This document shows, in pieces, positions 1 to 64,000 of a stretch of DNA of 64,000 bases; positions within the stretch are counted from its first letter, which is position 1, and the number at the start of each line of letters is the position of its first letter. Origin of the DNA: Paucibacter sp. DJ2R-2 (GTDB lineage: Bacteria; Pseudomonadota; Gammaproteobacteria; Burkholderiales; Burkholderiaceae_C). Under the pieces are notes generated by a model. It was given only the letters and a program-made list of their open reading frames with translations, did not search any database and was not told where the DNA came from. The stretch lies in contig NZ_JAJIRT010000009.1 of the NCBI RefSeq assembly GCF_025717675.1, forward strand, positions 124,001 to 188,000, read 5' to 3'. The position numbers were made by a program, and so were the translations under genes.

Positions 1-1380
1 CACGACCTGAGCAGCGCCTTGACCGCACTGCATGAAGGCCGCCTCCATGCCCTGGATGCCCTACGCACCAGCGAGCAAGCCGCCCACTCCGACGCCTGCC
101 GTCACGCCTTCATCGGCGACTCCCTCGCCGCCATGGCGCCGAGCGCCGAGGCCGCTGCGTGCGCCAGCGACGCCGCAGCACAAGCCGGTGCACCTCGCCC
201 CCTGCTGGGCGGCCTGTCCATCAGCATCAAAGACCTGTTCGACAGCGCCGGCTGCACCACGAGCGCTGGCTCCCGCTTGCTGCAAGGCCAGCCGACGGCC
301 AGCAAGGACAGCCCCGCCGTCGCCCGACTGCGCCGAGCCGGCGCCGCCCTGCTGGGGCGCAGCAATATGAGCGAGTTCGCTTTCTCGGGGGTCGGCATCA
401 ACCCCCACCACGACACACCCGCCAATCCGGCCACTCACGCGATCGACGGACTGCAGCGCATTCCGGGCGGCTCCACTTCGGGCGGTGCGGTATCGGTGGC
501 CAGCGGCGCGGCCTGGGCTGCACTGGGCTCGGACACCGGCGGCTCGATTCGAATTCCCGCCGCACTGCAAGGCCTGGTCGGATTCAAGAACACCGCCCGC
601 CTGACGCCGACCGAAGGCTGCATTCCGCTCTCAACCACGCTGGACACGGCCTGCGCGATCACGCGGTCGGTCCGCGACGCAGTGCTGCTGCACGAAGTGC
701 TGGCAGCGCGCGAGGTCCGGCTGAAACCCCGCCCCTTGCGCGCCACCCGGCTGGCCGTGATCCAAGAGCTGTTCCTCGATGGCATGGACAGCACCGTCAG
801 CACCGCCTTCGAGGCCAGCCTGCGCCGCCTGCGCGAGCAAGGTGCGCAGATCGAGGAGATCCAACTGCCCGCCCTGCAAGACCTGCCCCCGCTGCAAGCG
901 CAAGGCGGCTTTGCTGCAGCTGAAAGCTGGGCTTGGCACCGCCCACTGATGGCCCAGCATGGCGATACGTCCTACGACCCGCGCGTGGCCGCCCGCATCC
1001 GCCGCGGCGCGGCGATCAGCGCGGCCGACTACATCGACCTGATCCACACCCGCCGGTGCTGGATTGCCACCATGGAGGCGCAGCTGCAAGGCTTTGATGC
1101 CGTGCTCAGCCCCACCGTGCCGGTGGTCGCGCCATTGCTGCAGCCCCTGCTACTCAGCGACGAAGCCTTCTTCGCTGCTAACGCCTTTTTGCTGCGCAAT
1201 CCTTCGGTGGTCAATCTGCTCGACGGCTGCGCCTTGTCCCTGCCCTGCCATGCACCCGACCAGCTGCCGGTTGGCCTGATGCTCTGGGCCCCGGCCTTGC
1301 AGGACGACGTACTGCTGAGCCTGGGCCTGCAGGTCGAACTGGCCCTGCGTTCAGCACACACTCACGGCGAGGAGCACTGA
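1..1380 (+). CDS. Amidase (amidase-signature family), 5' end cut by window edge
   Basis: The reading frame is open from base 1, and the residues before the first possible start (TTG at 19) continue a typical amidase N-terminus, so the true start is probably outside the window. Numbering from that TTG, the Ser-cisSer-Lys triad of the family is visible: Lys71 in SIKDLFD, Ser154 in GGSTSGG and Ser176 in GSDTGGSIRIP. About 450 residues is normal for the family. It hydrolyses a carboxamide; the substrate cannot be read from sequence, and it could equally be called an AtzF/GatA-like amidase. It does not look like the real GatA because no gatB or gatC is adjacent. The stop is one base before the ATG of the next gene, so the two are probably co-transcribed. 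Confidence 0.85.
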   Translation, partial: HDLSSALTALHEGRLHALDALRTSEQAAHSDACRHAFIGDSLAAMAPSAEAAACASDAAAQAGAPRPLLGGLSISIKDLFDSAGCTTSAGSRLLQGQPTASKDSPAVARLRRAGAALLGRSNMSEFAFSGVGINPHHDTPANPATHAIDGLQRIPGGSTSGGAVSVASGAAWAALGSDTGGSIRIPAALQGLVGFKNTARLTPTEGCIPLSTTLDTACAITRSVRDAVLLHEVLAAREVRLKPRPLRATRLAVIQELFLDGMDSTVSTAFEASLRRLREQGAQIEEIQLPALQDLPPLQAQGGFAAAESWAWHRPLMAQHGDTSYDPRVAARIRRGAAISAADYIDLIHTRRCWIATMEAQLQGFDAVLSPTVPVVAPLLQPLLLSDEAFFAANAFLLRNPSVVNLLDGCALSLPCHAPDQLPVGLMLWAPALQDDVLLSLGLQVELALRSAHTHGEEH

Positions 1381-1381
1381 G

Positions 1382-2704
1382 ATGCGCATCGCCATCATTG
1401 GCGCCGGCGTGGCCGGCGTCTGCAGCGCCTACGAGCTAGCCGCGGCCGGCCACCAGGTCACCGTGTTTGAACGCCGAGGCAGCGTGGCCGCCGAAGGCAG
1501 CTTCGCCACCGGCGGACATATCGCGCCCGCTCTGGCCCTGCCCTGGCTCGCGCCTAGCTTCCCGCGCCCCGGTGCCGGCCCGCTGGGCTGGCAATGGCAA
1601 CGCTGGCGCAGCCAGCGCAAGCCGGCCATGCAGGAGGCGCAGGACCGCGTCTTGCACTTGGCACGTTTCAGCCATGAACGCCTGCAGCAACTGCGCCGCC
1701 ACCTGCAGCTGGACCATGAGCGGGCCGAAGGGCAACTAGTGCTGCTGCGCCAGGACAAGGACCAGAAGGCCATCCAGTTCGGGCTGGAGCGCCTGCAGCG
1801 ACTGGACATGCCCTATCGCTTACTCGATGCCGCGCAGTGCCTGGCCGTGGAGCCAGGCCTCAACCCCGAGATCGCTCTGCACGGCGGCATCCAGCTAGGC
1901 CTGGGCGAGGTCGGCAACACCCGACAGTTCTGCCACCTGCTGCGCAGCGAAGCGCAGCGCCTGGGCGCTCGCTTCCGCTTTCACACCACGGTGCGCCGCC
2001 TGGAGGCCGGGGCGCCCGCAAGCCTGGTGCATGAGTACACACCCACCGATGAGCAGCTGGGCCCGAGCACGCCCCAGCTGCGCCGCGCCGAGCCACCAGA
2101 CGCGGGCGACACCCAACCCGCGCCGCTTGGTCCGCAAGAGGAGCGCTTTGACGCCGTGCTGGTGTGCGCCGGCACGGGCGCCGCGCCCCTGCTCAAGGCC
2201 TTGGGCTTGAAGCCGCGTTGGCGCGAGCTGCACACGCAATCCATCACGGCGCCGCTGCGCGTTCTGGAAGCCCACCCCCACCTGGGCCCGGTCGCCGGCC
2301 TGCTGGACTGGCAGCGCCAGGTCGGCATCAGCCGTATCGGCCAGCGCGTTCGCATCGCCAGCCTGCCAAGCCCGATTGCGCTTGAATTGAAGGCCAGCTC
2401 CCTGGCACCGCTGCACCAGGCTCTGAGCGACTGGTTTCCCGGTGCCATGCAAGGCGGGCAGGTGCAGAACTGGCAGGGCCGTCATCTGGCACTGGACGAC
2501 GGCCTGCCCCTGCTGGGCGCCAGCGGCCAAACCGGCATCTGGCTCAATCTCGCTCAGCAATCGCTGGCCCATTCCGGTTGGACCCTGGCTTGCGGCGCGG
2601 CGGCCGTGCTGGCCCGGCAGATTGGCGGCGGCACCGCAGCCCAGGGCGCGCAAGACCCGACCCTGCCCGATATCGGCGGGCTGGACATTGGGCGCTGGGC
2701 CTGA
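1382..2704 (+). CDS. FAD-dependent oxidoreductase, D-amino-acid dehydrogenase (DadA)-like
   Basis: The 440-residue protein opens with a Rossmann dinucleotide motif (IIGAGVAG, residues 5-12) followed by the FAD ribose-binding FER at about 31. The C-terminal part holds the GxSGQTGIWLN-type stretch seen in DAO-family enzymes. Family members oxidise amines or D-amino acids and pass electrons to the respiratory chain at the membrane. A poorly conserved insertion (about residues 215-255, rich in Pro, Glu and Arg) is longer than in DadA of E. coli. The ATG follows the amidase stop by one base, suggesting translational coupling and perhaps a shared amide/amine catabolic role, which is inference. Confidence 0.8.
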   Translation: MRIAIIGAGVAGVCSAYELAAAGHQVTVFERRGSVAAEGSFATGGHIAPALALPWLAPSFPRPGAGPLGWQWQRWRSQRKPAMQEAQDRVLHLARFSHERLQQLRRHLQLDHERAEGQLVLLRQDKDQKAIQFGLERLQRLDMPYRLLDAAQCLAVEPGLNPEIALHGGIQLGLGEVGNTRQFCHLLRSEAQRLGARFRFHTTVRRLEAGAPASLVHEYTPTDEQLGPSTPQLRRAEPPDAGDTQPAPLGPQEERFDAVLVCAGTGAAPLLKALGLKPRWRELHTQSITAPLRVLEAHPHLGPVAGLLDWQRQVGISRIGQRVRIASLPSPIALELKASSLAPLHQALSDWFPGAMQGGQVQNWQGRHLALDDGLPLLGASGQTGIWLNLAQQSLAHSGWTLACGAAAVLARQIGGGTAAQGAQDPTLPDIGGLDIGRWA

Positions 2705-2716
2705 CAAGCTCGGCCC

Positions 2717-4282
2717 GTGCTGCAGCCCATTGACCTCCCCACCCACGCACTGACTTTGCACAGTGCCGCCCAGAGCCGCGCCCTTGAGGCAGCGGCTCTG
2801 GCCGGCCTGTCCAAGGGCGCCCTCATGGAGCGCGCTGGTGTGGCCCTGGCACGACTGATTCTGGCGCTGCCGCGCCGTGGAGAGGGCCCGATCCTGTTTG
2901 CCTGCGGCCCCGGCAACAACGGCGGCGACGGCCTGGTCGCAGCACGCCTGCTGCATCAACATGGGCTGGCGGTGCGAGTCCAACTGATCGAGGCCAGGAA
3001 CGGCAGCAGCCAAGCCAGCGATGCCCGCGACGCACTGCAGGCCGCGCAGGCCGCAGGCGTCAGCATTCACGCTGGCTGGCAAACGCCGGCCCGCAGCAGC
3101 CTGGCCGTCGACGCCTTGCTCGGCCTGGGCTTGCAACGCGCACCGGGTGGCGCCTTGGGCGAAGCCATTCGCGCGCTCAATGCGCAGCAGATGTGCGAAG
3201 TGCTGGCGGTGGACCTGCCCAGCGGCCTGCTGGCAGACACCGGCATGCCCGCAGAAGGCGACGCTCACAGCCCTGCCCTGGCAGTGAAGGCCCAGCACTG
3301 CCTGAGCTTGCTGACGCTCAAGCCCGGTCTTTTCACCGGACAAGGCCGGGCCTTCTGCGGGCGCATCTGGCTTGACCGCCTCGACACCGACGGCATCAGC
3401 GTCAGTGACACCGTGACGGCCCGCCTGCTCGGCCACGACAGTCTCGCGCCATGGCACGGCGAGCCGGCCGGCGCACGCCATCTGCAGCACAAAGGCAGCC
3501 AGGGCGATGTGTTGGTGATTGGCGGAGCCACCGGCATGCGCGGCGCCGCGCGTCTGGCCGCACGAGCCGCCTTGGCAGCCGGCGCGGGCCGTGTCTACGC
3601 TTGGCTGCTGGGCTCCTCAGCGGACAGCGACATCGACCCGCAACGCCCCGAGCTGATGCGCTGGGCGGCCTCCGAGAACCCTGCCGATGCCAGCGCTTGG
3701 CGAGCTCGCACCGTGGTTTGTGGCTGCGGCGGCGGCGAAGCCGTGGAGGCCCATCTGGTGACGGTGCTGAAGCAAGCCGAGCGCCTCGTGCTCGATGCCG
3801 ACGGACTCAATGCGGTGGCGCGCGCGCCAGAATTGGGGGCCCAATTGCTAGCGCGGGCGGCACGCGGCCAAGCCACGGTGCTCACCCCCCACCCGCTGGA
3901 AGCTGCGCGCCTGCTCGCCTGCAGCGTTGCCGAGCTGCAGTCAGACCGGCTGCATGCCGCGCAAGCGCTTGCGGACCGCTGGCACTGCACGGTGCTGCTG
4001 AAAGGCTCGGGCAGCGTGATCGCCAGCCCAAGCGGCGCTGCCGGTGGGGCAGCACCACCAGCCATCAACAGCAGCGGCAATGCGGCCTTGGCCACGGCCG
4101 GCACAGGCGATGTGCTGGCGGGCTGGCTGGGCGGGCTGTGGGCGCAGAAACCCGACATGCCCGCGCAGACCGTGGCCAGCGCAGCCTGCTTCTGGCACGG
4201 GCTGGCCGCCAAGCAATACAGCGGCGGGCCCCTGCGAGCCGCCGATCTGGTGGAGCGCATGCACGCGCTCCACCGAGGCTGA
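2717..4282 (+). CDS. nnrD: Bifunctional NAD(P)HX epimerase / ADP-dependent NAD(P)HX dehydratase
   Basis: This repairs hydrated NAD(P)H. The N-terminal YjeF_N domain (about residues 1-215) carries GPGNNGGDG and the AVDLPSGLLADTG loop and epimerises the R and S hydrates. The C-terminal ribokinase-like domain (about 240-515) carries VLDADGLNAV, LTPHPLEAARLL and the ATGTGDVLAGW anion-hole signature and dehydrates S-NAD(P)HX using ADP. Length of 521 residues matches E. coli YjeF/NnrD. The start is a GTG twelve bases after the previous stop. It is the last gene of this + strand group and converges on rnr, with only nine bases between the stops. Confidence 0.95.
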   Translation: MLQPIDLPTHALTLHSAAQSRALEAAALAGLSKGALMERAGVALARLILALPRRGEGPILFACGPGNNGGDGLVAARLLHQHGLAVRVQLIEARNGSSQASDARDALQAAQAAGVSIHAGWQTPARSSLAVDALLGLGLQRAPGGALGEAIRALNAQQMCEVLAVDLPSGLLADTGMPAEGDAHSPALAVKAQHCLSLLTLKPGLFTGQGRAFCGRIWLDRLDTDGISVSDTVTARLLGHDSLAPWHGEPAGARHLQHKGSQGDVLVIGGATGMRGAARLAARAALAAGAGRVYAWLLGSSADSDIDPQRPELMRWAASENPADASAWRARTVVCGCGGGEAVEAHLVTVLKQAERLVLDADGLNAVARAPELGAQLLARAARGQATVLTPHPLEAARLLACSVAELQSDRLHAAQALADRWHCTVLLKGSGSVIASPSGAAGGAAPPAINSSGNAALATAGTGDVLAGWLGGLWAQKPDMPAQTVASAACFWHGLAAKQYSGGPLRAADLVERMHALHRG

Positions 4283-4291
4283 AGCCGCTGC

Positions 4292-6643
4292 TCAGCGACG
4301 CTTGCGGGCGGGCTGCTCGGCGACCTTTGCGGCTTTGCCTGCCTTGCTCGCCTTGCTTGATTTACTCGCCTGATTCTTGCGCGCCACCTGGCGCGCCAAC
4401 TCGACCGGATGCGCCGGCTGGACCGAAGAAGCCGTGGCACGGCTGCGCCCCGCGGCACCGCGGCGAGCGGACTTTGCCACTGACTTGAGCTCGCGATCGC
4501 GGCTCAACAGCTGCTCCAACTCATCCTCGGCCGTGGCCGGCAGGGGCCGGGCATTGAGCCCCGCCTTGTCGCGCGCCGCACGAGCGACCAGCTTGGCCTC
4601 GCCACTTTCCTGAACCAGACGGAAATCGATCTTGCGGGCATCCAGGTCGACGCGGCTGACCTGAACCTGAACCTTGGCTCCCGTGGCATAGCGGATGCCA
4701 GTGCGCTCGCCGCGCAACTCCTGGCGCACTTCGTCGAACTTGAAATACTCGCCGCCCAGTTCGGTGATGTGGATCAGGCCCTCGACGAACAAGGCATCGA
4801 GCTGGACAAAGAGACCGAAGCTGGTCACGGCACTGACCGTGCCCGCGAACTCTTCTCCCAGATGCTCGCGCATATAGCGGCATTTGAGCCAGGCCTCGAC
4901 ATCGCGCGAAGCCTCGTCGGCACGGCGTTCGTTGGCGCTGCAATGAGCACCGACCACGTCCCAGCGTTCGATTTCGGTTGAGGCCTTGGCCGGGTCAATC
5001 GGCGCCGCGCGACCTGGGCGTTTGGCCGGCATGGGCACGTTCATCTTGCCGGCGTCGAGCTGGTACTTCTTGTCGACCAGCAGCGCCTTGATGACCCGAT
5101 GCACAAGCAGGTCGGGATAGCGGCGGATCGGGCTGGTGAAGTGGGTGTAAGCCTGATAGCTGAGACCGAAATGGCCCGCATTGGCCGAGGTGTACATGGC
5201 CTGCTGCATGGAGCGCAGCAGCATGGCATGAATCTGCGTGGCATCCACCCGGTCCTTGGTGGCTGCCGCAATCGCCTGGTATTCGGCCGGCTTGGGATTG
5301 TCACCAATCGACAGCCCGAGACCCAAGGCACGCAGATAGGCCTGCAAGGCCACGCGCTTCTCGGGCGTGGGCCCTTCGTGCACACGGAACAGCGAGCCAT
5401 GCTTGGAATGCTCGATGAAATCAGCCGCGCAGACATTGGCGGCCAACATGGCCTCCTCGATCAGCTTGTGCGCCTCGTTGCGCGTGCGCGGAATGATCTT
5501 CTCGATGCGGCCGTTGTCATCGCAAACGATCTGCGTCTCCACCGTGTCGAAGTCAATGGCGCCGCGCCGATGACGCTCGGCCAGCAAGGCCCGATAGACC
5601 TCGTGCAAATGCAGCAGATGCGGCACCAGCTCTCGTCGCTTGGCCGCCTCCGGCCCATGGGTGTTGCCCAGGATGGCTGCGACCTCGTTGTATGTGAAAC
5701 GCGCTTGGGAACGAATCACCGCGGGGTAGAACTGATAAGCCTGGACTTCCCCGCTCTCGCTGACCAGCATGTCGCAAACCATGGACAGGCGGTCTTCATG
5801 GGGATTCAGAGAGCACAGCCCGTTGGAGAGCTTCTCCGGCAGCATCGGAATCACGCGGCGCGGAAAGTAGACCGAGGTGGCGCGCTCGTAGGCATCGCCG
5901 TCCAGGGGGTCGCCGGGCTTCACATAATGGCTGACATCGGCGATGGCCACCAGCAGGCGCCAGCCGGTAAAGGCCGTCTTGCCGCGCCCTTGCTTGTGCG
6001 GCTCGCAGTAGACCGCGTCATCGAAGTCTCGCGCGTCTTCGCCGTCGATGGTGACCAGGGCGACGTCTCGCAGGTCAATGCGCCCTTTCAAATCGGCGGC
6101 GCGCAGCTTCTCGGGCAGCTTGGCTGCCTGGGCCAAGGTTTCGGCGCTGAAGCGGTGCGGCACCTCGTACTTGCGCACGGCGATCTCGATCTCCATGCCC
6201 GGGTCGTCGATCTCCCCCAGCACCTCGACCACCCGGCCGACCGGCTGCGCATACAAGGAGGGCGGCTCGATCAGTTCCACGGCCACCACCTGCCCGGCCA
6301 CCGCATTGGCAATGCCGTTCTTGGGAATCAGAATGTCCTGACCCATTCGCTTGTCTTCCGGCGCCACCAACCAGATGCCCGACTCCAGCAGCAAGCGGCC
6401 GATGATGGGCTTCTTCTTGCGCTCCAGGATTTCCAGCACCCGACCCTCGGGCCGTCCGCGCTTGTCATAACGCGTGATTCGCACGCGCAGTCGGTCGCCA
6501 TGCATGACGGCGTGCATTTCCTGCTGCGACAGGTAGATGTCCTGTGCGCCGACATCGGGCAAGAGGAAGCCATGCCCATCGCGGTGCCCCTGCAAAGTCC
6601 CGTCGACTTCGCTGAGCAAACCTGCGTTCTCGGCGGGCGCCAC
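4292..6643 (-). CDS. rnr: Ribonuclease R (3'-5' exoribonuclease, RNB family)
   Basis: It degrades structured RNA from the 3' end. Two cold-shock domains are recognisable (one starts with DGTLQGHRDGHGF at 14-26), followed by the RNB core with the Mg-binding acidic cluster DGEDARDFDD at 200-209, an S1 domain at roughly 615-700 (GTVSAVTSFGLFVQLD) and a Lys/Ala/Ser-rich basic tail to residue 783. The chosen GTG start leaves almost nothing ahead of the first cold-shock domain, so the N-terminal helix-turn-helix found in E. coli RNase R is absent. The frame upstream is open for about 25 codons only and overlaps the tRNA promoter, so a much longer product is not possible. Confidence 0.95.
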   Translation of the reverse strand: MAPAENAGLLSEVDGTLQGHRDGHGFLLPDVGAQDIYLSQQEMHAVMHGDRLRVRITRYDKRGRPEGRVLEILERKKKPIIGRLLLESGIWLVAPEDKRMGQDILIPKNGIANAVAGQVVAVELIEPPSLYAQPVGRVVEVLGEIDDPGMEIEIAVRKYEVPHRFSAETLAQAAKLPEKLRAADLKGRIDLRDVALVTIDGEDARDFDDAVYCEPHKQGRGKTAFTGWRLLVAIADVSHYVKPGDPLDGDAYERATSVYFPRRVIPMLPEKLSNGLCSLNPHEDRLSMVCDMLVSESGEVQAYQFYPAVIRSQARFTYNEVAAILGNTHGPEAAKRRELVPHLLHLHEVYRALLAERHRRGAIDFDTVETQIVCDDNGRIEKIIPRTRNEAHKLIEEAMLAANVCAADFIEHSKHGSLFRVHEGPTPEKRVALQAYLRALGLGLSIGDNPKPAEYQAIAAATKDRVDATQIHAMLLRSMQQAMYTSANAGHFGLSYQAYTHFTSPIRRYPDLLVHRVIKALLVDKKYQLDAGKMNVPMPAKRPGRAAPIDPAKASTEIERWDVVGAHCSANERRADEASRDVEAWLKCRYMREHLGEEFAGTVSAVTSFGLFVQLDALFVEGLIHITELGGEYFKFDEVRQELRGERTGIRYATGAKVQVQVSRVDLDARKIDFRLVQESGEAKLVARAARDKAGLNARPLPATAEDELEQLLSRDRELKSVAKSARRGAAGRSRATASSVQPAHPVELARQVARKNQASKSSKASKAGKAAKVAEQPARKRR

Positions 6644-6663
6644 AGCATTTGCGCTGCCAGCAC

Positions 6664-6693
6664 TTGAGTTCTTAAAGTTTTTGATGATAGAAT
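6664..6693 (+). promoter_or_regulatory. Sigma-70-type promoter for tRNA-Leu
   Basis: A -35 hexamer TTGAGT (6664-6669) and a -10 hexamer TAGAAT (6688-6693) are separated by 18 bases. Initiation would fall near 6700, about 60 bases ahead of the mature tRNA 5' end. It overlaps the leader of the divergent rnr gene. Confidence 0.6.
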
Positions 6694-6759
6694 CCTTGCT
6701 TTCCTGAAACGTCAGGGCTTACTCAAAAGATCATTCTTGAGAGCAAAGCTTTGAACCTT

Positions 6760-6844
<85 letters not shown>

Positions 6845-6852
6845 AATCCATC

Positions 6853-6882
6853 AAAGGCCAGTATCGAAAGATACCGGCCTTT
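6853..6882 (+). terminator. Hairpin downstream of tRNA-Leu
   Basis: AAAGGCC-A-GTATC (6853-6865), a GAAA loop and GATAC-C-GGCCTTT (6870-6882) form a nearly perfect stem immediately after the tRNA 3' end, with a short T-rich trail. It is read as the tRNA transcription terminator. Confidence 0.75.
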
Positions 6883-6927
6883 GTCATTCTCGCGCCCCAA
6901 AAGCTAGGGGCAGCGCGGTCAAAAGAG

Positions 6928-6976
6928 AAAAGCCGGCCGACGCCGACCTGCAGAAGGTCAGCGTCGCCGGCTTTTT
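6928..6976 (-). terminator. Rho-independent terminator of the phosphoribosyltransferase/purA group
   Basis: A long stem made of AAAAGCCGGC..GACGC..GACCT on one side and AGGTC..GCGTC..GCCGGCTTTTT on the other starts 20 bases after the stop of the minus-strand phosphoribosyltransferase. On the minus strand the hairpin ends in a T-rich run. It can also act on + strand transcripts from the tRNA side. Confidence 0.8.
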
Positions 6977-6996
6977 GCATGGCCTGCAGCGTAGGC

Positions 6997-7518
6997 TCAG
7001 ACAACAAACTTCTTGGCCAGCGCATCAGGGCGCATGTCGTCGTACTCTTCGAAAGGCTGGTGGATCCAGGGGCTGGTGTCCAGCATTTCGACATAGTAGT
7101 CCGGCGTGTAGCTGGACACACCCTTGGTCCAGATCACGGCCGAACGCAGTTCGCTGATCGCCGGCATGCCGCGCAAACGCTCAACCACAGCCTTGAGCGT
7201 CACGCCGGAGTCGGCGAGATCGTCCACCAGCAGCACTCGGCCGGCCAACTCGCCCTTGGGCATGGTGATGTACTTGGCAATGTCCAGGCGCCCCTGGATG
7301 GTGCCGGCTTCGGCACGGTAGGAGCTGGTGGACATGATGCCCAGCGGCTTGTCGAACACGCGGGACAGCACGTCACCAGGGCGCATGCCGCCACGGGCGA
7401 GGCAAAGAATCTGATCGAACTCCCAACCGGAAGCGTGGATCTTGAGCGCCAGGCGCTCGGTCAGCATGTGGTATTCGTCCCAGGACACGTACAGATGCTT
7501 GCCGTCGTCGGTCAACAT
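6997..7518 (-). CDS. Phosphoribosyltransferase family protein (purine-type)
   Basis: This 173-residue protein has the type I PRPP-binding signature VLLVDDLADSGVTL at 95-108 and a CLARGGMRPGDVLS hood/phosphate region at 39-52. It transfers phosphoribose from PRPP to a base, most likely hypoxanthine, guanine or xanthine as part of purine salvage. The substrate is not certain: the protein resembles the COG2236 group rather than classical Hpt or Gpt. It lies 77 bases downstream of purA on the same strand, which fits a purine role. An AGGAG sits upstream of the ATG. Confidence 0.8.
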   Translation of the reverse strand: MLTDDGKHLYVSWDEYHMLTERLALKIHASGWEFDQILCLARGGMRPGDVLSRVFDKPLGIMSTSSYRAEAGTIQGRLDIAKYITMPKGELAGRVLLVDDLADSGVTLKAVVERLRGMPAISELRSAVIWTKGVSSYTPDYYVEMLDTSPWIHQPFEEYDDMRPDALAKKFVV

Positions 7519-7595
7519 GGATGGTTTCTCCTGTGGAGTGGGCGGGTGAGGCTCAGAAAACTAAAGAAATGCCCAAAGCTAGGCAAGGGATCGGA

Positions 7596-10141
<2,546 letters not shown>

Positions 10142-10174
10142 GGGGATTCGGGAGGGGGTTAAAAACGCATTGTA

Positions 10175-10190
10175 CCGGCCTCACGGCCGG
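10175..10190 (-). terminator. Perfect hairpin with GTGA loop ahead of hisZ
   Basis: CCGGCC-GTGA-GGCCGG on the minus strand forms a perfect 6-bp stem with a GNRA-type loop between the DUF2065 gene and hisZ. It is directly followed by a -10-like TACAAT (10174-10169) and a T run, so it could end the hfl transcript, or sit at the hisZ promoter. Confidence 0.4.
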
Positions 10191-10258
10191 ATTGCCCGTA
10201 AACCCAGCGCATTCGCGTGACAAGCGCGCGACTCAATCTGCCTTCACTGCGAAATCCA

Positions 10259-10435
10259 CTACAGTGCCGTGAGCCCGGCCAGCAGACTGATCAGACCGAC
10301 AAAGCGGATCTGCCCGTCACTCATGGCCAACATGCGCGCGAAGACCTGCCGCCAAGCTGCTGGGCTCAATAAAGGCAGCAAGCCTTCAATCACCAGCATC
10401 AAGGCCAGCACGGTCAGCAGGCTGTTGCCACCCAC
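10259..10435 (-). CDS. DUF2065 (YjeT-like) small membrane protein
   Basis: This 58-residue ORF begins at a GTG placed directly after an in-frame stop, so the start is fixed. It has two hydrophobic stretches (about residues 5-24, LLTVLALMLVIEGLLPLL, and 44-58) flanking an AAWRQVFARMLAMSDGQIR segment that is characteristic of DUF2065. The function of the family is unknown. It sits 13 bases after hflC, just as yjeT follows hflC and precedes purA in E. coli, so position and sequence agree. Confidence 0.85.
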   Translation of the reverse strand: MGGNSLLTVLALMLVIEGLLPLLSPAAWRQVFARMLAMSDGQIRFVGLISLLAGLTAL

Positions 10436-10448
10436 GGCCTACCCGCAC

Positions 10449-11348
10449 TCACTTGCGCGCAGGTGCCGGCGCCTGACCCGCGCCGCCGGAGCCACGCATG
10501 GCCTTGAAGAAATCACTGCCCGGGTCAACCACCATCACATCGGACTTGTTGCGGAAGCTGCTGCGGTAGGCCTCGAGCTGACGGTAGAACTGGGCAAATT
10601 GCGGGTCACGGCCAAAAGCTTCGGCATACAGAGCGGACGCCTTGGCATCGCCCTCACCCTTGACCTTTTGCGCATCACGATAGGCTTCGGCGACGATCAC
10701 CTCGCGCTGGCGATCGGCATCGGCGCGAATCTTCTCACCGTCAGCGCCGCCCGTGGAGCGCAGCTCATTGGCCACGCGCTTGCGCTCGGACTCCATGCGG
10801 CGATATACGGAATCGGTGATGTTGGCGGAGAAGTCCACGCGCTTGATGCGCACATCGACGATCTCGATACCGAACTGCTTGGCCTCGTCTTCCAGACGCT
10901 TGCGCACATCATTCATGACCTTCTCGCGCTCGGTGGCCAGCACCGCCAGCACGGTCCGCTTGGTCACTTCCTCGTTGAAGGCTGCCTGGACGATGGGGCT
11001 CAAACGGTTCTCGACATTGCGCATGTCGGAGCCGTTGTTGCGAATGAACTGACGCGGCTCGGAGACACGCCATTTGACCAGCCAGTCAATCACCAGGCTC
11101 TTCTTCTCGGCCGTGAAAATGGGGCGCGATTCGGGGCTGTCCAGGGTCTGCACCCGGCGGTCCAACAGCACCGCGTTCTGCAGCGGCGGCGGCAGCTTGA
11201 ACTTCAAACCCGGTTCGGTGATCACATCCTTGATTTCACCCAGGGCATAGACGACCGCGAACTGGCGCTGGTCGACGATGAAGAGCATGGAGCTGGCCAA
11301 CATGAAGGCGATCAAGGCGCCGACAGCGACGGAGGCAATACGGTTCAT
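10449..11348 (-). CDS. hflC: HflC, SPFH-domain modulator of FtsH protease
   Basis: HflC pairs with HflK in a large membrane ring around FtsH at the inner membrane and tunes degradation of membrane and regulatory proteins. The chosen ATG (MNRIASV) gives 299 residues with one N-terminal transmembrane segment (about 4-22) and an SPFH/band-7 domain (QRQFAVVYALGEIK onward), then a long Ala/Glu/Arg coiled coil. An ATG-less seven-residue extension is possible from an upstream start. It lies 17 bases after hflK and the two are surely co-expressed. Confidence 0.95.
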   Translation of the reverse strand: MNRIASVAVGALIAFMLASSMLFIVDQRQFAVVYALGEIKDVITEPGLKFKLPPPLQNAVLLDRRVQTLDSPESRPIFTAEKKSLVIDWLVKWRVSEPRQFIRNNGSDMRNVENRLSPIVQAAFNEEVTKRTVLAVLATEREKVMNDVRKRLEDEAKQFGIEIVDVRIKRVDFSANITDSVYRRMESERKRVANELRSTGGADGEKIRADADRQREVIVAEAYRDAQKVKGEGDAKASALYAEAFGRDPQFAQFYRQLEAYRSSFRNKSDVMVVDPGSDFFKAMRGSGGAGQAPAPARK

Positions 11349-11365
11349 CTCAACACTCCCTGGTC

Positions 11366-12691
11366 TCAACGTCCGTCGCGGCTGCGCAAGCCGTCGCGCG
11401 AACGCATATCGGTATTGCCCACGGTAGCCGGGGCCTCGGTGGTCGGCACCGCAGCAGGCGGCGTGGCCGTGACCGTACCTCCGGCCTGCTGGATCAATTT
11501 ATCGAGCGGCAGATAGAGCAGATTGGAGCCGTTGCGGCTGTCAACCATGACCTTGCTGACGTTGGAATAGACCTGCTGCATGGTGTCGGTGTAGAGGCGG
11601 TCGCGGGTCACGCCCGGCGCCTTCTGGTACTCGCTGAGCACGCTCTTGAAACGCTGCGCATCACCTTCAGCCTGAGCCACCACGCGTGCCTTGTAGCCTT
11701 CAGCCTCTTCGCGCAGACGCGCCGAAGTGCCCTGAGCCTTGGGAATCACGTCGTTGGCGTAGGCCTGGCCTTCGTTCTTCAGGCGCTCACGGTCGGCGCC
11801 GGCCTTGAAAGCGTCGTCAAACGCAGCCTGCACCTGCTCGGGCGCCTGCACATTCTGGACATTGACGTTTTTGATCAACACGCCGGCCTTGAGGCGATCC
11901 ATCTGGACCTGCACCGACTTGACCAGTTCAGCGGCAATCGCATCGCGTTGCTCGTACAGCACCGAGTCCATATTGCTCTTGCCGACGATTTCGCGCACGG
12001 CCGACTCGGCAGCCAGCGTCACCGCCGCCTCCGGATCGCGGTTCTCGAACAGGAAGTCACGCGCATCCTTGAGCGTGAACTGCACGGTGAAGCGGATGTC
12101 GACGATGTTCTCGTCCTGCGTCAGCATCGATGAATCACGCAGGCCGGTGGCAGCCACCACCGAATTGCGCCCGACCTCGACCTGCCGCAACTGGGTCACA
12201 GCCACGACTTCGCTGGCCTGGAAGGGAAAGGGCAGCCGCCACTGGAAGCCCGCATCGACGGTCTTGCTGTACTTGCCAAAGGAGGTGATCACCCCCTGCT
12301 GGCCTTCCTGCACGATGAAGAAGCCGCTGCCCAGCCAACCCACCAGCACCACGCCGCCGATCAACAGTGCGCCGACACCCGCGCTCTTCATGTCCGGCTG
12401 GAAGTTGTTGCCGCCGCCAGCGTCGCCGCCGCCACCTTGACCGCCGCCCGAGGGCTTGCCGCCAAACATGCCGGACAGCTTGCGATTGAAATCGCGCCAC
12501 AGCTCGTCCAGATCGGGCGGGCCGTCATTGCGACCGTTGTTGTTCAACGTGCGACCGGCCTGCCAGCCTTGCGGCATGAGGCCACGTAGCAAGGCGGCAG
12601 CAGCCGCCGCCAGAGGCTTGATGCGGCCGGCAGCGGGGCTGCTCATCACGGGCCGCTCGGGGCTCACGCGCTCGTAGGTGTTCATGCTCAT
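11366..12691 (-). CDS. hflK: HflK, SPFH-domain modulator of FtsH protease
   Basis: The 441-residue partner of HflC. It has a Gly-rich cytoplasmic segment (about 85-102), a transmembrane helix near 108-127 (VGALLIGGVVLVGWLGSG), a band-7 domain and a coiled-coil region with EGDAQRF, ending in a Pro/Ala/Thr-rich tail. The first ATG overlaps the hflX stop in an ATGA arrangement, which argues for this start over the ATG two codons later and for translational coupling. Confidence 0.95.
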   Translation of the reverse strand: MSMNTYERVSPERPVMSSPAAGRIKPLAAAAAALLRGLMPQGWQAGRTLNNNGRNDGPPDLDELWRDFNRKLSGMFGGKPSGGGQGGGGDAGGGNNFQPDMKSAGVGALLIGGVVLVGWLGSGFFIVQEGQQGVITSFGKYSKTVDAGFQWRLPFPFQASEVVAVTQLRQVEVGRNSVVAATGLRDSSMLTQDENIVDIRFTVQFTLKDARDFLFENRDPEAAVTLAAESAVREIVGKSNMDSVLYEQRDAIAAELVKSVQVQMDRLKAGVLIKNVNVQNVQAPEQVQAAFDDAFKAGADRERLKNEGQAYANDVIPKAQGTSARLREEAEGYKARVVAQAEGDAQRFKSVLSEYQKAPGVTRDRLYTDTMQQVYSNVSKVMVDSRNGSNLLYLPLDKLIQQAGGTVTATPPAAVPTTEAPATVGNTDMRSRDGLRSRDGR

Positions 12692-14016
12692 GCCTGTGTG
12701 GATTGAGTGGCGGCGGGATCGTCAAAATCGACGTCTGCCTGCGGGTTGTCGGAGTCTTCGAAATCAAGCCGTTCGGAGTCCGCCGCTGTATCTGGGGTGA
12801 ACTCTTTGGAATTCAAGTCGGCCGGGCGCTGCAGCAACAAGGCCTGGACGATTTGCTCGCGCAGGATGTCAAGACCGCTGCCATCCAGTGCACTGACGAA
12901 CACGCGCGGCACACGCATACCGACGCTGTCTTCGCTCTGGCGTTCAATCCAGTCGAATCCGGTGCGCGGGCGCTGGCTCTCCTCAAGCATGTCCTGCTTG
13001 TTGTAGACCAGGATCTGAGGAATGTGAGCGGCGCCGATGTCTTCCAGCACACGCTCAACCTCGAGCATCTGCTCTTCCAAGACCGGCGAGGCGGCATCGA
13101 CCACGTGCAGCAGCAGGTCGGCATCGGCGGCCTCCTGAAGCGTGGCACGGAAGGCCTCGACGAGCTTGTGCGGCAGATCGCGGATGAAGCCCACGGTGTC
13201 GGACAGGGACACGCTGGTCCCTGCTTGCTCCAGATAGAGCGAACGCGTGGTCGTATCCAGGGTGGCGAACAACTGGTCGGCCGCGTAGGTGCGAGCCTTG
13301 ACCAGCGCATTGAACAGGGTGGACTTGCCGGCATTGGTGTAGCCGACCAGGGAGACGCGGAACACGCTGTTGCGGGCACGGGCCCGCTGCTGGGTGCTAC
13401 GCTGACGCTGCACCTTCTTGAGCTTTTCCTTGATGGCCTTGATGCGGTCATCGATCATGCGCCGATCCAACTCGATCTGCGCTTCGCCAGGGCCGCCGCG
13501 CATACCGATGCCGCCGCTCTGGCGCTCCAGATGGCTCCATCGGCGCACCAAGCGGGTCGCCAGGTATTGCAGACGAGCGAGCTCAACCTGCATCTTGCCC
13601 TCATGGCTCTTCGCGCGCGCCGCGAAGATCTCGAGGATCAGGGCCGTGCGGTCGGCCACAGGCACGCCCAGCACCCGCTCAAGATTGCGTTGCTGAGCCG
13701 GCGAGATCGCCTGGTCGAACAGCACCGTATGCGCTTGGTGCATCTGCACCAGCAGCTTGATCTCATCGGCCTTGCCCGAGCCGACGAAGAGCGCCGCATC
13801 GGGCGCCTGGCGGCGAGCAATCACCCGCGCCACCGGCGTGTCGCCAGCGGATTCGGCCAGCAAGGCCAATTCATCCAGGGTGGGGTCGAACGTGGATGCA
13901 AACGAAGACTTGGCGTGGCGACCAAAATCAACGCCCACAAGAATGGCACGCGCCGCCTCAGAAGGCGGCGTCGTGTGGGTGGAGTCAGCGGAACTCAAGG
14001 TGAGGGCAAGGGGCAA
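12688..14016 (-). CDS. hflX: GTPase HflX (ribosome-associated)
   Basis: HflX binds the 50S subunit and rescues stalled or stressed ribosomes. The N-terminal HflX domain (about 25-190, including the Gly-rich GGIGMRGGPGE linker) is followed by a G domain with GYTNAGKST (P loop), DTVGF (G3) and YNKQD (G4). An acidic C-terminal extension of about 45 residues, rich in Asp and Glu, is longer than in many relatives. The listed start is a TTG without an obvious ribosome site; TTG at 13998 or GTG near 13935 are alternatives, so the first 25 residues are uncertain. Hfq lies just upstream. Confidence 0.93.
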   Translation of the reverse strand: MPLALTLSSADSTHTTPPSEAARAILVGVDFGRHAKSSFASTFDPTLDELALLAESAGDTPVARVIARRQAPDAALFVGSGKADEIKLLVQMHQAHTVLFDQAISPAQQRNLERVLGVPVADRTALILEIFAARAKSHEGKMQVELARLQYLATRLVRRWSHLERQSGGIGMRGGPGEAQIELDRRMIDDRIKAIKEKLKKVQRQRSTQQRARARNSVFRVSLVGYTNAGKSTLFNALVKARTYAADQLFATLDTTTRSLYLEQAGTSVSLSDTVGFIRDLPHKLVEAFRATLQEAADADLLLHVVDAASPVLEEQMLEVERVLEDIGAAHIPQILVYNKQDMLEESQRPRTGFDWIERQSEDSVGMRVPRVFVSALDGSGLDILREQIVQALLLQRPADLNSKEFTPDTAADSERLDFEDSDNPQADVDFDDPAATQSTQA

Positions 14017-14027
14017 AAGCCCAGGGT

Positions 14028-14273
14028 TCAGTTCGCTTCTTCAGCGCTGTCGGCGGTATGGAAGTTCACCGCGCGACCCGGCACCACCGTAGAGATGGCG
14101 TGCTTGTAGACCATTTGCGTGACCGTGTTGCGCAGCAGGACCACGTACTGGTCGAAGGACTCAATATGTCCTTGCAGCTTGATGCCGTTGACCAGGTAGA
14201 TGGACACCGGCACATGCTCCTTGCGCAGCAGGTTCAGGAAGGGATCTTGCAGGAGTTGGCCTTTATTGCTCAC
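14028..14273 (-). CDS. hfq: RNA chaperone Hfq
   Basis: The 81-residue hexameric Sm-like protein mediates sRNA-mRNA pairing. The Sm1 region (residues 8-46, with [27 protein letters not shown]) and Sm2 motif YKHAIST near 57-63 are intact. The C-terminal tail is short and ends in a Glu/Ala stretch, as usual for betaproteobacteria rather than the long tail of E. coli. It is the head of hfq-hflX-hflK-hflC and lies 93 bases after der. Confidence 0.98.
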
Positions 14274-14366
14274 GATATGCTCCGTGTTGTGAGAGGGATT
14301 TGAAGGGAACGCCGATCACCTTAACACAGGCCGACCGGCAACGCTGCCGCACCGCCCGGCCCCGTT

Positions 14367-15704
14367 TCAGCTGTCTTTGTCGCTGAAAGGATTCTTGGAC
14401 GAACGCATTTCGATGCGCATGGGCGTACCCACCAGCTTGTAGTGAGCGCGGATGCGGCCTTCCAGGTAACGCTTGTAGACCTCGGTCACGCCTTCCAGGG
14501 AGTTGCCGTGCACGATCACCAGGGGCGGATTCATGCCGCCTTGGTGCGCATAGCGCAGCTTGGGTCGGAAATGGCCGCTGCGTTTGGGTGTTTGGTGCTC
14601 CACCGCTTCCTGAATCAAACGGGTCAGCACTGGCGTGGTCATCTTGCGGTAGGCCGAAGCATAGGCATCGGCCAGCGCACCCCAGAGCGGGCCCAGGCCC
14701 TGGCGCTTGAGTGCCGAGATGTTGTGGATCGGCGCGAACTTCAAAAACGCCAAGCGCTGCTCGATCGAGCGCTGCAGCTGCTCGCGCTGATAGCTGTCGA
14801 TGGCATCCCATTTGTTGACGGCCAGCACCACGGCGCGGCCGCTTTCCAGAATGTAGCCGGCGATGTGCGCGTCCTGGTCGGACACGCCTTGGGTGGCATC
14901 CAGCAGCAGCAGCACGACATTGGCATCAGCGATGGCCTGCAGAGTCTTGACCACCGAGAACTTCTCGATCGCCTCAAACACCTTGCCCTTGCGACGCAGA
15001 CCGGCGGTGTCGATCAGCTGAAACTGCTGGCCATTGCGCTCGAAGGGCACGCTAATGGCATCACGCGTGGTGCCCGGCATGTCGAAGGCCACCAGACGCT
15101 CCTCACCGAGCCAGGTGTTGATCAAGGTGCTCTTGCCCACATTGGGGCGGCCGGCCACGGCGAGGCGAATGACGCCGTCGTTCTCGGGCGTGGCCTCTTC
15201 GTCTTCCTCGAATTCAAAGGGCTCCAGCACCACTTCCAGCAGGCTGCGGATGCCTTGGCCGTGCGAGGCAGAAATCGGATGCGGCTCGCCCAGCCCCAAC
15301 TCATGGAACTCACCCAGCAGAGGCGACTCGCTCATGCCCTCGGCCTTGTTCACAGCCAGGAAGATGCGCTTGTTGGCTTGACGCAGATAGCGGGCGATGT
15401 CGCTGTCCTGAGCCGACAGGCCCAGGCGCACATCGACCACAAAGACCACCGCGTCAGCCTCCGCCACGGCCTGGCGAGTCTGCTTGGCCATTTCCTTGAC
15501 GATGCCTGTGGTGCTGTCAGGCTCGAAGCCGCCGGTGTCGATGACGATGAACTCACGGTCCCCGAGGCGGCCGTCGCCGTAGTGGCGGTCGCGCGTCAGC
15601 CCGGCAAAGTCGGCCACGATGGCATCCCGGCTCTTGGTCAGCCGGTTGAAGAGCGTGGACTTGCCCACATTGGGGCGTCCGACCAGGGCGATGACGGGTT
15701 TCAT
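14367..15704 (-). CDS. der: Ribosome-biogenesis GTPase Der (EngA)
   Basis: Der has two tandem G domains and a KH-like domain and is needed for 50S maturation. GRPNVGKST occurs twice, at residues 8-16 and near 187-195, and the matching [15 protein letters not shown] and NKWD motifs are present. 445 residues is typical. It follows bamB on the same strand with a 50-base gap. The adjacency der-hfq joins two operons that are separate in E. coli. Confidence 0.97.
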
Positions 15705-15754
15705 ATTTTTATTGTTCTCACTGCTAGGGGTTCAAAGCCGGTCAAGCCGGGGTC

Positions 15755-16909
15755 TTACTCAGGCCGCAAGGCGAACAGGCCGCCATTGCGTGTGGCCACC
15801 AAAATGGTGTTGCCCAGCACCACCGGCGCCGACTGGATGGCCGAGCCATCGGTCGGCAGGCGCAACTCGGTCTTGCCACTCACCCGGTCCAGGAAATGCA
15901 CCTGGCCCTCGAAATCGCCGACTACCACATTCTTGCCCACGACCAGCGGTGCGCTGAGGCGGCGGTTCTGGAATTGATCGGCCGTCCAGAGCACATCACC
16001 ATTGGCCAAGCTCCAAGCGGTCAGACGGTCAGAGGCGTCCGCAGCCACCACGGCGGTGGCGTCGCCACCAATGCCATTCATGCCGCCGACATTGCGGCTC
16101 CACAGAACACTGCCGCGCTCGGCATTGACGCAACCGACGGCCGACTGAAAGGCGCGCGCGCAGATCAGATCGCCCTGACGGAAAGACGGCGCCACCAGAT
16201 CGGCCAGGCGCTCGACTTCATTGGTGCCGCGCGGGTTGGCCACGCTGGCCTCCCAGCGCACGGTACCGCGCAAGGGATCGATACCTGCCATGCGCGGGCC
16301 CTGGCCGACGATCAAGGTGTCCTTGAAGGCAGCGATCACGCCAGGCTGAGCCAGGGTCAGAGGTTCACCGGGGCGGCGCAGGGTCCAGAGCGCGCGGCCA
16401 TCGAGTGCGTCGAAGGCCAGCACTTGACGGTCCACGGTCAGCACGAACACGCGCTCGCCGGCGACCAAGGGCGCCGCCAGCACCGCGCTGGGCAGCGGCT
16501 TGCGCCACAGCACACGGCCAGCTTCAAGCACGACGACTTCGTTCTCGCGCGTCACCACGGAGGCGAAGCGCCCGTCGCTGCCGACGCCGGCATTGAGCTT
16601 TTGGCCCACTTCAACGCGCCACATGGAGCGACCGTCCTGCGCGTTCAAGGCCTCCACCACGCCGCCGCTGCCCGCGACCACGAACTGCTCGCCCCGTGCT
16701 GAGATCGACAAGGGGAACTGGACCGCGTCGACACGCGCACTCCAAACCACCCGTCCAGCAATGCTCGGGCTCAAGGTCTCCAGCGGCGCCGGCTTGGGCG
16801 CGTTGGAGGAGCCGAAGATCGAGCAGCCCGACAGCCCGGTCAGCACAGCAGCCGCGGCCAGCGCCAGCAGGCCGGCGCGCAGGCCCGGCAGCTTCAAGGC
16901 GCGCTTCAC
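15755..16909 (-). CDS. bamB: Outer-membrane assembly factor BamB (lipoprotein)
   Basis: BamB is an eight-bladed beta-propeller lipoprotein of the BAM complex on the periplasmic face of the outer membrane. The N-terminus is a lipoprotein signal with lipobox LSGC at 26-29. Repeated PQQ-type blades such as DGRSMWRVEVGQ, DGRALWTLRRPG and NGDVLWTAD follow. 384 residues matches the family. Its ATG overlaps the stop of the TPR gene upstream (ATGA), so the two are translationally coupled. Confidence 0.95.
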   Translation of the reverse strand: MKRALKLPGLRAGLLALAAAAVLTGLSGCSIFGSSNAPKPAPLETLSPSIAGRVVWSARVDAVQFPLSISARGEQFVVAGSGGVVEALNAQDGRSMWRVEVGQKLNAGVGSDGRFASVVTRENEVVVLEAGRVLWRKPLPSAVLAAPLVAGERVFVLTVDRQVLAFDALDGRALWTLRRPGEPLTLAQPGVIAAFKDTLIVGQGPRMAGIDPLRGTVRWEASVANPRGTNEVERLADLVAPSFRQGDLICARAFQSAVGCVNAERGSVLWSRNVGGMNGIGGDATAVVAADASDRLTAWSLANGDVLWTADQFQNRRLSAPLVVGKNVVVGDFEGQVHFLDRVSGKTELRLPTDGSAIQSAPVVLGNTILVATRNGGLFALRPE

Positions 16910-17583
16910 TTGGCGGCTCCCGCAGCTGCCGCATCTTCGGCGGCCGGAGCCACGCCCAGGGTGCTCAGCTTGGCTTCGATCAGGCGGCGATAGTCCTGGT
17001 TCTTTTCCAGGGCCGCATAGGCCTTCTGGTACTCGGCACGGGCCAAGTCAGGCTTGGATTGCAGGACCAGCAGGTCACCGCGGCGGTCGGCCTGCAAGGA
17101 CAGGAAATCCGGCGACTTGATGGCATCCAGCGTCTTGCCCGCTTCGTCGTACTGCTTGGCATCCAACTGCAAGCCAGCCAGGCGCAGGCGGGCCAGATCA
17201 CGCACCGCCTCTTGCGAAGCCGTGCTGGCAGCCCAGCTCAGGCTGGCACGGGCAGCATCGGCTTGACCCTTGTCGAACTGAGCCTTGGCTGCTTGCAGCG
17301 CAGCCTGCGCGGCATAGCTGGTGCCGGGATAACGATCCTTCAGATCGGTGAACACGCGGCCGGCCTTGTCGGCATCGCCGGCCTGCACGGCACGGTCCAG
17401 CTCGTCATACATGGCCGCGGCCTTGGCAGCCTGGTCACGCTGGTAGTAGTTCCAGCCGTTCCAACCCGCATAAGCGGCCAGAGCGATGGTCAACGCCCAG
17501 GTGATCAGATTGCCCCAGGTTTTCCAGAAAGCCTTCAGCTGGTCCAGCTGTTCTTGTTCTTCGAGATCGAGATGCGACGCCAT
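16906..17583 (-). CDS. YfgM-like TPR inner-membrane protein (ancillary SecYEG chaperone-associated)
   Basis: The 225-residue protein has a short cytoplasmic N-terminus, one transmembrane helix at about 25-44 (LITWALTIALAAYAGW) and a periplasmic tetratricopeptide region, the YfgM/TPR_21 layout. E. coli YfgM associates with SecYEG and PpiD. A 12-residue Ala-rich tail ends the protein. It sits between hisS and bamB exactly as in E. coli. Confidence 0.88.
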   Translation of the reverse strand: MASHLDLEEQEQLDQLKAFWKTWGNLITWALTIALAAYAGWNGWNYYQRDQAAKAAAMYDELDRAVQAGDADKAGRVFTDLKDRYPGTSYAAQAALQAAKAQFDKGQADAARASLSWAASTASQEAVRDLARLRLAGLQLDAKQYDEAGKTLDAIKSPDFLSLQADRRGDLLVLQSKPDLARAEYQKAYAALEKNQDYRRLIEAKLSTLGVAPAAEDAAAAGAAK

Positions 17584-17633
17584 GAATGAAAGATTCTCGG
17601 ATTGCGGTGGTGAAAACGGGAGGAAGGCCGCGA

Positions 17634-18956
17634 TTATGCGTTGAGCAGCTCGGCTGCCCAGTCGGCCGCCGACGAAATGCTGCGGGTGTACTGCGCCGCC
17701 CCCTCGGGTTGCATTCCCTGGCGGAGCGGCTTGACGGCCACTTCACCACGGGCGACTTCGTCCTCGCCGAAGATCAAGGCAAAGGCCGCGCCGCTGGCAT
17801 CGGCCTTCTTGAACTGCGACTTCATGCTGCTCTGCCCCGGGTGCAAGACCACGCTGACGCCGGCGCCCCGCAGGGCCTCCAGCGCCACCATGACCTGGGC
17901 CAGGCCGTTCGCCGAGGGCACGATGGCGTAGGCATGCGGGGTCGGCGCAGCCGGCGCCACGCCCACTTCTTCGAGCAAGAGCAGCATGCGCTCCATGCCC
18001 ATGCCGAAGCCCACGGCCGGCGTGGCCTTGCCACCCAGTTGCTCGATCAGGCCATCGTAGCGGCCGCCACCGCAGACCGTGCCTTGCGAGCCCAGCTTGT
18101 CGGTGACCCACTCGAACACGGTCAGGTTGTAGTAGTCCAGACCGCGCACCAAGCGCGGGTTGATGCGGTAAGCCACGCCTGCGGCATCGAGGATGGCGCG
18201 CACGCCGTTGAAATGCGCCAGCGAGGCCTCGCCCAGGAAATCGAGCAGCTGCGGCGCCGCATTGGCCATTTCCTGCAAGGCCGGGTTCTTGGTGTCCAGC
18301 ACGCGCAATGGGTTGGTGTAGAGGCGGCGCTGGCTGTCTTCGTCGAGCAGGTCCTTGTGCGCCTCCAGGTGGGCGATCAAGGCCTCGCGGTGAGCGCGGC
18401 GCTCGGCCGCTTCGCCCAGGCAGTTCAGCTCCAAGCTGACATGCTCGCCATCCTTCAAGCCCAGCTCGCGCAAAAGGCGGCTGCCCATCAAGATCACTTC
18501 GGCGTCGACATCGGGGCCGGCAAAACCCAGGGCCTCGACACCCATCTGATGGAATTGCCGGTAACGGCCCTTCTGCGGCTTTTCGCGGCGGAACATGGGG
18601 CCGAAGTAGTAGAGGCGGCGGCCCGAGTCGCGCAGGAAAGAATGCTCGATCATGGCGCGCACCACGCCGGCCGTCATCTCCGGGCGCAGGGCCAGATGCT
18701 CGGCCTGGCCATGCTTGTCGGCTCGGTCTTCGAAGGCGTACATCTCTTTTTCGACGATGTCGGTCACCTCGCCGATACCGCGCACGAACAAAGCCGTGGG
18801 CTCGACGATGGGCGTGCGCACATTCTGGTAGCCGTAGCGCTGCAGCACGCTGCGCATCTGGGCTTCCAGCCATTCCCAGCGCGCCGAGTCCGGCGGCAGG
18901 ATGTCGTTCATGCCCTTGACGGCTTGCAACTGGGGCAACTTCTTCGGTTCACTCAT
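17634..18956 (-). CDS. hisS: Histidyl-tRNA synthetase
   Basis: HisS charges tRNA-His. Class II motifs are present: [13 protein letters not shown] (motif 2 region), [14 protein letters not shown] (histidine-binding HisA loop) and GGGRYDGL (HisB). The C-terminal anticodon-binding domain follows. The ATG at 18956 ([19 protein letters not shown]) gives 440 residues and places the conserved start-of-fold motif normally; an upstream in-frame start would add 15 residues and touch ispG. It is 45 bases after ispG. Confidence 0.96.
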
Positions 18957-19001
18957 GGGTGTGGAATTCGCGGGGTTCTTCTTTTCAAGCAATGCCGGCA
19001 C

Positions 19002-20333
19002 TCAAGCCGCTTGCACAGCGCCGAAGCGCTTTTCGATATAGCTCTCGACCAAGGCGTGGAATTCGTTGGCGATGTTTTCGCCGCGCAAGGTCAGGGCCTT
19101 TTCGCCGTCAATGAAGACCGGTGCCGCTGGCGCCTCGCCGGTGCCCGGCAGGCTGATGCCGATGTCGGCGTGCTTGCTCTCGCCCGGGCCGTTGACGATG
19201 CAGCCCATCACGGCGACCTTGAGGTTTTCCACGCCGGGGTACTTCTTGCGCCAGACCGGCATCTGCTCACGCAGGAAATCGTCGATCTGCTTGGCCAGCT
19301 CCTGGAAGGTGGTGCTGGTGGTGCGGCCGCAGCCCGGGCAGGCGGTCACGCTGGGGTTGAAGGCGCGCAAACCCAGGGACTGCAGAATCTCCAGCGCCAC
19401 CACCACCTCTTGCGTGCGAGATTCGCCAGGCTGGGGCGTCAGCGAGACACGGATGGTGTCGCCAATGCCTTCCTGCAGCAGGATGGACAAGGCCGTGGCC
19501 GAGGCCACCGTGCCCTTGGTGCCCATGCCGGCTTCGGTCAGACCCAGGTGCAAGGCGTAATCGCAGCGCTCGCTGAGCGCACGGTAGACCGAGATCAGGT
19601 CCTGCACGCCGCTGACCTTGCAGCTGATGATGATGTTGTCGGGGTTCATGCCCAGCTCACGGGCATAGTCGGCCGAACTCAGGGCCGATTGGATCAGCGC
19701 CTGGTACATGACCTGCTTGGCATCCCAAGGCTCAGCGCGGGCGGCATTCTCGTCCATCATCTGAGCCAGCAGTTCGGAGTCGAGGCTGCCCCAGTTGACG
19801 CCGATGCGCACGACCTTGTCGTACTTGATCGCGGCCTCGATCATCATGGCGAACTGGCGGTCCTTCTTGTCGCCCTTGCCCACATTGCCGGGGTTGATGC
19901 GGTACTTGGACAAGGCTTGCGCCATAGCCGGGAATTCGGTCAGCAAGCGGTGGCCGTTGTAATGGAAATCACCGACCAGGGGCACGTCAATGCCCATGCG
20001 GTCCAGTTGCTCGCGGATGTGCGGCACGGCTTCGGCCGCCTCGGGCGTATTGACCGTGATGCGCACCATCTCCGAGCCGGCGATCGCCAGCTCCTTGATC
20101 TGTATGGCGGTACCGATCACGTCTACTGTGTCGGTGTTGGTCATGGACTGCACGCGCACCGGCGCGTCGCCACCCACAGTGACCACGCGCGAACCCCAAC
20201 GAACCTGGGCCTGGCGCGAACGACGCGCAGCCGGCTGGGCGGCCGCAATGGCTTGGGAAATGGAAGGCTCCAGCGCTGGGCTGGGCAGGACGGGCGATGC
20301 GCTCATGGTGGGTGCTGCTGCTTTGCTGTTCAT
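19002..20333 (-). CDS. ispG: 4-hydroxy-3-methylbut-2-en-1-yl diphosphate synthase (flavodoxin)
   Basis: IspG converts MEcPP to HMBPP in the MEP isoprenoid pathway using a 4Fe-4S cluster. The cluster cysteines are seen in [11 protein letters not shown] and [12 protein letters not shown], and the TIM-barrel N-terminus starts [16 protein letters not shown]. The N-terminal extension of about 40 Ala/Ser/Pro residues is longer than in E. coli and the start is uncertain: GTG at 20342, ATG at 20333 or ATG at 20306. The extended (about 440 residue) form is common in betaproteobacteria. Confidence 0.94.
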
Positions 20334-20373
20334 ACCGGCCACACGCCAAGGGCATGGGCTTCGATCAGTTCAT

Positions 20374-21381
20374 TCAATTGAGTTCCAGGCGGGCTACGTT
20401 GTCCTTGGAGCGCCCAAGCAGGTCCACCGGCTCGCCGCGCAGGATCAGTTCAGTGCCCGCGACATTACCCACGCGCACGCGCAGCGGCGGCAGACCTTGC
20501 AGGGTCTGGGCATCGCCGGGGCGCAGCAGTTTGGAGAGCAAGGTTCGCCCCGAAGAGTCGACCACTTCGACCCAGGACTCCGAACTCACCTTGACTTGCA
20601 AGGGCACCGAGCCTGGCGCCGGCGCTGCCACAGGCAAAGCCTCGGGCGCCGCAGCCACGGGGCGGGTCGGCGCTGCCGCGTTGGGTAGCGGTGCAGGCGT
20701 AGGGGCAGCACTGAGCGCGGATGGGAGCGGCACAGCACTCGCGACTGGCAGCGAAAGCAAGGCCGCCGTCGGCGCCGAGGCCGGCAGACTGGCAGTCGAA
20801 GCTGAAGCCGAAGCCGATGCCGACTGTTGTGTGGCCTCAAGCGCGGATGGCGGCATCAGAGTCGGTGTGGCTTCGACGGGCTCAGCAGTGCTGCTGCCGA
20901 CACCGCCGCCGCTCGGCAACCAGCCCGCGGGCATCAGATAGACCGCCGCCGCAGCGGCCAACAACAGGGCCGGGCCCCAGACCACCGGACGCTGCACCAG
21001 CGCCAGCGAGAAGCCGGCGTCACCCGAGGAACGGTCCCGAAATGGTTGATTGAGGCCGCGCGACATGGTCAGCTCACGGTCCTCGCTGCTCGGCAGCAAG
21101 GCCAGCACCGGTGCTGCGTCCACATTGAGCACCCGGCAGATCGCCTTGGCCAGGGCCCGCACAAAGGTGGTGTCCGGCAGTTCTTGCCAGCGGTCGGCCT
21201 CCAGCGCCTCCAGCTTGGCTTGCGGCACTTTGAGCATGGCGGCCAAGGCAACGATGTGCAGGCCGCGCTGCTGGCGTGCCTCGCGCAGCCAGGCGCCGGC
21301 AGTCTGGCGCGGCGCGGCCGCGCCAGAGCCAAGTCCTGCCTCGCTCAGGATCGAAGACATGCGTTCTCCCTCTTCACTCAT
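20374..21381 (-). CDS. RodZ-like protein (HTH, transmembrane helix, DUF4115)
   Basis: A cytoplasmic helix-turn-helix of the Xre/RodZ type (about residues 25-90, GAWLREARQQRGLHIVALA onward), a membrane helix near 150-166 (GPALLLAAAAAVYLM), a long Ala/Ser/Pro linker with a SASASASAS run and a C-terminal beta-rich DUF4115 domain (WVEVVDSSGRTLLSKLL) give the RodZ layout. RodZ anchors MreB to the inner membrane for rod shape. The start ATG at 21381 overlaps the pilW stop by 8 bases; ATG at 21360 is an alternative. Position between pilW and ispG matches E. coli rodZ. Confidence 0.85.
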   Translation of the reverse strand: MSEEGERMSSILSEAGLGSGAAAPRQTAGAWLREARQQRGLHIVALAAMLKVPQAKLEALEADRWQELPDTTFVRALAKAICRVLNVDAAPVLALLPSSEDRELTMSRGLNQPFRDRSSGDAGFSLALVQRPVVWGPALLLAAAAAVYLMPAGWLPSGGGVGSSTAEPVEATPTLMPPSALEATQQSASASASASTASLPASAPTAALLSLPVASAVPLPSALSAAPTPAPLPNAAAPTRPVAAAPEALPVAAPAPGSVPLQVKVSSESWVEVVDSSGRTLLSKLLRPGDAQTLQGLPPLRVRVGNVAGTELILRGEPVDLLGRSKDNVARLELN

Positions 21382-22198
21382 CGAAGCGCCCGTTGTTGAA
21401 GGCCTGCAGTTCTGGCGACTGCGGATGGCGGCGGCGCAGCAACTGGCTGAGCTGCTCCACGCCACTTTGATTGTTCATGCGTCGTTCAATGCGCAGCGCC
21501 AGCCACAAGGTTTGGGCATTGCTCTGCTCGGACTGGGCATTGACGCGATTGATGTAGAAGCGGGCCCGCTCGAACTGCTGATTGCGGTACAGCACTTCCG
21601 CCAGATTGACGGCCACGGCCGGATTGGCGGGATCAAACTCGAAGGCCTTGACCAGGCTGGCTTCGGCGTCGGCCAAGCGGCCCGCACGCGCTTCACAGAC
21701 GCCCTTGGCCAGGTAGGTGCGCGCCGGCGCGCGGTAGCTGGGCGAGGCCAGGGCCTGGTCGAAGCGACTGTTCGCCTCGGCCCAACGCTGCTGCTGGCAA
21801 AAGAGCCAGCCATAGTTATGCAGGGTGTCCGGATCTTGCGGGTAGAGCGTCAGGGCGCGGCGGAAGTTCTCGTCCGCCAACTGGGGCTCACCCATGGCCG
21901 CGTAGACCAGGCCGCGCAAATTGATGGCCTCGCGCATGTCCGGTTTGACCGCCAGGGCTTGCTTGATCTCGTCCAGCGCCGTGTTGTGCTGACCGCGCGC
22001 GAAATAGCCGGCCGCCAATTCCAAGCGAACACCAGCCCGGCGATCCGCATCGGTCTGGTCAGAGTCGGTACGCGGCCCAGAACTGCTGGGCGCCGGCGCC
22101 GCACATGCAGCCAATACCAGCACCAAGCCCGCCAACAGCATGCGGGAGCCGGACCTCAGCATCAGAGACCCAAAACCTGTGTCATCAGTTTTTTTCAT
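21374..22198 (-). CDS. pilW: Type IV pilus biogenesis/stability lipoprotein PilW (PilF)
   Basis: A TPR lipoprotein pilotin for the PilQ secretin at the outer membrane. The signal sequence ends at a lipobox LAAC (about residues 29-32), followed by at least four TPR-like repeats (GYFARGQHNTALDEIKQAL, LRGLVYAAMGEPQLADENF and others). The N-terminus before the hydrophobic core is 18 residues long, so an internal TTG/ATG start near residue 13 is also possible. It is translationally linked to the RodZ-like gene. Confidence 0.88.
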   Translation of the reverse strand: MKKTDDTGFGSLMLRSGSRMLLAGLVLVLAACAAPAPSSSGPRTDSDQTDADRRAGVRLELAAGYFARGQHNTALDEIKQALAVKPDMREAINLRGLVYAAMGEPQLADENFRRALTLYPQDPDTLHNYGWLFCQQQRWAEANSRFDQALASPSYRAPARTYLAKGVCEARAGRLADAEASLVKAFEFDPANPAVAVNLAEVLYRNQQFERARFYINRVNAQSEQSNAQTLWLALRIERRMNNQSGVEQLSQLLRRRHPQSPELQAFNNGRFDE

Positions 22199-22239
22199 CG
22201 GGCTGTTGTCTTCACCAGGGCTTCGAAATTGAATGGCAA

Positions 22240-23355
22240 TCAGGGAGAACTTGCGCCTTTTACCACCACCGGCGCACGCACCATGCGAATGTGGGCCTGG
22301 GTGCGGTCCTGCACCTCACCCGCCAGTTGCCCGCAGGCCGCGTCAATGTCATCGCCACGCGTCTTGCGCACCGTCGTCACCAGGCCGGCGTTGAGCAGCA
22401 CCTCGGCAAACGCCTTGACGCGCTCGTTTGAGCTGCGCAACAAGCCGGAAGCAGGGAACGGATTGAACGGGATCAGATTGATCTTGCAAGACACATGACC
22501 GCGCAGCAGCTTGACCAAGGCATGCGCCTGCTCGGGCGTGTCGTTGACGCCGTCCAGCATGCAGTACTCGAAGGTGATGAAGTCGCGCGGCGCCTTGTCC
22601 AGATAGCGATTGCAGGCATCCAGCAGCTCGGCAATTGGGTACTTCTTGTTCAGCGGCACGAGCTGGTCGCGCAGCGGATCGGTCGGCGCGTGCAGGGACA
22701 CGGCCAGGGCCACCGGGCAGTCCTCGCGCAGGCGGTCGATCATGGGCACCACGCCCGAAGTCGAGACCGTCACGCGGCGGCGCGACAGGCCGTAGCCATG
22801 GTCGTCCAGCATCATGCGCAGGGCCGGCACCAGCGCGTTGTAGTTTTGCAGGGGCTCGCCCATGCCCATCATCACCACATTGGAGATGATGCGTTCATCG
22901 CGGCCCAGGTCACGGCGCAGCTGGTGCTCGGCATACCAGAGCTGGGCAATGATTTCCCAGGTCTCGAGATTGCGGCTGAAGCCCTGGTGGCCAGTGGAGC
23001 AGAAACGGCAGCCCACGGCGCAACCGGCCTGGCTGGACACACACAGCGTGCCGCGATCACTCTCGGGGATGTAGACGGCTTCCACGGCATTGCCGGCGCC
23101 GACGTCAAACAACCATTTGACCGTGCCGTCCGAGGAGCGGTGTTCAGAAATCACCGGCAGCGCCTGGATATGCGCCCGGGTGGCCAGTTTGTCGCGCAGC
23201 GACTTGGCCAGGTCGGTCATCTGAGTGAAATCAGATGCACCTTTTTGATGGATCCAGCGGAACAGCTGGGTGGCGCGAAAGCGCTTTTCCCCCAGCTGCT
23301 CACAGTACGCAGCCAGGCCTTCCAGATCGAATCCAAGCAGGTTGACCGCGTCCAT
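22240..23355 (-). CDS. rlmN: Dual-specificity RNA methyltransferase RlmN
   Basis: RlmN adds the C2 methyl to A2503 of 23S rRNA and A37 of some tRNAs by radical SAM chemistry. The cluster motif CAVGCRFC is present, with GMGEPLQNY after it and a C-terminal Cys in [12 protein letters not shown] that would carry the methyl in the mechanism. The ATG at 23355 ([14 protein letters not shown]) is preferred; the open frame upstream would add 33 residues not typical for the family. 371 residues is normal. Confidence 0.95.
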
Positions 23356-23415
23356 GATCTTGCCTCTATCTCTTGTCGTCAGGGCGGGTGCCGCAAGGGC
23401 GCCGCCCTGGTTTGC

Positions 23416-23451
23416 AAAAACCGCCGCAAGCCCGAAGGCCGGCAGGCGGTT
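23416..23451 (-). terminator. Rho-independent terminator between ndk and rlmN
   Basis: On the minus strand AACCGCC (23451-23445) pairs with GGCGGTT (23425-23419) around an inner GCC-TTCG-GGC stem-loop, followed directly by a T run. It lies 55 bases after the ndk stop, so most ndk transcripts should end before rlmN. Confidence 0.75.
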
Positions 23452-23505
23452 CACAGCTCTAACTCACAGCCTCCAGGCTGCCAGCACAAGAGGCGTCAGA
23501 CCGAA

Positions 23506-23931
23506 TTAACGGCTGTAGACATTCATGCCGGGGAAGAAGAACGCCACTTCAGCGGCGGCCGTCTCGGCGGCGTCAGAGCCGTGCACGGCATTGGCGTCGA
23601 TGCTGTCGGCGAAGTCAGCGCGGATGGTGCCCTTCTCGGCCTTCTTCGGGTCGGTGGCGCCCATCAGGTCGCGGTGCTTCAGGATGGCGTTCTCGCCTTC
23701 CAGAGCCGAGATCACGACCGGACCGGAGATCATGAAGTTCACCAGGTCGTTGAAGAAAGGACGTGCCTTGTGCACGGCGTAGAAAGCTTCGGCTTCGCCG
23801 CGCGACAGATGGGTCATCTTGGCCGCCACGATCTTCAGGCCTGCGCCTTCAAAACGGGCGTAGATTTGGCCGATCACGTTCTTGGCGACGGCATCGGGCT
23901 TGATGATGGAAAGGGTACGTTCGATCGCCAT
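23506..23931 (-). CDS. ndk: Nucleoside diphosphate kinase
   Basis: Ndk balances NTP pools by phosphate transfer through an active-site histidine, seen in NAVHGSD near residue 117. The 141-residue protein opens with [14 protein letters not shown] and contains the [13 protein letters not shown] segment, all standard. The ATG at 23931 has AGGAG eight bases upstream; the earlier in-frame start gives a non-homologous extension. A -10-like TACAAT (23977-23972 on the minus strand) suggests its own promoter, and a terminator follows the gene. Confidence 0.97.
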
Positions 23932-24050
23932 GGTATTTCTCCTGAAATCTAAGGGCTTGGCAAAACCCGCGATTGTACTGTGTGCCGGTGTCAGCGCTGT
24001 TTCAGCGGCCGCCGGAGCGACCACCGAAATGCGCCTTGCGGCACGGCAAA

Positions 24051-26240
24051 TCAGCGCTTGCGGCCACCGAAGCCGCCACCACTGCGGCCGCCGCCACCAC
24101 TGTTGCTGCCCTGCCCGCCTTGGCCACCGCGGCCGCCGCCGCCACGCCCGGTGCGACGCACAAAGGCATCGGCACCGATATAACCCACCGAGGTCTGCAT
24201 GGGATCGGGTTGGCGCGGGCCGTCACCGCCTTGACCACCACGCCCGCCACGGCCCTGGCCGCCACGCGGCTCCTGGCTGCTGCTGCCACCGGCACCAAAA
24301 CCCTGCGGGAAGCCACGGCCCTTGTTGCCCGCAAAACGGCGGTCAAAAGTTTGCTCCAGCGGGTTGATGTTGCGCGGAATCACATCGTCAAAATCATCAT
24401 CGCCACGGTCCAAGTCGCGATCCCGGTTGGGGGCAGCTTCCTGGTTGCGCGGACGCTCACGATCGGGCCCGCGCTCATTGCGCTCCGGACCGCGAGGCTC
24501 GGGTGCCCGGCTGGGGCGCGGCCCAACACCAGCATGACGACCATCGGCACGGCGGCCACGCGAACGGTCGGCATTGCGGTCAGGGCCGGCACCGCGCTCG
24601 CCACCACGCTCATTGCCACGATCACCGCCGCGGTCATTGCCGCGCGGAGCACGCTCCTGACGTTCACCACGCGGTTCGCCACGATCGTCGCGACCACGCC
24701 CCTGAGACTCACCACCGGCCAAGCGACGGATGACACGCACATCCTCTTCGCCCAACTCAATCCAAACGCAACGCTTCAGGCCGCGCGGCAAGACCACGGT
24801 GCCATAGCGGATGCGGATCAGGCGACTGACGGTCAGGCCCACGGTGTCGAACAGCTTGCGCACTTCGCGGTTGCGGCCTTCGGTGATGACCACACGGTAC
24901 CAGTGGTTCACACCCTCGCCACCGCCATCCTCAATGCTCTTGAAGGCTGCCTTCTGGCCTTCAACGATGACGCCATCCAACAGGCGCGCCTTTTGATCGG
25001 GCGTCAGCGTACCCAGCACACGAACCGCGTACTCGCGCTCCACGCCGAAGCGCGGGTGCATCAGCTGGTTGGCCAACTCACCGGAATTGGTGAACAGCAA
25101 CAGACCTTCGGTGTTGATATCCAAGCGACCGACCGACTGCCACTTACCCTGCTGCAAACGCGGCAGATGGCGGAACACGGTCGGGCGACCTTCCGGATCG
25201 TTGAAGGTGACGACTTCACCCGCCGGCTTGTGATACGCCAGGATGCGGGGCGCCGGCGGCGAGATGCGCACACGGATCGGCTTGCCGGCCACACGAACCT
25301 GATCGCCAAATGAAATGCGCTGGCCGATATGGGCCACTTCGCCGTTCACCTCGATCTTGCCGTCGGCGATCATGTCTTCGATGTCGCGACGCGAGCCAAT
25401 GCCGGCCTGGGCCAGCACTTTCTGCAGCTTGGGCGCGTCGGGCTCAGCGGCCAGCACGCGCTTGGTATCGACCTCTTCCTCGTCGGCTGCCACGGCAGCC
25501 TCAGGAACTTCGTCCTCGCCACCATCAAACTCACCCGCCAGCACTTCAGCAAAGCGCTCGCCCACGGCTGCCAGCACCTCTGGCGCCGGTGCCACGGCCT
25601 GCACCGCGACACGGGCCGGACGCTCGGCGCCCTCGCCTGCCGGCGCACCCTCGACACCTTCGACGCGATTGGGTCGGTCCTTGCGACCGCGACGACGGTT
25701 GCGATTGCGGCCACCGCGCTCGCCGGCCTCGCCAGATTCAGCATCGTCACCCGCAGAACCGCCTTCAGCCGATTCAACCGAGTCGGCCGACGCCGACGAC
25801 GCCACCGCTTGCTGGGGCTCAATCTCGGGTGCCAGTGTGAACACCGGCTTGCGCTCGGCCGGCGCCGGCGCGACGGCGGCATCAGCCTCCGGCTGGGCTT
25901 GCACAGTCTTGGCGGCAGCCGTCTTGCGCGGGGCCCGGCGCTTGGGGGCTTCGGCTTCGCTCTGCACCTCGGCAAGCACCGGCTCCGCGGCGACCACAGC
26001 GACCTCTGCCTCAGCGGCAGGCTTCTTGGCTGCCGTCTTGCGCGGTGCGCGCAGCTTCACCGGCGCGGCTTCCGCCGCCGGCTCCACTGCCGCAGCAGGC
26101 GCACCGGCCTCGGCCGTCGCAGTCACCGCCGCCACTTTGGGCTTGGCCGGAGCGCGCTTGCGCTTGGGCGCAGCGGCTTCACCGCCTTCGGCAGCTTGGG
26201 TACTGGAGTCGGCTTGGGGATCGGTTTCGTTGGAATTCAT
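24051..26240 (-). CDS. rluB: 23S rRNA pseudouridine synthase (RluB type) with long low-complexity tails
   Basis: The catalytic core lies at about 265-508: an S4 RNA-binding domain ([20 protein letters not shown]) and an RsuA/RluB synthase domain with catalytic Asp374 in GRLDINTEG. RluB makes pseudouridine 2605 in 23S rRNA. The core is preceded by about 264 residues rich in Ala, Glu, Lys and Pro with repeated K/R-R-A-P-R-K-T-A units, and followed by about 220 residues of Arg/Gly/Asp/Glu repeats ending in a GGRGG-type tail. E. coli RluB is about 290 residues, so this is 2.5 times longer. The start overlaps the scpB stop (ATGA). Confidence 0.92.
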
Positions 26241-26971
26241 GCGTCGGGTTGCACCGGTTCGGCGGCGTCAGTCTGAGGGTCCGGCAAGGCCGGAACGGAT
26301 GCGCCGATATCGTTGCCGATAGGCGCGGAACTTGGTTCTGCTGGCAGATCCACAGCGGGTTCTGCCGATTCTTTTTCATTCACATCTTCGGAAGGTGGCT
26401 CACCTTCCAGCAACTGGCCTTGCAGCCCCGCCACTTCGGCCAAGGCCGCAGCAGGCAGTTGCCCGGCATCGAGCTCAGGCAGTTGCTCCAGGCTGTTCAA
26501 ACCCAGATCGTCGAGAAACTGCTGGGTCGTCGCATACAAGGCCGGTCGCCCGGGCGCTTCGCGATGACCGATCACATCAATCCAAGCCCGATCTTCGAGC
26601 TGCTTGACGATCTGGGTGGAGACCACCACACCGCGAATATCCTCAATATCACCCCGCGTCACCGGCTGCCGGTAGGCAATGATGGCCAGGGTCTCCATCA
26701 CGGCTCGCGAATAGCGCTGCGGCTTTTCGGGGTGCATTCGATCCAGGAACTCACGCATCTCGGGCCGACTTTGAAAACGCCAGCCACTCGCCACAGCCAC
26801 CAACTCGACGCCCCGGCCCTCCCAATCACGGGACAACTCATCCAGCACCATGCGCAAGGTATCTGGGCCGACCGCGTCGACAAACAAGCTGCGCATTTCG
26901 CGCAGCGTCAAAGGCTGCTGGGCGCAAATCAGCGCGGTCTCGAGGACGCGCTTAGCATCCTGTGTGTTCAT
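26237..26971 (-). CDS. scpB: Segregation and condensation protein B
   Basis: ScpB forms with ScpA and SMC the condensin that organises the nucleoid. Two winged-helix domains are recognisable in residues 5-175 (LETALICAQQPLTLREM and IAYRQPVTRGDIEDIRGV). The last 70 residues are acidic and Pro/Ala-rich, longer than needed for the fold. The 5' side is a 330-base region without a convincing gene. Translational overlap with rluB is conserved in many bacteria. Confidence 0.93.
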   Translation of the reverse strand: MNTQDAKRVLETALICAQQPLTLREMRSLFVDAVGPDTLRMVLDELSRDWEGRGVELVAVASGWRFQSRPEMREFLDRMHPEKPQRYSRAVMETLAIIAYRQPVTRGDIEDIRGVVVSTQIVKQLEDRAWIDVIGHREAPGRPALYATTQQFLDDLGLNSLEQLPELDAGQLPAAALAEVAGLQGQLLEGEPPSEDVNEKESAEPAVDLPAEPSSAPIGNDIGASVPALPDPQTDAAEPVQPDA

Positions 26972-27301
26972 TGACTTTCGTCATCATTCCCGTTTCATGC
27001 GGGTGTTTACTTGTCCCGGCCTTGCTGGGTCGGGCGCTTGGCTTCAAGCCATGCCAGTTGCGCATTGACACTCGGGCCAGGGAGGCAGCGCCGGGTCGGC
27101 ATTGCGTCCATTCCAACTGTCAGACAAGAGGCGGGCTGGGTTTGTGGCTGGGGGCTGCGCGGCGTCTGCATCGACATCGGCACGACATCGACCCCGAACC
27201 CGCGGCACCACCGCACCGAGCTTGAGACACGCGACGCGGGCCAGGGACTGCCACCCACGTTTCATATGCTGCATCATCAACTGTGCGCGATTGTAGCGCC
27301 C
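26972..27301. other. 330-base gap between rluD and scpB without a convincing gene
   Basis: On the minus strand a -10-like TACAAT (27295-27290) follows the rluD stop and could start a leader of about 310 bases for scpB. Short overlapping minus-strand frames exist (27007-27258 and 27044-27280), the latter beginning with ATG codons about 12 bases after the -10 box. Neither has a ribosome site, consistent third-base GC bias or a recognisable motif. I did not find the pgeF gene that usually follows rluD. Confidence 0.4.
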
Positions 27302-28342
27302 TCAATCGAAGATCGGCGGCAAGCTCAGCGGCGGCAGATCCAGCTGTTCCCAAGCAGCAGCCAAATCGGCCGGCAAGCCAGCCTCAAATTGCAAGGCGGC
27401 ACCGCTGACCGGGTGGGCGAAAGAGAGCCGTGCGGCATGGAGCGCCTGACGCGTCAAACCCAGAGCCGGGACGCCTCCATACAGCGCATCGGCGACCAGA
27501 GGGTAGCCCTTGTAAGCCAAGTGAACCCGGATCTGGTGGGTGCGGCCGCTGTGCAACACACAGTGCACCGCACTGATGCTGCGCACCCCCTGCTCACCCA
27601 TGCCCAGCAGATAGACATCGGTGCGCGAAGGCTTGCCGGTAGCCAGCACTGCCATCTTGATGCGCGAGATCAAGTCGCGACGCAGCGGCGCGTCCACGGT
27701 CATTTCCTCGGGCACCCGGCCATAGGCCAGGGCCACATACTCGCGGTGCACCTCGCGCGCCGCGATCATTCGGGTCAGCGCCGTCACGGCTTCACGGCTC
27801 TTTCCCACCATCATCAAGCCGCTGGTGTCCTTGTCCAGGCGGTGGACGATGCCAGCACGAGGCAGCGAGGCTGCGGCCGGGTGGTAGGCCAGCAAACCGT
27901 TCATGACGGTACCGGTCCAATTTCCGGACGCGGGATGAACCACCATGCCTGCCGCCTTGTTGAGCACGAGCAAATGCTCATCCTCATAGACGATGTCCAG
28001 GGGCAAGACTTCGGCCCGGAAGGCCCTGCTTTCTTCCGTGGGTTGCAACTCGACCCGCACGCGCTGGCCGGCCTGCAACTTGCGCGACGCGCTGGGCGCC
28101 GGTTGGCCGTTGATGCTGACGCAGCCCCGCTCAATCAGGCTTTGCAGGTGGTTGCGCGAAAACTCGGGCGCCAGGTCCACCATCCAACGATCCAGGCGCT
28201 GGCCATGCCAGCCGGCATCCACCAAAGCTTCGCGGACCTCGACGGTCTCGTCTGCCGCTACTGCGGGGTCTTGTTCGCCGTCCCATTCATCGTCGCCATC
28301 CACGGGCGCGAGGGTCGGACTTGCAGGCAGAGCCTGAACCAT
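27302..28342 (-). CDS. rluD: 23S rRNA pseudouridine(1911/1915/1917) synthase
   Basis: RluD modifies helix 69 of 23S rRNA. An S4 domain (about 45-105, LDRWMVDLAPEFSRNHLQSLI) precedes the RluA-family catalytic domain, with catalytic Asp170 in HRLDKDTSGLM and the GRTHQIRVHLAY signature near 270. The N-terminus has a 30-residue acidic extension. The ATG at 28342 has GGAG upstream and overlaps a TATAAT box for divergent bamD. Confidence 0.95.
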   Translation of the reverse strand: MVQALPASPTLAPVDGDDEWDGEQDPAVAADETVEVREALVDAGWHGQRLDRWMVDLAPEFSRNHLQSLIERGCVSINGQPAPSASRKLQAGQRVRVELQPTEESRAFRAEVLPLDIVYEDEHLLVLNKAAGMVVHPASGNWTGTVMNGLLAYHPAAASLPRAGIVHRLDKDTSGLMMVGKSREAVTALTRMIAAREVHREYVALAYGRVPEEMTVDAPLRRDLISRIKMAVLATGKPSRTDVYLLGMGEQGVRSISAVHCVLHSGRTHQIRVHLAYKGYPLVADALYGGVPALGLTRQALHAARLSFAHPVSGAALQFEAGLPADLAAAWEQLDLPPLSLPPIFD

Positions 28343-28347
28343 ATAAT
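28342..28347 (+). promoter_or_regulatory. TATAAT -10 box for bamD overlapping the rluD start codon
   Basis: A perfect TATAAT lies on the + strand. The best -35 is a TTGCAG 15 bases upstream, which is short spacing, or a weaker overlapping hexamer. Initiation near 28354 would give bamD a leader of about 135 bases. Confidence 0.5.
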
Positions 28348-28490
28348 CGTTGCTCCGTCTTCAGCTGAGGGCCGGTGATGAGCACCGGCCTGTAGGGATC
28401 ATGATCGAAAATTGCGTGGAGCGCCGCCTGGCGCGGGCATCAAACGGCTTGCCAGCCCAATCGCTCCAAGAGCAGCGCCAAGAGGCTTCA

Positions 28491-29303
28491 GTGGCGGGAT
28501 TTCCCCGGACTGTGGCTTGGCGTTCAGGCCTGATCGCGGCCCTCGCCCTGGCCCTGGCAGCCTGTTCATCGGCCCCCAAGGACGACCCGAATTCTCAGGC
28601 CAGTCTGGACAAATTGTACTCAGAGGCCAAGGACGACCTGAGTTCCGGCAGTTACGACCGCGCCATCAAGAGCCTGGAACGCATCGAAGGCCGGGCCGCA
28701 GGCACGGTGGTGGCCCAGCAAGCCCAGCTCGATCTGGCCTGGGCCTTCCACAAGAGCGGAGAGCGCGCTCAAGCGGTCAGCACCCTGGACCGCTTCATCA
28801 AGCTCAACCCGTCCAGCCCGGCCATGGACTACGCGCTCTACATGAAGGGCCTGGTCAATTTCAACGAAGACCTGGGCCTGTTCGGCCGCCTGGCCAGCCA
28901 GGACATTTCCGAACGCGACCAGCAAGCTTCACGCGATGCCATGTTGGCATTCAAGCAGCTGATCGACCAGTTCCCGGATTCCAAGTACTCGGCCGAAGCT
29001 CGCATCCGGGTGGACTACATCACCAACACCCTGGCGGTGTATGAAGTCCATGTGGCCCGCTACTACTTCAACCGCGGCGCCTATCTGGCGGCGGCGAACC
29101 GCGCCCAGCAGGCCGTGCAGGAATTCCAGCGCGCCCCGGCCGCCGAGGAAGCCCTGTTCATCCTCGCCCAGAGCTATGACAAGCTGGACCTGCCCGCCTT
29201 GCGAGACGACGCGACCCGCGTGCTCAAGCAAAGCTTCCCGGCCAGCCCATACCTGAGCGGCGACTACGACGGCGGCAAGAAGGCCTGGTGGCGCTTCTGG
29301 TGA
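28491..29303 (+). CDS. bamD: Outer-membrane assembly factor BamD (lipoprotein)
   Basis: BamD is the essential TPR lipoprotein of the BAM complex. I chose GTG at 28491 because AGAGG lies five bases upstream and it gives a normal signal peptide with lipobox LAAC at residues 22-25 and a 270-residue product. The ATG at 28401 would put 30 extra polar residues ahead of the signal. TPR-type helices follow (DLSSGSYDRAIKSLERIEGR, AFHKSGERAQAVSTLDRF) and the C-terminus matches ComL proteins. It is divergent from rluD and closed by a strong terminator. Confidence 0.93.
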   Translation: MAGFPRTVAWRSGLIAALALALAACSSAPKDDPNSQASLDKLYSEAKDDLSSGSYDRAIKSLERIEGRAAGTVVAQQAQLDLAWAFHKSGERAQAVSTLDRFIKLNPSSPAMDYALYMKGLVNFNEDLGLFGRLASQDISERDQQASRDAMLAFKQLIDQFPDSKYSAEARIRVDYITNTLAVYEVHVARYYFNRGAYLAAANRAQQAVQEFQRAPAAEEALFILAQSYDKLDLPALRDDATRVLKQSFPASPYLSGDYDGGKKAWWRFW

Positions 29304-29338
29304 CACGCCGGCCACACAGCCTGCATCACTGAACATCG

Positions 29339-29363
29339 AACGCGTGCCAAGGCACGCGTTTTT
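29339..29363 (+). terminator. Rho-independent terminator of bamD
   Basis: AACGCGTGCC-AA-GGCACGCGTT forms a perfect 10-bp stem followed by TTTC, 36 bases after the bamD stop. It separates bamD from the convergent helicase gene. Confidence 0.88.
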
Positions 29364-29367
29364 CATT

Positions 29368-31485
29368 TCAGACCGGCAGACGCTCGGCGGCCAACTGCGC
29401 CAGCCAAGCCAGTGCCTGGCCCTCATCGTTCAAGGGCGTCATGGGCGGCAGGGCGGCACGCAAACGGCGACCGTAGTTCATGCCAGCCATGCGCGGGTCG
29501 CAGACCACCAGCAGCCCACGGTCTTGCTCGGTACGAATCAAGCGGCCGGCACCCTGCTTGAGGGAAATGGCGGCTTCGGCGATGAAGTACTCCGAGAAGG
29601 CATTGCGCCCCGCCGCCTCCAGCCGCTGCACCCGCGCCTCGACCAAGGGGTCATTGGGGGGCGGAAACGGGAGCTTGTCGATCAGCACGCATTGCAGCTT
29701 GTCACCGGGCACGTCAATGCCCTCCCAGAAACTCGCCGAACCGACCAGCACAGCGCTGGGGTTGTCGAGAAACTGCTGCAGCAGCAAACGCTTGGGCGCA
29801 GCGCCCTGCTGCAGCACCGCGATCGCATCGCAGCCGGCTTCGAACTCGGCGCGCAGGCCGTCGCCAATGATTTGCAGCGCGCGCAGGGTGGTGGTCAGCA
29901 CAAAGGTGCGCCCACCGAGCGCGCGGGCACAGCGCGCAGCCATGGCGGCGACCTGAGGCGCGTGATCGGGCTCATTGGGCTTGGGGAAGCCGCGCGGCAC
30001 ATAGAGCCGCGCATTTTCGGCGTAATTGAATGGGCTGCCGACGCGCAGCACGGTGGCCTGCTCGAGACCAGCCGGCTCGGTGAACCAGCTCAAGCGCTCG
30101 TCTTCACCGAGGGTGGCGGACGTGAAGATCCAAGCCTTAGGGGGCCCCTGGAGCTGCTCCTGCATCGCCTCGCGGATATCAAGCGGCGACTGCACCAAGC
30201 GCGCCTGATGCGGGCTCAAATCGATCCAGCGCACATCACCAGGCTCGGGCTCCTGCGCAAAAGTCTCGGCCAGCTCGCGCAAGGCCACGGCGCGTTCGTG
30301 CAGCCTGAGGAAGTCAGGCGAAAGCTCGGTCACCGTGGCCAAGCATTCAATCGCCTGCTCGGCCGCCGCCGCCACTTCCTGCAATGCCGCGTCAAAGCCG
30401 GGCCGACCGGCGCGCTCTTTCCAGCTCAGCTTGAGCATGCCGCGCACCTCGCGCCCGGCGGTGGCCAAGGGACCAGCGCAAACCAGGCGCAGCTCGCGCG
30501 CAGCCAGCTCCATGCGCGCCTGCAAAGCCTGCCAGTCCTGCAAGCCGCGGGCCTGTGCCAGACCCAGGCCGAGCAGATCGCGGCCAAAGTCCAGCAGCTG
30601 CGAGCTGCCCAGCAAGGTGCCGAGAAACTGCACACCCGCCTCGGCCAGCTGATGCGCCTCGTCAAAGACGGCAAGATCGACGCTAGGCAGCAGCTCGGCG
30701 ACACCGCTGTCGCGCAGCGTCACGTCGGCGAAGAAAAGGTGGTGATTCACCACCACCACATCCGCCTCCATGGCCTCGCGCCGCGCCTTGACGACAAAAC
30801 AGGACTTGAACTCCGGGCACTCCGAACCCAGGCAGTTGTCGCGGGTGGAGCTGACCAGAGGGATCACGGGTGAGCGCTCGTCCAGCCCATCCATCTCGGC
30901 CAGATCACCGCTCGATGTGCCCTGCGCCCAGCGCTCCACCCGCGCCAAGGCCATGACCGCACGACGATCGGGCAGCTCGGCGCTGTGGCGCGCCTGATTC
31001 ATTCGGTGCAGGCAGAGATAGCTGCCCCGACCCTTGAGCAGGGCGATGCGAACCGGCACTTGCAGGGACTGACACAGGCGCGGCAGATCGCGCATATAGA
31101 GCTGGTCCTGCAAATTCTTGGTCGCCGTGCTGATCAGCGCGCGCCCGCCGCTGAGCAGGGCCGGCACCAAATAGGCAAAGGTCTTGCCGACCCCCGTGCC
31201 CGCCTCCACCACCAGGGTTTCGCGTCGGGCAATCGCCTGCGCCACCGCCTGAGCCATGGCCAGCTGCTGTTCGCGTGGCGCGTAGCCGGGATCACTGCGC
31301 GACAAGGGGCCTCCGACATCGAAGGCCGCCACCACCCATTGCTCAAGTTCGCTGGCCTGCAGAGTCGGCGCCACGTCTAGAGCAGCCACGAAGTCTGCGT
31401 CCAGCTCGCCGGCAGGAGCTTCGTCCATGACGGGCCATTCGGGCGGCATGTTGGCGTTGTCGGAAGGAAGATCAGCAGCGGTCAC
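29368..31485 (-). CDS. ATP-dependent DNA helicase of the DinG/YoaA (XPD-like) family
   Basis: A superfamily 2 5'-3' helicase with an iron-sulfur domain. Walker A is GTGVGKT at 96-102 and the DEAH box is at 275-278. Four cysteines placed as in XPD (C158, C218, C223, C229) would hold the 4Fe-4S cluster. The C-terminal motifs include VLVGSASFWEGIDVPGD and a QGAGRLIRTEQDRG motif VI. At 705 residues it is closer to YoaA than to DinG in cysteine spacing, but the two cannot be separated by eye. The start is GTG. It likely acts on stalled forks or R-loops. Confidence 0.9.
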   Translation of the reverse strand: MTAADLPSDNANMPPEWPVMDEAPAGELDADFVAALDVAPTLQASELEQWVVAAFDVGGPLSRSDPGYAPREQQLAMAQAVAQAIARRETLVVEAGTGVGKTFAYLVPALLSGGRALISTATKNLQDQLYMRDLPRLCQSLQVPVRIALLKGRGSYLCLHRMNQARHSAELPDRRAVMALARVERWAQGTSSGDLAEMDGLDERSPVIPLVSSTRDNCLGSECPEFKSCFVVKARREAMEADVVVVNHHLFFADVTLRDSGVAELLPSVDLAVFDEAHQLAEAGVQFLGTLLGSSQLLDFGRDLLGLGLAQARGLQDWQALQARMELAARELRLVCAGPLATAGREVRGMLKLSWKERAGRPGFDAALQEVAAAAEQAIECLATVTELSPDFLRLHERAVALRELAETFAQEPEPGDVRWIDLSPHQARLVQSPLDIREAMQEQLQGPPKAWIFTSATLGEDERLSWFTEPAGLEQATVLRVGSPFNYAENARLYVPRGFPKPNEPDHAPQVAAMAARCARALGGRTFVLTTTLRALQIIGDGLRAEFEAGCDAIAVLQQGAAPKRLLLQQFLDNPSAVLVGSASFWEGIDVPGDKLQCVLIDKLPFPPPNDPLVEARVQRLEAAGRNAFSEYFIAEAAISLKQGAGRLIRTEQDRGLLVVCDPRMAGMNYGRRLRAALPPMTPLNDEGQALAWLAQLAAERLPV

Positions 31486-31566
31486 ATCAATTCAGCGCGC
31501 AGGCTGTCTCGCTAGATTCAAAGTGGAGGCCACGCCCCCGAGGCCGGCAGAAAGCCCAGAAAGCGA

Positions 31567-31770
31567 TCAGGCGAGCTCGTCCGGACCGCTGGCCATTTCC
31601 AGCCGCGAGATCAGGTCGCGCAGCTGCAAGCGTCGCTTCTTGAGCCGCCGCAAACTCAGCTCATCCAGCGGCAGCTCCAGCGCGACGCGATCAATCAACA
31701 CATCCAGATCGCCATGTTCGATGCGCAGTTCGATCAAGCGGCGCGACTGAGAGTGAAGTTGTTCATCCAT
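31567..31770 (-). CDS. DUF465 (YdcH-like) small helical protein
   Basis: This 67-residue protein is predicted to be two antiparallel helices; the LSLRRLKKRRLQLRDLISRLE segment, written here in part as LRRLKKRRLQLRD, is typical of DUF465. The family has no firm function. It is 81 bases upstream of the helicase on the same strand and divergent from the PP2C phosphatase gene. Confidence 0.8.
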   Translation of the reverse strand: MDEQLHSQSRRLIELRIEHGDLDVLIDRVALELPLDELSLRRLKKRRLQLRDLISRLEMASGPDELA

Positions 31771-31821
31771 GAGGGCTTTGCCCGGGCGAAGTGGCGCAGT
31801 TTAACGTTTATAGTTTTCGGC

Positions 31822-32589
31822 ATGACGCGCACTCCTCCAGGCTTTCGCCTGAGCGCGGCCACCGGCATTCATCGCGGCGACCGCCTGTACCAGCAAGATC
31901 AGGTTCAAGTCCTGACCCATGCCCGCCTGAGCGGCTGTCTGCTGGCCGTGGTGGCCGACGGCATGGGCGGCAAAAGCGGCGGGCGCAAGGCCTCCGACCA
32001 GGTCATGCTGACGGCCCAGCAACTGTTCGAACGCTTTTCACCCGAAAGCGAAATGCCGCAGACGCTGCTGGACCAGTTGGTGGCCGAAGCCCATTTGATG
32101 ATCAAGCTGACCGCCTTGTCGGCGGAAGAAGAGCCGCACAGCACCGTGGCCGCTTATTTGATCGGGCCAGACCGGCATTGCCACTGGATCCATTCAGGCG
32201 ATTCGCGCATCTACCATTACCGCGGACCCAATCTGGTCAAGCGGACCATGGACCATTCCTATGTGCAGCGCCTGGTCGATGAAGGCCAGATCAGCGAAGC
32301 CGAAGCCAGCAGCCATCCGCAGTCCAATCTGCTGACCGGCTGCCTGGGCACGGTGGCCGAGCCCACCATCAGCACCCACACGATTGAAAACCTGGTCGCA
32401 GGCGACACCTTGATGTGCTGCAGCGATGGCCTTTGGCACTACTTCAGCGCCAATGAGATCGGCACCGTGCTGCACAGTCTGCCACCCCGGGAAGCCGCCG
32501 AACTGCTGATCAGCAAAGCCCGTCAACGGGCACGCGGAGGCGGTGACAACCTGTCCTTGGCGATCACCAAGTTTGAGCCCTTGAGCTGA
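31822..32589 (+). CDS. PP2C-family serine/threonine protein phosphatase
   Basis: The 255-residue soluble enzyme has the metal-binding PP2C motifs in order: an Asp in RLYQQDQVQVL, VVADGMGG, a GDSRIYHYR strand and GGGDNLSLAI near the C-terminus. It would dephosphorylate phospho-Ser/Thr proteins as a stand-alone Stp1-type enzyme. The ATG at 31822 was chosen because upstream codons overlap the divergent DUF465 gene and carry no homology. No partner kinase gene is in the window. Confidence 0.88.
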   Translation: MTRTPPGFRLSAATGIHRGDRLYQQDQVQVLTHARLSGCLLAVVADGMGGKSGGRKASDQVMLTAQQLFERFSPESEMPQTLLDQLVAEAHLMIKLTALSAEEEPHSTVAAYLIGPDRHCHWIHSGDSRIYHYRGPNLVKRTMDHSYVQRLVDEGQISEAEASSHPQSNLLTGCLGTVAEPTISTHTIENLVAGDTLMCCSDGLWHYFSANEIGTVLHSLPPREAAELLISKARQRARGGGDNLSLAITKFEPLS

Positions 32590-32624
32590 GGCGGCGCGGC
32601 ACTTCTTGCGTCTGCAGCGCCTTT

Positions 32625-33320
32625 TCAGCGCGCCCCGCTGGCCGGCGCCGACGCCGCCCGCAATGCAGCGATCTCCGCAGCGCTGGGCACCGGCAAAGGA
32701 GGCGCCAGCGCTTTCTTACGCTGCTCCTGGCGCTGTTTCACATCCCGTTGATGCGCCTGCAAGATGCGCTCCTGCTCGGCTCGCTGTGAGGCGTGCCGTT
32801 TTGCCGTCTGTTCTGCTTGCTGCTGCTTGAGCTGCGCACCAGCCCCTGGCGACGCTTTACCCAGCTTTCGAACCGCCGCCGATGCGGCCGCCGGCGGCGC
32901 GGCAGACGCCTCGGGCCGCAGAAGCGCCTGGCTGCGTCGCTCAGCCTCCTCCGCGGCAAACTCCTGCTGTCGCTGTTGCACGCGTTCACGCTGCGCTTGC
33001 GCACGCGCACTGCGCAACTGGGCTTCGATTTCATCCTCTCGCTGCTTCAAGGGTCGCAGCTGCGCTTGGTGCTGCAAGCGCAGCTGCTCGATGCAATCAT
33101 TGACCGCAAACTTCCGATGGCAATCGGCCACAGCGACAAGGTAGGCGGATTCAAGCCGATCTTGGGACTGCTTGAGGCGGCGCAGCTCGGCCTGCTCGGT
33201 TGCGTTGCCAGGCGAAGCAGGCTCCGCGGCTTGCGCCAACGACATGCCCCGAGCCAAGAACAGCGCCAGCATCAAAGGCAAAGCAGGCATCCAGCCCGCG
33301 AATCCAAACGGCGCCTTCAT
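32625..33320 (-). CDS. Secreted coiled-coil protein of unknown function, coupled to zapE
   Basis: I do not recognise a named family. The 231-residue protein has a signal peptide (about 1-32, with cleavage likely after AQA), then long Gln/Glu/Arg/Ala-rich helices predicted to form coiled coils, and two cysteines (CHRKFAVNDC) that could form a disulfide in the periplasm. A Pro/Ala-rich segment interrupts the helices near 140-165. Its ATG overlaps the zapE stop (ATGA), so it is translated together with ZapE, which hints at an envelope or division role; that is inference. Confidence 0.7.
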   Translation of the reverse strand: MKAPFGFAGWMPALPLMLALFLARGMSLAQAAEPASPGNATEQAELRRLKQSQDRLESAYLVAVADCHRKFAVNDCIEQLRLQHQAQLRPLKQREDEIEAQLRSARAQAQRERVQQRQQEFAAEEAERRSQALLRPEASAAPPAAASAAVRKLGKASPGAGAQLKQQQAEQTAKRHASQRAEQERILQAHQRDVKQRQEQRKKALAPPLPVPSAAEIAALRAASAPASGAR

Positions 33321-34417
33321 GTCAGCGAGGTATCGACATCACGCCGGGACAGCGACAGATACTCCTGCGACTGCATCTCTTGCAGGCGCGAGACCGTGCG
33401 CGGGAACTCATGGGCCAGCGGGCCGTCGGCATACAGCTGCTCGGGCGGCACGGCGGCCGAAATCACCAGCTTGACGCGGCGGTCGTACAGCACATCGACC
33501 AGCCAGGTAAAGCGTCGCGCCTCACTGGCCAGGCGCGGCGGCATTTCCGGCACATTGGACAGGATCAGGGTATGAAACTGGGTGGCCAGCTCCAGATAAT
33601 CGTTCTGCGAACGCGGGCCGCCGCAGAGCTGAGCAAAGTCAAACCACACAACGCCCCCAGCACGGCGCCGGGCGCGGATCTGGCGCTGCTCGATCTGCAG
33701 ACGCGGGTCTTCGTCGCGCGCCTCGGCCAGGGCCTCGAAGGTGGCGGTCAGAGCAGCTTCAGCCTCATCACCCAGCGGCTGGTGGTAGAGCTGAGCCTGG
33801 TCCAGGGTGCGGCGACGGTAGTCGAAGCCGTTGTCCACATTGATCACCTCCAGCTTGGCCTTGAGCAGCTCGATGGCCGGAAGGATGCGGTCGCGATGCA
33901 GGCCGTTCGGATACAAGCCGTCAGGGTGAAAGTTGGAGGTGGTGACGATGGAAACACGGTTCTTGAACAGGGAATCCAAGAGGCGATACAGGATCATCGC
34001 GTCGGTCACGTCCGAGACATGGAACTCGTCAAAGCAGATCAGGCGGAAGCGCTTGGCGATGCGTTTACCGAGCTCCTCCAGCGGGTCGGCAATGCCCTTG
34101 AGTTCCAGCAGCTCGCGGTGCACCTCACGCATGAACTCATGGAAGTGCAGCCGCGTCTTGCGCGTCAGCGGCACGGCCTGGAAGAAGCAATCCATCAGAA
34201 AGCTCTTGCCCCGCCCCACCCCGCCGAACATGTAGACGCCGCGCGGCAGCGGCGGGCGCACCAGCAGCTTGGTCACGGCATTGCTGCGCCGCGCCTTGTA
34301 GTCGGCCCATTCGTCCTGGCAGCGCTGCAGCGCCGCCACGGCGCGCAGCTGCGCGGGGTCGGCGGTGTAGCCGCGCTCGGCCAGGGTTTGCTGATAAAGC
34401 TCGGTAACGCGGGTCAT
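33317..34417 (-). CDS. zapE: Cell division protein ZapE (AFG1-like ATPase)
   Basis: ZapE is an AAA ATPase that acts on FtsZ rings in E. coli. Walker A is GGVGRGKS at 65-72, Walker B is LICFDEFHV, and the AFG1 signature VWFDFAQLCGGPRS is present. 366 residues is normal. The ATG at 34417 (MTRVTELYQQ) matches family N-termini; the listed longer frame adds 12 non-conserved residues. It lies downstream of lpdA, as often seen in Burkholderiales where zapE follows the 2-oxoglutarate dehydrogenase genes. Confidence 0.94.
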   Translation of the reverse strand: MTRVTELYQQTLAERGYTADPAQLRAVAALQRCQDEWADYKARRSNAVTKLLVRPPLPRGVYMFGGVGRGKSFLMDCFFQAVPLTRKTRLHFHEFMREVHRELLELKGIADPLEELGKRIAKRFRLICFDEFHVSDVTDAMILYRLLDSLFKNRVSIVTTSNFHPDGLYPNGLHRDRILPAIELLKAKLEVINVDNGFDYRRRTLDQAQLYHQPLGDEAEAALTATFEALAEARDEDPRLQIEQRQIRARRRAGGVVWFDFAQLCGGPRSQNDYLELATQFHTLILSNVPEMPPRLASEARRFTWLVDVLYDRRVKLVISAAVPPEQLYADGPLAHEFPRTVSRLQEMQSQEYLSLSRRDVDTSLT

Positions 34418-34450
34418 GAGAGAAACACTACAACCTTCTTCGAGATGGAC

Positions 34451-34476
34451 CAAGGGGCGACCACGGCCGCCCCTTG
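34451..34476 (-). terminator. GC-rich hairpin between lpdA and zapE
   Basis: CAAGGGGCG and CGCCCCTTG form a perfect 9-bp stem with an 8-base loop, 24 bases after the lpdA stop. No T run follows on the minus strand, so it may be an inefficient terminator or an mRNA-stabilising end. Confidence 0.45.
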
Positions 34477-34499
34477 TTGCTTGCGAATTCCGACCGGAA

Positions 34500-35921
34500 T
34501 CAGAAGTTCAGCGTGCGCTTGTCCACGGCCAGGGCCGCTTCCTTGGTGGCTTCGCTCAAGCTCGGGTGAGCATGGCAAATGCGCGCGATGTCTTCGGCCG
34601 AGGCCTTGAACTCCATCGCAACCACGGCTTCCGAGATCAGCTCAGAAGCCATCGGGCCGATGATGTGCACGCCGAGGATTTCGTCGGTCTTGGCATCAGC
34701 CAGGAACTTGACGAAACCGTTGGTGTCACCCAGCGCGCGGGCGCGTCCATTGGCCAGGAAGGGGAACTGACCGGCCTTGTACTCGACGCCATCGGCCTTG
34801 AGCTGTTGCTCGGTGCGGCCAACCCAGGCGATCTCGGGGCTGGTGTAGATGACCCAGGGGATGGTATTGAAGTTGACATGACCATACTGGCCGGCAATGC
34901 GCTCGGCCACGGCCACGCCTTCTTCCTCGGCCTTGTGCGCCAGCATCGGGCCACGCACCACATCGCCGACCGCCCAGACATTGGGCAGATTGGTCTTGCA
35001 GTCGCAGTCCACCTCGATGGCGCCACGCTCGTCCAGCTTCAGGCCCACAGCCTCAGCATTCAGACCGATGGTGTTGGGCACGCGGCCGATCGAGATGATC
35101 AGCTTGTCGACGGCCAGGGTCTGGGCAGCGCCCTTGGCATCGGCGTAGGACACCGTCACGCCGTCCTTGCTCTTGGCGACTTCGCCGATCTTCACGCCCA
35201 GCTCGATCTTCAGGCCTTGCTTCTTGAACAGCTTGGCGGCTTCCTTGGCGACCGATTCATCGACCGCGCCGAGGAAGGTCGGCAGACCTTCCAGTACGGT
35301 GACTTCCGCGCCCAGGCGACGCCAGACCGAGCCCATTTCCAGGCCGATCACGCCGGAGCCGATCACGCCCAGCTTCTTCGGCACTTCGCCGATGCGCAAG
35401 GCGCCGTCATTGGACAGGATCAGCTCCTCGTCAAACGCTGCGCCAGGCAGCTGGCGAGCGTTGGAGCCGGTGGCCAGCACCACATGCTTGGCCAGGATGA
35501 CTTCTTCGCCGGCCTTGACTTCGTACAGGCCGTCCTTGGCCGCCACGAAGGAGCCGCGGCCGTGGAAGAACGTGACCTTGTTCTTCTTGAACAGGTAGAG
35601 GATGCCGTCGTTGTTCTGCTTCACAACGGTGTCCTTGCGACCGATCATCTTCTTGATGTCGATGCGCACGTTGTCCGCCGAGATGCCGTGATCGGCAAAG
35701 TGGTGGTTGGCGTGCTCGAAGTGCTCGCTCGATTGCAGCAAGGCCTTGGACGGGATGCAGCCGACATTGGTACAGGTGCCGCCGGGCGCCGGGCCGCCCT
35801 TCTCGTTCTTCCACTCGTCAATGCAAGCGGTGTTGAAGCCCAGCTGGGCGGCACGGATGGCAGCGATATAGCCGCCGGGGCCGCCACCGATGACGACGAC
35901 GTCGAATTGTTTGGTGCTCAT
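34500..35921 (-). CDS. lpdA: Dihydrolipoamide dehydrogenase (E3)
   Basis: E3 reoxidises dihydrolipoyl groups and reduces NAD+. FAD site [14 protein letters not shown] at about 8-21, redox disulfide in [16 protein letters not shown] site [15 protein letters not shown] and the C-terminal catalytic [10 protein letters not shown] are all present. The 473-residue protein has no N-terminal lipoyl domain, so it is the 2-oxoglutarate dehydrogenase type rather than the lipoyl-fused form of pyruvate dehydrogenase clusters. The ATG at 35921 follows GGAAGGAAATCAA. Confidence 0.96.
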
Positions 35922-35942
35922 TTGATTTCCTTCCAACGCAAA

Positions 35943-35958
35943 CCCCGCAGCAGCGGGG
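35943..35958. repeat. Short perfect hairpin ahead of lpdA
   Basis: CCCCGC-AGCA-GCGGGG forms a 6-bp stem followed on the minus strand by TTTGCGTT and then the lpdA ribosome site. It adjoins the longer palindromic element and could terminate or attenuate read-through from sucB. Confidence 0.5.
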
Positions 35959-35966
35959 CGTAGCGA

Positions 35967-36064
35967 GCGGCTTCAGGGCAAGGCGCGGGTGCCGAGGCAC
36001 CGGAACGTAGCGGCGCTACGTGAGGATGCCGAGGACGGGCCCCGCAACGCCGCCATGAAGCCGC
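35967..36064. repeat. REP-like imperfect palindromic intergenic element (about 98 bp)
   Basis: The ends are GCGGCTTCA (35967-35975) and its complement TGAAGCCGC (36056-36064), and the centre is the palindrome ACGTAGC-GGC-GCTACGT (36005-36021), so the whole segment is one long imperfect inverted repeat. GTGCCGAGG and ATGCCGAGG flank the centre as a direct repeat. The size and symmetry are those of REP/BIME-type elements; copies elsewhere in the genome are expected but not testable here. Confidence 0.65.
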
Positions 36065-36079
36065 GCAGTAGCCCTAGGC

Positions 36080-37339
<1,260 letters not shown>

Positions 37340-37419
37340 GATCTGTGTTCTTTCAACGTGTTCGCGGAGCTGAGGCGCCGTCTTGCGGCGGCATCAACAA
37401 CAACATCAACAAGGGCGGC

Positions 37420-37452
37420 AAAAAGCGGGCGCTGTCTTGGCAGACGCCCGCT
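37420..37452 (-). terminator. Terminator-like hairpin between sucA and sucB
   Basis: On the minus strand AGCGGGCG (37452-37445) pairs perfectly with CGCCCGCT (37431-37424) and is followed directly by TTTTT-GCC. It is only 10 bases after the sucA stop inside what is normally a single operon, so it may lower expression of sucB and lpdA relative to sucA. Confidence 0.7.
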
Positions 37453-37461
37453 CGGCCCTTC

Positions 37462-40317
37462 TTACTTGGTGAGGATGAAACCCTTGAGCTTGCCGAAGGC
37501 CTGATCCAGCAGCGACTTCTGCTGCTCCTGGTGCAGGTGGGCGTAGCCGCAGGCCGGCGAGGCCGAAGCGGGACGGCCCGCGTAGCCCAGCTTCTGGCCG
37601 TCCAGCATGTTCTCGTGCACATAGTGCTGGACGAAGAACCAGGCACCTTGGTTCTGGGGCTCGTCCTGGCACCACACCAGCTCAGTCGCGCCGGGGTACT
37701 TCTTGATCTCGGCAGCGAAAGCCTTGTGCGGGAAGGGATAGAGCTGCTCGACGCGGATGATGGCCACGTCGGTGGACTTCTTTTCCTCGCGCTTGCGAAC
37801 CAAGTCGTAATAGACCTTGCCCGAGCAGACGATCACGCGCTTGACCTTGTCGGCGCTGATCGAGGCATCCTGCTCGCCGATCACGGTGCGGAATTCACCC
37901 TTGGTGAATTCGCTCAGCGCCGACGTCGCGTCCTTGGCGCGCAGCAGGCTCTTGGGCGTCATGATGACCAAAGGCTTGCGGAACATGCGCAGCATCTGAC
38001 GACGCAGGACGTGGAAGATCTGGCTGGCCGTGGTCGGCTGGACGATCTGCATATTGTTGTCCGCGGCCAGCTGCATGAAGCGCTCCAGGCGAGCCGAGCT
38101 GTGCTCGGGGCCTTGGCCTTCATAGCCGTGCGGCAGCATCATCACCAAGCCGTTGGCCCGGCCCCACTTCACTTCGCCGGAAGCAATGAACTGGTCGATC
38201 ACCACCTGGGCGCCGTTCACGAAGTCGCCAAACTGAGCTTCCCAGATCGTCAACGAGTTGGGTTCAGCCGCGGCATAGCCGTACTCGAAGCCCAAGACCG
38301 CCTCTTCGCTGAGGATGGAGTCGATCACCACGAAGGGAGCCTGTCCTTCGGCCACGTTCTGCAAGGGGATGTAGGCACCCTCATCCCAGTTGCTGCGGTT
38401 CTGGTCGTGAATGACCGAGTGGCGGTGGGTGAAGGTGCCGCGGCCCGCGTCTTCGCCCGACAGGCGGATCGGATAGCCGCTGGCCACCAGCGAGGCGAAA
38501 GCCATGCTCTCGCCCATGCCCCAGTCCACATTGATCTCACCCCGGCCCATGGCCGCACGATCAGCGTACAGCTTTTGCACCAAGTTGTGAGCGACCAGGT
38601 CCTTGGGCAGCGTGGTCAGCTTGTCAGCCAAGCGCTTCCACTCGGACACCGGCAATGCGGTATCGCAGCTGTCAGTCCACTTCTTGCCAAGGAAAGGCGA
38701 CCAGTCGGTGGCGTACTTGCTCTTGAAGTTGGTCAGCACCGGGTCCACGGTGTGGCGGCCTTCGTCCATGGCGGCACGGTAGGCCTTCACCATCTGGTCA
38801 GCACCGGCAGCATCGACCACGTTCTGTGCGGCCAGCTTGTCGGCGTAGACCTTGCGGGTACCCGGGTGGACCGCGATCTTCTTGTACATCAGGGGCTGGG
38901 TCAGAGAGGGGGTGTCCTGCTCGTTGTGGCCCAGCTTGCGGTAGCAGACGATGTCCAGTACCACGTCCTTGCGGAACTCGGCGCGGTAGTCCATGGCCAG
39001 TTGCATGGCCCACACCACCGCTTCCGGATCGTCGCCGTTCACATGCAGCACCGGCGCTTCGATCATCTTGACGACGTCGGTGCAATAGGCCGTGGAACGC
39101 AGGTCACGCGGATCGCTGGTCGTGAAACCGATCTGGTTGTTGATGACGATGTGCACCGTGCCACCCGTGCCGTAGCCACGGGTCTGGGCCATGCACAAGG
39201 TTTCCTGCACCACGCCCTGACCACCGAAGGCCGCATCGCCGTGCACCAGCACCGGCAAGACTTGGCTGCCGTTCTTGTCACCACGACGCTCCTGGCGGGC
39301 ACGCACGCTGCCCTCGACGACCGGGTTGACGATCTCCAGGTGCGAGGGGTTGAAGGACAGCGACAGGTGAACCGGGCCACCCTTGGTGCTCACGTCGGAG
39401 CTGAAGCCTTGGTGGTACTTCACGTCACCGGCCGGCAGGTCTTCTGCGGCCTTGTGTTCGAACTCGGCGAACAGGTCGGCGGGCATCTTGCCCAGGGTGT
39501 TGACCAGCACGTTCAGGCGGCCACGGTGGGCCATGCCGATCACGATTTCCTGCACGCCACGTTGGCCGGCGCGCTGGATCAGTTCGTCCATGGCGGCGAT
39601 GAAACTCTCACCGCCTTCCAGCGAGAAGCGCTTCTGGCCAACGTACTTGGTGTGCAGATAGCGCTCCAAGCCTTCCGCCGCCGTCAGGCGGTCCAGGATG
39701 TGACGCTTTTCTTCGGCGGTGAAGGTCGGCTTGCCGCGCGACTTCTCCAGGCGCTCTTGCCACCAGCGCTTTTCGCCGGGGTCGGTGCAGTGCATGAACT
39801 CGGAACCGACCGAGCTGCAGTAGGTTTCGCGAAGGGCCTGGACAATTTGACGCAGGCTCATCGTCTCGCCACCAAAGTAGGTGTTGGAGGCCGAGAAGCT
39901 GATGTCCATATCGGACTCGGTCAGGTCGTAGAACGCCGGATCGAGTTCAGGAATTTTGGGGCGCTCTGCGCGCTTGAGCGGGTCGAGCTCGGCCCAGCGG
40001 TTACCGAGGAAGCGGTAAGCGGCAATCAGGCTCTGCACATGCACTTGCTTGTGCGCAACGGCCAGATCGGCGCTCGAGGCCTTGGCGGCAAAGGCGTTGG
40101 CCTTGGCGCGTTGAGCGAAAGATTCGATCACCGGCGCATGCGGGACATCGCGTCCTTCGCCGCCATCGGTGGCGGGCACATGCTGAAGCGCGTCAAAGTA
40201 CGCACGCCAGTTGTCGGGCACGGAGCCCGGGTTGTCGAGGTAAGCCTCGTACATCTCTTCGACATAGGGCGCGTTGCCCCCGAACAGGTATGAATTGGAC
40301 CTGTATTGCTGCATCAT
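37462..40317 (-). CDS. sucA: 2-oxoglutarate dehydrogenase E1 component
   Basis: The thiamine-diphosphate enzyme decarboxylates 2-oxoglutarate in the TCA cycle and succinylates E2. The N-terminus (QYRSNSYLFGGNAPYVEEMY) has the E2-binding pattern of the family. The central AHRGRLNVLVNTLGK and GDAAFGGQGVV motifs and the C-terminal pyrimidine-binding domain are complete over 951 residues. It is the first gene of the minus-strand sucA-sucB-lpdA set; the 456-base region upstream contains an inverted repeat at 40445-40468. Confidence 0.97.
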   Translation of the reverse strand: MMQQYRSNSYLFGGNAPYVEEMYEAYLDNPGSVPDNWRAYFDALQHVPATDGGEGRDVPHAPVIESFAQRAKANAFAAKASSADLAVAHKQVHVQSLIAAYRFLGNRWAELDPLKRAERPKIPELDPAFYDLTESDMDISFSASNTYFGGETMSLRQIVQALRETYCSSVGSEFMHCTDPGEKRWWQERLEKSRGKPTFTAEEKRHILDRLTAAEGLERYLHTKYVGQKRFSLEGGESFIAAMDELIQRAGQRGVQEIVIGMAHRGRLNVLVNTLGKMPADLFAEFEHKAAEDLPAGDVKYHQGFSSDVSTKGGPVHLSLSFNPSHLEIVNPVVEGSVRARQERRGDKNGSQVLPVLVHGDAAFGGQGVVQETLCMAQTRGYGTGGTVHIVINNQIGFTTSDPRDLRSTAYCTDVVKMIEAPVLHVNGDDPEAVVWAMQLAMDYRAEFRKDVVLDIVCYRKLGHNEQDTPSLTQPLMYKKIAVHPGTRKVYADKLAAQNVVDAAGADQMVKAYRAAMDEGRHTVDPVLTNFKSKYATDWSPFLGKKWTDSCDTALPVSEWKRLADKLTTLPKDLVAHNLVQKLYADRAAMGRGEINVDWGMGESMAFASLVASGYPIRLSGEDAGRGTFTHRHSVIHDQNRSNWDEGAYIPLQNVAEGQAPFVVIDSILSEEAVLGFEYGYAAAEPNSLTIWEAQFGDFVNGAQVVIDQFIASGEVKWGRANGLVMMLPHGYEGQGPEHSSARLERFMQLAADNNMQIVQPTTASQIFHVLRRQMLRMFRKPLVIMTPKSLLRAKDATSALSEFTKGEFRTVIGEQDASISADKVKRVIVCSGKVYYDLVRKREEKKSTDVAIIRVEQLYPFPHKAFAAEIKKYPGATELVWCQDEPQNQGAWFFVQHYVHENMLDGQKLGYAGRPASASPACGYAHLHQEQQKSLLDQAFGKLKGFILTK

Positions 40318-40443
40318 CTTCGCTCACCTCTAGCCCCGGCTTCCAGGGATTTGGCTGGTTGATAAACCTTCCGCGACACGGCTCGACCGGTTGGCGGATT
40401 GCGACCCACCTTCGCTGTTGCCAGGAAAAGGGACGGGAAGGAC

Positions 40444-40689
40444 CTAAAGTCTCAAGGGCGCGACTTTAACACCCTTGATTTCCTTCCACCCCCGAATTAC
40501 GCGGGAGTTACCGCAACCGCCAAGCTCGCAGACCTTCGGCTGTATCGGCTTCCCCACGCAGAAGTTGAGGCTTTGTGCACGGATGTCGATCACCCGCCTC
40601 GTCGGCTTGCCTGCTCTGCTTTCACACGAAACTGCGCTACCGGTGGCCAAAACAAGGCCAAGCACGCCAAGCAAACGTTTGCGAATCAT
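40444..40689 (-). CDS. Possible small exported protein (uncertain)
   Basis: An 81-codon frame starts with MIRKRLLGVLGLVLATGSAV, which looks like a signal peptide followed by a Cys, and has four more cysteines. Codon choice is moderately GC-biased at third positions. Against it: there is only a weak GAGA upstream of the ATG, the start lies inside the Fur-like box of the divergent oxygenase gene, and the 3' end overlaps the inverted repeat ahead of sucA. I do not recognise the sequence; it may be a small gene, a decayed gene or chance. Confidence 0.25.
   Translation of the reverse strand: MIRKRLLGVLGLVLATGSAVSCESRAGKPTRRVIDIRAQSLNFCVGKPIQPKVCELGGCGNSRVIRGWKEIKGVKVAPLRL
40445..40468. promoter_or_regulatory. 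Inverted repeat TAAAGTC-N10-GACTTTA upstream of sucA
   Basis: Two perfect 7-base arms with a 10-base spacer place the half-site centres 17 bases apart, as in operators for dimeric regulators. It lies 128 bases upstream of the sucA ATG. The cognate factor is unknown. Confidence 0.45.
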
Positions 40690-40708
40690 TCTCGATTGGC
40701 GCTAGACT
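40679..40708 (+). promoter_or_regulatory. Promoter overlapping a Fur-like box, upstream of the 2OG-Fe(II) oxygenase
   Basis: TTGCGA (40679-40684) and TAGACT (40703-40708) are 18 bases apart. The -35 and spacer contain TTGCGAATCATTCTCGATT (40679-40697). Aligned to the classical 19-bp Fur consensus, the right half matches 9 of 10 positions and the whole about 11 of 19; GCGAATCATTCTC is a common core of betaproteobacterial Fur sites. A bound Fur would block polymerase, predicting induction of the oxygenase gene under iron limitation. Confidence 0.55.
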
Positions 40709-40773
40709 CAGCCCTGCGCGCCGCGGCCCCGCGATTGAATGGCACGGCGTCGGGACAAAGATCAGGAGATCCC

Positions 40774-41616
40774 ATGCAAGTTCGCGTCGTTGACTACCGG
40801 GCGGCCGATGCGGCCGAAGCCTTCACCCGTTCCCTGCACGAAACCGGCTTCGGCGTGCTGGTCAACCACCCCATCCAGCAAGAGCTGGTCGAGAAGATTT
40901 ACACCGATTGGCTGGCCTTCTTCAACACCGAAGAAAAACACCAGTTCACCTTTTCCAAGGAAAAGCAGGACGGTTACTTCTCCACCGAAATCTCCGAGAC
41001 GGCCAAGGGCGCGAGCCAGAAGGACATCAAGGAGTATTTCCATGTCTACCCTTGGGGTCGTGTGCCCGCTTCGCTGAAGGCGGATGCGGACAGCTATTAC
41101 GCAAAGGCCAACACCTTGGCGCAGGAGCTTTTGGGCTGGGTGGAACGCTATACGCCGCCCGAGATTGCCCAACACTACAGCGAGCCGCTCTCGCAGATGA
41201 TCCAGGACAGCCAGCAAACCCTGCTGCGTGTGCTGCGCTACCCGCCCCTGACCGGCCAAGAACCGGCTGGCTCGATCCGCGCCGCGGCCCATGGCGATAT
41301 CAATCTGCTGACCATCCTGCCCGCAGCCAACGAACCGGGCCTGCAGGTGCAAGACATGAACGGCAATTGGATCGATGTGCCCTGCGACTTCGGCATGCTG
41401 ATCATCAATATCGGCGACATGCTGCAGGAGGCTTCGCGCGGCTACTACCCTTCGACCCAGCACCGCGTCGTCAACCCGACCGGCGACGGTGCCAAGAAGA
41501 GCCGCATCTCCCTGCCCCTGTTCCTACATCCGCGCAACGAGGTGGTGCTGAGCGAGCGTTACACCGCCCACAGCTATCTGCAGGAGCGTTTGCGCGAACT
41601 GGGCGTCAAGGCCTGA
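40774..41616 (+). CDS. 2OG-Fe(II) oxygenase (isopenicillin N synthase-like)
   Basis: A non-haem iron dioxygenase of 280 residues. The facial triad is His173 and Asp175 in AAHGDINLLT and His230 in STQHRVVNP, with the 2-oxoglutarate-binding Arg244-x-Ser246. The ATG at 40774 is fixed by AGGAG at 40764-40768; the longer open frame upstream has no homology. The substrate is unknown: the family includes ethylene-forming, gibberellin-type and antibiotic-tailoring enzymes. A Fur-like box over its promoter suggests iron control. A cysteine-cluster gene starts 25 bases after it. Confidence 0.88.
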   Translation: MQVRVVDYRAADAAEAFTRSLHETGFGVLVNHPIQQELVEKIYTDWLAFFNTEEKHQFTFSKEKQDGYFSTEISETAKGASQKDIKEYFHVYPWGRVPASLKADADSYYAKANTLAQELLGWVERYTPPEIAQHYSEPLSQMIQDSQQTLLRVLRYPPLTGQEPAGSIRAAAHGDINLLTILPAANEPGLQVQDMNGNWIDVPCDFGMLIINIGDMLQEASRGYYPSTQHRVVNPTGDGAKKSRISLPLFLHPRNEVVLSERYTAHSYLQERLRELGVKA

Positions 41617-41641
41617 GACCGGGCGGCGCCACAATCGCGCC

Positions 41642-42031
41642 ATGCCCGGCCCCGCCATCATCGAGATCCACCCCGAAGCGCCGCCCAAGCCGGCGCGAGG
41701 GCTGCCCTGCAATGGCTGCGGCCTGTGCTGCTTGAGCGAGCCCTGCCCGATCGGTGTGTTGGTCAGCCGAAAGCGCCAAGGGCGCTGCAATGCCCTGCGC
41801 TGGTCCGCTGAAGAGCGCCGCTATGTTTGCGGCATGCTGAGCACGCCTTGGCGACATCTGGGCGCTACTCGCCCCTGGGCCAATGATGCTGCGCGCCGCC
41901 GCAATCGCCTGCTGGCCCGGCTGTGCCGGCGCTGGATCGCCGCTGACGTCGGGTGCGATGCCGATCTTGAAGCCGAGGCCGCGCCGACATCCGGGCAAGC
42001 CACTACGAACGAGTCGGAACAGCAGGGCTAG
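41642..42031 (+). CDS. Small cysteine-cluster protein (YkgJ-like)
   Basis: The 129-residue protein carries CNGCGLCC at 23-30 and Cys35 soon after, plus further cysteines near 49 and 63, a pattern expected to bind zinc or an iron-sulfur cluster. The C-terminal half is Arg-rich and then acidic. No enzymatic function is known for the group. No ribosome site is seen; a -10-like CACAAT ends seven bases before the ATG, so a leaderless transcript is possible, otherwise it is read from the oxygenase promoter. Confidence 0.7.
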   Translation: MPGPAIIEIHPEAPPKPARGLPCNGCGLCCLSEPCPIGVLVSRKRQGRCNALRWSAEERRYVCGMLSTPWRHLGATRPWANDAARRRNRLLARLCRRWIAADVGCDADLEAEAAPTSGQATTNESEQQG

Positions 42032-42099
42032 CATGCGCGCTGAAACCGGCCCACCACCATCCCGTGTGGGCCGTGCTCGAAACTCGACAGGAGTATTCC

Positions 42100-43725
42100 T
42101 TGAAGCACGCATACAAGCCCCTGATCCAGCGCAGCACCTCGGCGCTGTTCGGCAGTTCCGCCCTGACCCTGGCCATGGCCTTCAGCGGCCTGATGAGTCT
42201 GCATAGCGCCACCCAGGCCGCACCGCTGCGCTGGGCTGCCCAGAATGACATCCAGACTCTGGATCCGCATGCGCAGAACCACTCGACCACCACCAACATC
42301 ACCGGTTACGCCTACGAAGGCCTGACCCGCTACAACGAGAAATTCCAGCCCGAGCCTTCCCTGGCCAGCAAGTGGACGCAGATCAGCCCGACGCAGATCC
42401 GCTTTGAACTGCGCCGCGGCGTCAAGTTCCATGACGGTACGCCCTTCACGGCTGACGATGTGGTCTTCTCGCTGGCTCGCATTCGCCAACCTCAGGCCAA
42501 TATGCAGATCTTCGTCAGCGGCATCAAAGAGGCGAAGAAGATCGACGACCACACCGTCGACCTGATGCTCGACGGCCCCAACCCGGTGCTGCTGCGCAAC
42601 CTGACCAACTTCCGCATCATGAGCAAGGCTTGGGCGGAGAAGAACAAGTCGGTCAACCCGCAGGACTACAAGGCCAAGGAAGACACCTTTGCCTCGCGCA
42701 ATGCCATGGGCACTGGCCCCTACCGCATCACTGCGTGGCAGCCCGACCAACGCATCAGCATGGTGGCCAACAAGGACTGGTGGGACACGAACAAGGGCAA
42801 TGTCACCGAGATCAGCTACCTGCCGATCAAGAGCGATGCCACCCGCGTGGCCGCCCTGCTCTCCGGCGACGTCGACCTGCTGACCGACCTGCCCACCCAA
42901 GATGTCGCCAAGCTCAAGGCTGACCCCAAGCTCAAGGTCCTGGACGGCCCCGAGAATCGCACCATCTTCTTCGCCATGGACGAGAGCAGTGACGAGCTGC
43001 GCGGCTCCAACATCAAGGGCAAGAACCCCTTCAAGGACCGCCGCGTGCGCGAGGCGCTGAACCTGGCCATTGACCGCGAAGCGATCCGCCGCAGCCTGAT
43101 GCGCGGCCTGTCGGTGCCGGCTGCCATCATGGTGGCACCTGGCGTCAACGGGCACACGCCCGACATCGACCAGCCGCTCAAGGCCGATATTGAAAAGGCC
43201 AAGAAGCTGCTGGCGGAAGCCGGCTATGCCGATGGCTTCGAGGTGCCGCTGAACTGCCCGAATGATCGCTACGTCAACGACGAAGAGATCTGCCAGGCTG
43301 CGGTGGCCATGTGGGCCAAGATCGGCGTCAAGGCCAAGCTCAGTGCCCAGCCCATGTCACAGCACTCGGTGCTGCTGCAGAAATACGAATCGCCCTTCTA
43401 CCTCTACGGCTGGGGCGTGCCGACCTTTGACGGCCAGTACACGCTGCAAGACATCGTCCACACCAAGACCTCGGGCGTTGACGGCAAGGGCAATTATTCG
43501 CGGGTCAGCGATGCCAAGATCGACCAACTGGTCCAGGCCATGAAGACCGAAAACGATGTGGCCAAGCGCAATGGCATGATCCGCGAAGCGCTGCTGCGGG
43601 TGCGCGATGAGTACTTCTTCATCCCCATCCACCACCAAGTCCGTCCCTGGGCCATGCGCAGCAATGTCGACACCCTGCACCGCGCGGACGACAAACCCGA
43701 GGCGCGCTTCACGACGCTGAAGTAG
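42100..43725 (+). CDS. ABC transporter solute-binding protein, peptide/nickel family 5
   Basis: A periplasmic binding protein of SBP_bac_5 (541 residues). The start is a TTG at 42100, fixed by AGGAG at 42089-42093 with a six-base spacer. A signal peptide of about 36 residues ends near HSATQAAPLRWA. Conserved LDPHAQNH, LRRGVKFHDGTPFTADDV and DRRVREALNLAIDREAI segments are present. It binds a peptide or similar solute; no permease or ATPase genes follow, so it is an orphan binding protein served by a transporter elsewhere. Confidence 0.9.
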   Translation: MKHAYKPLIQRSTSALFGSSALTLAMAFSGLMSLHSATQAAPLRWAAQNDIQTLDPHAQNHSTTTNITGYAYEGLTRYNEKFQPEPSLASKWTQISPTQIRFELRRGVKFHDGTPFTADDVVFSLARIRQPQANMQIFVSGIKEAKKIDDHTVDLMLDGPNPVLLRNLTNFRIMSKAWAEKNKSVNPQDYKAKEDTFASRNAMGTGPYRITAWQPDQRISMVANKDWWDTNKGNVTEISYLPIKSDATRVAALLSGDVDLLTDLPTQDVAKLKADPKLKVLDGPENRTIFFAMDESSDELRGSNIKGKNPFKDRRVREALNLAIDREAIRRSLMRGLSVPAAIMVAPGVNGHTPDIDQPLKADIEKAKKLLAEAGYADGFEVPLNCPNDRYVNDEEICQAAVAMWAKIGVKAKLSAQPMSQHSVLLQKYESPFYLYGWGVPTFDGQYTLQDIVHTKTSGVDGKGNYSRVSDAKIDQLVQAMKTENDVAKRNGMIREALLRVRDEYFFIPIHHQVRPWAMRSNVDTLHRADDKPEARFTTLK

Positions 43726-43755
43726 AGAGGCCACAACGGCCAAGCGTCATGAACA

Positions 43756-43780
43756 AGCCACCCATCGGGGTGGCTTTTTT
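43756..43780 (+). terminator. Rho-independent terminator after the solute-binding protein
   Basis: AGCCACCC-ATCG-GGGTGGCT followed by TTTTT, 30 bases after the stop codon. It has the classical form with an 8-bp perfect stem. Confidence 0.92.
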
Positions 43781-43812
43781 GCTTACTCAACGATGCGGCG
43801 AGCAACACCTAT

Positions 43813-43981
43813 CGGCACTGAGCCGTCGTTCGCGGAGAAGTTTCAGCACGCAGAGTTCGCAGAGGACCGCAGAGGACGCTGAGAACGCAATCCTCGCTCT
43901 TCTTCTCTCTCTGCGACCTCTGCGAGCCTCCGCGCACTCTGCGTTCGTATTCAAATCTCAGTGAACGACGGTTCTGTGCCG
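43813..43981. repeat. 169-bp intergenic inverted-repeat element with CGCAGAG units
   Basis: The left end (CGGCAC, then CCGTCGTTC and GGAGA) is matched by the complement of the right end (TCTCA, GAACGACGG, GTGCCG), giving arms of about 28 bases that agree at most positions. Inside, the left half repeats CGCAGAG-type heptamers (from 43849) and the right half repeats their complements (CTCTGCG up to 43952) around a pyrimidine-rich centre, CTTCTTCTCTCTCT. No open frame is present. It looks like a non-autonomous mobile palindrome; similar CGCAGAG-rich repeats are widespread in bacterial intergenic DNA. Confidence 0.75.
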
Positions 43982-44037
43982 CAAGCGGTCCACGGCACAC
44001 CACTACGTCAGCCACTTCTTAAGCAGCCGATGCGAGG

Positions 44038-44994
44038 TCAACCCAGGCTCAAGCGCTTGCGTGCCGCCTGGTACTCGCTCGCCAAGCGCGCCACCAGCTC
44101 GGCCGCAGGCACCACGGCGCGGATGGCACCGATGCCCTGGCCACAGCCCCAGATGTCTTTCCAGGCCTTGCCGCCGGCGCTGCCGCCGAAGTTCATCGCA
44201 CTGGGGTCGCTTTCGGGCAGGTGGTCCGGGTCCATGCCGGCCTTGACGATGGAGCCACGCAAGTAGTTGCCGTGCACGCCGGTGAACAGGTTGCTGTAGA
44301 CGATGTCGTCGCTGTTGCTGTCGACAATCATCTGCTTGTAATCCTCGGCGGCGCGGGCCTCCTCGGTGGCGATGAAGGCCGAACCGATATAGGCCAGATC
44401 CGCACCCATGGCCTGGGCGGCCAGCACCGCGTCGCCGCTGGCGATGGAGCCCGACAGCGCCACCGGGCCCTGGAACCATTCGCGGATTTCCTGGATCAGC
44501 GCGAACGGGCTCTTCACCCCCGCATGGCCGCCAGCACCGGCCGCGACGGCGATCAGGCCGTCGGCGCCCTTCTCGATCGCTTTCTTGGCGAACTTGTTGT
44601 TGATGACGTCGTGCAGCACGATGCCACCCCAGGCGTGCACGGCCTGGTTGACGTCCTCACGCGCGCCCAGCGAAGTGATGATGATGGGCACCTTGTACTT
44701 GGCGCACACCGCCATGTCGTGCTCGAGCCGTTCATTGCTCTTGTGCACGATCTGGTTGATGGCGAAAGGAGCAGCCGGCTTGTCCGGGTTGGCGCGGTTG
44801 TAGGCCGCCAATTCGGTGGTGATTTCGTTCAGCCATTCATCGAGCAACTCGGCCGGCCGGGCATTGAGCGCCGGCATGGAGCCGACGATGCCGGCCTTGC
44901 ACTGCGCGATCACCAGCTTGGGGTTGCTGATGATGAACAGGGGCGAGCCGATGATGGGCAGCGGCAGCTGCTTCAGGATCTCAGGGAGTGCCAT
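44038..44994 (-). CDS. Nitronate monooxygenase (NPD-type flavoprotein)
   Basis: A TIM-barrel FMN enzyme of 318 residues that oxidises alkyl nitronates such as propionate-3-nitronate. The N-terminal PIIGSPLFIISNP and AGIVGSMPALNAR motifs, the AVAAGAGGHAG phosphate loop and ADLAYIGSAFIAT match class II nitronate monooxygenases. It is 14 bases after an acyl-CoA dehydrogenase on the same strand, a common neighbourhood in Burkholderiales. Confidence 0.9.
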   Translation of the reverse strand: MALPEILKQLPLPIIGSPLFIISNPKLVIAQCKAGIVGSMPALNARPAELLDEWLNEITTELAAYNRANPDKPAAPFAINQIVHKSNERLEHDMAVCAKYKVPIIITSLGAREDVNQAVHAWGGIVLHDVINNKFAKKAIEKGADGLIAVAAGAGGHAGVKSPFALIQEIREWFQGPVALSGSIASGDAVLAAQAMGADLAYIGSAFIATEEARAAEDYKQMIVDSNSDDIVYSNLFTGVHGNYLRGSIVKAGMDPDHLPESDPSAMNFGGSAGGKAWKDIWGCGQGIGAIRAVVPAAELVARLASEYQAARKRLSLG

Positions 44995-45008
44995 CGTGCC
45001 GCGCCCGA

Positions 45009-46802
45009 TCAGAAAGCGTCCAGGGCCAGGGCGGTGACGCTGTCGGCGCCCTCGACGATGGCATCGCGCGTGCCACCGGCACGGCTCAGGATGTGCTCGG
45101 CATAGAAGCGCGCGGTGGCGATCTTGGCCGACATGAAGGCGGTGTCTTCACCGGCCGCCAGCTTGTCCTCGGCCACCAGCAGTGAGCGCGCCAGCTGCCA
45201 GCCGGCGACCAGATTGCCAGCCAGCATCAGATAGGGCACGGAGCCGGCGTAGGTCGCATTCGGGTTGCTGCGGGCATTGGCGGCGATGAAGTTCACCACA
45301 TCGACAAAGGCCAGGCGGGCCGCGGTCAGGCGCTTTTGCACCGCGCGGGCGGCGGCGCTGTCGCGCGTCAGCAGCTGCGCTTCGGTGGCCTCGACCATGG
45401 CCGCGATGGCGCGGGCAAAGGCGCCGCCGTCGCGTGCAGTCTTGCGGCCGACCAGGTCATTGGCCTGGATGGCGGTCGTGCCTTCGTAAATCGTCAGGAT
45501 CTTGGCGTCGCGGTAATGCTGGGCGGCGCCGGTTTCCTCGATGAAGCCCATGCCGCCGTGCACCTGCACGCCCAGGTCGGTGACCTCCAGGCTCATCTCG
45601 GTGCTGTAGCCCTTGACCAGGGGCACGAGGAATTCGTAGAAGGCTTGGCTCTGCTTGCGGATCTCGGCATCGGCGTGGTGGTGGGCCGCGTCGTAGGCCG
45701 CGGCGGCCACGCTGGACATGGCACGGCAACCCTCGGTCAGGGCGCGCATGGTCATCAGCATGCGACGCACATCGGGGTGGTGGATGATGGCGCCGGCACC
45801 CGGCAGCGAGCCGTCCACCGGGCGCGACTGCACGCGCTCGCGGGCGAAGCTGGCGGCCTTTTGGTAAGCGCGCTCGGCCACCGCGATGCCCTGCACGCCG
45901 ACGCCAAAGCGGGCGGCGTTCATCATGATGAACATGTACTCGAGGCCACGGTTCTCTTCGCCGATCAGCGTACCGATGGCGCCGCCATGGTCGCCGAACT
46001 GCAGAACACAAGTCGGGCTGGCCTTGATGCCCATCTTGTGCTCGATGGACACGCAGTGAGCGTCGTTGCGCGCGCCCAGGGAGCCGTCGGCATTGACCAG
46101 GAACTTGGGCACGATGAAGAGGCTGATGCCCTTCACACCTTCCGGCGCACCGGCCACACGGGCCAGCACCAGATGGACGATGTTCTCGGCCATGTCGTGC
46201 TCACCGTAGGTGATGAAAATCTTGGTGCCGAAGATCTTGTAGGTACCGTCACCTTGGGGCTCGGCGCGGGTGCGCACCTGGGCCAGGTCCGAACCGGCTT
46301 GCGGCTCGGTCAGGTTCATGGTGCCGGTCCAGCTGCCGTCGATCAGCTTGGGGATGAAGGTATTCTTTTGTTCGTCGGAACCCGCCGTCAGCAGCGCTTC
46401 GATGGCGCCATCGGTCAGCAGCGGGCAGAGCGCAAAGCTCAGATTGGCGCTGTTGATCATCTCGCCGCAGGCGGCACCGATGGTCTTGGGGAGGCCCTGG
46501 CCGCCAAAATCAGCGGGGTGCTGCAGACCTTGCCAGCCGCCTTCGGCGAACTGCTTGAAGGCCTGTTTGAAGCCGGTGGTGGTGAAAACTTCGCCATCCT
46601 TCCAGTAGGAAGGGGCCTTGTCACCTTCCCAGTTCAGCGGTGCGACCACGTCCTCGTTGAACTTGGCGCACTCTTCCAGCACGGCCTGAGCGGTGTCGAT
46701 GCCGAAATCGGCGAATGCAGGGATTTGCTCGGTCAGGGCTTGCAGGCCAGCGAGCTCCTGCATATTGAACAGCATGTCCTTGACGGGGGCACGGTAGGTC
46801 AT
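45009..46802 (-). CDS. Acyl-CoA dehydrogenase with C-terminal extension (DmdC/FadE-like)
   Basis: A 597-residue flavoprotein, longer than the 390-residue short-chain enzymes because of a C-terminal extra helical domain (about 470-597). The FAD/substrate motif MNLTEPQAGSDLAQVRT and the catalytic-base loop ILTIYEGTTAIQAND are present. Such enzymes oxidise fatty acyl-CoA or 3-methylmercaptopropionyl-CoA; the substrate is not determined here. It sits downstream of etfB-etfA, its likely electron acceptor. Confidence 0.92.
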   Translation of the reverse strand: MTYRAPVKDMLFNMQELAGLQALTEQIPAFADFGIDTAQAVLEECAKFNEDVVAPLNWEGDKAPSYWKDGEVFTTTGFKQAFKQFAEGGWQGLQHPADFGGQGLPKTIGAACGEMINSANLSFALCPLLTDGAIEALLTAGSDEQKNTFIPKLIDGSWTGTMNLTEPQAGSDLAQVRTRAEPQGDGTYKIFGTKIFITYGEHDMAENIVHLVLARVAGAPEGVKGISLFIVPKFLVNADGSLGARNDAHCVSIEHKMGIKASPTCVLQFGDHGGAIGTLIGEENRGLEYMFIMMNAARFGVGVQGIAVAERAYQKAASFARERVQSRPVDGSLPGAGAIIHHPDVRRMLMTMRALTEGCRAMSSVAAAAYDAAHHHADAEIRKQSQAFYEFLVPLVKGYSTEMSLEVTDLGVQVHGGMGFIEETGAAQHYRDAKILTIYEGTTAIQANDLVGRKTARDGGAFARAIAAMVEATEAQLLTRDSAAARAVQKRLTAARLAFVDVVNFIAANARSNPNATYAGSVPYLMLAGNLVAGWQLARSLLVAEDKLAAGEDTAFMSAKIATARFYAEHILSRAGGTRDAIVEGADSVTALALDAF

Positions 46803-46839
46803 GATTTTGTCTCCAGCGATCTCAGATTCAGATACAACA

Positions 46840-46869
46840 AGGGCGCCGCGACCGTGAGTCGGGCGCCCT
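46840..46869 (-). terminator. Stable hairpin between etfA and the acyl-CoA dehydrogenase
   Basis: AGGGCGCC pairs with GGCGCCCT around an inner CGAC/GTCG stem. No T run follows, so it is more likely an mRNA processing or stability element inside the operon than a full terminator. Confidence 0.4.
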
Positions 46870-46903
46870 GGGGCTCACTCGATGGTGGGGGCTGAGCGCG
46901 AAC

Positions 46904-47836
46904 TCAGAGGCTGTTCACCAGCTCCGGCACGGCGGTGAACAGATCGGCTTCCAGGCCGTAGTCGGCCACCGAGAAGATCGGCGCTTCGGCGTCCTTGTTG
47001 ATCGCGACGATCACCTTGGAATCCTTCATGCCGGCCAGATGCTGGATCGCGCCGCTGATGCCGCAGGCGATGTAGAGCTGTGGGGCGACGATCTTGCCGG
47101 TCTGGCCGACCTGCCAGTCGTTCGGGGCATAACCGGCATCCACGGCGGCACGCGAGGCGCCGAGCGCGGCACCCAGCTTGTCGGCCAGGGGCGTCAGCAC
47201 TTCCATGAACTTGTCGTTGGAACCCAGGGCACGGCCACCGGAGACGATGATCTTGGCAGCGGTCAGCTCGGGGCGGTCGCTCTTGGTCACTTCACGGCCG
47301 GCGAAGCTGCTCTTGCCGCTGTCGGCGGCGGCAGCCACGGTTTCCGCGGCGGCGCTGCCACCTTGAGCGGCTGCGGCGTCAAAACCGGTGGTGCGCACGG
47401 TCAGCACCTTGGTGGCATCGCTGCTTTGCACGGTGGCGATGGCATTGCCGGCGTAGATGGGGCGCTCGAAGGTGTCGGCGCTGATGACCTTGGTGACATC
47501 GCTCAGCTGGGCCACGTCCAGCAAGGCGGCCACGCGCGGCGCGACGTTCTTGCCCGAGGCGGTGGCCGGGAACAGGATGTGGCTGTAGCCGCCGGCAATC
47601 GCCAGCACCTGGGCGGCCAGGTTTTCGGCCAGGCCGTTTTCCAGCGCGGCGGAGTCGGCGTGCAGCACCTTGCTCACACCAGCGATCTGGGCCGCAGCAG
47701 CGGCCGCGGCGCCGGCGTTGAAACCGGCCACCAGCACATGGACGTCACCGCCGGCAGCCAATGCCGCGGTCACGGTGTTCAGCGTCGCGCCCTTGATGGA
47801 GGCGTTGTCGTGTTCAGCAATCACGAGAGCAGTCAT
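46904..47836 (-). CDS. etfA: Electron transfer flavoprotein alpha subunit
   Basis: The FAD-binding subunit passes electrons from acyl-CoA dehydrogenases to ETF-quinone oxidoreductase. The C-terminal FAD domain contains [17 protein letters not shown] and [12 protein letters not shown]. The ATG at 47836 gives 310 residues, the usual size; the open frame upstream reaches back to the etfB stop. It follows etfB by 31 bases. Confidence 0.95.
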
Positions 47837-47867
47837 TGTGTTTTCTCCGAATTCTTCTGATCTGGGT

Positions 47868-48620
47868 TCAGCCAATGACCTTGGCTTCGTTCTTCAGCTT
47901 GTCGACCAGGGCGGCCACATCGGCCACCTTGATGCCGGCGCTGCGCTTGGGCGGCTCTTCGACCTTGAGGGTCTTGATGCGCGGGCTCACGTCCACACCC
48001 AGATCGGCCGGCTTGACGATGTCCAGCTGCTTCTTCTTGGCCTTCATGATGTTGGGCAGGGTGACGTAGCGCGGCTCGTTCAGGCGCAGGTCGGTGGTGA
48101 TGACGGCCGGCAGGCTCAGCTTCACGGTTTCCAGGCCGCCATCGACTTCACGGGTGACGGACACGGCGCCATCGGCCACTTCCACCTTGCTGGCGAACGT
48201 GCCTTGCGGCAGGCCGGTCAGGGCCGCCAGCATCTGGCCGGTCTGGTTGCAGTCGTCGTCAATCGCCTGCTTGCCCAGGATGACCAGCTGAGGTTGCTCC
48301 TTGTCGACCAGGGCCTTGAGGATCTTGGCCACGGCCAGGGGCTGCAATTCGGCATCGGTCTCGACCAGGATGGCGCGGTCGGCGCCGATGGCCATGGCGG
48401 TGCGCAGGGTTTCCTGGCACTGGGTGACACCGCAGGACACCGCGATCACCTCGGTGACCACGCCTTTTTCCTTCAGGCGCACGGCTTCTTCGATGGCGAT
48501 CTCGTCGAAGGGGTTCATCGACATCTTGACGTTGGCGGTGTCCACACCGCTGCCGTCGCTCTTGACGCGCACCTTGACGTTGTAGTCGACCACGCGTTTG
48601 ACTGGGACCAAGACCTTCAT
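47868..48620 (-). CDS. etfB: Electron transfer flavoprotein beta subunit
   Basis: The AMP-binding subunit of ETF, 250 residues. [20 protein letters not shown] at the N-terminus and [18 protein letters not shown] near 170-187 are diagnostic. It is the first gene of the etfB-etfA-acyl-CoA dehydrogenase-nitronate monooxygenase set and has a palindromic operator 18 bases upstream of its ATG. Confidence 0.96.
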
Positions 48621-48637
48621 CGATTACTCCAAGGCTA

Positions 48638-48664
48638 ATTGACGTTAACGTTAATCAGATTCTA
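48638..48664 (-). promoter_or_regulatory. Palindromic operator and -10 box ahead of etfB (LiuR-like)
   Basis: ATTGACGTTAACGTTAAT (48638-48655) is palindromic except for one pair, with core ACGTTAACGT. A TAGAAT -10 hexamer lies next to it on the minus strand (48664-48659), so the operator covers the expected start point. Similar ACGTNNACGT palindromes are described for the MerR-family regulator LiuR of branched-chain amino-acid and fatty-acid oxidation genes in proteobacteria; the assignment is inference. Confidence 0.5.
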
Positions 48665-48791
48665 AGGGGGCCACCCGAAGGCGGTTGGGGCATCTTTGCC
48701 AACATCGGGGATGCAGCCAAAAAAGCACGATCGTTCTATTCTAAGCATGAAGCCAGAGTCGCGTCGGGCTGCCGCTAGACTGCAGCCCCCA

Positions 48792-49643
48792 ATGAGCATG
48801 AGCAGCAGCCCTCCCCTCGCCGCGGCACGGCCGCCCGCGCCCACCATCGGCGTCTTCGATTCCGGCGTCGGCGGCCTGACCGTGCTGCGCGCCCTGCAGC
48901 AGGCGCTGCCCCAGGCAGCCCTGCACTATGTGGCCGACGCCGCCCACGCGCCCTACGGCCCGCGCAGCCCCGACTTCATCCGCGAGCGCAGCCTGCGCCT
49001 GGCCGACTACCTGGTGAGCCAGGGCGCGGGCATGCTGGTGGTCGCCTGCAACACCGCCACGGCGCACGCCATCGGCACGTTACGCCAGCGCTGGCCCGAG
49101 CTGCCCATCGTCGGCACCGAGCCCGGCATCAAGCCGGCGGTCGCGGCCAGCCTGGCGCGCACAAACGGCCCGCGAGGCTCACGCATCGGCGTGCTCGCTA
49201 CCGTCGCCACCATCGCCAGCGCTCGCTACCAGGACTTGATCAGCCGACATGCCGAGGGCATCGAGGTGTTCAGCCAGCCCTGCCCCGGCCTGGTCGACCT
49301 GATCGAGCGGGGACAGCTGGACACGCCCGAGCTTCACGCCCTGCTGGACCGGCTGTGCCAACCTCTGCGCGAGGCCGGCGTGGACACGGTACTGATGGGC
49401 TGCACCCACTACCCACTGGTGCAGCCGGCCCTGCAGCGCGCCCTGGGGCCGCAGGTGCAGCTGCTCAATATCGAAACCGCCGTGGCTCAGCGCGCAGCAG
49501 CCTTGTGGGGCACGCAGGACGTGGAATCCGAATCCCGCCCCGCCCTGCGGCTGGAAACGACCGGCGAGGCCGCCAGGTTGCAAGACTTTGTGCGCCAGGT
49601 CCTGGCCTGGCCGGACGCTCGGGCCGCCCGCGTGCAGGCCTGA
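48792..49643 (+). CDS. murI: Glutamate racemase
   Basis: MurI makes D-glutamate for peptidoglycan. Both catalytic cysteines are present, in VACNTATAHA and MGCTHYPL, with the N-terminal GVFDSGVGGLTV motif. ATG at 48792 gives 283 residues; ATG at 48798 is equally possible and upstream codons are not conserved. It is divergent from etfB and convergent with the yfiR-like gene. Confidence 0.94.
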   Translation: MSMSSSPPLAAARPPAPTIGVFDSGVGGLTVLRALQQALPQAALHYVADAAHAPYGPRSPDFIRERSLRLADYLVSQGAGMLVVACNTATAHAIGTLRQRWPELPIVGTEPGIKPAVAASLARTNGPRGSRIGVLATVATIASARYQDLISRHAEGIEVFSQPCPGLVDLIERGQLDTPELHALLDRLCQPLREAGVDTVLMGCTHYPLVQPALQRALGPQVQLLNIETAVAQRAAALWGTQDVESESRPALRLETTGEAARLQDFVRQVLAWPDARAARVQA

Positions 49644-49683
49644 GAGCCGCTTTCAGCACGCCGGAACGAAACAGGCCCGAGGA

Positions 49684-50217
49684 CTACTTCACCTCGCGCG
49701 CCAGCTTCAGCATCTGCGAGCTGAGCATCAGGCCGCGCCGCTTGGCTTCGCTGTGGTTGATGCGAAAGGCCATGCCATTGGGCTCCAGCACCAAGGCGAT
49801 GATGGCGCCGGCCCGGAAGGCCTCGGCGCTGGCGCCGACCACCAGCAAGGGGCTGTCGGCCAAAGCGTCCAGCCAGAGCTGCAGCTCCTGGCGGCCTGCA
49901 AAGCCCAACACCAGCACATGGCAGGGCCCCGCCTCGGCTGGCGAGCCCAACACCAAGACCCGCCCCGCGGCCTGGCCCATGGGCTTTTGCGCCACCACGC
50001 GCATGGCGTCTTGCAGCTCGCGGTCGCCCGCCACGCAGTAATTGAACTCGCGGCCCGGCGGCGGCGGTGGCCACTGCGTGAACTGAGCAAAGCGGTAGAT
50101 GAAAGCCGCCTTGAGCTGCGCCTCCTCCTGGCCGGGATGCGCACGAGCGTCCCCGGCAGCCCACAGCAAAGGCAAGAGCAGGCACGGCCCGCGCCATGAG
50201 CGCAGCCAGCGCTTCAT
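49684..50217 (-). CDS. YfiR-family (DUF4154) periplasmic protein
   Basis: This 177-residue protein has a signal peptide (about 1-26, LLLPLLWAAGDARA) and the DUF4154 pattern LKAAFIYRFAQFTQWP followed by two cysteines (NYCVAGD and GPCHVLV) and a C-terminal INHSEAKRRGLMLSSQMLKL. In Pseudomonas YfiR holds the diguanylate cyclase YfiN inactive from the periplasm. Its ATG overlaps the stop of the receptor gene (ATGA), and a YfiN-like cyclase is two genes upstream, so the regulatory pairing is plausible. Confidence 0.85.
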   Translation of the reverse strand: MKRWLRSWRGPCLLLPLLWAAGDARAHPGQEEAQLKAAFIYRFAQFTQWPPPPPGREFNYCVAGDRELQDAMRVVAQKPMGQAAGRVLVLGSPAEAGPCHVLVLGFAGRQELQLWLDALADSPLLVVGASAEAFRAGAIIALVLEPNGMAFRINHSEAKRRGLMLSSQMLKLAREVK

Positions 50218-52274
50218 GATCCCACCCGATGGTTGAACTGCAGGCGCAGCACGCGGCCCTCCTGCCACAGCGGTGGTGCGCCCACATCAGGTTGGTCAGC
50301 ATAGTGCTGGCCCGTGAGGTTGCGCAGTCCCAGCGACCATTCGCTGTCAGCGCTCTGGCGCCACAGCAGGTGCAAATGGTGCAAGGCATGGCCCGGCAGA
50401 CTGCCGGCCGGAACTTTGCGGCGACTCATGGCCTGGGTCTGCCAGCCCAGCTGCAGGTCATCACGCCAGAGCAGCTGGCTGTAGGCCAGCTTGAACAGGC
50501 GGCGCGGCGAGTTGTCGAGTTCGGTGCCGCTGCTTGGCTCGCGGCTGTGCTGCAGCGACAAGCCCATTTGCAAGCGAGCTCCACCGTCCCATCGCTTTTC
50601 CAGGCCCAGCTCGAGGCCTCGGCTGCGCACACCCTCGCTGTTGATGAAGCTGAGACTCGTGTCCGGATTCAACACCTGGGTGATCAAGCCCGTCATGCGT
50701 GCGCGGTAAACCGAGGCGCGGTACTGCAGCTGCGGGGTCAGGCGGTGTTCCAGCGCCAACTCCAGGCTGCGCGTGCGCTCGGCCGCCAACGCCGGCAAGC
50801 CAGGAGCTTGGTTGCTGCTGAATTCGTAGAAATTGGCAGCGCGGTAGGCGCTGCCCTGCATCAACTTGAGATTGGCCTCCGGGCTCAACTGCCAGACCCA
50901 GGCCAAGCGAGGGTTGAGGCGTGCACCATCAGCCCGGCGGTCATGGTCCCAGCGCAGGCCCAGCACCAGGCGATGCTGGGCGTGAAGCTGCCATTCGTCT
51001 TGCACAAACACGCCCAGGCGCTCGGACGCCGAGGTGAAATCCAAATCAGGCGGCAGGCCTCTCGCACCCAGAGCGATTCGCTGCAGCCGGTCACGCTGCC
51101 ATTCCAGGCCGCCCAGCACATAGTGCCCACGCCAGGCCGAGCTGCCCAGGCGCAGGGCGAACTCGTCCCACTGGCCTTCGGACAAGGTCTCCAGCTCCAG
51201 AGGCGGCCGCTCCGGCTGCTCCAGCGGGTCGCGCCTGCGGGATTGCGAGACCTTGCTGGAGGCCTCCACGGTCAAATCCCAATCGGCGCCCAGCGCACCT
51301 TCATAGCCCAGGGCCGCGAACTGGTTGAAGTAGATCGAACGGCCTTGGCCGATGCCTCCAGCCGGCCGTGTCGGGTCCAGCGGCACGGCATTGCCGCGCA
51401 CGCGCTCACTGTGGCCGGCGCGAAAGCTCCAGCCCGCCATGCTGGCGCGAGCAAGCACTCGGGTGCCATGGTCCCAGTTGTAGTCGCGCAGGCGATCGGC
51501 CACCTCCGCGGGCACAGGCGTGCTCAGGGGGATGCGGTCCTGCTGAAAACCCGAAATCGAGATCCAGCCTTCAGCACCGCTGTCGAGCCGCTGACCCGCA
51601 CTGGCCTGCCAGCTGCCGCCGCGCAGCGAATCGAGCGCCAGTCGGGCACGCAGGCCGGCCAGCTTGTCGGCGCGCTTGGTCTGCACCTGGATCACACCAA
51701 AAAAAGCGTTATTGCCATAGAGCGCCGAACCCGGGCCCGGTGTGAACTCGACCCGGTCGATCAGGTCCACATCGACATAAAACTCCGGTCCAATCAGGGC
51801 TGCATCGAAGATGTTCTCGTTGACGCGTACCCCATCGATCATCAGCAGCAATCGGGCGTTGAAATCGCCCGGCCGCCCCAAGCCGCGCGCGGCCACATAG
51901 ACAAAATTGCCATTGCTGGTGGTGAACAAGCCCGGCAAGCAATTGAGGATGTCGGCCATGCTGCGCAGGCCGTAAGCGCGTATCTCCGCATCGGTGAGCA
52001 CATAGGTCTGCGCCGGAGCCTGCTCGGCACTTTGCGCGAAGCGCGAGGCGGTGGACACCTGCACCGCCTGCGGCACAGCCTTGAGCCCCTGGCGCAACAG
52101 GTCCTCCAAACCCAGATCCAAGCCAGCATTGACCTCCGCAGCCGCAGGCTGCGGGTCTGCGGCGTGCGCATTCGCTGCGAGCAGCCCACCACACAAAGTC
52201 GCGGCCACACCGGCATGGGCGACAGCGCGCCCAGCGCGCTGAGCCCACCCTGCAGGGTGCTCAGCTGCTTGCAT
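50214..52274 (-). CDS. TonB-dependent outer-membrane receptor
   Basis: A 686-residue outer-membrane protein: signal peptide (about 1-40), an N-terminal LGLEDLLRQGLKA segment, a plug domain (about 65-190, with GNFVYVAARGLGRPGD and LMIDGVRVNEN) and a 22-strand barrel. It resembles receptors encoded beside YfiR-family and GGDEF or kinase genes rather than typical siderophore receptors; ligand unknown. The start overlaps the cyclase stop by 14 bases. The C-terminus ends FNHRVGS rather than in the usual aromatic residue, because four codons run into the overlap with yfiR. Confidence 0.88.
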   Translation of the reverse strand: MQAAEHPAGWAQRAGRAVAHAGVAATLCGGLLAANAHAADPQPAAAEVNAGLDLGLEDLLRQGLKAVPQAVQVSTASRFAQSAEQAPAQTYVLTDAEIRAYGLRSMADILNCLPGLFTTSNGNFVYVAARGLGRPGDFNARLLLMIDGVRVNENIFDAALIGPEFYVDVDLIDRVEFTPGPGSALYGNNAFFGVIQVQTKRADKLAGLRARLALDSLRGGSWQASAGQRLDSGAEGWISISGFQQDRIPLSTPVPAEVADRLRDYNWDHGTRVLARASMAGWSFRAGHSERVRGNAVPLDPTRPAGGIGQGRSIYFNQFAALGYEGALGADWDLTVEASSKVSQSRRRDPLEQPERPPLELETLSEGQWDEFALRLGSSAWRGHYVLGGLEWQRDRLQRIALGARGLPPDLDFTSASERLGVFVQDEWQLHAQHRLVLGLRWDHDRRADGARLNPRLAWVWQLSPEANLKLMQGSAYRAANFYEFSSNQAPGLPALAAERTRSLELALEHRLTPQLQYRASVYRARMTGLITQVLNPDTSLSFINSEGVRSRGLELGLEKRWDGGARLQMGLSLQHSREPSSGTELDNSPRRLFKLAYSQLLWRDDLQLGWQTQAMSRRKVPAGSLPGHALHHLHLLWRQSADSEWSLGLRNLTGQHYADQPDVGAPPLWQEGRVLRLQFNHRVGS

Positions 52275-53649
52275 GACTGGCGCGCCGATAGGTGTTCTTG
52301 CCCGCACGCTTGGCGGCATACATGGCCACATCGGCGGCCACCAATAAATGGGCGGCATCGACCTCATCGGTCGGGCAAAACGCCAAACCGACCGTGGCAC
52401 CGACGGGCATCAGATGCTCGCCCACGTAAAGCGGCTCCCGCACCGCAGCGATCAAGCGCTCGGCCAGCTGTTCGGCGGCCGTGTCATTGGGCAAAGCCGG
52501 CAGGATCAGGCCGAACTCGTCGCCGCCCAGACGGCACAGCACATCATTGCCGCGCAGGACACGACTCATGCGCCGCGCCACCTCGCGCAGCACCTCATCA
52601 CCGGCCTCGTGGCCATGTTTGTCATTGACGGTCTTGAAGTTGTCGAGGTCGATAAACATCAGGGCCATCAGCTCCACGTTCTGGCAGCTGGCGGCCATAT
52701 GCCTCTCCAGCGCTGACTGGAAGTACAAGCGATTGGGCAGTTGGGTCAGGGCATCCCGATGGGCCAGCTGCTCGAATTGCTGGCCGGCCTCCTGCTCCTG
52801 GCGCAGGCGCAGATTCAGTTCGGCCTGAGTGGTCTCGACGCGCTGCAGCATCTGGTTGAAACGTTCGCTCAGCCGCCCCACCTCATCGGGCCAGTGGACG
52901 ATGGCGCGACGGGTGAAATCCTGATCCGCAGACACCTGCTCGGCCAAACGCGACAGTTCCACAATGGGCGCCAATGCCCGGCGTTGAACACGGCGCAGGG
53001 CTCGCCAGGCTATGGCGATGGCGACTGCGATCAGCAAAGCGGCCGCGCTGACCATCTTCAGCACCAGCAGTTGCAGCTCCTGCAAGCTCTCGCGCAAGAC
53101 CAGGCTGCCGACCCATTCGCCCTTGAGCTTCACAGGCACCCAGACTTCGACTTCGGCCAGACGCATGAAACGGATGGACTGGGACTGATCCAGACCGCTC
53201 GGAACACTGTGCACCTGCCCACCAGCACCGCCGGCCGACCACTGGACAAAAGGCGTCCGGGCTGCGCTCAAGGCCCGTACCTCCAGCACCTCGCCACGCC
53301 GCACGAAGGCCGCCAGTTCGGCGCTGGCGGCCGCGCGGTCCTCGAAGACCAGCATGGGCGCCAAGCTGTTGGCCAGCAACTGGGCGCTGAGCTCCGCACT
53401 GCGGGCCTGCCGTTCGCGCGCGCCCAACCAGAGCATGGCGGCAATCAAGCCGAAGCTCAGCACCATGGAGATGGACAGGACCTGCAGGTTCAGGCGCGTC
53501 AGGCGACGCACCAAGGAATGCTGAATCTCACCCCGAACGGGCGGGCTGACCGAAGCGGCAGCAGCCCCGGACTTGACACCACTGACAGATGGCAGCTCCG
53601 GACCCGCTGCGTGTGCAGGGGCATTCTTACTGCTACTTTCAACGCTCAT
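52261..53649 (-). CDS. Membrane diguanylate cyclase (CHASE-like sensor, HAMP, GGDEF), YfiN-like
   Basis: The 462-residue protein has two transmembrane helices (about 54-76 and 195-216) bracketing a 118-residue periplasmic domain, then HAMP (about 217-270), a coiled-coil linker and a GGDEF domain (about 297-455). The active motif GGDEF is at 375-379 and the product-inhibition I-site RGND at 366-369, five residues before it, so it should synthesise c-di-GMP and be feedback-limited. The layout is that of YfiN/TpbB. It is the first gene of a set with the receptor and the YfiR-like protein. Confidence 0.9.
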   Translation of the reverse strand: MSVESSSKNAPAHAAGPELPSVSGVKSGAAAASVSPPVRGEIQHSLVRRLTRLNLQVLSISMVLSFGLIAAMLWLGARERQARSAELSAQLLANSLAPMLVFEDRAAASAELAAFVRRGEVLEVRALSAARTPFVQWSAGGAGGQVHSVPSGLDQSQSIRFMRLAEVEVWVPVKLKGEWVGSLVLRESLQELQLLVLKMVSAAALLIAVAIAIAWRALRRVQRRALAPIVELSRLAEQVSADQDFTRRAIVHWPDEVGRLSERFNQMLQRVETTQAELNLRLRQEQEAGQQFEQLAHRDALTQLPNRLYFQSALERHMAASCQNVELMALMFIDLDNFKTVNDKHGHEAGDEVLREVARRMSRVLRGNDVLCRLGGDEFGLILPALPNDTAAEQLAERLIAAVREPLYVGEHLMPVGATVGLAFCPTDEVDAAHLLVAADVAMYAAKRAGKNTYRRASHASS

Positions 53650-53826
53650 CGATCATGCCCAACTGGCCCGGCGCAACATGCACCAGTCACAAGCGGCATT
53701 TTTTACCATTCAGCCGGCCCGGTCTATCGGGGAAACAGCGCGGTCAAAAGCCGGCTTTGCAAGGCTCGCCTAGGGTTGGCCGCCGCTCACTCACGAGCGC
53801 CCAAACCTCCACGCTGGCAGGGGGGC

Positions 53827-54474
53827 TCAGCTGGCGACCAAACCGTTGCGAATGGCGTAGACCGTCAGCTCGGAATTGTTCGCCAGAGCCAGTTTCTCCA
53901 GCACGCGGGCGCGATAGACGCTGACGGTCTTGGGGCTGAGCATCAGCTCTTCGGCGATGTCCGACAGGCGCTTGCCGGAGGCAATCATCACCAAGGTCTG
54001 CAATTCGCGATCGGACAACTTTTGATGCGCTTGCTCGCTGACTGGCGCGGTCAGGCTTTCGACCAGCATCTGCGCAATCTCCGGAGTCACGTACTTGCGC
54101 CCCTGGGCCACCGTGCGCACGGCCTGCACCAGCACCTGCGGATCACCGCCCTTGTTGACATAGCCGAAAGCCCCGGCCCGCAGCGCACGGATCGCGTACT
54201 GGTCCTCCGGATACATGGACACGATCAGGGTCCGGATCGCCGTGCCTTCGTCCTTCATCACATGCAGCACGTCCAAGCCGCTGCGGCCCGGCATATTGAT
54301 GTCCAGCACCAGCACGTCGACCGCGGCATTGGGCCCAAGATCACGCAGCAGGCTGCGCAGCTCGCCGTAATCACCGGCCTCGCCGATCACCTCGATATCA
54401 GGCACATCGGACAAGGTGTCGCGAATGCCGCGGCGAATCAGGGCATGGTCGTCGCAGAGAATCACCTTAATCAT
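53827..54474 (-). CDS. NarL/FixJ-family response regulator
   Basis: A 215-residue regulator with an N-terminal receiver (phospho-acceptor Asp58 in LVLDINMPGRSG, acidic pair at 8-9) and a C-terminal LuxR-type helix-turn-helix (about 150-210, LSDRELQTLVMIASGKRLSD). The ATG overlaps the stop of the kinase gene (ATGA), which makes the pair a cognate two-component system. A palindrome in the divergent promoter region is a candidate target. Confidence 0.9.
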   Translation of the reverse strand: MIKVILCDDHALIRRGIRDTLSDVPDIEVIGEAGDYGELRSLLRDLGPNAAVDVLVLDINMPGRSGLDVLHVMKDEGTAIRTLIVSMYPEDQYAIRALRAGAFGYVNKGGDPQVLVQAVRTVAQGRKYVTPEIAQMLVESLTAPVSEQAHQKLSDRELQTLVMIASGKRLSDIAEELMLSPKTVSVYRARVLEKLALANNSELTVYAIRNGLVAS

Positions 54475-55616
54475 GCGCCACCCCATGCCGACGGGTCATG
54501 CGCGACCGCCGCGCCCTCATCGCCGCCCAACTGATCCATGGCATCGGCCATCAACGGCACCGAAAGAATCAGGCTCGTGCCCTTGCTGTTGCTGCTCAAG
54601 TCCACCCAACCTCCTACCGTTGCGGCGCGCTCGTGCAAGCCGCGAATGCCAAAACTGCGCGCCTTGGCCAAGGCGCCTGCAGCAATGCCGACCCCATTGT
54701 CGCTGAGTTCCAGCGTTAGCACGCCGGAGTCCACGCTCAGCTCGATATGAACCCGCGTGGCCTGAGCATGCTTGGAGACATTGGTCAAAGCCTCTTGGGC
54801 CGTGCGATAGGCCACCAAGGGCACGCCGGCAGGCAGCTGCATCTGATCATGGCTGGTGCGCATGGTCGTGACGATGCCGGTGCGGCGCTCGAAGCGCGCC
54901 GCCATCCACTGCACCGCAGCCACCAAGCCCTGCTCGAGAATGGCCGGCCGCAGGTTGTGCATGATGCGCTGGCTGGCCTCAATGGCCGAGGTCACGGTCT
55001 CCAGCGCCGATTGCACGCGCTGCAACACAGCCGGGTCCTGGGCGTGGCGGTTGATCCAGGCCAGGTCGAACTTCAGCGCCGTCAAGGAGCCGCCGACATC
55101 GTCGTGAATCTCGCGCGCGATCGCTGCCCGCTCCATCTCAACACTGGTCTGCAGATGTCCCGCCAGTTCATGCAGACGTTGCTTCGACTTGAGCAACTCA
55201 CGGTCGGCCTCGATGCGCGCTCGCTCCGACTCGCAGGCCTCAATGGCGTGCAGCAAAGCCGGCGCCAGCCGCGCCAGATCTTTCTTGAGCAAATAGTCCG
55301 AGGCGCCCGTGCGCATCGCCGCCACCGCCGTGTCCTCACCAATTTCGCCGGACACCAGCACAAAAGGCAGCAGGCGCTTGCTCTCTTTCAGCATGTCCAG
55401 CACCAGCAAGCCGGAAAAACCAGGCAAGTTGTAGTCGGAGACCACGGCGTCCCAGGGTTCATCGAGGGCCTGCCGCACTTCGGCCAGGGTGTCCACCCGG
55501 TGCAATTCCAAATTCAAACCGGCACGGCGCAACTGAGCCATGATCAATTGATGATCGAGCTCAGAGTCTTCTATATGCAACACGCGCAGCCGGCGATCAG
55601 CGGTAGAGATCGTCAT
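54471..55616 (-). CDS. Receiver-histidine kinase protein (REC plus HisKA_3/HATPase)
   Basis: The 381-residue soluble protein starts with a receiver domain (Asp61 in SDYNLPGFSG) and continues through a coiled coil into a NarX/DegS-type kinase: H-box His171 in REIHDDVGGSL, N-box ALTNVSKHAQA and G-box SDNGVGI. It has no membrane segment and no sensor other than the receiver, so it is probably driven by an upstream phosphodonor. The ATG at 55616 was chosen over a 67-codon upstream extension without homology. Confidence 0.88.
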   Translation of the reverse strand: MTISTADRRLRVLHIEDSELDHQLIMAQLRRAGLNLELHRVDTLAEVRQALDEPWDAVVSDYNLPGFSGLLVLDMLKESKRLLPFVLVSGEIGEDTAVAAMRTGASDYLLKKDLARLAPALLHAIEACESERARIEADRELLKSKQRLHELAGHLQTSVEMERAAIAREIHDDVGGSLTALKFDLAWINRHAQDPAVLQRVQSALETVTSAIEASQRIMHNLRPAILEQGLVAAVQWMAARFERRTGIVTTMRTSHDQMQLPAGVPLVAYRTAQEALTNVSKHAQATRVHIELSVDSGVLTLELSDNGVGIAAGALAKARSFGIRGLHERAATVGGWVDLSSNSKGTSLILSVPLMADAMDQLGGDEGAAVAHDPSAWGGA

Positions 55617-55704
55617 GGGGGGCGAGTATGCCGGGAATGAATGAACTACTCGGTCCGCCACAGGTGCGGCATTGGCACGAATCAGCGAGGAAGCGACGCC
55701 AATA

Positions 55705-55718
55705 AAGGGTTTACCCTT
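55705..55718. promoter_or_regulatory. Palindrome AAGGGT-TT-ACCCTT in the divergent kinase/chemotaxis region
   Basis: A perfect 6-bp inverted repeat, 89 bases upstream of the kinase ATG and 185 bases upstream of the chemotaxis operon. Its position suits an operator for the adjacent NarL-type regulator; this is inference. Confidence 0.4.
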
Positions 55719-55902
55719 ATATTTACTTCGTCGCCGTTGTCGAATCACACAAATAGGCCGGTTATGCGTCCATTGTCCTGTCGACAGTTCTGCAGGAATT
55801 GCCGAAGATGCTCGCAAGAACCGGTCGCCCCGCTGGGCCGAGACACTGCCCCGAAACGGGGTCGGGTCTTGCGCTTGGCAGGTCCATAAGCGTGGAGCAA
55901 AG

Positions 55903-56364
55903 ATGCTGATGAATGAAACGCCTGACCCGCCCGAACAGGGAATGACGCCGCTGCTGGCTGCGGCCGAGCTCCAGGATCACCTGATGACGGTCACCCATGA
56001 CCTGGAGCGCCTGCAACGCCTGCTTGATGACGCAGGTGAAGCCCTGTCCACCCACTTCTACAGTGCATCCAGCCATGTACATGGCCTGCTCAACGAAGCC
56101 CAATCACCCGGTGACGGCCACGCCCCGGTGTTGCAGAAAGTCATGCTGGACATTGCCGGCGCGATCACCGCGCTGCAGTTCCAGGACATGGCCACCCAGC
56201 TGATCGCCCACACCAGCCAACGCCTGCGCAACTGCGCGGACCAGTTAGCACGCGATACCTTTGGCGATGACGAAGACGGTGCCGCCGTGGTGGAAATCGC
56301 CCCGCTGCGGCCGAATCCGGTCACGCAAGATGAGATGGACGCCGGTTCAGTCGAATTGTTCTAA
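55903..56364 (+). CDS. Chemotaxis-associated helical protein with CheZ-like FQDM motif
   Basis: A 153-residue, mostly helical cytoplasmic protein at the head of the chemotaxis operon. Residues around 90-105 read ITALQFQDMATQLIAH, which resembles the QDFQDLTGQ core of the CheY phosphatase CheZ. An acidic tail ends VELF, comparable in place to the CheY-binding tail of CheZ. I do not recognise a named family. ATG at 55903 has GGAG at 55894-55897; ATG at 55909 is possible. It directly precedes cheY. Confidence 0.65.
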   Translation: MLMNETPDPPEQGMTPLLAAAELQDHLMTVTHDLERLQRLLDDAGEALSTHFYSASSHVHGLLNEAQSPGDGHAPVLQKVMLDIAGAITALQFQDMATQLIAHTSQRLRNCADQLARDTFGDDEDGAAVVEIAPLRPNPVTQDEMDAGSVELF

Positions 56365-56413
56365 AGAACCTCAGTAATTTTCCGAAACCAGCTTGATACC
56401 CGGAGAAACAACA

Positions 56414-56776
56414 ATGCACTCAATTCTTGCTGTGGACGATTCGGCCTCGATGCGCCAGATGGTCTCCTTCACACTGAAGAACGCAGGCTTCAATGTGGTC
56501 GAGGCCGTCGATGGTCAGGACGCCCTGGAAAAGTCCGGCACGCGTGACTTTGACTTGGTGCTGACCGACCAAAACATGCCGCGCATGGATGGCATCAGCC
56601 TGACCAAGAAGCTGCGCGACAACCCGAAGTTCAAGACCACGCCGATCCTGATCCTGACCACCGAGTCCAGCGACCAGATGAAGCAAGCCGGCCGCGCCGC
56701 CGGTGCCACGGGTTGGTTGGTGAAGCCCTTTGACCCGGCCAAGCTGATCGAAGTCATCGGCAAAGTCATCCGTTGA
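56414..56776 (+). CDS. cheY: Chemotaxis response regulator CheY
   Basis: A single receiver domain of 120 residues with acidic pair Asp8-Asp9, phospho-acceptor Asp52 in LVLTDQNMPRMDG, Thr in ILTTES and Lys103 in LVKPFDP. It carries the signal from CheA to the flagellar motor. The ATG at 56414 follows GGAGA; the frame upstream adds seven residues only. It lies between the FQDM protein and cheA. Confidence 0.93.
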   Translation: MHSILAVDDSASMRQMVSFTLKNAGFNVVEAVDGQDALEKSGTRDFDLVLTDQNMPRMDGISLTKKLRDNPKFKTTPILILTTESSDQMKQAGRAAGATGWLVKPFDPAKLIEVIGKVIR

Positions 56777-56801
56777 TGCCCTCACCACACTGGAGCAAAG
56801 C

Positions 56802-58922
56802 ATGGGAGATATGACCTCCGAGGGCGCCAGCCTGAGCGCCGGCATCGACCTGAGCCAGTTTTACCAAGTCTTCTTCGAAGAGGCGGCCGAGAACCTCGAC
56901 ACCATGGAACAGCTGCTGCTGAACCTGAATGTCGAAACCGCCGACGACGAGGAACTCAACGCGATTTTCCGCTGCGCCCACTCCATCAAGGGCGGCGCTG
57001 CGACCTTCGGCTTCAGCGATGTAGCCGAGCTGACCCACCAAATGGAGACGCTGCTCGACAAGCTACGCCGCCATGAGCTCAACGCCACGTCGCCCATGGT
57101 CGACGTGCTCTTGCAGTCCGGTGATGCCTTGCGCGCCCAACTGGGCCGCCACCAGGGCTCCGGTGCAGCCGCCGTGGACACCAGTGATCTGCTAGTCAGC
57201 ATTCGCAGCTTTGTCGAAGGCGAGCAAGCCGCCGCGCCTGCACCCGCGCCCAAAGCGGCTGCCGCCGCACCGGCACCGGCGCCCCGAGCAGCAGCGCCAG
57301 CCAAGCCGACCGCCCGTGAACTGGAGCTGCAAGTCGGCCCACTGAGCGACCTGAGCCTGGCCGACAATCTGGTCGAGCTGTTCAAGGAAATCACCGACCT
57401 CGGCACCATCGAGCCGCTGGACGGCGGAGTGGCCGCTGACGGGGTGCGTCGATTCAAGGTCCTGACCGGCAGCTCGGACAACGATCTGCTCGATCTGTTC
57501 ACCTTCCATGTGGCCCGCGAACAGGTCAAGCTGACGCCCTTTGGCCCCGGCTTCGGCTTTCATGCCGACGCTCCGGGCGCTCCAGCTGCGGAGGAGAAAG
57601 ACAACGACCCCGGCTACGGCTTCTTCGACAACGCACCGGGCGTGCCCGACAGCGCCGAAGCTGGCACCGAACTCAAAGTACAGGCCGAAGCGGCCAAGCC
57701 AGTGGTGGCGGCCGCCCCCGCCGTCAAGGCCGAGGCTCGGCCGGCTGCCGCAGGCATGGAGCAATCCACGCTGCGCGTGTCCATCGAGAAGGTCGACCAG
57801 CTGATCAATCTGGTCGGCGAACTCGTGATCACCCAAGCCATGCTGGCGCAGAACAGCCGCGATCTGGCACCTGGCCTGTACCAACAACTGGCCTCCGGCC
57901 TGGCCGATCTGGAGCGCAACACCCGAGATCTGCAAGAGTCGGTGATGTCGATCCGCATGATTCCCATGTCGGTCGTCTTCAACCGTTTCCCACGCATGTT
58001 GCGCGACCTCGCCGCCAAGCTGGGCAAGAAGGTCGAGCTGGTGACTCAGGGTGAAGCCACCGAACTGGACAAGAGTCTGGTTGAAAAGATCACCGACCCG
58101 CTGACCCACCTGGTGCGCAACAGCTGCGACCATGGCATCGAGCAACCGGCCGACCGCGTCGCCAAGGGCAAGCCCGAGCAAGGCACCATCACCCTCGTCG
58201 CTTCGCACCAGGGCGGCTCGATCGTGATCGAGGTGCGCGACGATGGCCGCGGCCTGAACCGCGAAAAGCTGATCAAGAAGGCCCGCGAAAAAGGCATCGA
58301 CGCGCCAGACACCATGACCGACTCGGAGGTCTGGGGCCTGATCTTCGCGCCCGGCTTCTCCACGGCCGACCAAGTGACCGACGTCTCGGGCCGCGGTGTC
58401 GGCATGGACGTGGTGAAACGGAACATCACCTCGCTCGGCGGCACGGTGGAGATCGATTCCGCTGAAGGCTACGGCATGAAGGTCTCGGTGCGCCTGCCAC
58501 TGACCCTGGCCATCATGGACGGAATGAGCGTGGGCGTCGGCGAAGAGGTCTACATCCTGCCGCTGTCCTCTGTGGTCGAGTCCTTCCAAGTGCAGGCCGA
58601 CACCATCAAGACGGTGGCCGGCTCGGGCCGTGTGGTGGAGGTGCGTGACGAGTACATGCCCGTCATTGGCCTAGAAACCATCTTCAATGTGCCGCGCTTC
58701 GACTTCGAACATGTCTCGTCCATCATGGTGGTCGTCGAGGCCGAAGGCGGCCGGGTCGCCCTGCTGGTGGACGAACTGCTCGGCCAGCAGCAGGTGGTGG
58801 TGAAGAACTTGGAAGCGAACTACCGCAAGGTCACCGATGTGTCCGGCGCCACCATCATGGGCGATGGCCGGGTCGCGCTGATCCTGGACGTCGGCAGCCT
58901 GGTCCGCCGTTCGCGCCATTGA
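56802..58922 (+). CDS. cheA: Chemotaxis histidine kinase CheA
   Basis: A 706-residue kinase: P1 domain with phospho-His60 in RCAHSIKGGAATFGF, an Ala/Pro linker, a middle region (about 170-300), then dimerisation, HATPase (HLVRNSCDHGIE, DDGRGLNREK, GRGVGMDVV) and CheW-like P5 domains. The middle region is unlike the E. coli P2 domain and holds two related motifs, GFGFHADAPGAP and GYGFFDNAPGVP. The ATG at 56802 has GGAGCAAAGC upstream. Confidence 0.95.
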   Translation: MGDMTSEGASLSAGIDLSQFYQVFFEEAAENLDTMEQLLLNLNVETADDEELNAIFRCAHSIKGGAATFGFSDVAELTHQMETLLDKLRRHELNATSPMVDVLLQSGDALRAQLGRHQGSGAAAVDTSDLLVSIRSFVEGEQAAAPAPAPKAAAAAPAPAPRAAAPAKPTARELELQVGPLSDLSLADNLVELFKEITDLGTIEPLDGGVAADGVRRFKVLTGSSDNDLLDLFTFHVAREQVKLTPFGPGFGFHADAPGAPAAEEKDNDPGYGFFDNAPGVPDSAEAGTELKVQAEAAKPVVAAAPAVKAEARPAAAGMEQSTLRVSIEKVDQLINLVGELVITQAMLAQNSRDLAPGLYQQLASGLADLERNTRDLQESVMSIRMIPMSVVFNRFPRMLRDLAAKLGKKVELVTQGEATELDKSLVEKITDPLTHLVRNSCDHGIEQPADRVAKGKPEQGTITLVASHQGGSIVIEVRDDGRGLNREKLIKKAREKGIDAPDTMTDSEVWGLIFAPGFSTADQVTDVSGRGVGMDVVKRNITSLGGTVEIDSAEGYGMKVSVRLPLTLAIMDGMSVGVGEEVYILPLSSVVESFQVQADTIKTVAGSGRVVEVRDEYMPVIGLETIFNVPRFDFEHVSSIMVVVEAEGGRVALLVDELLGQQQVVVKNLEANYRKVTDVSGATIMGDGRVALILDVGSLVRRSRH

Positions 58923-58967
58923 TCCGGCTTCGGCCGGTTCTTTACCCAAGAAACTCAGAGGTATTCG

Positions 58968-60779
58968 ATGAATTTGAGCGCCATGCTCCGAATGTTCAGC
59001 ATCCGCACCCGCATGATCGGCGCCATTGCCATGGTTCTGGCCTTGCTGGTGATCGTGGGTGGTGTCGGCCTGTACGGCATGAACTCGCTGCGCGGCCAGA
59101 GCCAGCAGTTCGCGGAAAAGTCGGTGGGTGATGCCCATCACATGACCTTGTTGATCGAGGCCATGGGCAATCTGCGGCGCTATGAAAAGGACATGGTGAT
59201 CAATCATGCCCAGGCCGATCAGGTCAAGACATACCACCAGAAATGGGATGAAGCCCGCAAGGCGTTGGAAGATAACGTCAAGGAGTTGATGCACGGCCAC
59301 GAGGACGCCAACAACAAGGTGCTGGGCCAGATCCTGCCCTTGATGAACGACTACGTGGCCAAGGCTCAACCCGTCCTGGGACAGTTGGAATCCGGGAGCA
59401 TGGCCAGCGCCAGCGACGCCAATGCCGCGCTGAAGGGGGCCAAGGAACACGCACAAGAGGCCGAGAAGCTGTTGGCCGAACTGCGCAAGTCACTGACCCA
59501 GGAATCAGACAAGGCCATGAAGGCCAGCGAGTCCACGCAAGGCACGGTGTTCACTGTGTTCATCGCCGTGCTGATTCTCAGCTCGGTGATCGTGGTGCCC
59601 CTGACCTTGCTCAATATGCAGAGCATCTGCACACCGCTGGCAGAAGCCGGCGCCTTGGCCGATGCCATTGCCAAGGGTGACTTGACCATGACCGCCAAGG
59701 AGGTGGTCGGACAGGATGAAGCCTCGCATCTGATGAACTCGCTGCAAAACATGCAGCAGGCCCTGCAAAGTCTGGTCGGTCATCTGCGCGTTTCGGCCGA
59801 CAGCATCCGCACGGCCTCGGTCGAGATTGCCACCGGAAACCAGGACCTGTCGGGCCGCACCGAGCAGACGGCGTCCAACCTCCAGCAGGCGGCTTCCTCC
59901 ATGGTGCAGCTGACCGGCACGGTCAAGCAAACGGCGGATTCGGCGCGTACCGCCAACCAGTTGGCCAATTCGGCCTCCACCGCAGCAGCCAAGGGCGGTG
60001 ATGTGGTGGGCCAGGTCGTCGCGACCATGGACGAGATCAACACCAGCTCCAAGAAGATCAGCGACATCATCGGCGTGATCGATGGCATCGCCTTCCAAAC
60101 CAATATCCTCGCCCTGAATGCAGCCGTCGAAGCGGCCCGTGCGGGCGAGCAAGGCCGTGGCTTTGCTGTCGTGGCCAGTGAGGTTCGTTCGCTCGCTCAG
60201 CGCAGCGCCGAGGCCGCGCGTGAAATCAAGACCTTGATCGGCGCCAGCGTCGAACGGGTCGAAACCGGCTCGCGCCTGGTGCAGGACGCCGGCACCTCGA
60301 TGACCGAGATCGTCACCAGCGTGCAGCGCGTCAGCGACATCATTGGCGAAATCTCGGCCGCCGCCAGCGAGCAAAGCGACGGCATTGGCCAGGTCAATCA
60401 ATCTGTGGTCCAGCTGGACCAAATGACCCAGCAGAACGCAGCCCTGGTGGAGGAATCCGCGGCGGCTGCCGAAAGCCTGAAAGACCAGGCCGAGCGACTG
60501 GCCGAAGCCGTGGACCGCTTCCGGGTCACGGCCGAAGCCAAGCCCGCACATGGCGCAGGATTCGGAGCAGGCAAGTCTCGCCCACATGCATCGGCCAGCC
60601 AGCAGGCCGCAGCGCCCCGCCCGGCCGCCAGCAAGATGGTCAAGCCTGCTGCTGCCAGCCCGCGCCCGGCAGCAAGCCAGGCCTCGCACTCACCTGCACC
60701 GGCCGCACGCCCTAGCGCCCCAGCTCGTTCGCCGGCTCCTGCTCCGGCACAAGCCGAGGGCGACTGGGAATCGTTCTGA
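58968..60779 (+). CDS. Methyl-accepting chemotaxis protein (four-helix-bundle sensor)
   Basis: A 603-residue receptor with transmembrane helices at about 15-38 and 197-217, a periplasmic four-helix-bundle sensor ([18 protein letters not shown]), HAMP and a signalling hairpin with the tip [20 protein letters not shown]. After the coiled coil comes an 80-residue Ala/Pro/Ser linker ending GDWESF, a CheR/CheB-type docking pentapeptide (xWxxF). Ligand unknown. Its signalling domain is nearly identical to that of the next receptor. Confidence 0.93.
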
Positions 60780-60841
60780 TCACCCTTCGTCTTCCTCCTC
60801 CTTCGCAACACGTCAAACCCGAACTTCCAACGAGGTAAGCC

Positions 60842-61372
60842 ATGGAAACCACCCGAGACAATGTGCCGGCGCTGCGCCAGGACAATGGAAACCTTGCCCT
60901 GAAGGCGCACGGCCCGGCGAGCGGCGAGTACCTGACCTTCCGCCTCGGTGCCGAGGAGTACGGCATTGACATCCTGAAGGTCCAGGAAATCCGTTCTTAT
61001 GAGCCGCCGACCCGCATCGCCAACGCGCCCGATTTCATCAAGGGCGTGGTCAATCTGCGCGGTGTCATCGTCCCCATCGTCGACCTGCGTCTGAAGCTGG
61101 GCTGCCCCAGCGCCGAGTACAACAGCTTCACCGTGGTGATCGTGCTCAATGTGCGCAACCGCGTGGTTGGCGCCGTCGTGGACTCGGTCTCCGATGTGTT
61201 GGAACTGAACCGCGACGCGATCCGCCCGGCACCGGAATTGAGCTCCGCTTCGGTCGACACCAGCTTCATCACCGGCATCGGTACGGTCAGCGACCGCATG
61301 TTGATCCTGATGGACATCGAAGGATTGATGAGCAGCGCGGACATGGGCTTGATGGACTCGCTGGCCATGTAA
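60842..61372 (+). CDS. cheW: Chemotaxis adaptor CheW
   Basis: The 176-residue SH3-like adaptor couples receptors to CheA. A CheW domain (about 28-165) with [19 protein letters not shown] and [18 protein letters not shown] is complete. The start ATG has GAGG upstream. It lies between two receptor genes in the operon. Confidence 0.95.
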
Positions 61373-61468
61373 GTTTCACCCGCGCCAGCTTTGGCGACGG
61401 GATGTCATGCCCTGCCGGCACTGCCGGTGGAGGAACAAGTCTTCGAAGCATTCGTTGGAGCAGCCACT

Positions 61469-63640
61469 ATGGCATCAGGTGTGACCTCGATCGCACGGCG
61501 CGTTTCGTTGGTGGGGGTGATCGCCCTGGCGGGCTCCCTGCTGACCGTCAGCGGCGCCGTCAGTGTTCTCTTGACCCGGGTGGCACATGAGCGGGTCACC
61601 AGCTGGGTCGGAGACAAGACGCAGTCCCTGGTCGATTCCATGACGGCCATGGACGATGTGGCCAAGACCATGGTGCAGCAGAGCTACGGCACCTTCCGCC
61701 AGGAATTCGGGCCGGTGTTCCAGCTTGATGAGAGCACCGGTGACCTGCGTGACTGGGGCCCCAAACTCAATGGAAACACCACCCAGGTGGACAAGTTTGC
61801 CGGCACCACCGGTGGCGCCGCCTCCATCTTCTCGATCAAGGGCGATGACTTCGTCCGCATCACTTCCTCGTTGAAGAATGCCTCTGGCGAGCGCAATACG
61901 GCCCCGCTGGGCAAGAACCACCCGGGCTATGCCAGCCTGATGCAGGGCAAGCCATTTGCCGGCCGCGTGGTGCTCGAGGGCAAGGTCTTCATGGCCTACT
62001 ACGACCCGATCAAGAGCGAGGCCGGCAAGATCATCGGTCTGCTGGCGATCGCGCTGGACATGGAGGGCTTCCAAAAGGCCATGGACAAGATGGCGGCCGA
62101 CGCCAAGTTCTTCGAGTCCGGTGGCACTTACGCCATTGCTGCAGACGCCGATGGCAAAAACGCCCGGCTGGTGTCACACCCCACGGCGAAGAACAAACTG
62201 GTCAGCGAGGTGTCACCAGAGTTCGACAAATTCATGACCGCGCTGATGGCCTCCAAAGACGGCTATGTCGCGGATGCGCCCGATGTGCTGAACGGCAAGG
62301 GCGGCAGCTATTTCGCTGTCGGCCGGCGCAATCCGCAAGGCGGCTTCTGGATCATCGCCCAGGTCTCACGCAGCGAGTCCATGGCTTCGCACTGGGCCAC
62401 CCTGGTGCCGTTCTGGATCATGCTGAGCTTGACCACGGCCGGCCTGGGTTTCGGCCTGTTCTGGATGATGCGCAACTGGATCACCAAGCCGCTCGGCGAC
62501 CTGACCGACGCCATCAGCTCAATTGCCCAAGGCGACCTGTCGCAATCGGTGCTCAGCCAGCGCAATGACGAAATCGGCCTGCTGATCCAGCAGACCGAAT
62601 CCATGCGCGAGCGCCTGGCCGAAACCATCGGTACGGTTCGGCAGTCCTCCGATTCGATCGGCACGGCCAGTGCAGAAATTGCCTCCGGCAATCAAGACCT
62701 CAGCCAGCGCACGGAACAGACGGCCTCCAATCTTCAACTGGCCGCTTCTTCGATGACCGAGCTGACGGGCACCGTCAAGCAAACGGCCGATTCGGCCCAG
62801 ACCGCCAACCAGCTGGTGTCGTCTGCGGCCACGGCCGCAGCCAAGGGTGGCCAAGTGGTCGGCCAGGTGGTCGCTACCATGGACGAAATCAATGCCAGCT
62901 CACGCAAGATCAACGACATCATCGGCGTGATCGACGGCATCGCCTTCCAGACCAACATCCTGGCTTTGAATGCTGCCGTCGAGGCCGCGCGGGCCGGCGA
63001 GCAAGGACGCGGCTTCGCGGTGGTTGCCAGCGAGGTGCGCTCATTGGCTCAGCGCAGCGCCGAAGCGGCCAAGGAGATCAAGACCCTGATCGGCGCCAGT
63101 GTCGAGCGTGTCGAAGTGGGTTCTCGCCTGGTGAACGAGGCCGGCAACTCCATGACCGACATCGTCTCCAGCGTGCAGCGGGTGCAGGACATCATCGGCG
63201 AGATCACCGCAGCGGCCAGCGAGCAGAGTGACGGCATCGGCCAGGTCAACCAGTCGGTGGTGCAGCTCGATCAGATGACGCAGCAGAATGCGGCCCTGGT
63301 TGAAGAGTCTGCGGCCGCGGCCGAAAGCCTGCGCGACCAAGCACAGCGCTTGATTGAGGCAGTCTCGGTCTTCCATTTGGCCAAGTCCAGCATGGTGAGC
63401 CAAAGCCCCGCTCGGTCCAAGCCGGCCAGCTCAAGCAAGACGGTGTCCGCATCGCCCGCCCCCCGGCCAGCCAGCACATCCACCAGCAAGCCCAAGCCCG
63501 CGATGAAGACGGCCAAGGCGCCTGCAGCTGCACCGAATGTCAGCGAAGCCGGCAGCCCACCAAGCCGAGCACCCGCACCGTCACGTGCGAGCAGCCCCGC
63601 CAGTCCGCCCCAGCAAGAGGGTGACTGGGAGAGCTTTTGA
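61469..63640 (+). CDS. Methyl-accepting chemotaxis protein (Cache_3/Cache_2 sensor)
   Basis: A 723-residue receptor. The ATG at 61469 has GGAG upstream and is preferred to a TTG 26 codons earlier. A transmembrane helix (about 15-38), a large periplasmic Cache-type sensor (about 40-310, with GKVFMAYYDPIKSEAGKIIG), a second helix near 312-335, HAMP, the conserved signalling hairpin and a long Pro/Ser/Lys tail ending GDWESF are seen. Cache_3/Cache_2 sensors bind small organic acids in known cases; the ligand here is unknown. Confidence 0.92.
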   Translation: MASGVTSIARRVSLVGVIALAGSLLTVSGAVSVLLTRVAHERVTSWVGDKTQSLVDSMTAMDDVAKTMVQQSYGTFRQEFGPVFQLDESTGDLRDWGPKLNGNTTQVDKFAGTTGGAASIFSIKGDDFVRITSSLKNASGERNTAPLGKNHPGYASLMQGKPFAGRVVLEGKVFMAYYDPIKSEAGKIIGLLAIALDMEGFQKAMDKMAADAKFFESGGTYAIAADADGKNARLVSHPTAKNKLVSEVSPEFDKFMTALMASKDGYVADAPDVLNGKGGSYFAVGRRNPQGGFWIIAQVSRSESMASHWATLVPFWIMLSLTTAGLGFGLFWMMRNWITKPLGDLTDAISSIAQGDLSQSVLSQRNDEIGLLIQQTESMRERLAETIGTVRQSSDSIGTASAEIASGNQDLSQRTEQTASNLQLAASSMTELTGTVKQTADSAQTANQLVSSAATAAAKGGQVVGQVVATMDEINASSRKINDIIGVIDGIAFQTNILALNAAVEAARAGEQGRGFAVVASEVRSLAQRSAEAAKEIKTLIGASVERVEVGSRLVNEAGNSMTDIVSSVQRVQDIIGEITAAASEQSDGIGQVNQSVVQLDQMTQQNAALVEESAAAAESLRDQAQRLIEAVSVFHLAKSSMVSQSPARSKPASSSKTVSASPAPRPASTSTSKPKPAMKTAKAPAAAPNVSEAGSPPSRAPAPSRASSPASPPQQEGDWESF

Positions 63641-63699
63641 GGCGCAGCCGCCTGCCCCTACCCTACCCGCCGCGCTCCGACCATCGCAGAGGATCCCTC

Positions 63700-64000
63700 A
63701 TGTTCGATTCCATCAAAACCCGCCTGATCACGCTCAGCATTGTGGTGGTGGTGCTCACCCTGAGTTTGGCCACGATCGCCAACTATGTGATCGTGCGAAG
63801 CCACACCTACAGCAGCGAGCTGGCCAGTCTGGACGCCCTTGCGGCTGGACGCGCGGCCACCATCAATCAATGGGTGAGCACCCAGCGCGACATCGTCAGC
63901 TCCATGGTGCCGGCAGCGGCCGAGGCAGATCCCAAGCCCTATCTGGTGCAGGCCGCCAAGTCAGGTCGGCTGGAAGCGGCCTATATCGGCCATGCCGACA
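63700..64000 (+). CDS. Methyl-accepting chemotaxis protein, 3' end beyond window
   Basis: The start is seen in full: AGAGGA at 63688-63693 and ATG at 63700. The first 100 residues are MFDSIKTRLITLSIVVVVLT (a transmembrane helix) and the beginning of a periplasmic dCache-like sensor (RSHTYSSELASLDALAAGR). Given two receptors immediately upstream, it is most likely a third receptor of the same operon. The signalling domain is outside the window. Confidence 0.75.
   Translation, partial: MFDSIKTRLITLSIVVVVLTLSLATIANYVIVRSHTYSSELASLDALAAGRAATINQWVSTQRDIVSSMVPAAAEADPKPYLVQAAKSGRLEAAYIGHAD

Follow-up and report, generated by a model that had tools for sequence, protein, structure and literature searches.

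The stretch of DNA analysed here (the window) comprises 64,000 nucleotides of the genome of Paucibacter sp. DJ2R-2 and encodes, in three overlapping genes on the minus strand, a YfiN-like diguanylate cyclase, a TonB-dependent receptor (TBDR) and a YfiR/HmsC-family periplasmic protein (Table 1). By inspection of the open reading frames of the window, the overlaps amount to 14 bp between the cyclase and TBDR genes and 4 bp between the TBDR and yfiR genes. An earlier, sequence-only reading had given exactly these bounds (49684-53649) for the gene set and had described their products as a membrane GGDEF protein, an outer-membrane receptor and a YfiR-family protein, a description with which the Pfam matches, all over cut-off, agree. 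The start of the receptor gene was taken as the ATG at 52274, the mechanical ORF from 52400 being an extension upstream, and that of the YfiR-like gene as the ATG at 50217. The gap ahead of the cyclase gene may contain a promoter; a promoter scan of the gap found no match to the sigma-70 consensus, and terminator-like sites were rarer in the same scan than in shuffled sequences. Two REC-domain genes, of the same sizes as in the window, stand upstream in 13/13 close-relative trio loci.

Table 1. Genes and features of the trio locus; positions are those of the window, aa positions those of the protein
Feature	Position	Strand	Size or residues	Basis or remark
REC-HisKA_3 kinase-like protein	54471..55817	-		Pfam; start uncertain; overlaps regulator gene
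NarL/GacA-type response regulator	53827..54486	-		Pfam/NCBIfam; neighbour upstream of cyclase
Gap upstream of cyclase gene	53650..53826	-	177 bp
Diguanylate cyclase, YfiN-like	52261..53649	-	462 aa	Pfam, NCBIfam and alignment
Cyclase CHASE8 domain			aa 78-185	periplasmic
PMLVF patch	53344..53358	-	aa 98-102	aligns with 'AAVVF' of P. aeruginosa YfiN
Cyclase HAMP domain			aa 222-272
Cyclase GGDEF domain			aa 296-452
RGND (RxxD primary I-site) and GGDEF motif	52513..52554	-	aa 366-369 and 375-379	intact
TBDR, BtuB-like fold	50214..52274	-	686 aa	Pfam and structure model
Receptor stretch LEDLL...VQVSTASRFAQ	52032..52109	-	aa 56-81	precedes plug
Receptor Plug domain			aa 84-194	followed by beta-barrel
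YfiR/HmsC-family periplasmic protein (DUF4154)	49684..50217	-	177 aa	Pfam, sequence and fold

The cyclase matches the Pfam models for CHASE8 (43.7 bits), HAMP (34.3) and GGDEF (158.3), all above cut-off, and has two transmembrane segments as judged by eye. DgcN/YfiN is its best NCBIfam match, in keeping with the YfiN-like character first ascribed to it, though at 258.6 bits the equivalog cut-off of 325 is not reached. The further claim that its active and inhibitory sites are intact held in part: in an alignment with the YfiN/TpbB structure 7a7e the active-site GGDEF and the RxxD primary I-site (as described in the portion of PMC3838380 consulted) are in place, but Ala320 aligns with the substituted secondary I-site arginine of YfiN, so that this arginine appears, from the alignment, to be lost as in YfiN. 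The 'AAVVF' patch of P. aeruginosa YfiN is the YfiR-binding site proposed in the relevant part of PMC3375315, and the Phe of the patch is invariant in 81/81 aligned CHASE8 domains.

The receptor exceeds the Pfam cut-offs for the Plug (59.3 bits) and the TonB beta-barrel (118.9 bits); an STN signalling domain gave no Pfam match at E 0.001 in this protein, the N-terminal region of which is of low confidence in the AlphaFold2 model. BtuB heads the Foldseek list at 17-20% identity, a fold comparison from which no ligand was inferred. The stretch that precedes the plug, itself of low model confidence, likely covers the TonB box and is a longer variant of a motif found in many yfiR-linked receptors. 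As a candidate docking site this motif stayed weak, linked and unlinked receptors being mixed at the lower scores. With model A1, built from 31 rows that include many of the receptors scored with it, all 23 matches of at least 57 bits in the 60 family genomes adjoin a yfiR (12 were model rows and 11 were not); below that score stand, for example, a match of 47.1 bits over model positions 7-70 in a genome without a PF13689 match (G171) and a receptor of 47.2 bits away from the yfiR of its genome (G174). A motif-only model, made from 38 receptors all from outside the family, gave at least 4.9 bits for 16/30 linked receptors of the family. Of the 48 other receptor loci of the Paucibacter genome a single one attained this value, L129 with 8.0 bits, whose distance to a yfiR is 4.1 kb; the remainder scored at most 1.2 bits, including L136, which is the receptor linked to yfiR at L005. 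Scores within the window clade are weak, at no more than 3.1 bits (window 3.1; L005 -2.9).

For the third protein, the DUF4154 (YfiR/HmsC-like) match of 110.4 bits is far over the Pfam cut-off of 24.9; the NCBIfam YfiR equivalog gives only 33.7 bits, with a cut-off of 85. The sequence matches the solved P. aeruginosa YfiR with an E value of 1.3e-6, chains of YfiR entries occupy ranks 1-15 in a Foldseek search with the AlphaFold2 model, and a signal peptide was recognized by eye. Cys61 and Cys99 correspond to Cys71 and Cys110 of P. aeruginosa YfiR, and the Cys145/Cys152 pair is absent.

To place the locus among its relatives, we surveyed all PF13689 matches in 150 genomes of the phylum and 60 of the family (the Paucibacter genome being in both), a total of 95 yfiR loci in which stretches cut by contig ends stay in the counts, neighbours were labelled with purpose-built HMMs and gene starts are mechanical. 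A TBDR gene occurs within 3.5 kb of yfiR at 75/95 loci (three of these receptor genes are fragments, at L050, L099 and L114, and two, at L043 and L074, are on the opposite strand), at 3.5-7 kb at 4/95, and not within 3.5 kb at 20/95. On the near and far counts, 75 and 4 of 95, a chance neighbourhood was rejected; from the 49 Plug domains in its own 5.8 Mb genome, a same-strand TBDR would be expected near about 5% of places, by a rough estimate. A same-strand CHASE8 gene lies within 3.5 kb at 81/95 loci, and the outputs attached to these transducers vary among histidine kinase, GGDEF and GGDEF-EAL. In support of the sequence-only reading, the trio is co-conserved: a search with the window YfiR yielded 17 loci, and the order cyclase-receptor-yfiR recurs at 13 of them (L006, L008-L012, L015-L021), the other four being two loci cut by contig ends (L007, L013), a TBDR-yfiR pair (L014) and a yfiR-kinase locus (L022).

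TBDRs, not the lipoprotein of the Pseudomonas type, are the usual neighbours of yfiR in the surveyed relatives. OmpA-family genes are found within 3.5 kb at 10/95 loci, on the same strand in nine; the tenth, at L112, has the opposite orientation, and the YfiR of that locus falls outside the clade described below. At none of the 95 does yfiR have both a TBDR and a gene of the OmpA/YfiB type within that distance (naive Fisher 1.8e-8, with kinship not corrected for). In one genome, G156, the two kinds coexist at distinct places, with OmpA at L048 and TBDRs at L026, L049 and L053. In an unrooted tree of 94 of the 95 YfiRs (one was too short), the nine with same-strand OmpA/YfiB-type partners form a single clade, and the receptor-linked YfiRs are scattered through the rest. 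That a TBDR takes the place of YfiB, as first suggested, is therefore supported by the genomics, but not as a local swap: across the phylum sample yfiR commonly has a TBDR beside it, and it is the proteins linked to YfiB that make up one clade. Pairwise distances of YfiR, TBDR and CHASE8 correlate over 62 loci (r 0.64-0.79; 0/999 permutations), correlations that leave shared descent in place, and nearest neighbours of YfiR and TBDR agree in 14/25 cases.

A comparison of YfiR residues gave a mixed picture. Cys145 and Cys152 are both present in 9/9 OmpA-linked YfiRs versus 0/8 of the window set. The equivalent of Phe162 is found in 8/8 of the window set, 55/67 other TBDR-linked and 8/9 OmpA-linked proteins; that of Leu183 is Leu in 8/8 and 8/9 of the first and last groups, and hydrophobic in 67/67 of the other TBDR-linked proteins. 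The residues R60, R175 and P178, named as YfiB contacts in part of PMC4887326, are kept in 7, 8 and 7 of the nine OmpA-linked YfiRs and mostly not in the TBDR-linked ones. Several, not all, of the YfiB-contacting residues differ in this way: L181, a pocket residue that touches YfiB, is kept in 8/8 of the window set and 64/67 other TBDR-linked proteins, and R171 in 7/8 of the window set, while H177 is kept in just 3/9 OmpA-linked YfiRs. F151, E163 and I169, which are also proposed to bind YfiN, are altered in the window set (to Ile in 8/8, Arg in 6/8 and Ala in 6/8). The pattern therefore provides no clean split between a conserved transducer side and a changed outer-membrane side; the two binding surfaces of YfiR are said to overlap in those parts of the literature that we drew on (PMC4887326 among them).

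We suggest, with slightly better than even confidence, that the trio forms one signalling unit in which the TBDR serves as the outer-membrane input to a YfiR-braked cyclase. Confidence would be higher did F151, E163 and I169 not differ and L181 not belong to the YfiB pocket. Loci that do not fit also count against it: the 20 without a TBDR within 3.5 kb, the 10 receptor-yfiR pairs in which a nearby same-strand CHASE8 gene is missing, and a yfiR in genome G121 that has neither partner, in a genome without any CHASE8 match. Observed at the basis of this reading are the genes themselves with their overlap, an order that is conserved, a Phe that does not vary among the CHASE8 domains, and the finding of TBDR and YfiB together at no surveyed locus. 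The YfiR-like protein would bind the periplasmic CHASE8 domain at the Phe patch and, by analogy with repression in P. aeruginosa, keep the cyclase off. The TBDR would set the amount of free YfiR from the outer membrane, most likely by taking it up on its periplasmic face (through the N-terminal stretch or the plug) in one ligand- or TonB-dependent state, and a surface ligand might thus be converted into a change of c-di-GMP, presumably upward.

An alternative that we think unlikely, but of some substance, is that the TBDR only imports a compound, and that YfiR, on binding it, either releases the cyclase or takes hold of it, with no need for receptor-YfiR contact. The fold of YfiR resembles that of ligand-binding periplasmic proteins: behind the YfiR chains, the Foldseek list has a Trp-binding ABC domain and several other folds, substrate-binding proteins included, and crystals of P. 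aeruginosa YfiR bind vitamin B6 or L-Trp. The Kd values are in the tens of mM, however, and the known pocket overlaps the protein-binding surface (both from the part of PMC4887326 consulted). Such delivery would account equally well for the frequent TBDR linkage, but by itself offers no explanation for why TBDR and YfiB were not found together. The sign of the proposed control might also be reversed, so that an empty receptor holds YfiR and ligand or TonB action frees it and lowers c-di-GMP; the same genomic evidence applies and sequences leave the sign unfixed, but this would depart from the YfiB precedent, in which activation sequesters YfiR and raises c-di-GMP (according to portions of PMC3375315, PMC4887326 and PMC4655355), and we regard it as improbable. 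Co-regulation only, in which the three genes share an operon without signalling through one another and YfiR serves the receptor or envelope otherwise, might be read from the 10 TBDR-yfiR pairs that have no CHASE8 gene on their strand within 3.5 kb, one of them in a genome without any CHASE8 match (G190), but is very improbable given the nearby CHASE8 proteins at most yfiR loci, with any output domain and the invariant Phe.

Were TBDRs the usual input, many of the cyclases and kinases under YfiR control would turn out to be ligand-specific surface sensors, and nutrient receptors would gain a new control over biofilm and motility decisions. YfiB is regarded as a sensor of envelope stress, yet most divergent Yfi operons lack it, and the literature found names no substitute for it there. 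More broadly, and as a conjecture that we would sooner doubt than accept, most Yfi signalling in Pseudomonadota might run through a TBDR, YfiR and a CHASE8 transducer, perhaps as the older form. This would be a general route from the surface to the cytoplasm, apart from STN/FecR, with kinase, GGDEF or GGDEF-EAL outputs; the YfiB form would be a single derived branch, and in close relatives of the window the same cyclase would also receive input from a second receptor-yfiR pair that has no transducer to itself.

Like YfiBNR of P. aeruginosa (DgcN/YfiN in E. coli), the locus combines a YfiR-family protein, a CHASE8-HAMP-GGDEF cyclase with a hydrophobic Phe patch and an apparently lost secondary I-site arginine, and a third, outer-membrane component encoded alongside. 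It differs in having a TBDR rather than the OmpA-type lipoprotein YfiB, in the order cyclase-receptor-yfiR, in the missing Cys145/Cys152-type pair and in several changed YfiB-contact residues. The neighbour HMMs labelled no OmpA/Pal-type YfiB gene near the locus, and with the cysteine pair absent as well a plain YfiBNR assignment was rejected. Closer in composition are the NCBIfam families TOL_0243 (YfiR-like), TOL_0244 (TBDR) and HK_near_YfiR_like, which join a TBDR and a YfiR-like protein to a CHASE8-type transducer; the three proteins of the window each match the corresponding model below its curated cut-off (86.3 versus 125, 116.3 versus 645 and 98 versus 194), and the output in the window is GGDEF, not a histidine kinase. 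Because NCBIfam names families of this kind, the TBDR-YfiR association is known to annotators; our literature search found no paper on it. The sections of Malone et al. 2012 drawn on here (PMC3375315) describe divergent Yfi operons mostly without yfiB and the exchange of GGDEF for GGDEF-EAL, HPT or kinase outputs, and the modular YfiR-YfiN[PAS] systems there resemble ours in both respects. At most of our loci, unlike in that account, there is a TBDR; its section 12 gives no YfiB substitute and the word 'TonB' is absent from its main text. In FecA/FecR/ECF-sigma cell-surface signalling, a TBDR likewise relays a surface signal inward via a periplasmic protein. The window receptor, in contrast, is without a detected STN domain, for which a FecA-type receptor was rejected, and no FecR anti-sigma or ECF sigma factor was found among five scanned proteins (cyclase, TBDR, YfiR, response regulator and kinase). 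HmsCDE, the third component of which is not known to be a TBDR, is a further system of three parts. Our trio is like it in its presumed tripartite periplasmic control of c-di-GMP with a YfiR-family member, a position taken there by the YfiR-like HmsC (PMC5550408).

The three overlapping genes that the sequence-only reading had placed at window positions 49684-53649 are present there on the minus strand, and the Pfam domains agree with its description of a cyclase, a TonB-dependent receptor (TBDR) and a YfiR-like protein. In NCBIfam the cyclase matches DgcN/YfiN best, scoring 258.6 bits, below the equivalog cut-off of 325. The YfiR-like protein has a sequence match to the solved YfiR of P. aeruginosa, and Foldseek matches 1-15 to its AlphaFold2 model (15 sequences, mean pLDDT 82) are all chains of YfiR entries; in structure comparison the receptor model (mean pLDDT 74, with residues 1-18 and 27-87 below 50) matches BtuB and other TBDRs. 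REC-domain genes similar in size to those upstream of the trio occur upstream in 13/13 trio loci of close relatives.

Genes of the trio and its upstream neighbours in the window
Gene	Position	Strand	Features
Cyclase	52261-53649	-	Pfam CHASE8, HAMP, GGDEF, all above cut-off
TBDR	ATG 52274 to 50214	-	14 bp overlap with cyclase; Pfam Plug and TonB beta-barrel above cut-off
YfiR-family protein	ATG 50217 to 49684	-	4 bp overlap (ATGA) with TBDR; Pfam DUF4154 "YfiR/HmsC-like" above cut-off
Response regulator and REC-HisKA_3 kinase-like gene	53827-55817		upstream of trio

A PF13689 search of genomes with a completeness of at least 90, namely 150 of the phylum (39 with a match) and 60 of the family (22 with a match), the window's own genome being in both, yielded 95 yfiR loci (56 phylum and 36 family matches outside the own genome, plus its three). 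Neighbouring genes were labelled with HMMs purpose-built in this analysis, over ~7 kb on each side of yfiR or up to the contig end. Within 3.5 kb of yfiR, a TBDR gene lies at 75 of the 95 loci (30/39 in the family and 47/59 in the phylum, own loci counted in both), an OmpA/YfiB-type gene at 10, both at none and neither at 10; at the control distance of 3.5-7 kb, a TBDR is found at 4/95. A naive Fisher test of TBDR versus OmpA partnership gives 1.8e-8 with kinship ignored; the loci are not independent, and one group (f23) supplies many of those with kinases. A same-strand CHASE8 gene is present at 81/95 loci, with outputs that vary: at TBDR loci 43 histidine kinase, 9 GGDEF-EAL, 7 GGDEF, 6 CHASE8 without a labelled output and 10 without CHASE8; at OmpA loci 9 GGDEF and 1 without CHASE8; and at loci with neither partner 6 kinase, 1 GGDEF and 3 without CHASE8. 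A lipobox-like start occurs in 8/9 same-strand OmpA proteins (the simple pattern was not found in that of L051) and is followed by a G-F...G-W stretch in 7/8 of them, the printed sequence of the other, L052, stopping before that region.

In a maximum-likelihood tree built by a quick method from 94 YfiRs, the nine same-strand OmpA-linked proteins and one partnerless row (L103) share a branch with full SH-aLRT support, and the TBDR-linked YfiRs are scattered across the remainder. With a support of 97, the window YfiR groups with seven others, those of L005, L101, L050, L032, L038, L053 and L036, to make up the window set of eight. One of these loci, L050 (G204, 4432-7438), is a decayed trio with a fragmentary cyclase and receptor, an intact yfiR and REC-domain genes upstream. 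Two changes between TBDR and OmpA partners are needed on the tree, one of them at the doubtful L112. With no root to the tree and weak support for 37 of the 91 inner branches, TBDR linkage as the older state is suggested rather than established. YfiR, TBDR and CHASE8 show correlated distances (r 0.64-0.79, shared descent still included), and nearest-neighbour agreement is 14/25.

Passages of PMC3375315 propose that YfiR binds the "AAVVF" patch around YfiN Phe70 and name YfiR Phe162 and Leu183. The CHASE8 Phe is found in 81/81 aligned domains, independent of output, the window patch being PMLVF. The Phe162 equivalent is Phe in the window set of eight (8/8), in 55/67 other TBDR-linked YfiRs and in 8/9 OmpA-linked ones; that of Leu183 is Leu in 8/8 of the window set and 8/9 OmpA-linked YfiRs, and Leu, Val, Met, Ile or Ala in the other 67. 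R60, R175 and P178, described as YfiB contacts in part of PMC4887326, are kept by 7/9, 8/9 and 7/9 OmpA-linked YfiRs, respectively, and are mostly altered in TBDR-linked ones. Counting against a clean split between kept YfiN-binding and changed YfiB-binding residues are F151, E163 and I169 (further proposed YfiN-binding residues, different in the window set), the YfiB-pocket residue L181 (retained nearly throughout), R171 (retained in 7/8 of the window set) and H177 (in 3/9 OmpA-linked YfiRs). Cys145/Cys152, described as a structural pair of P. aeruginosa YfiR, is present in 9/9 OmpA-linked YfiRs and absent from all of the window set. Cys71/Cys110 is found in 8/8 of the window set, and in the other TBDR-linked YfiRs each of these two positions is Cys in 40/67. 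Common ancestry may account for much of these residue and cysteine differences, since the OmpA set is one clade.

Many yfiR-linked receptors carry a stretch like SLEEL-x(3)-VTSxSKR ahead of the plug, which in the window clade has the longer form LEDLLRQGLKAVPQAVQVSTASRFAQ. In the 60 family genomes, the best 23 matches to a 70-column model (at least 57 bits) all adjoin yfiR by position comparison, 12 of these 23 receptors having been in the model itself, and below 57 bits linked and unlinked receptors are intermixed. When a model of the motif alone was trained outside the family, it told roughly half of the linked family receptors apart from the remaining receptors of the own genome, and did not set apart those of the window clade. 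At most, the stretch is a candidate region for docking or for the TonB box.

The cyclase had been credited with intact active and inhibitory sites. Alignment to YfiN/TpbB bears this out for the GGDEF (aa 375-379) and the RxxD (aa 366-369), and qualifies it at the secondary I-site, the arginine of which we placed by what we take to be the corresponding PleD position. Here the YfiN Asp 14 residues before the DxD motif aligns, without gaps, with window Ala320. On our reading this is probably the Asp that, according to passages of PMC3838380, replaces the secondary I-site arginine in YfiN, where product inhibition is absent, although our residue count is off by three from that paper's numbering.

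We consider it most likely that capture of YfiR by the receptor relieves the cyclase. By analogy with P. aeruginosa, YfiR would use the CHASE8 Phe patch to keep the cyclase inactive, and the receptor, in one ligand or TonB state, would capture YfiR and so free the cyclase; we infer the receptor-YfiR contact, its sign and the ligand. The main rival is ligand delivery, in which YfiR directly senses a compound brought in by the receptor. Genomic data separate the two poorly, and we lean towards a docking role shared by TBDR and YfiB because the two exclude each other at the loci. Misfits to capture include the 20/95 loci at which no TBDR lies within 3.5 kb, together with 10 TBDR-yfiR pairs without a near CHASE8 gene. 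In a check of eight genomes, no CHASE8 was found in G190 (with a TBDR-yfiR pair, L046) or G121 (with a lone yfiR, L108), and these two do not fit the simple model. Genome G102 (3.7 Mb; L066, L069-L071, L074-L075, L110) has seven PF13689 matches versus three CHASE8, so that several of its receptor-yfiR pairs lack a transducer of their own. At L111-L114, divergent YfiR-like proteins lie next to hybrid kinases in which a CHASE8 domain was not recognised, and which perhaps have a different sensor domain.

The own genome, with 49 Plug domains and two CHASE8 matches in total, has three yfiR genes: that of the trio; L005, a TBDR-yfiR pair lacking a nearby CHASE8 gene, whose YfiR is closer to the window YfiR than any other in the survey (63% identity); and L004, where yfiR adjoins a CHASE8-HAMP histidine kinase and a TBDR lies 4.1 kb away beyond an opposite-strand gene. 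Window-type YfiRs (at least 56% identity) occur in 12 of the 18 genus genomes searched, own included; in 11 of them a same-strand CHASE8 match lies 2.8-2.9 kb upstream, and in the twelfth, G218, the match has 382 bases of contig ahead of it. The window genome, G213 and G218 also have a second YfiR (61-62% identity to the window YfiR), and no CHASE8 was found on its contig in these three. It is paired with a TBDR in the window genome (L005) and G213 (L014), and in G218 (L013) the contig ends beside it, before any receptor could be seen (L007 and L013 were assigned to G218, and L014 to G213, from matching positions). This second pair (L005/L014, probably L013) may feed the window cyclase, and two receptor-yfiR inputs to one cyclase would be a possible design for the window group.

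In the literature searched by title and opening abstract, a scope outside which most subscription papers fall, we found no description of the TBDR-YfiR association, and the titles of papers containing both YfiR and TonB, beyond PMC9611778, give no pointer to it. The existence of NCBIfam models for a YfiR-like protein (TOL_0243), a TBDR (TOL_0244) and a "YfiR-like protein-associated" kinase indicates that annotators have already seen the association, for kinase loci. Divergent Yfi operons, mostly without yfiB and with variable outputs, are described in PMC3375315, from the main text of which "TonB" is absent, and a CHASE8 cyclase is mentioned in a YfiBNR-like operon in part of PMC8294551. We do not count the window trio as a member of YfiBNR.
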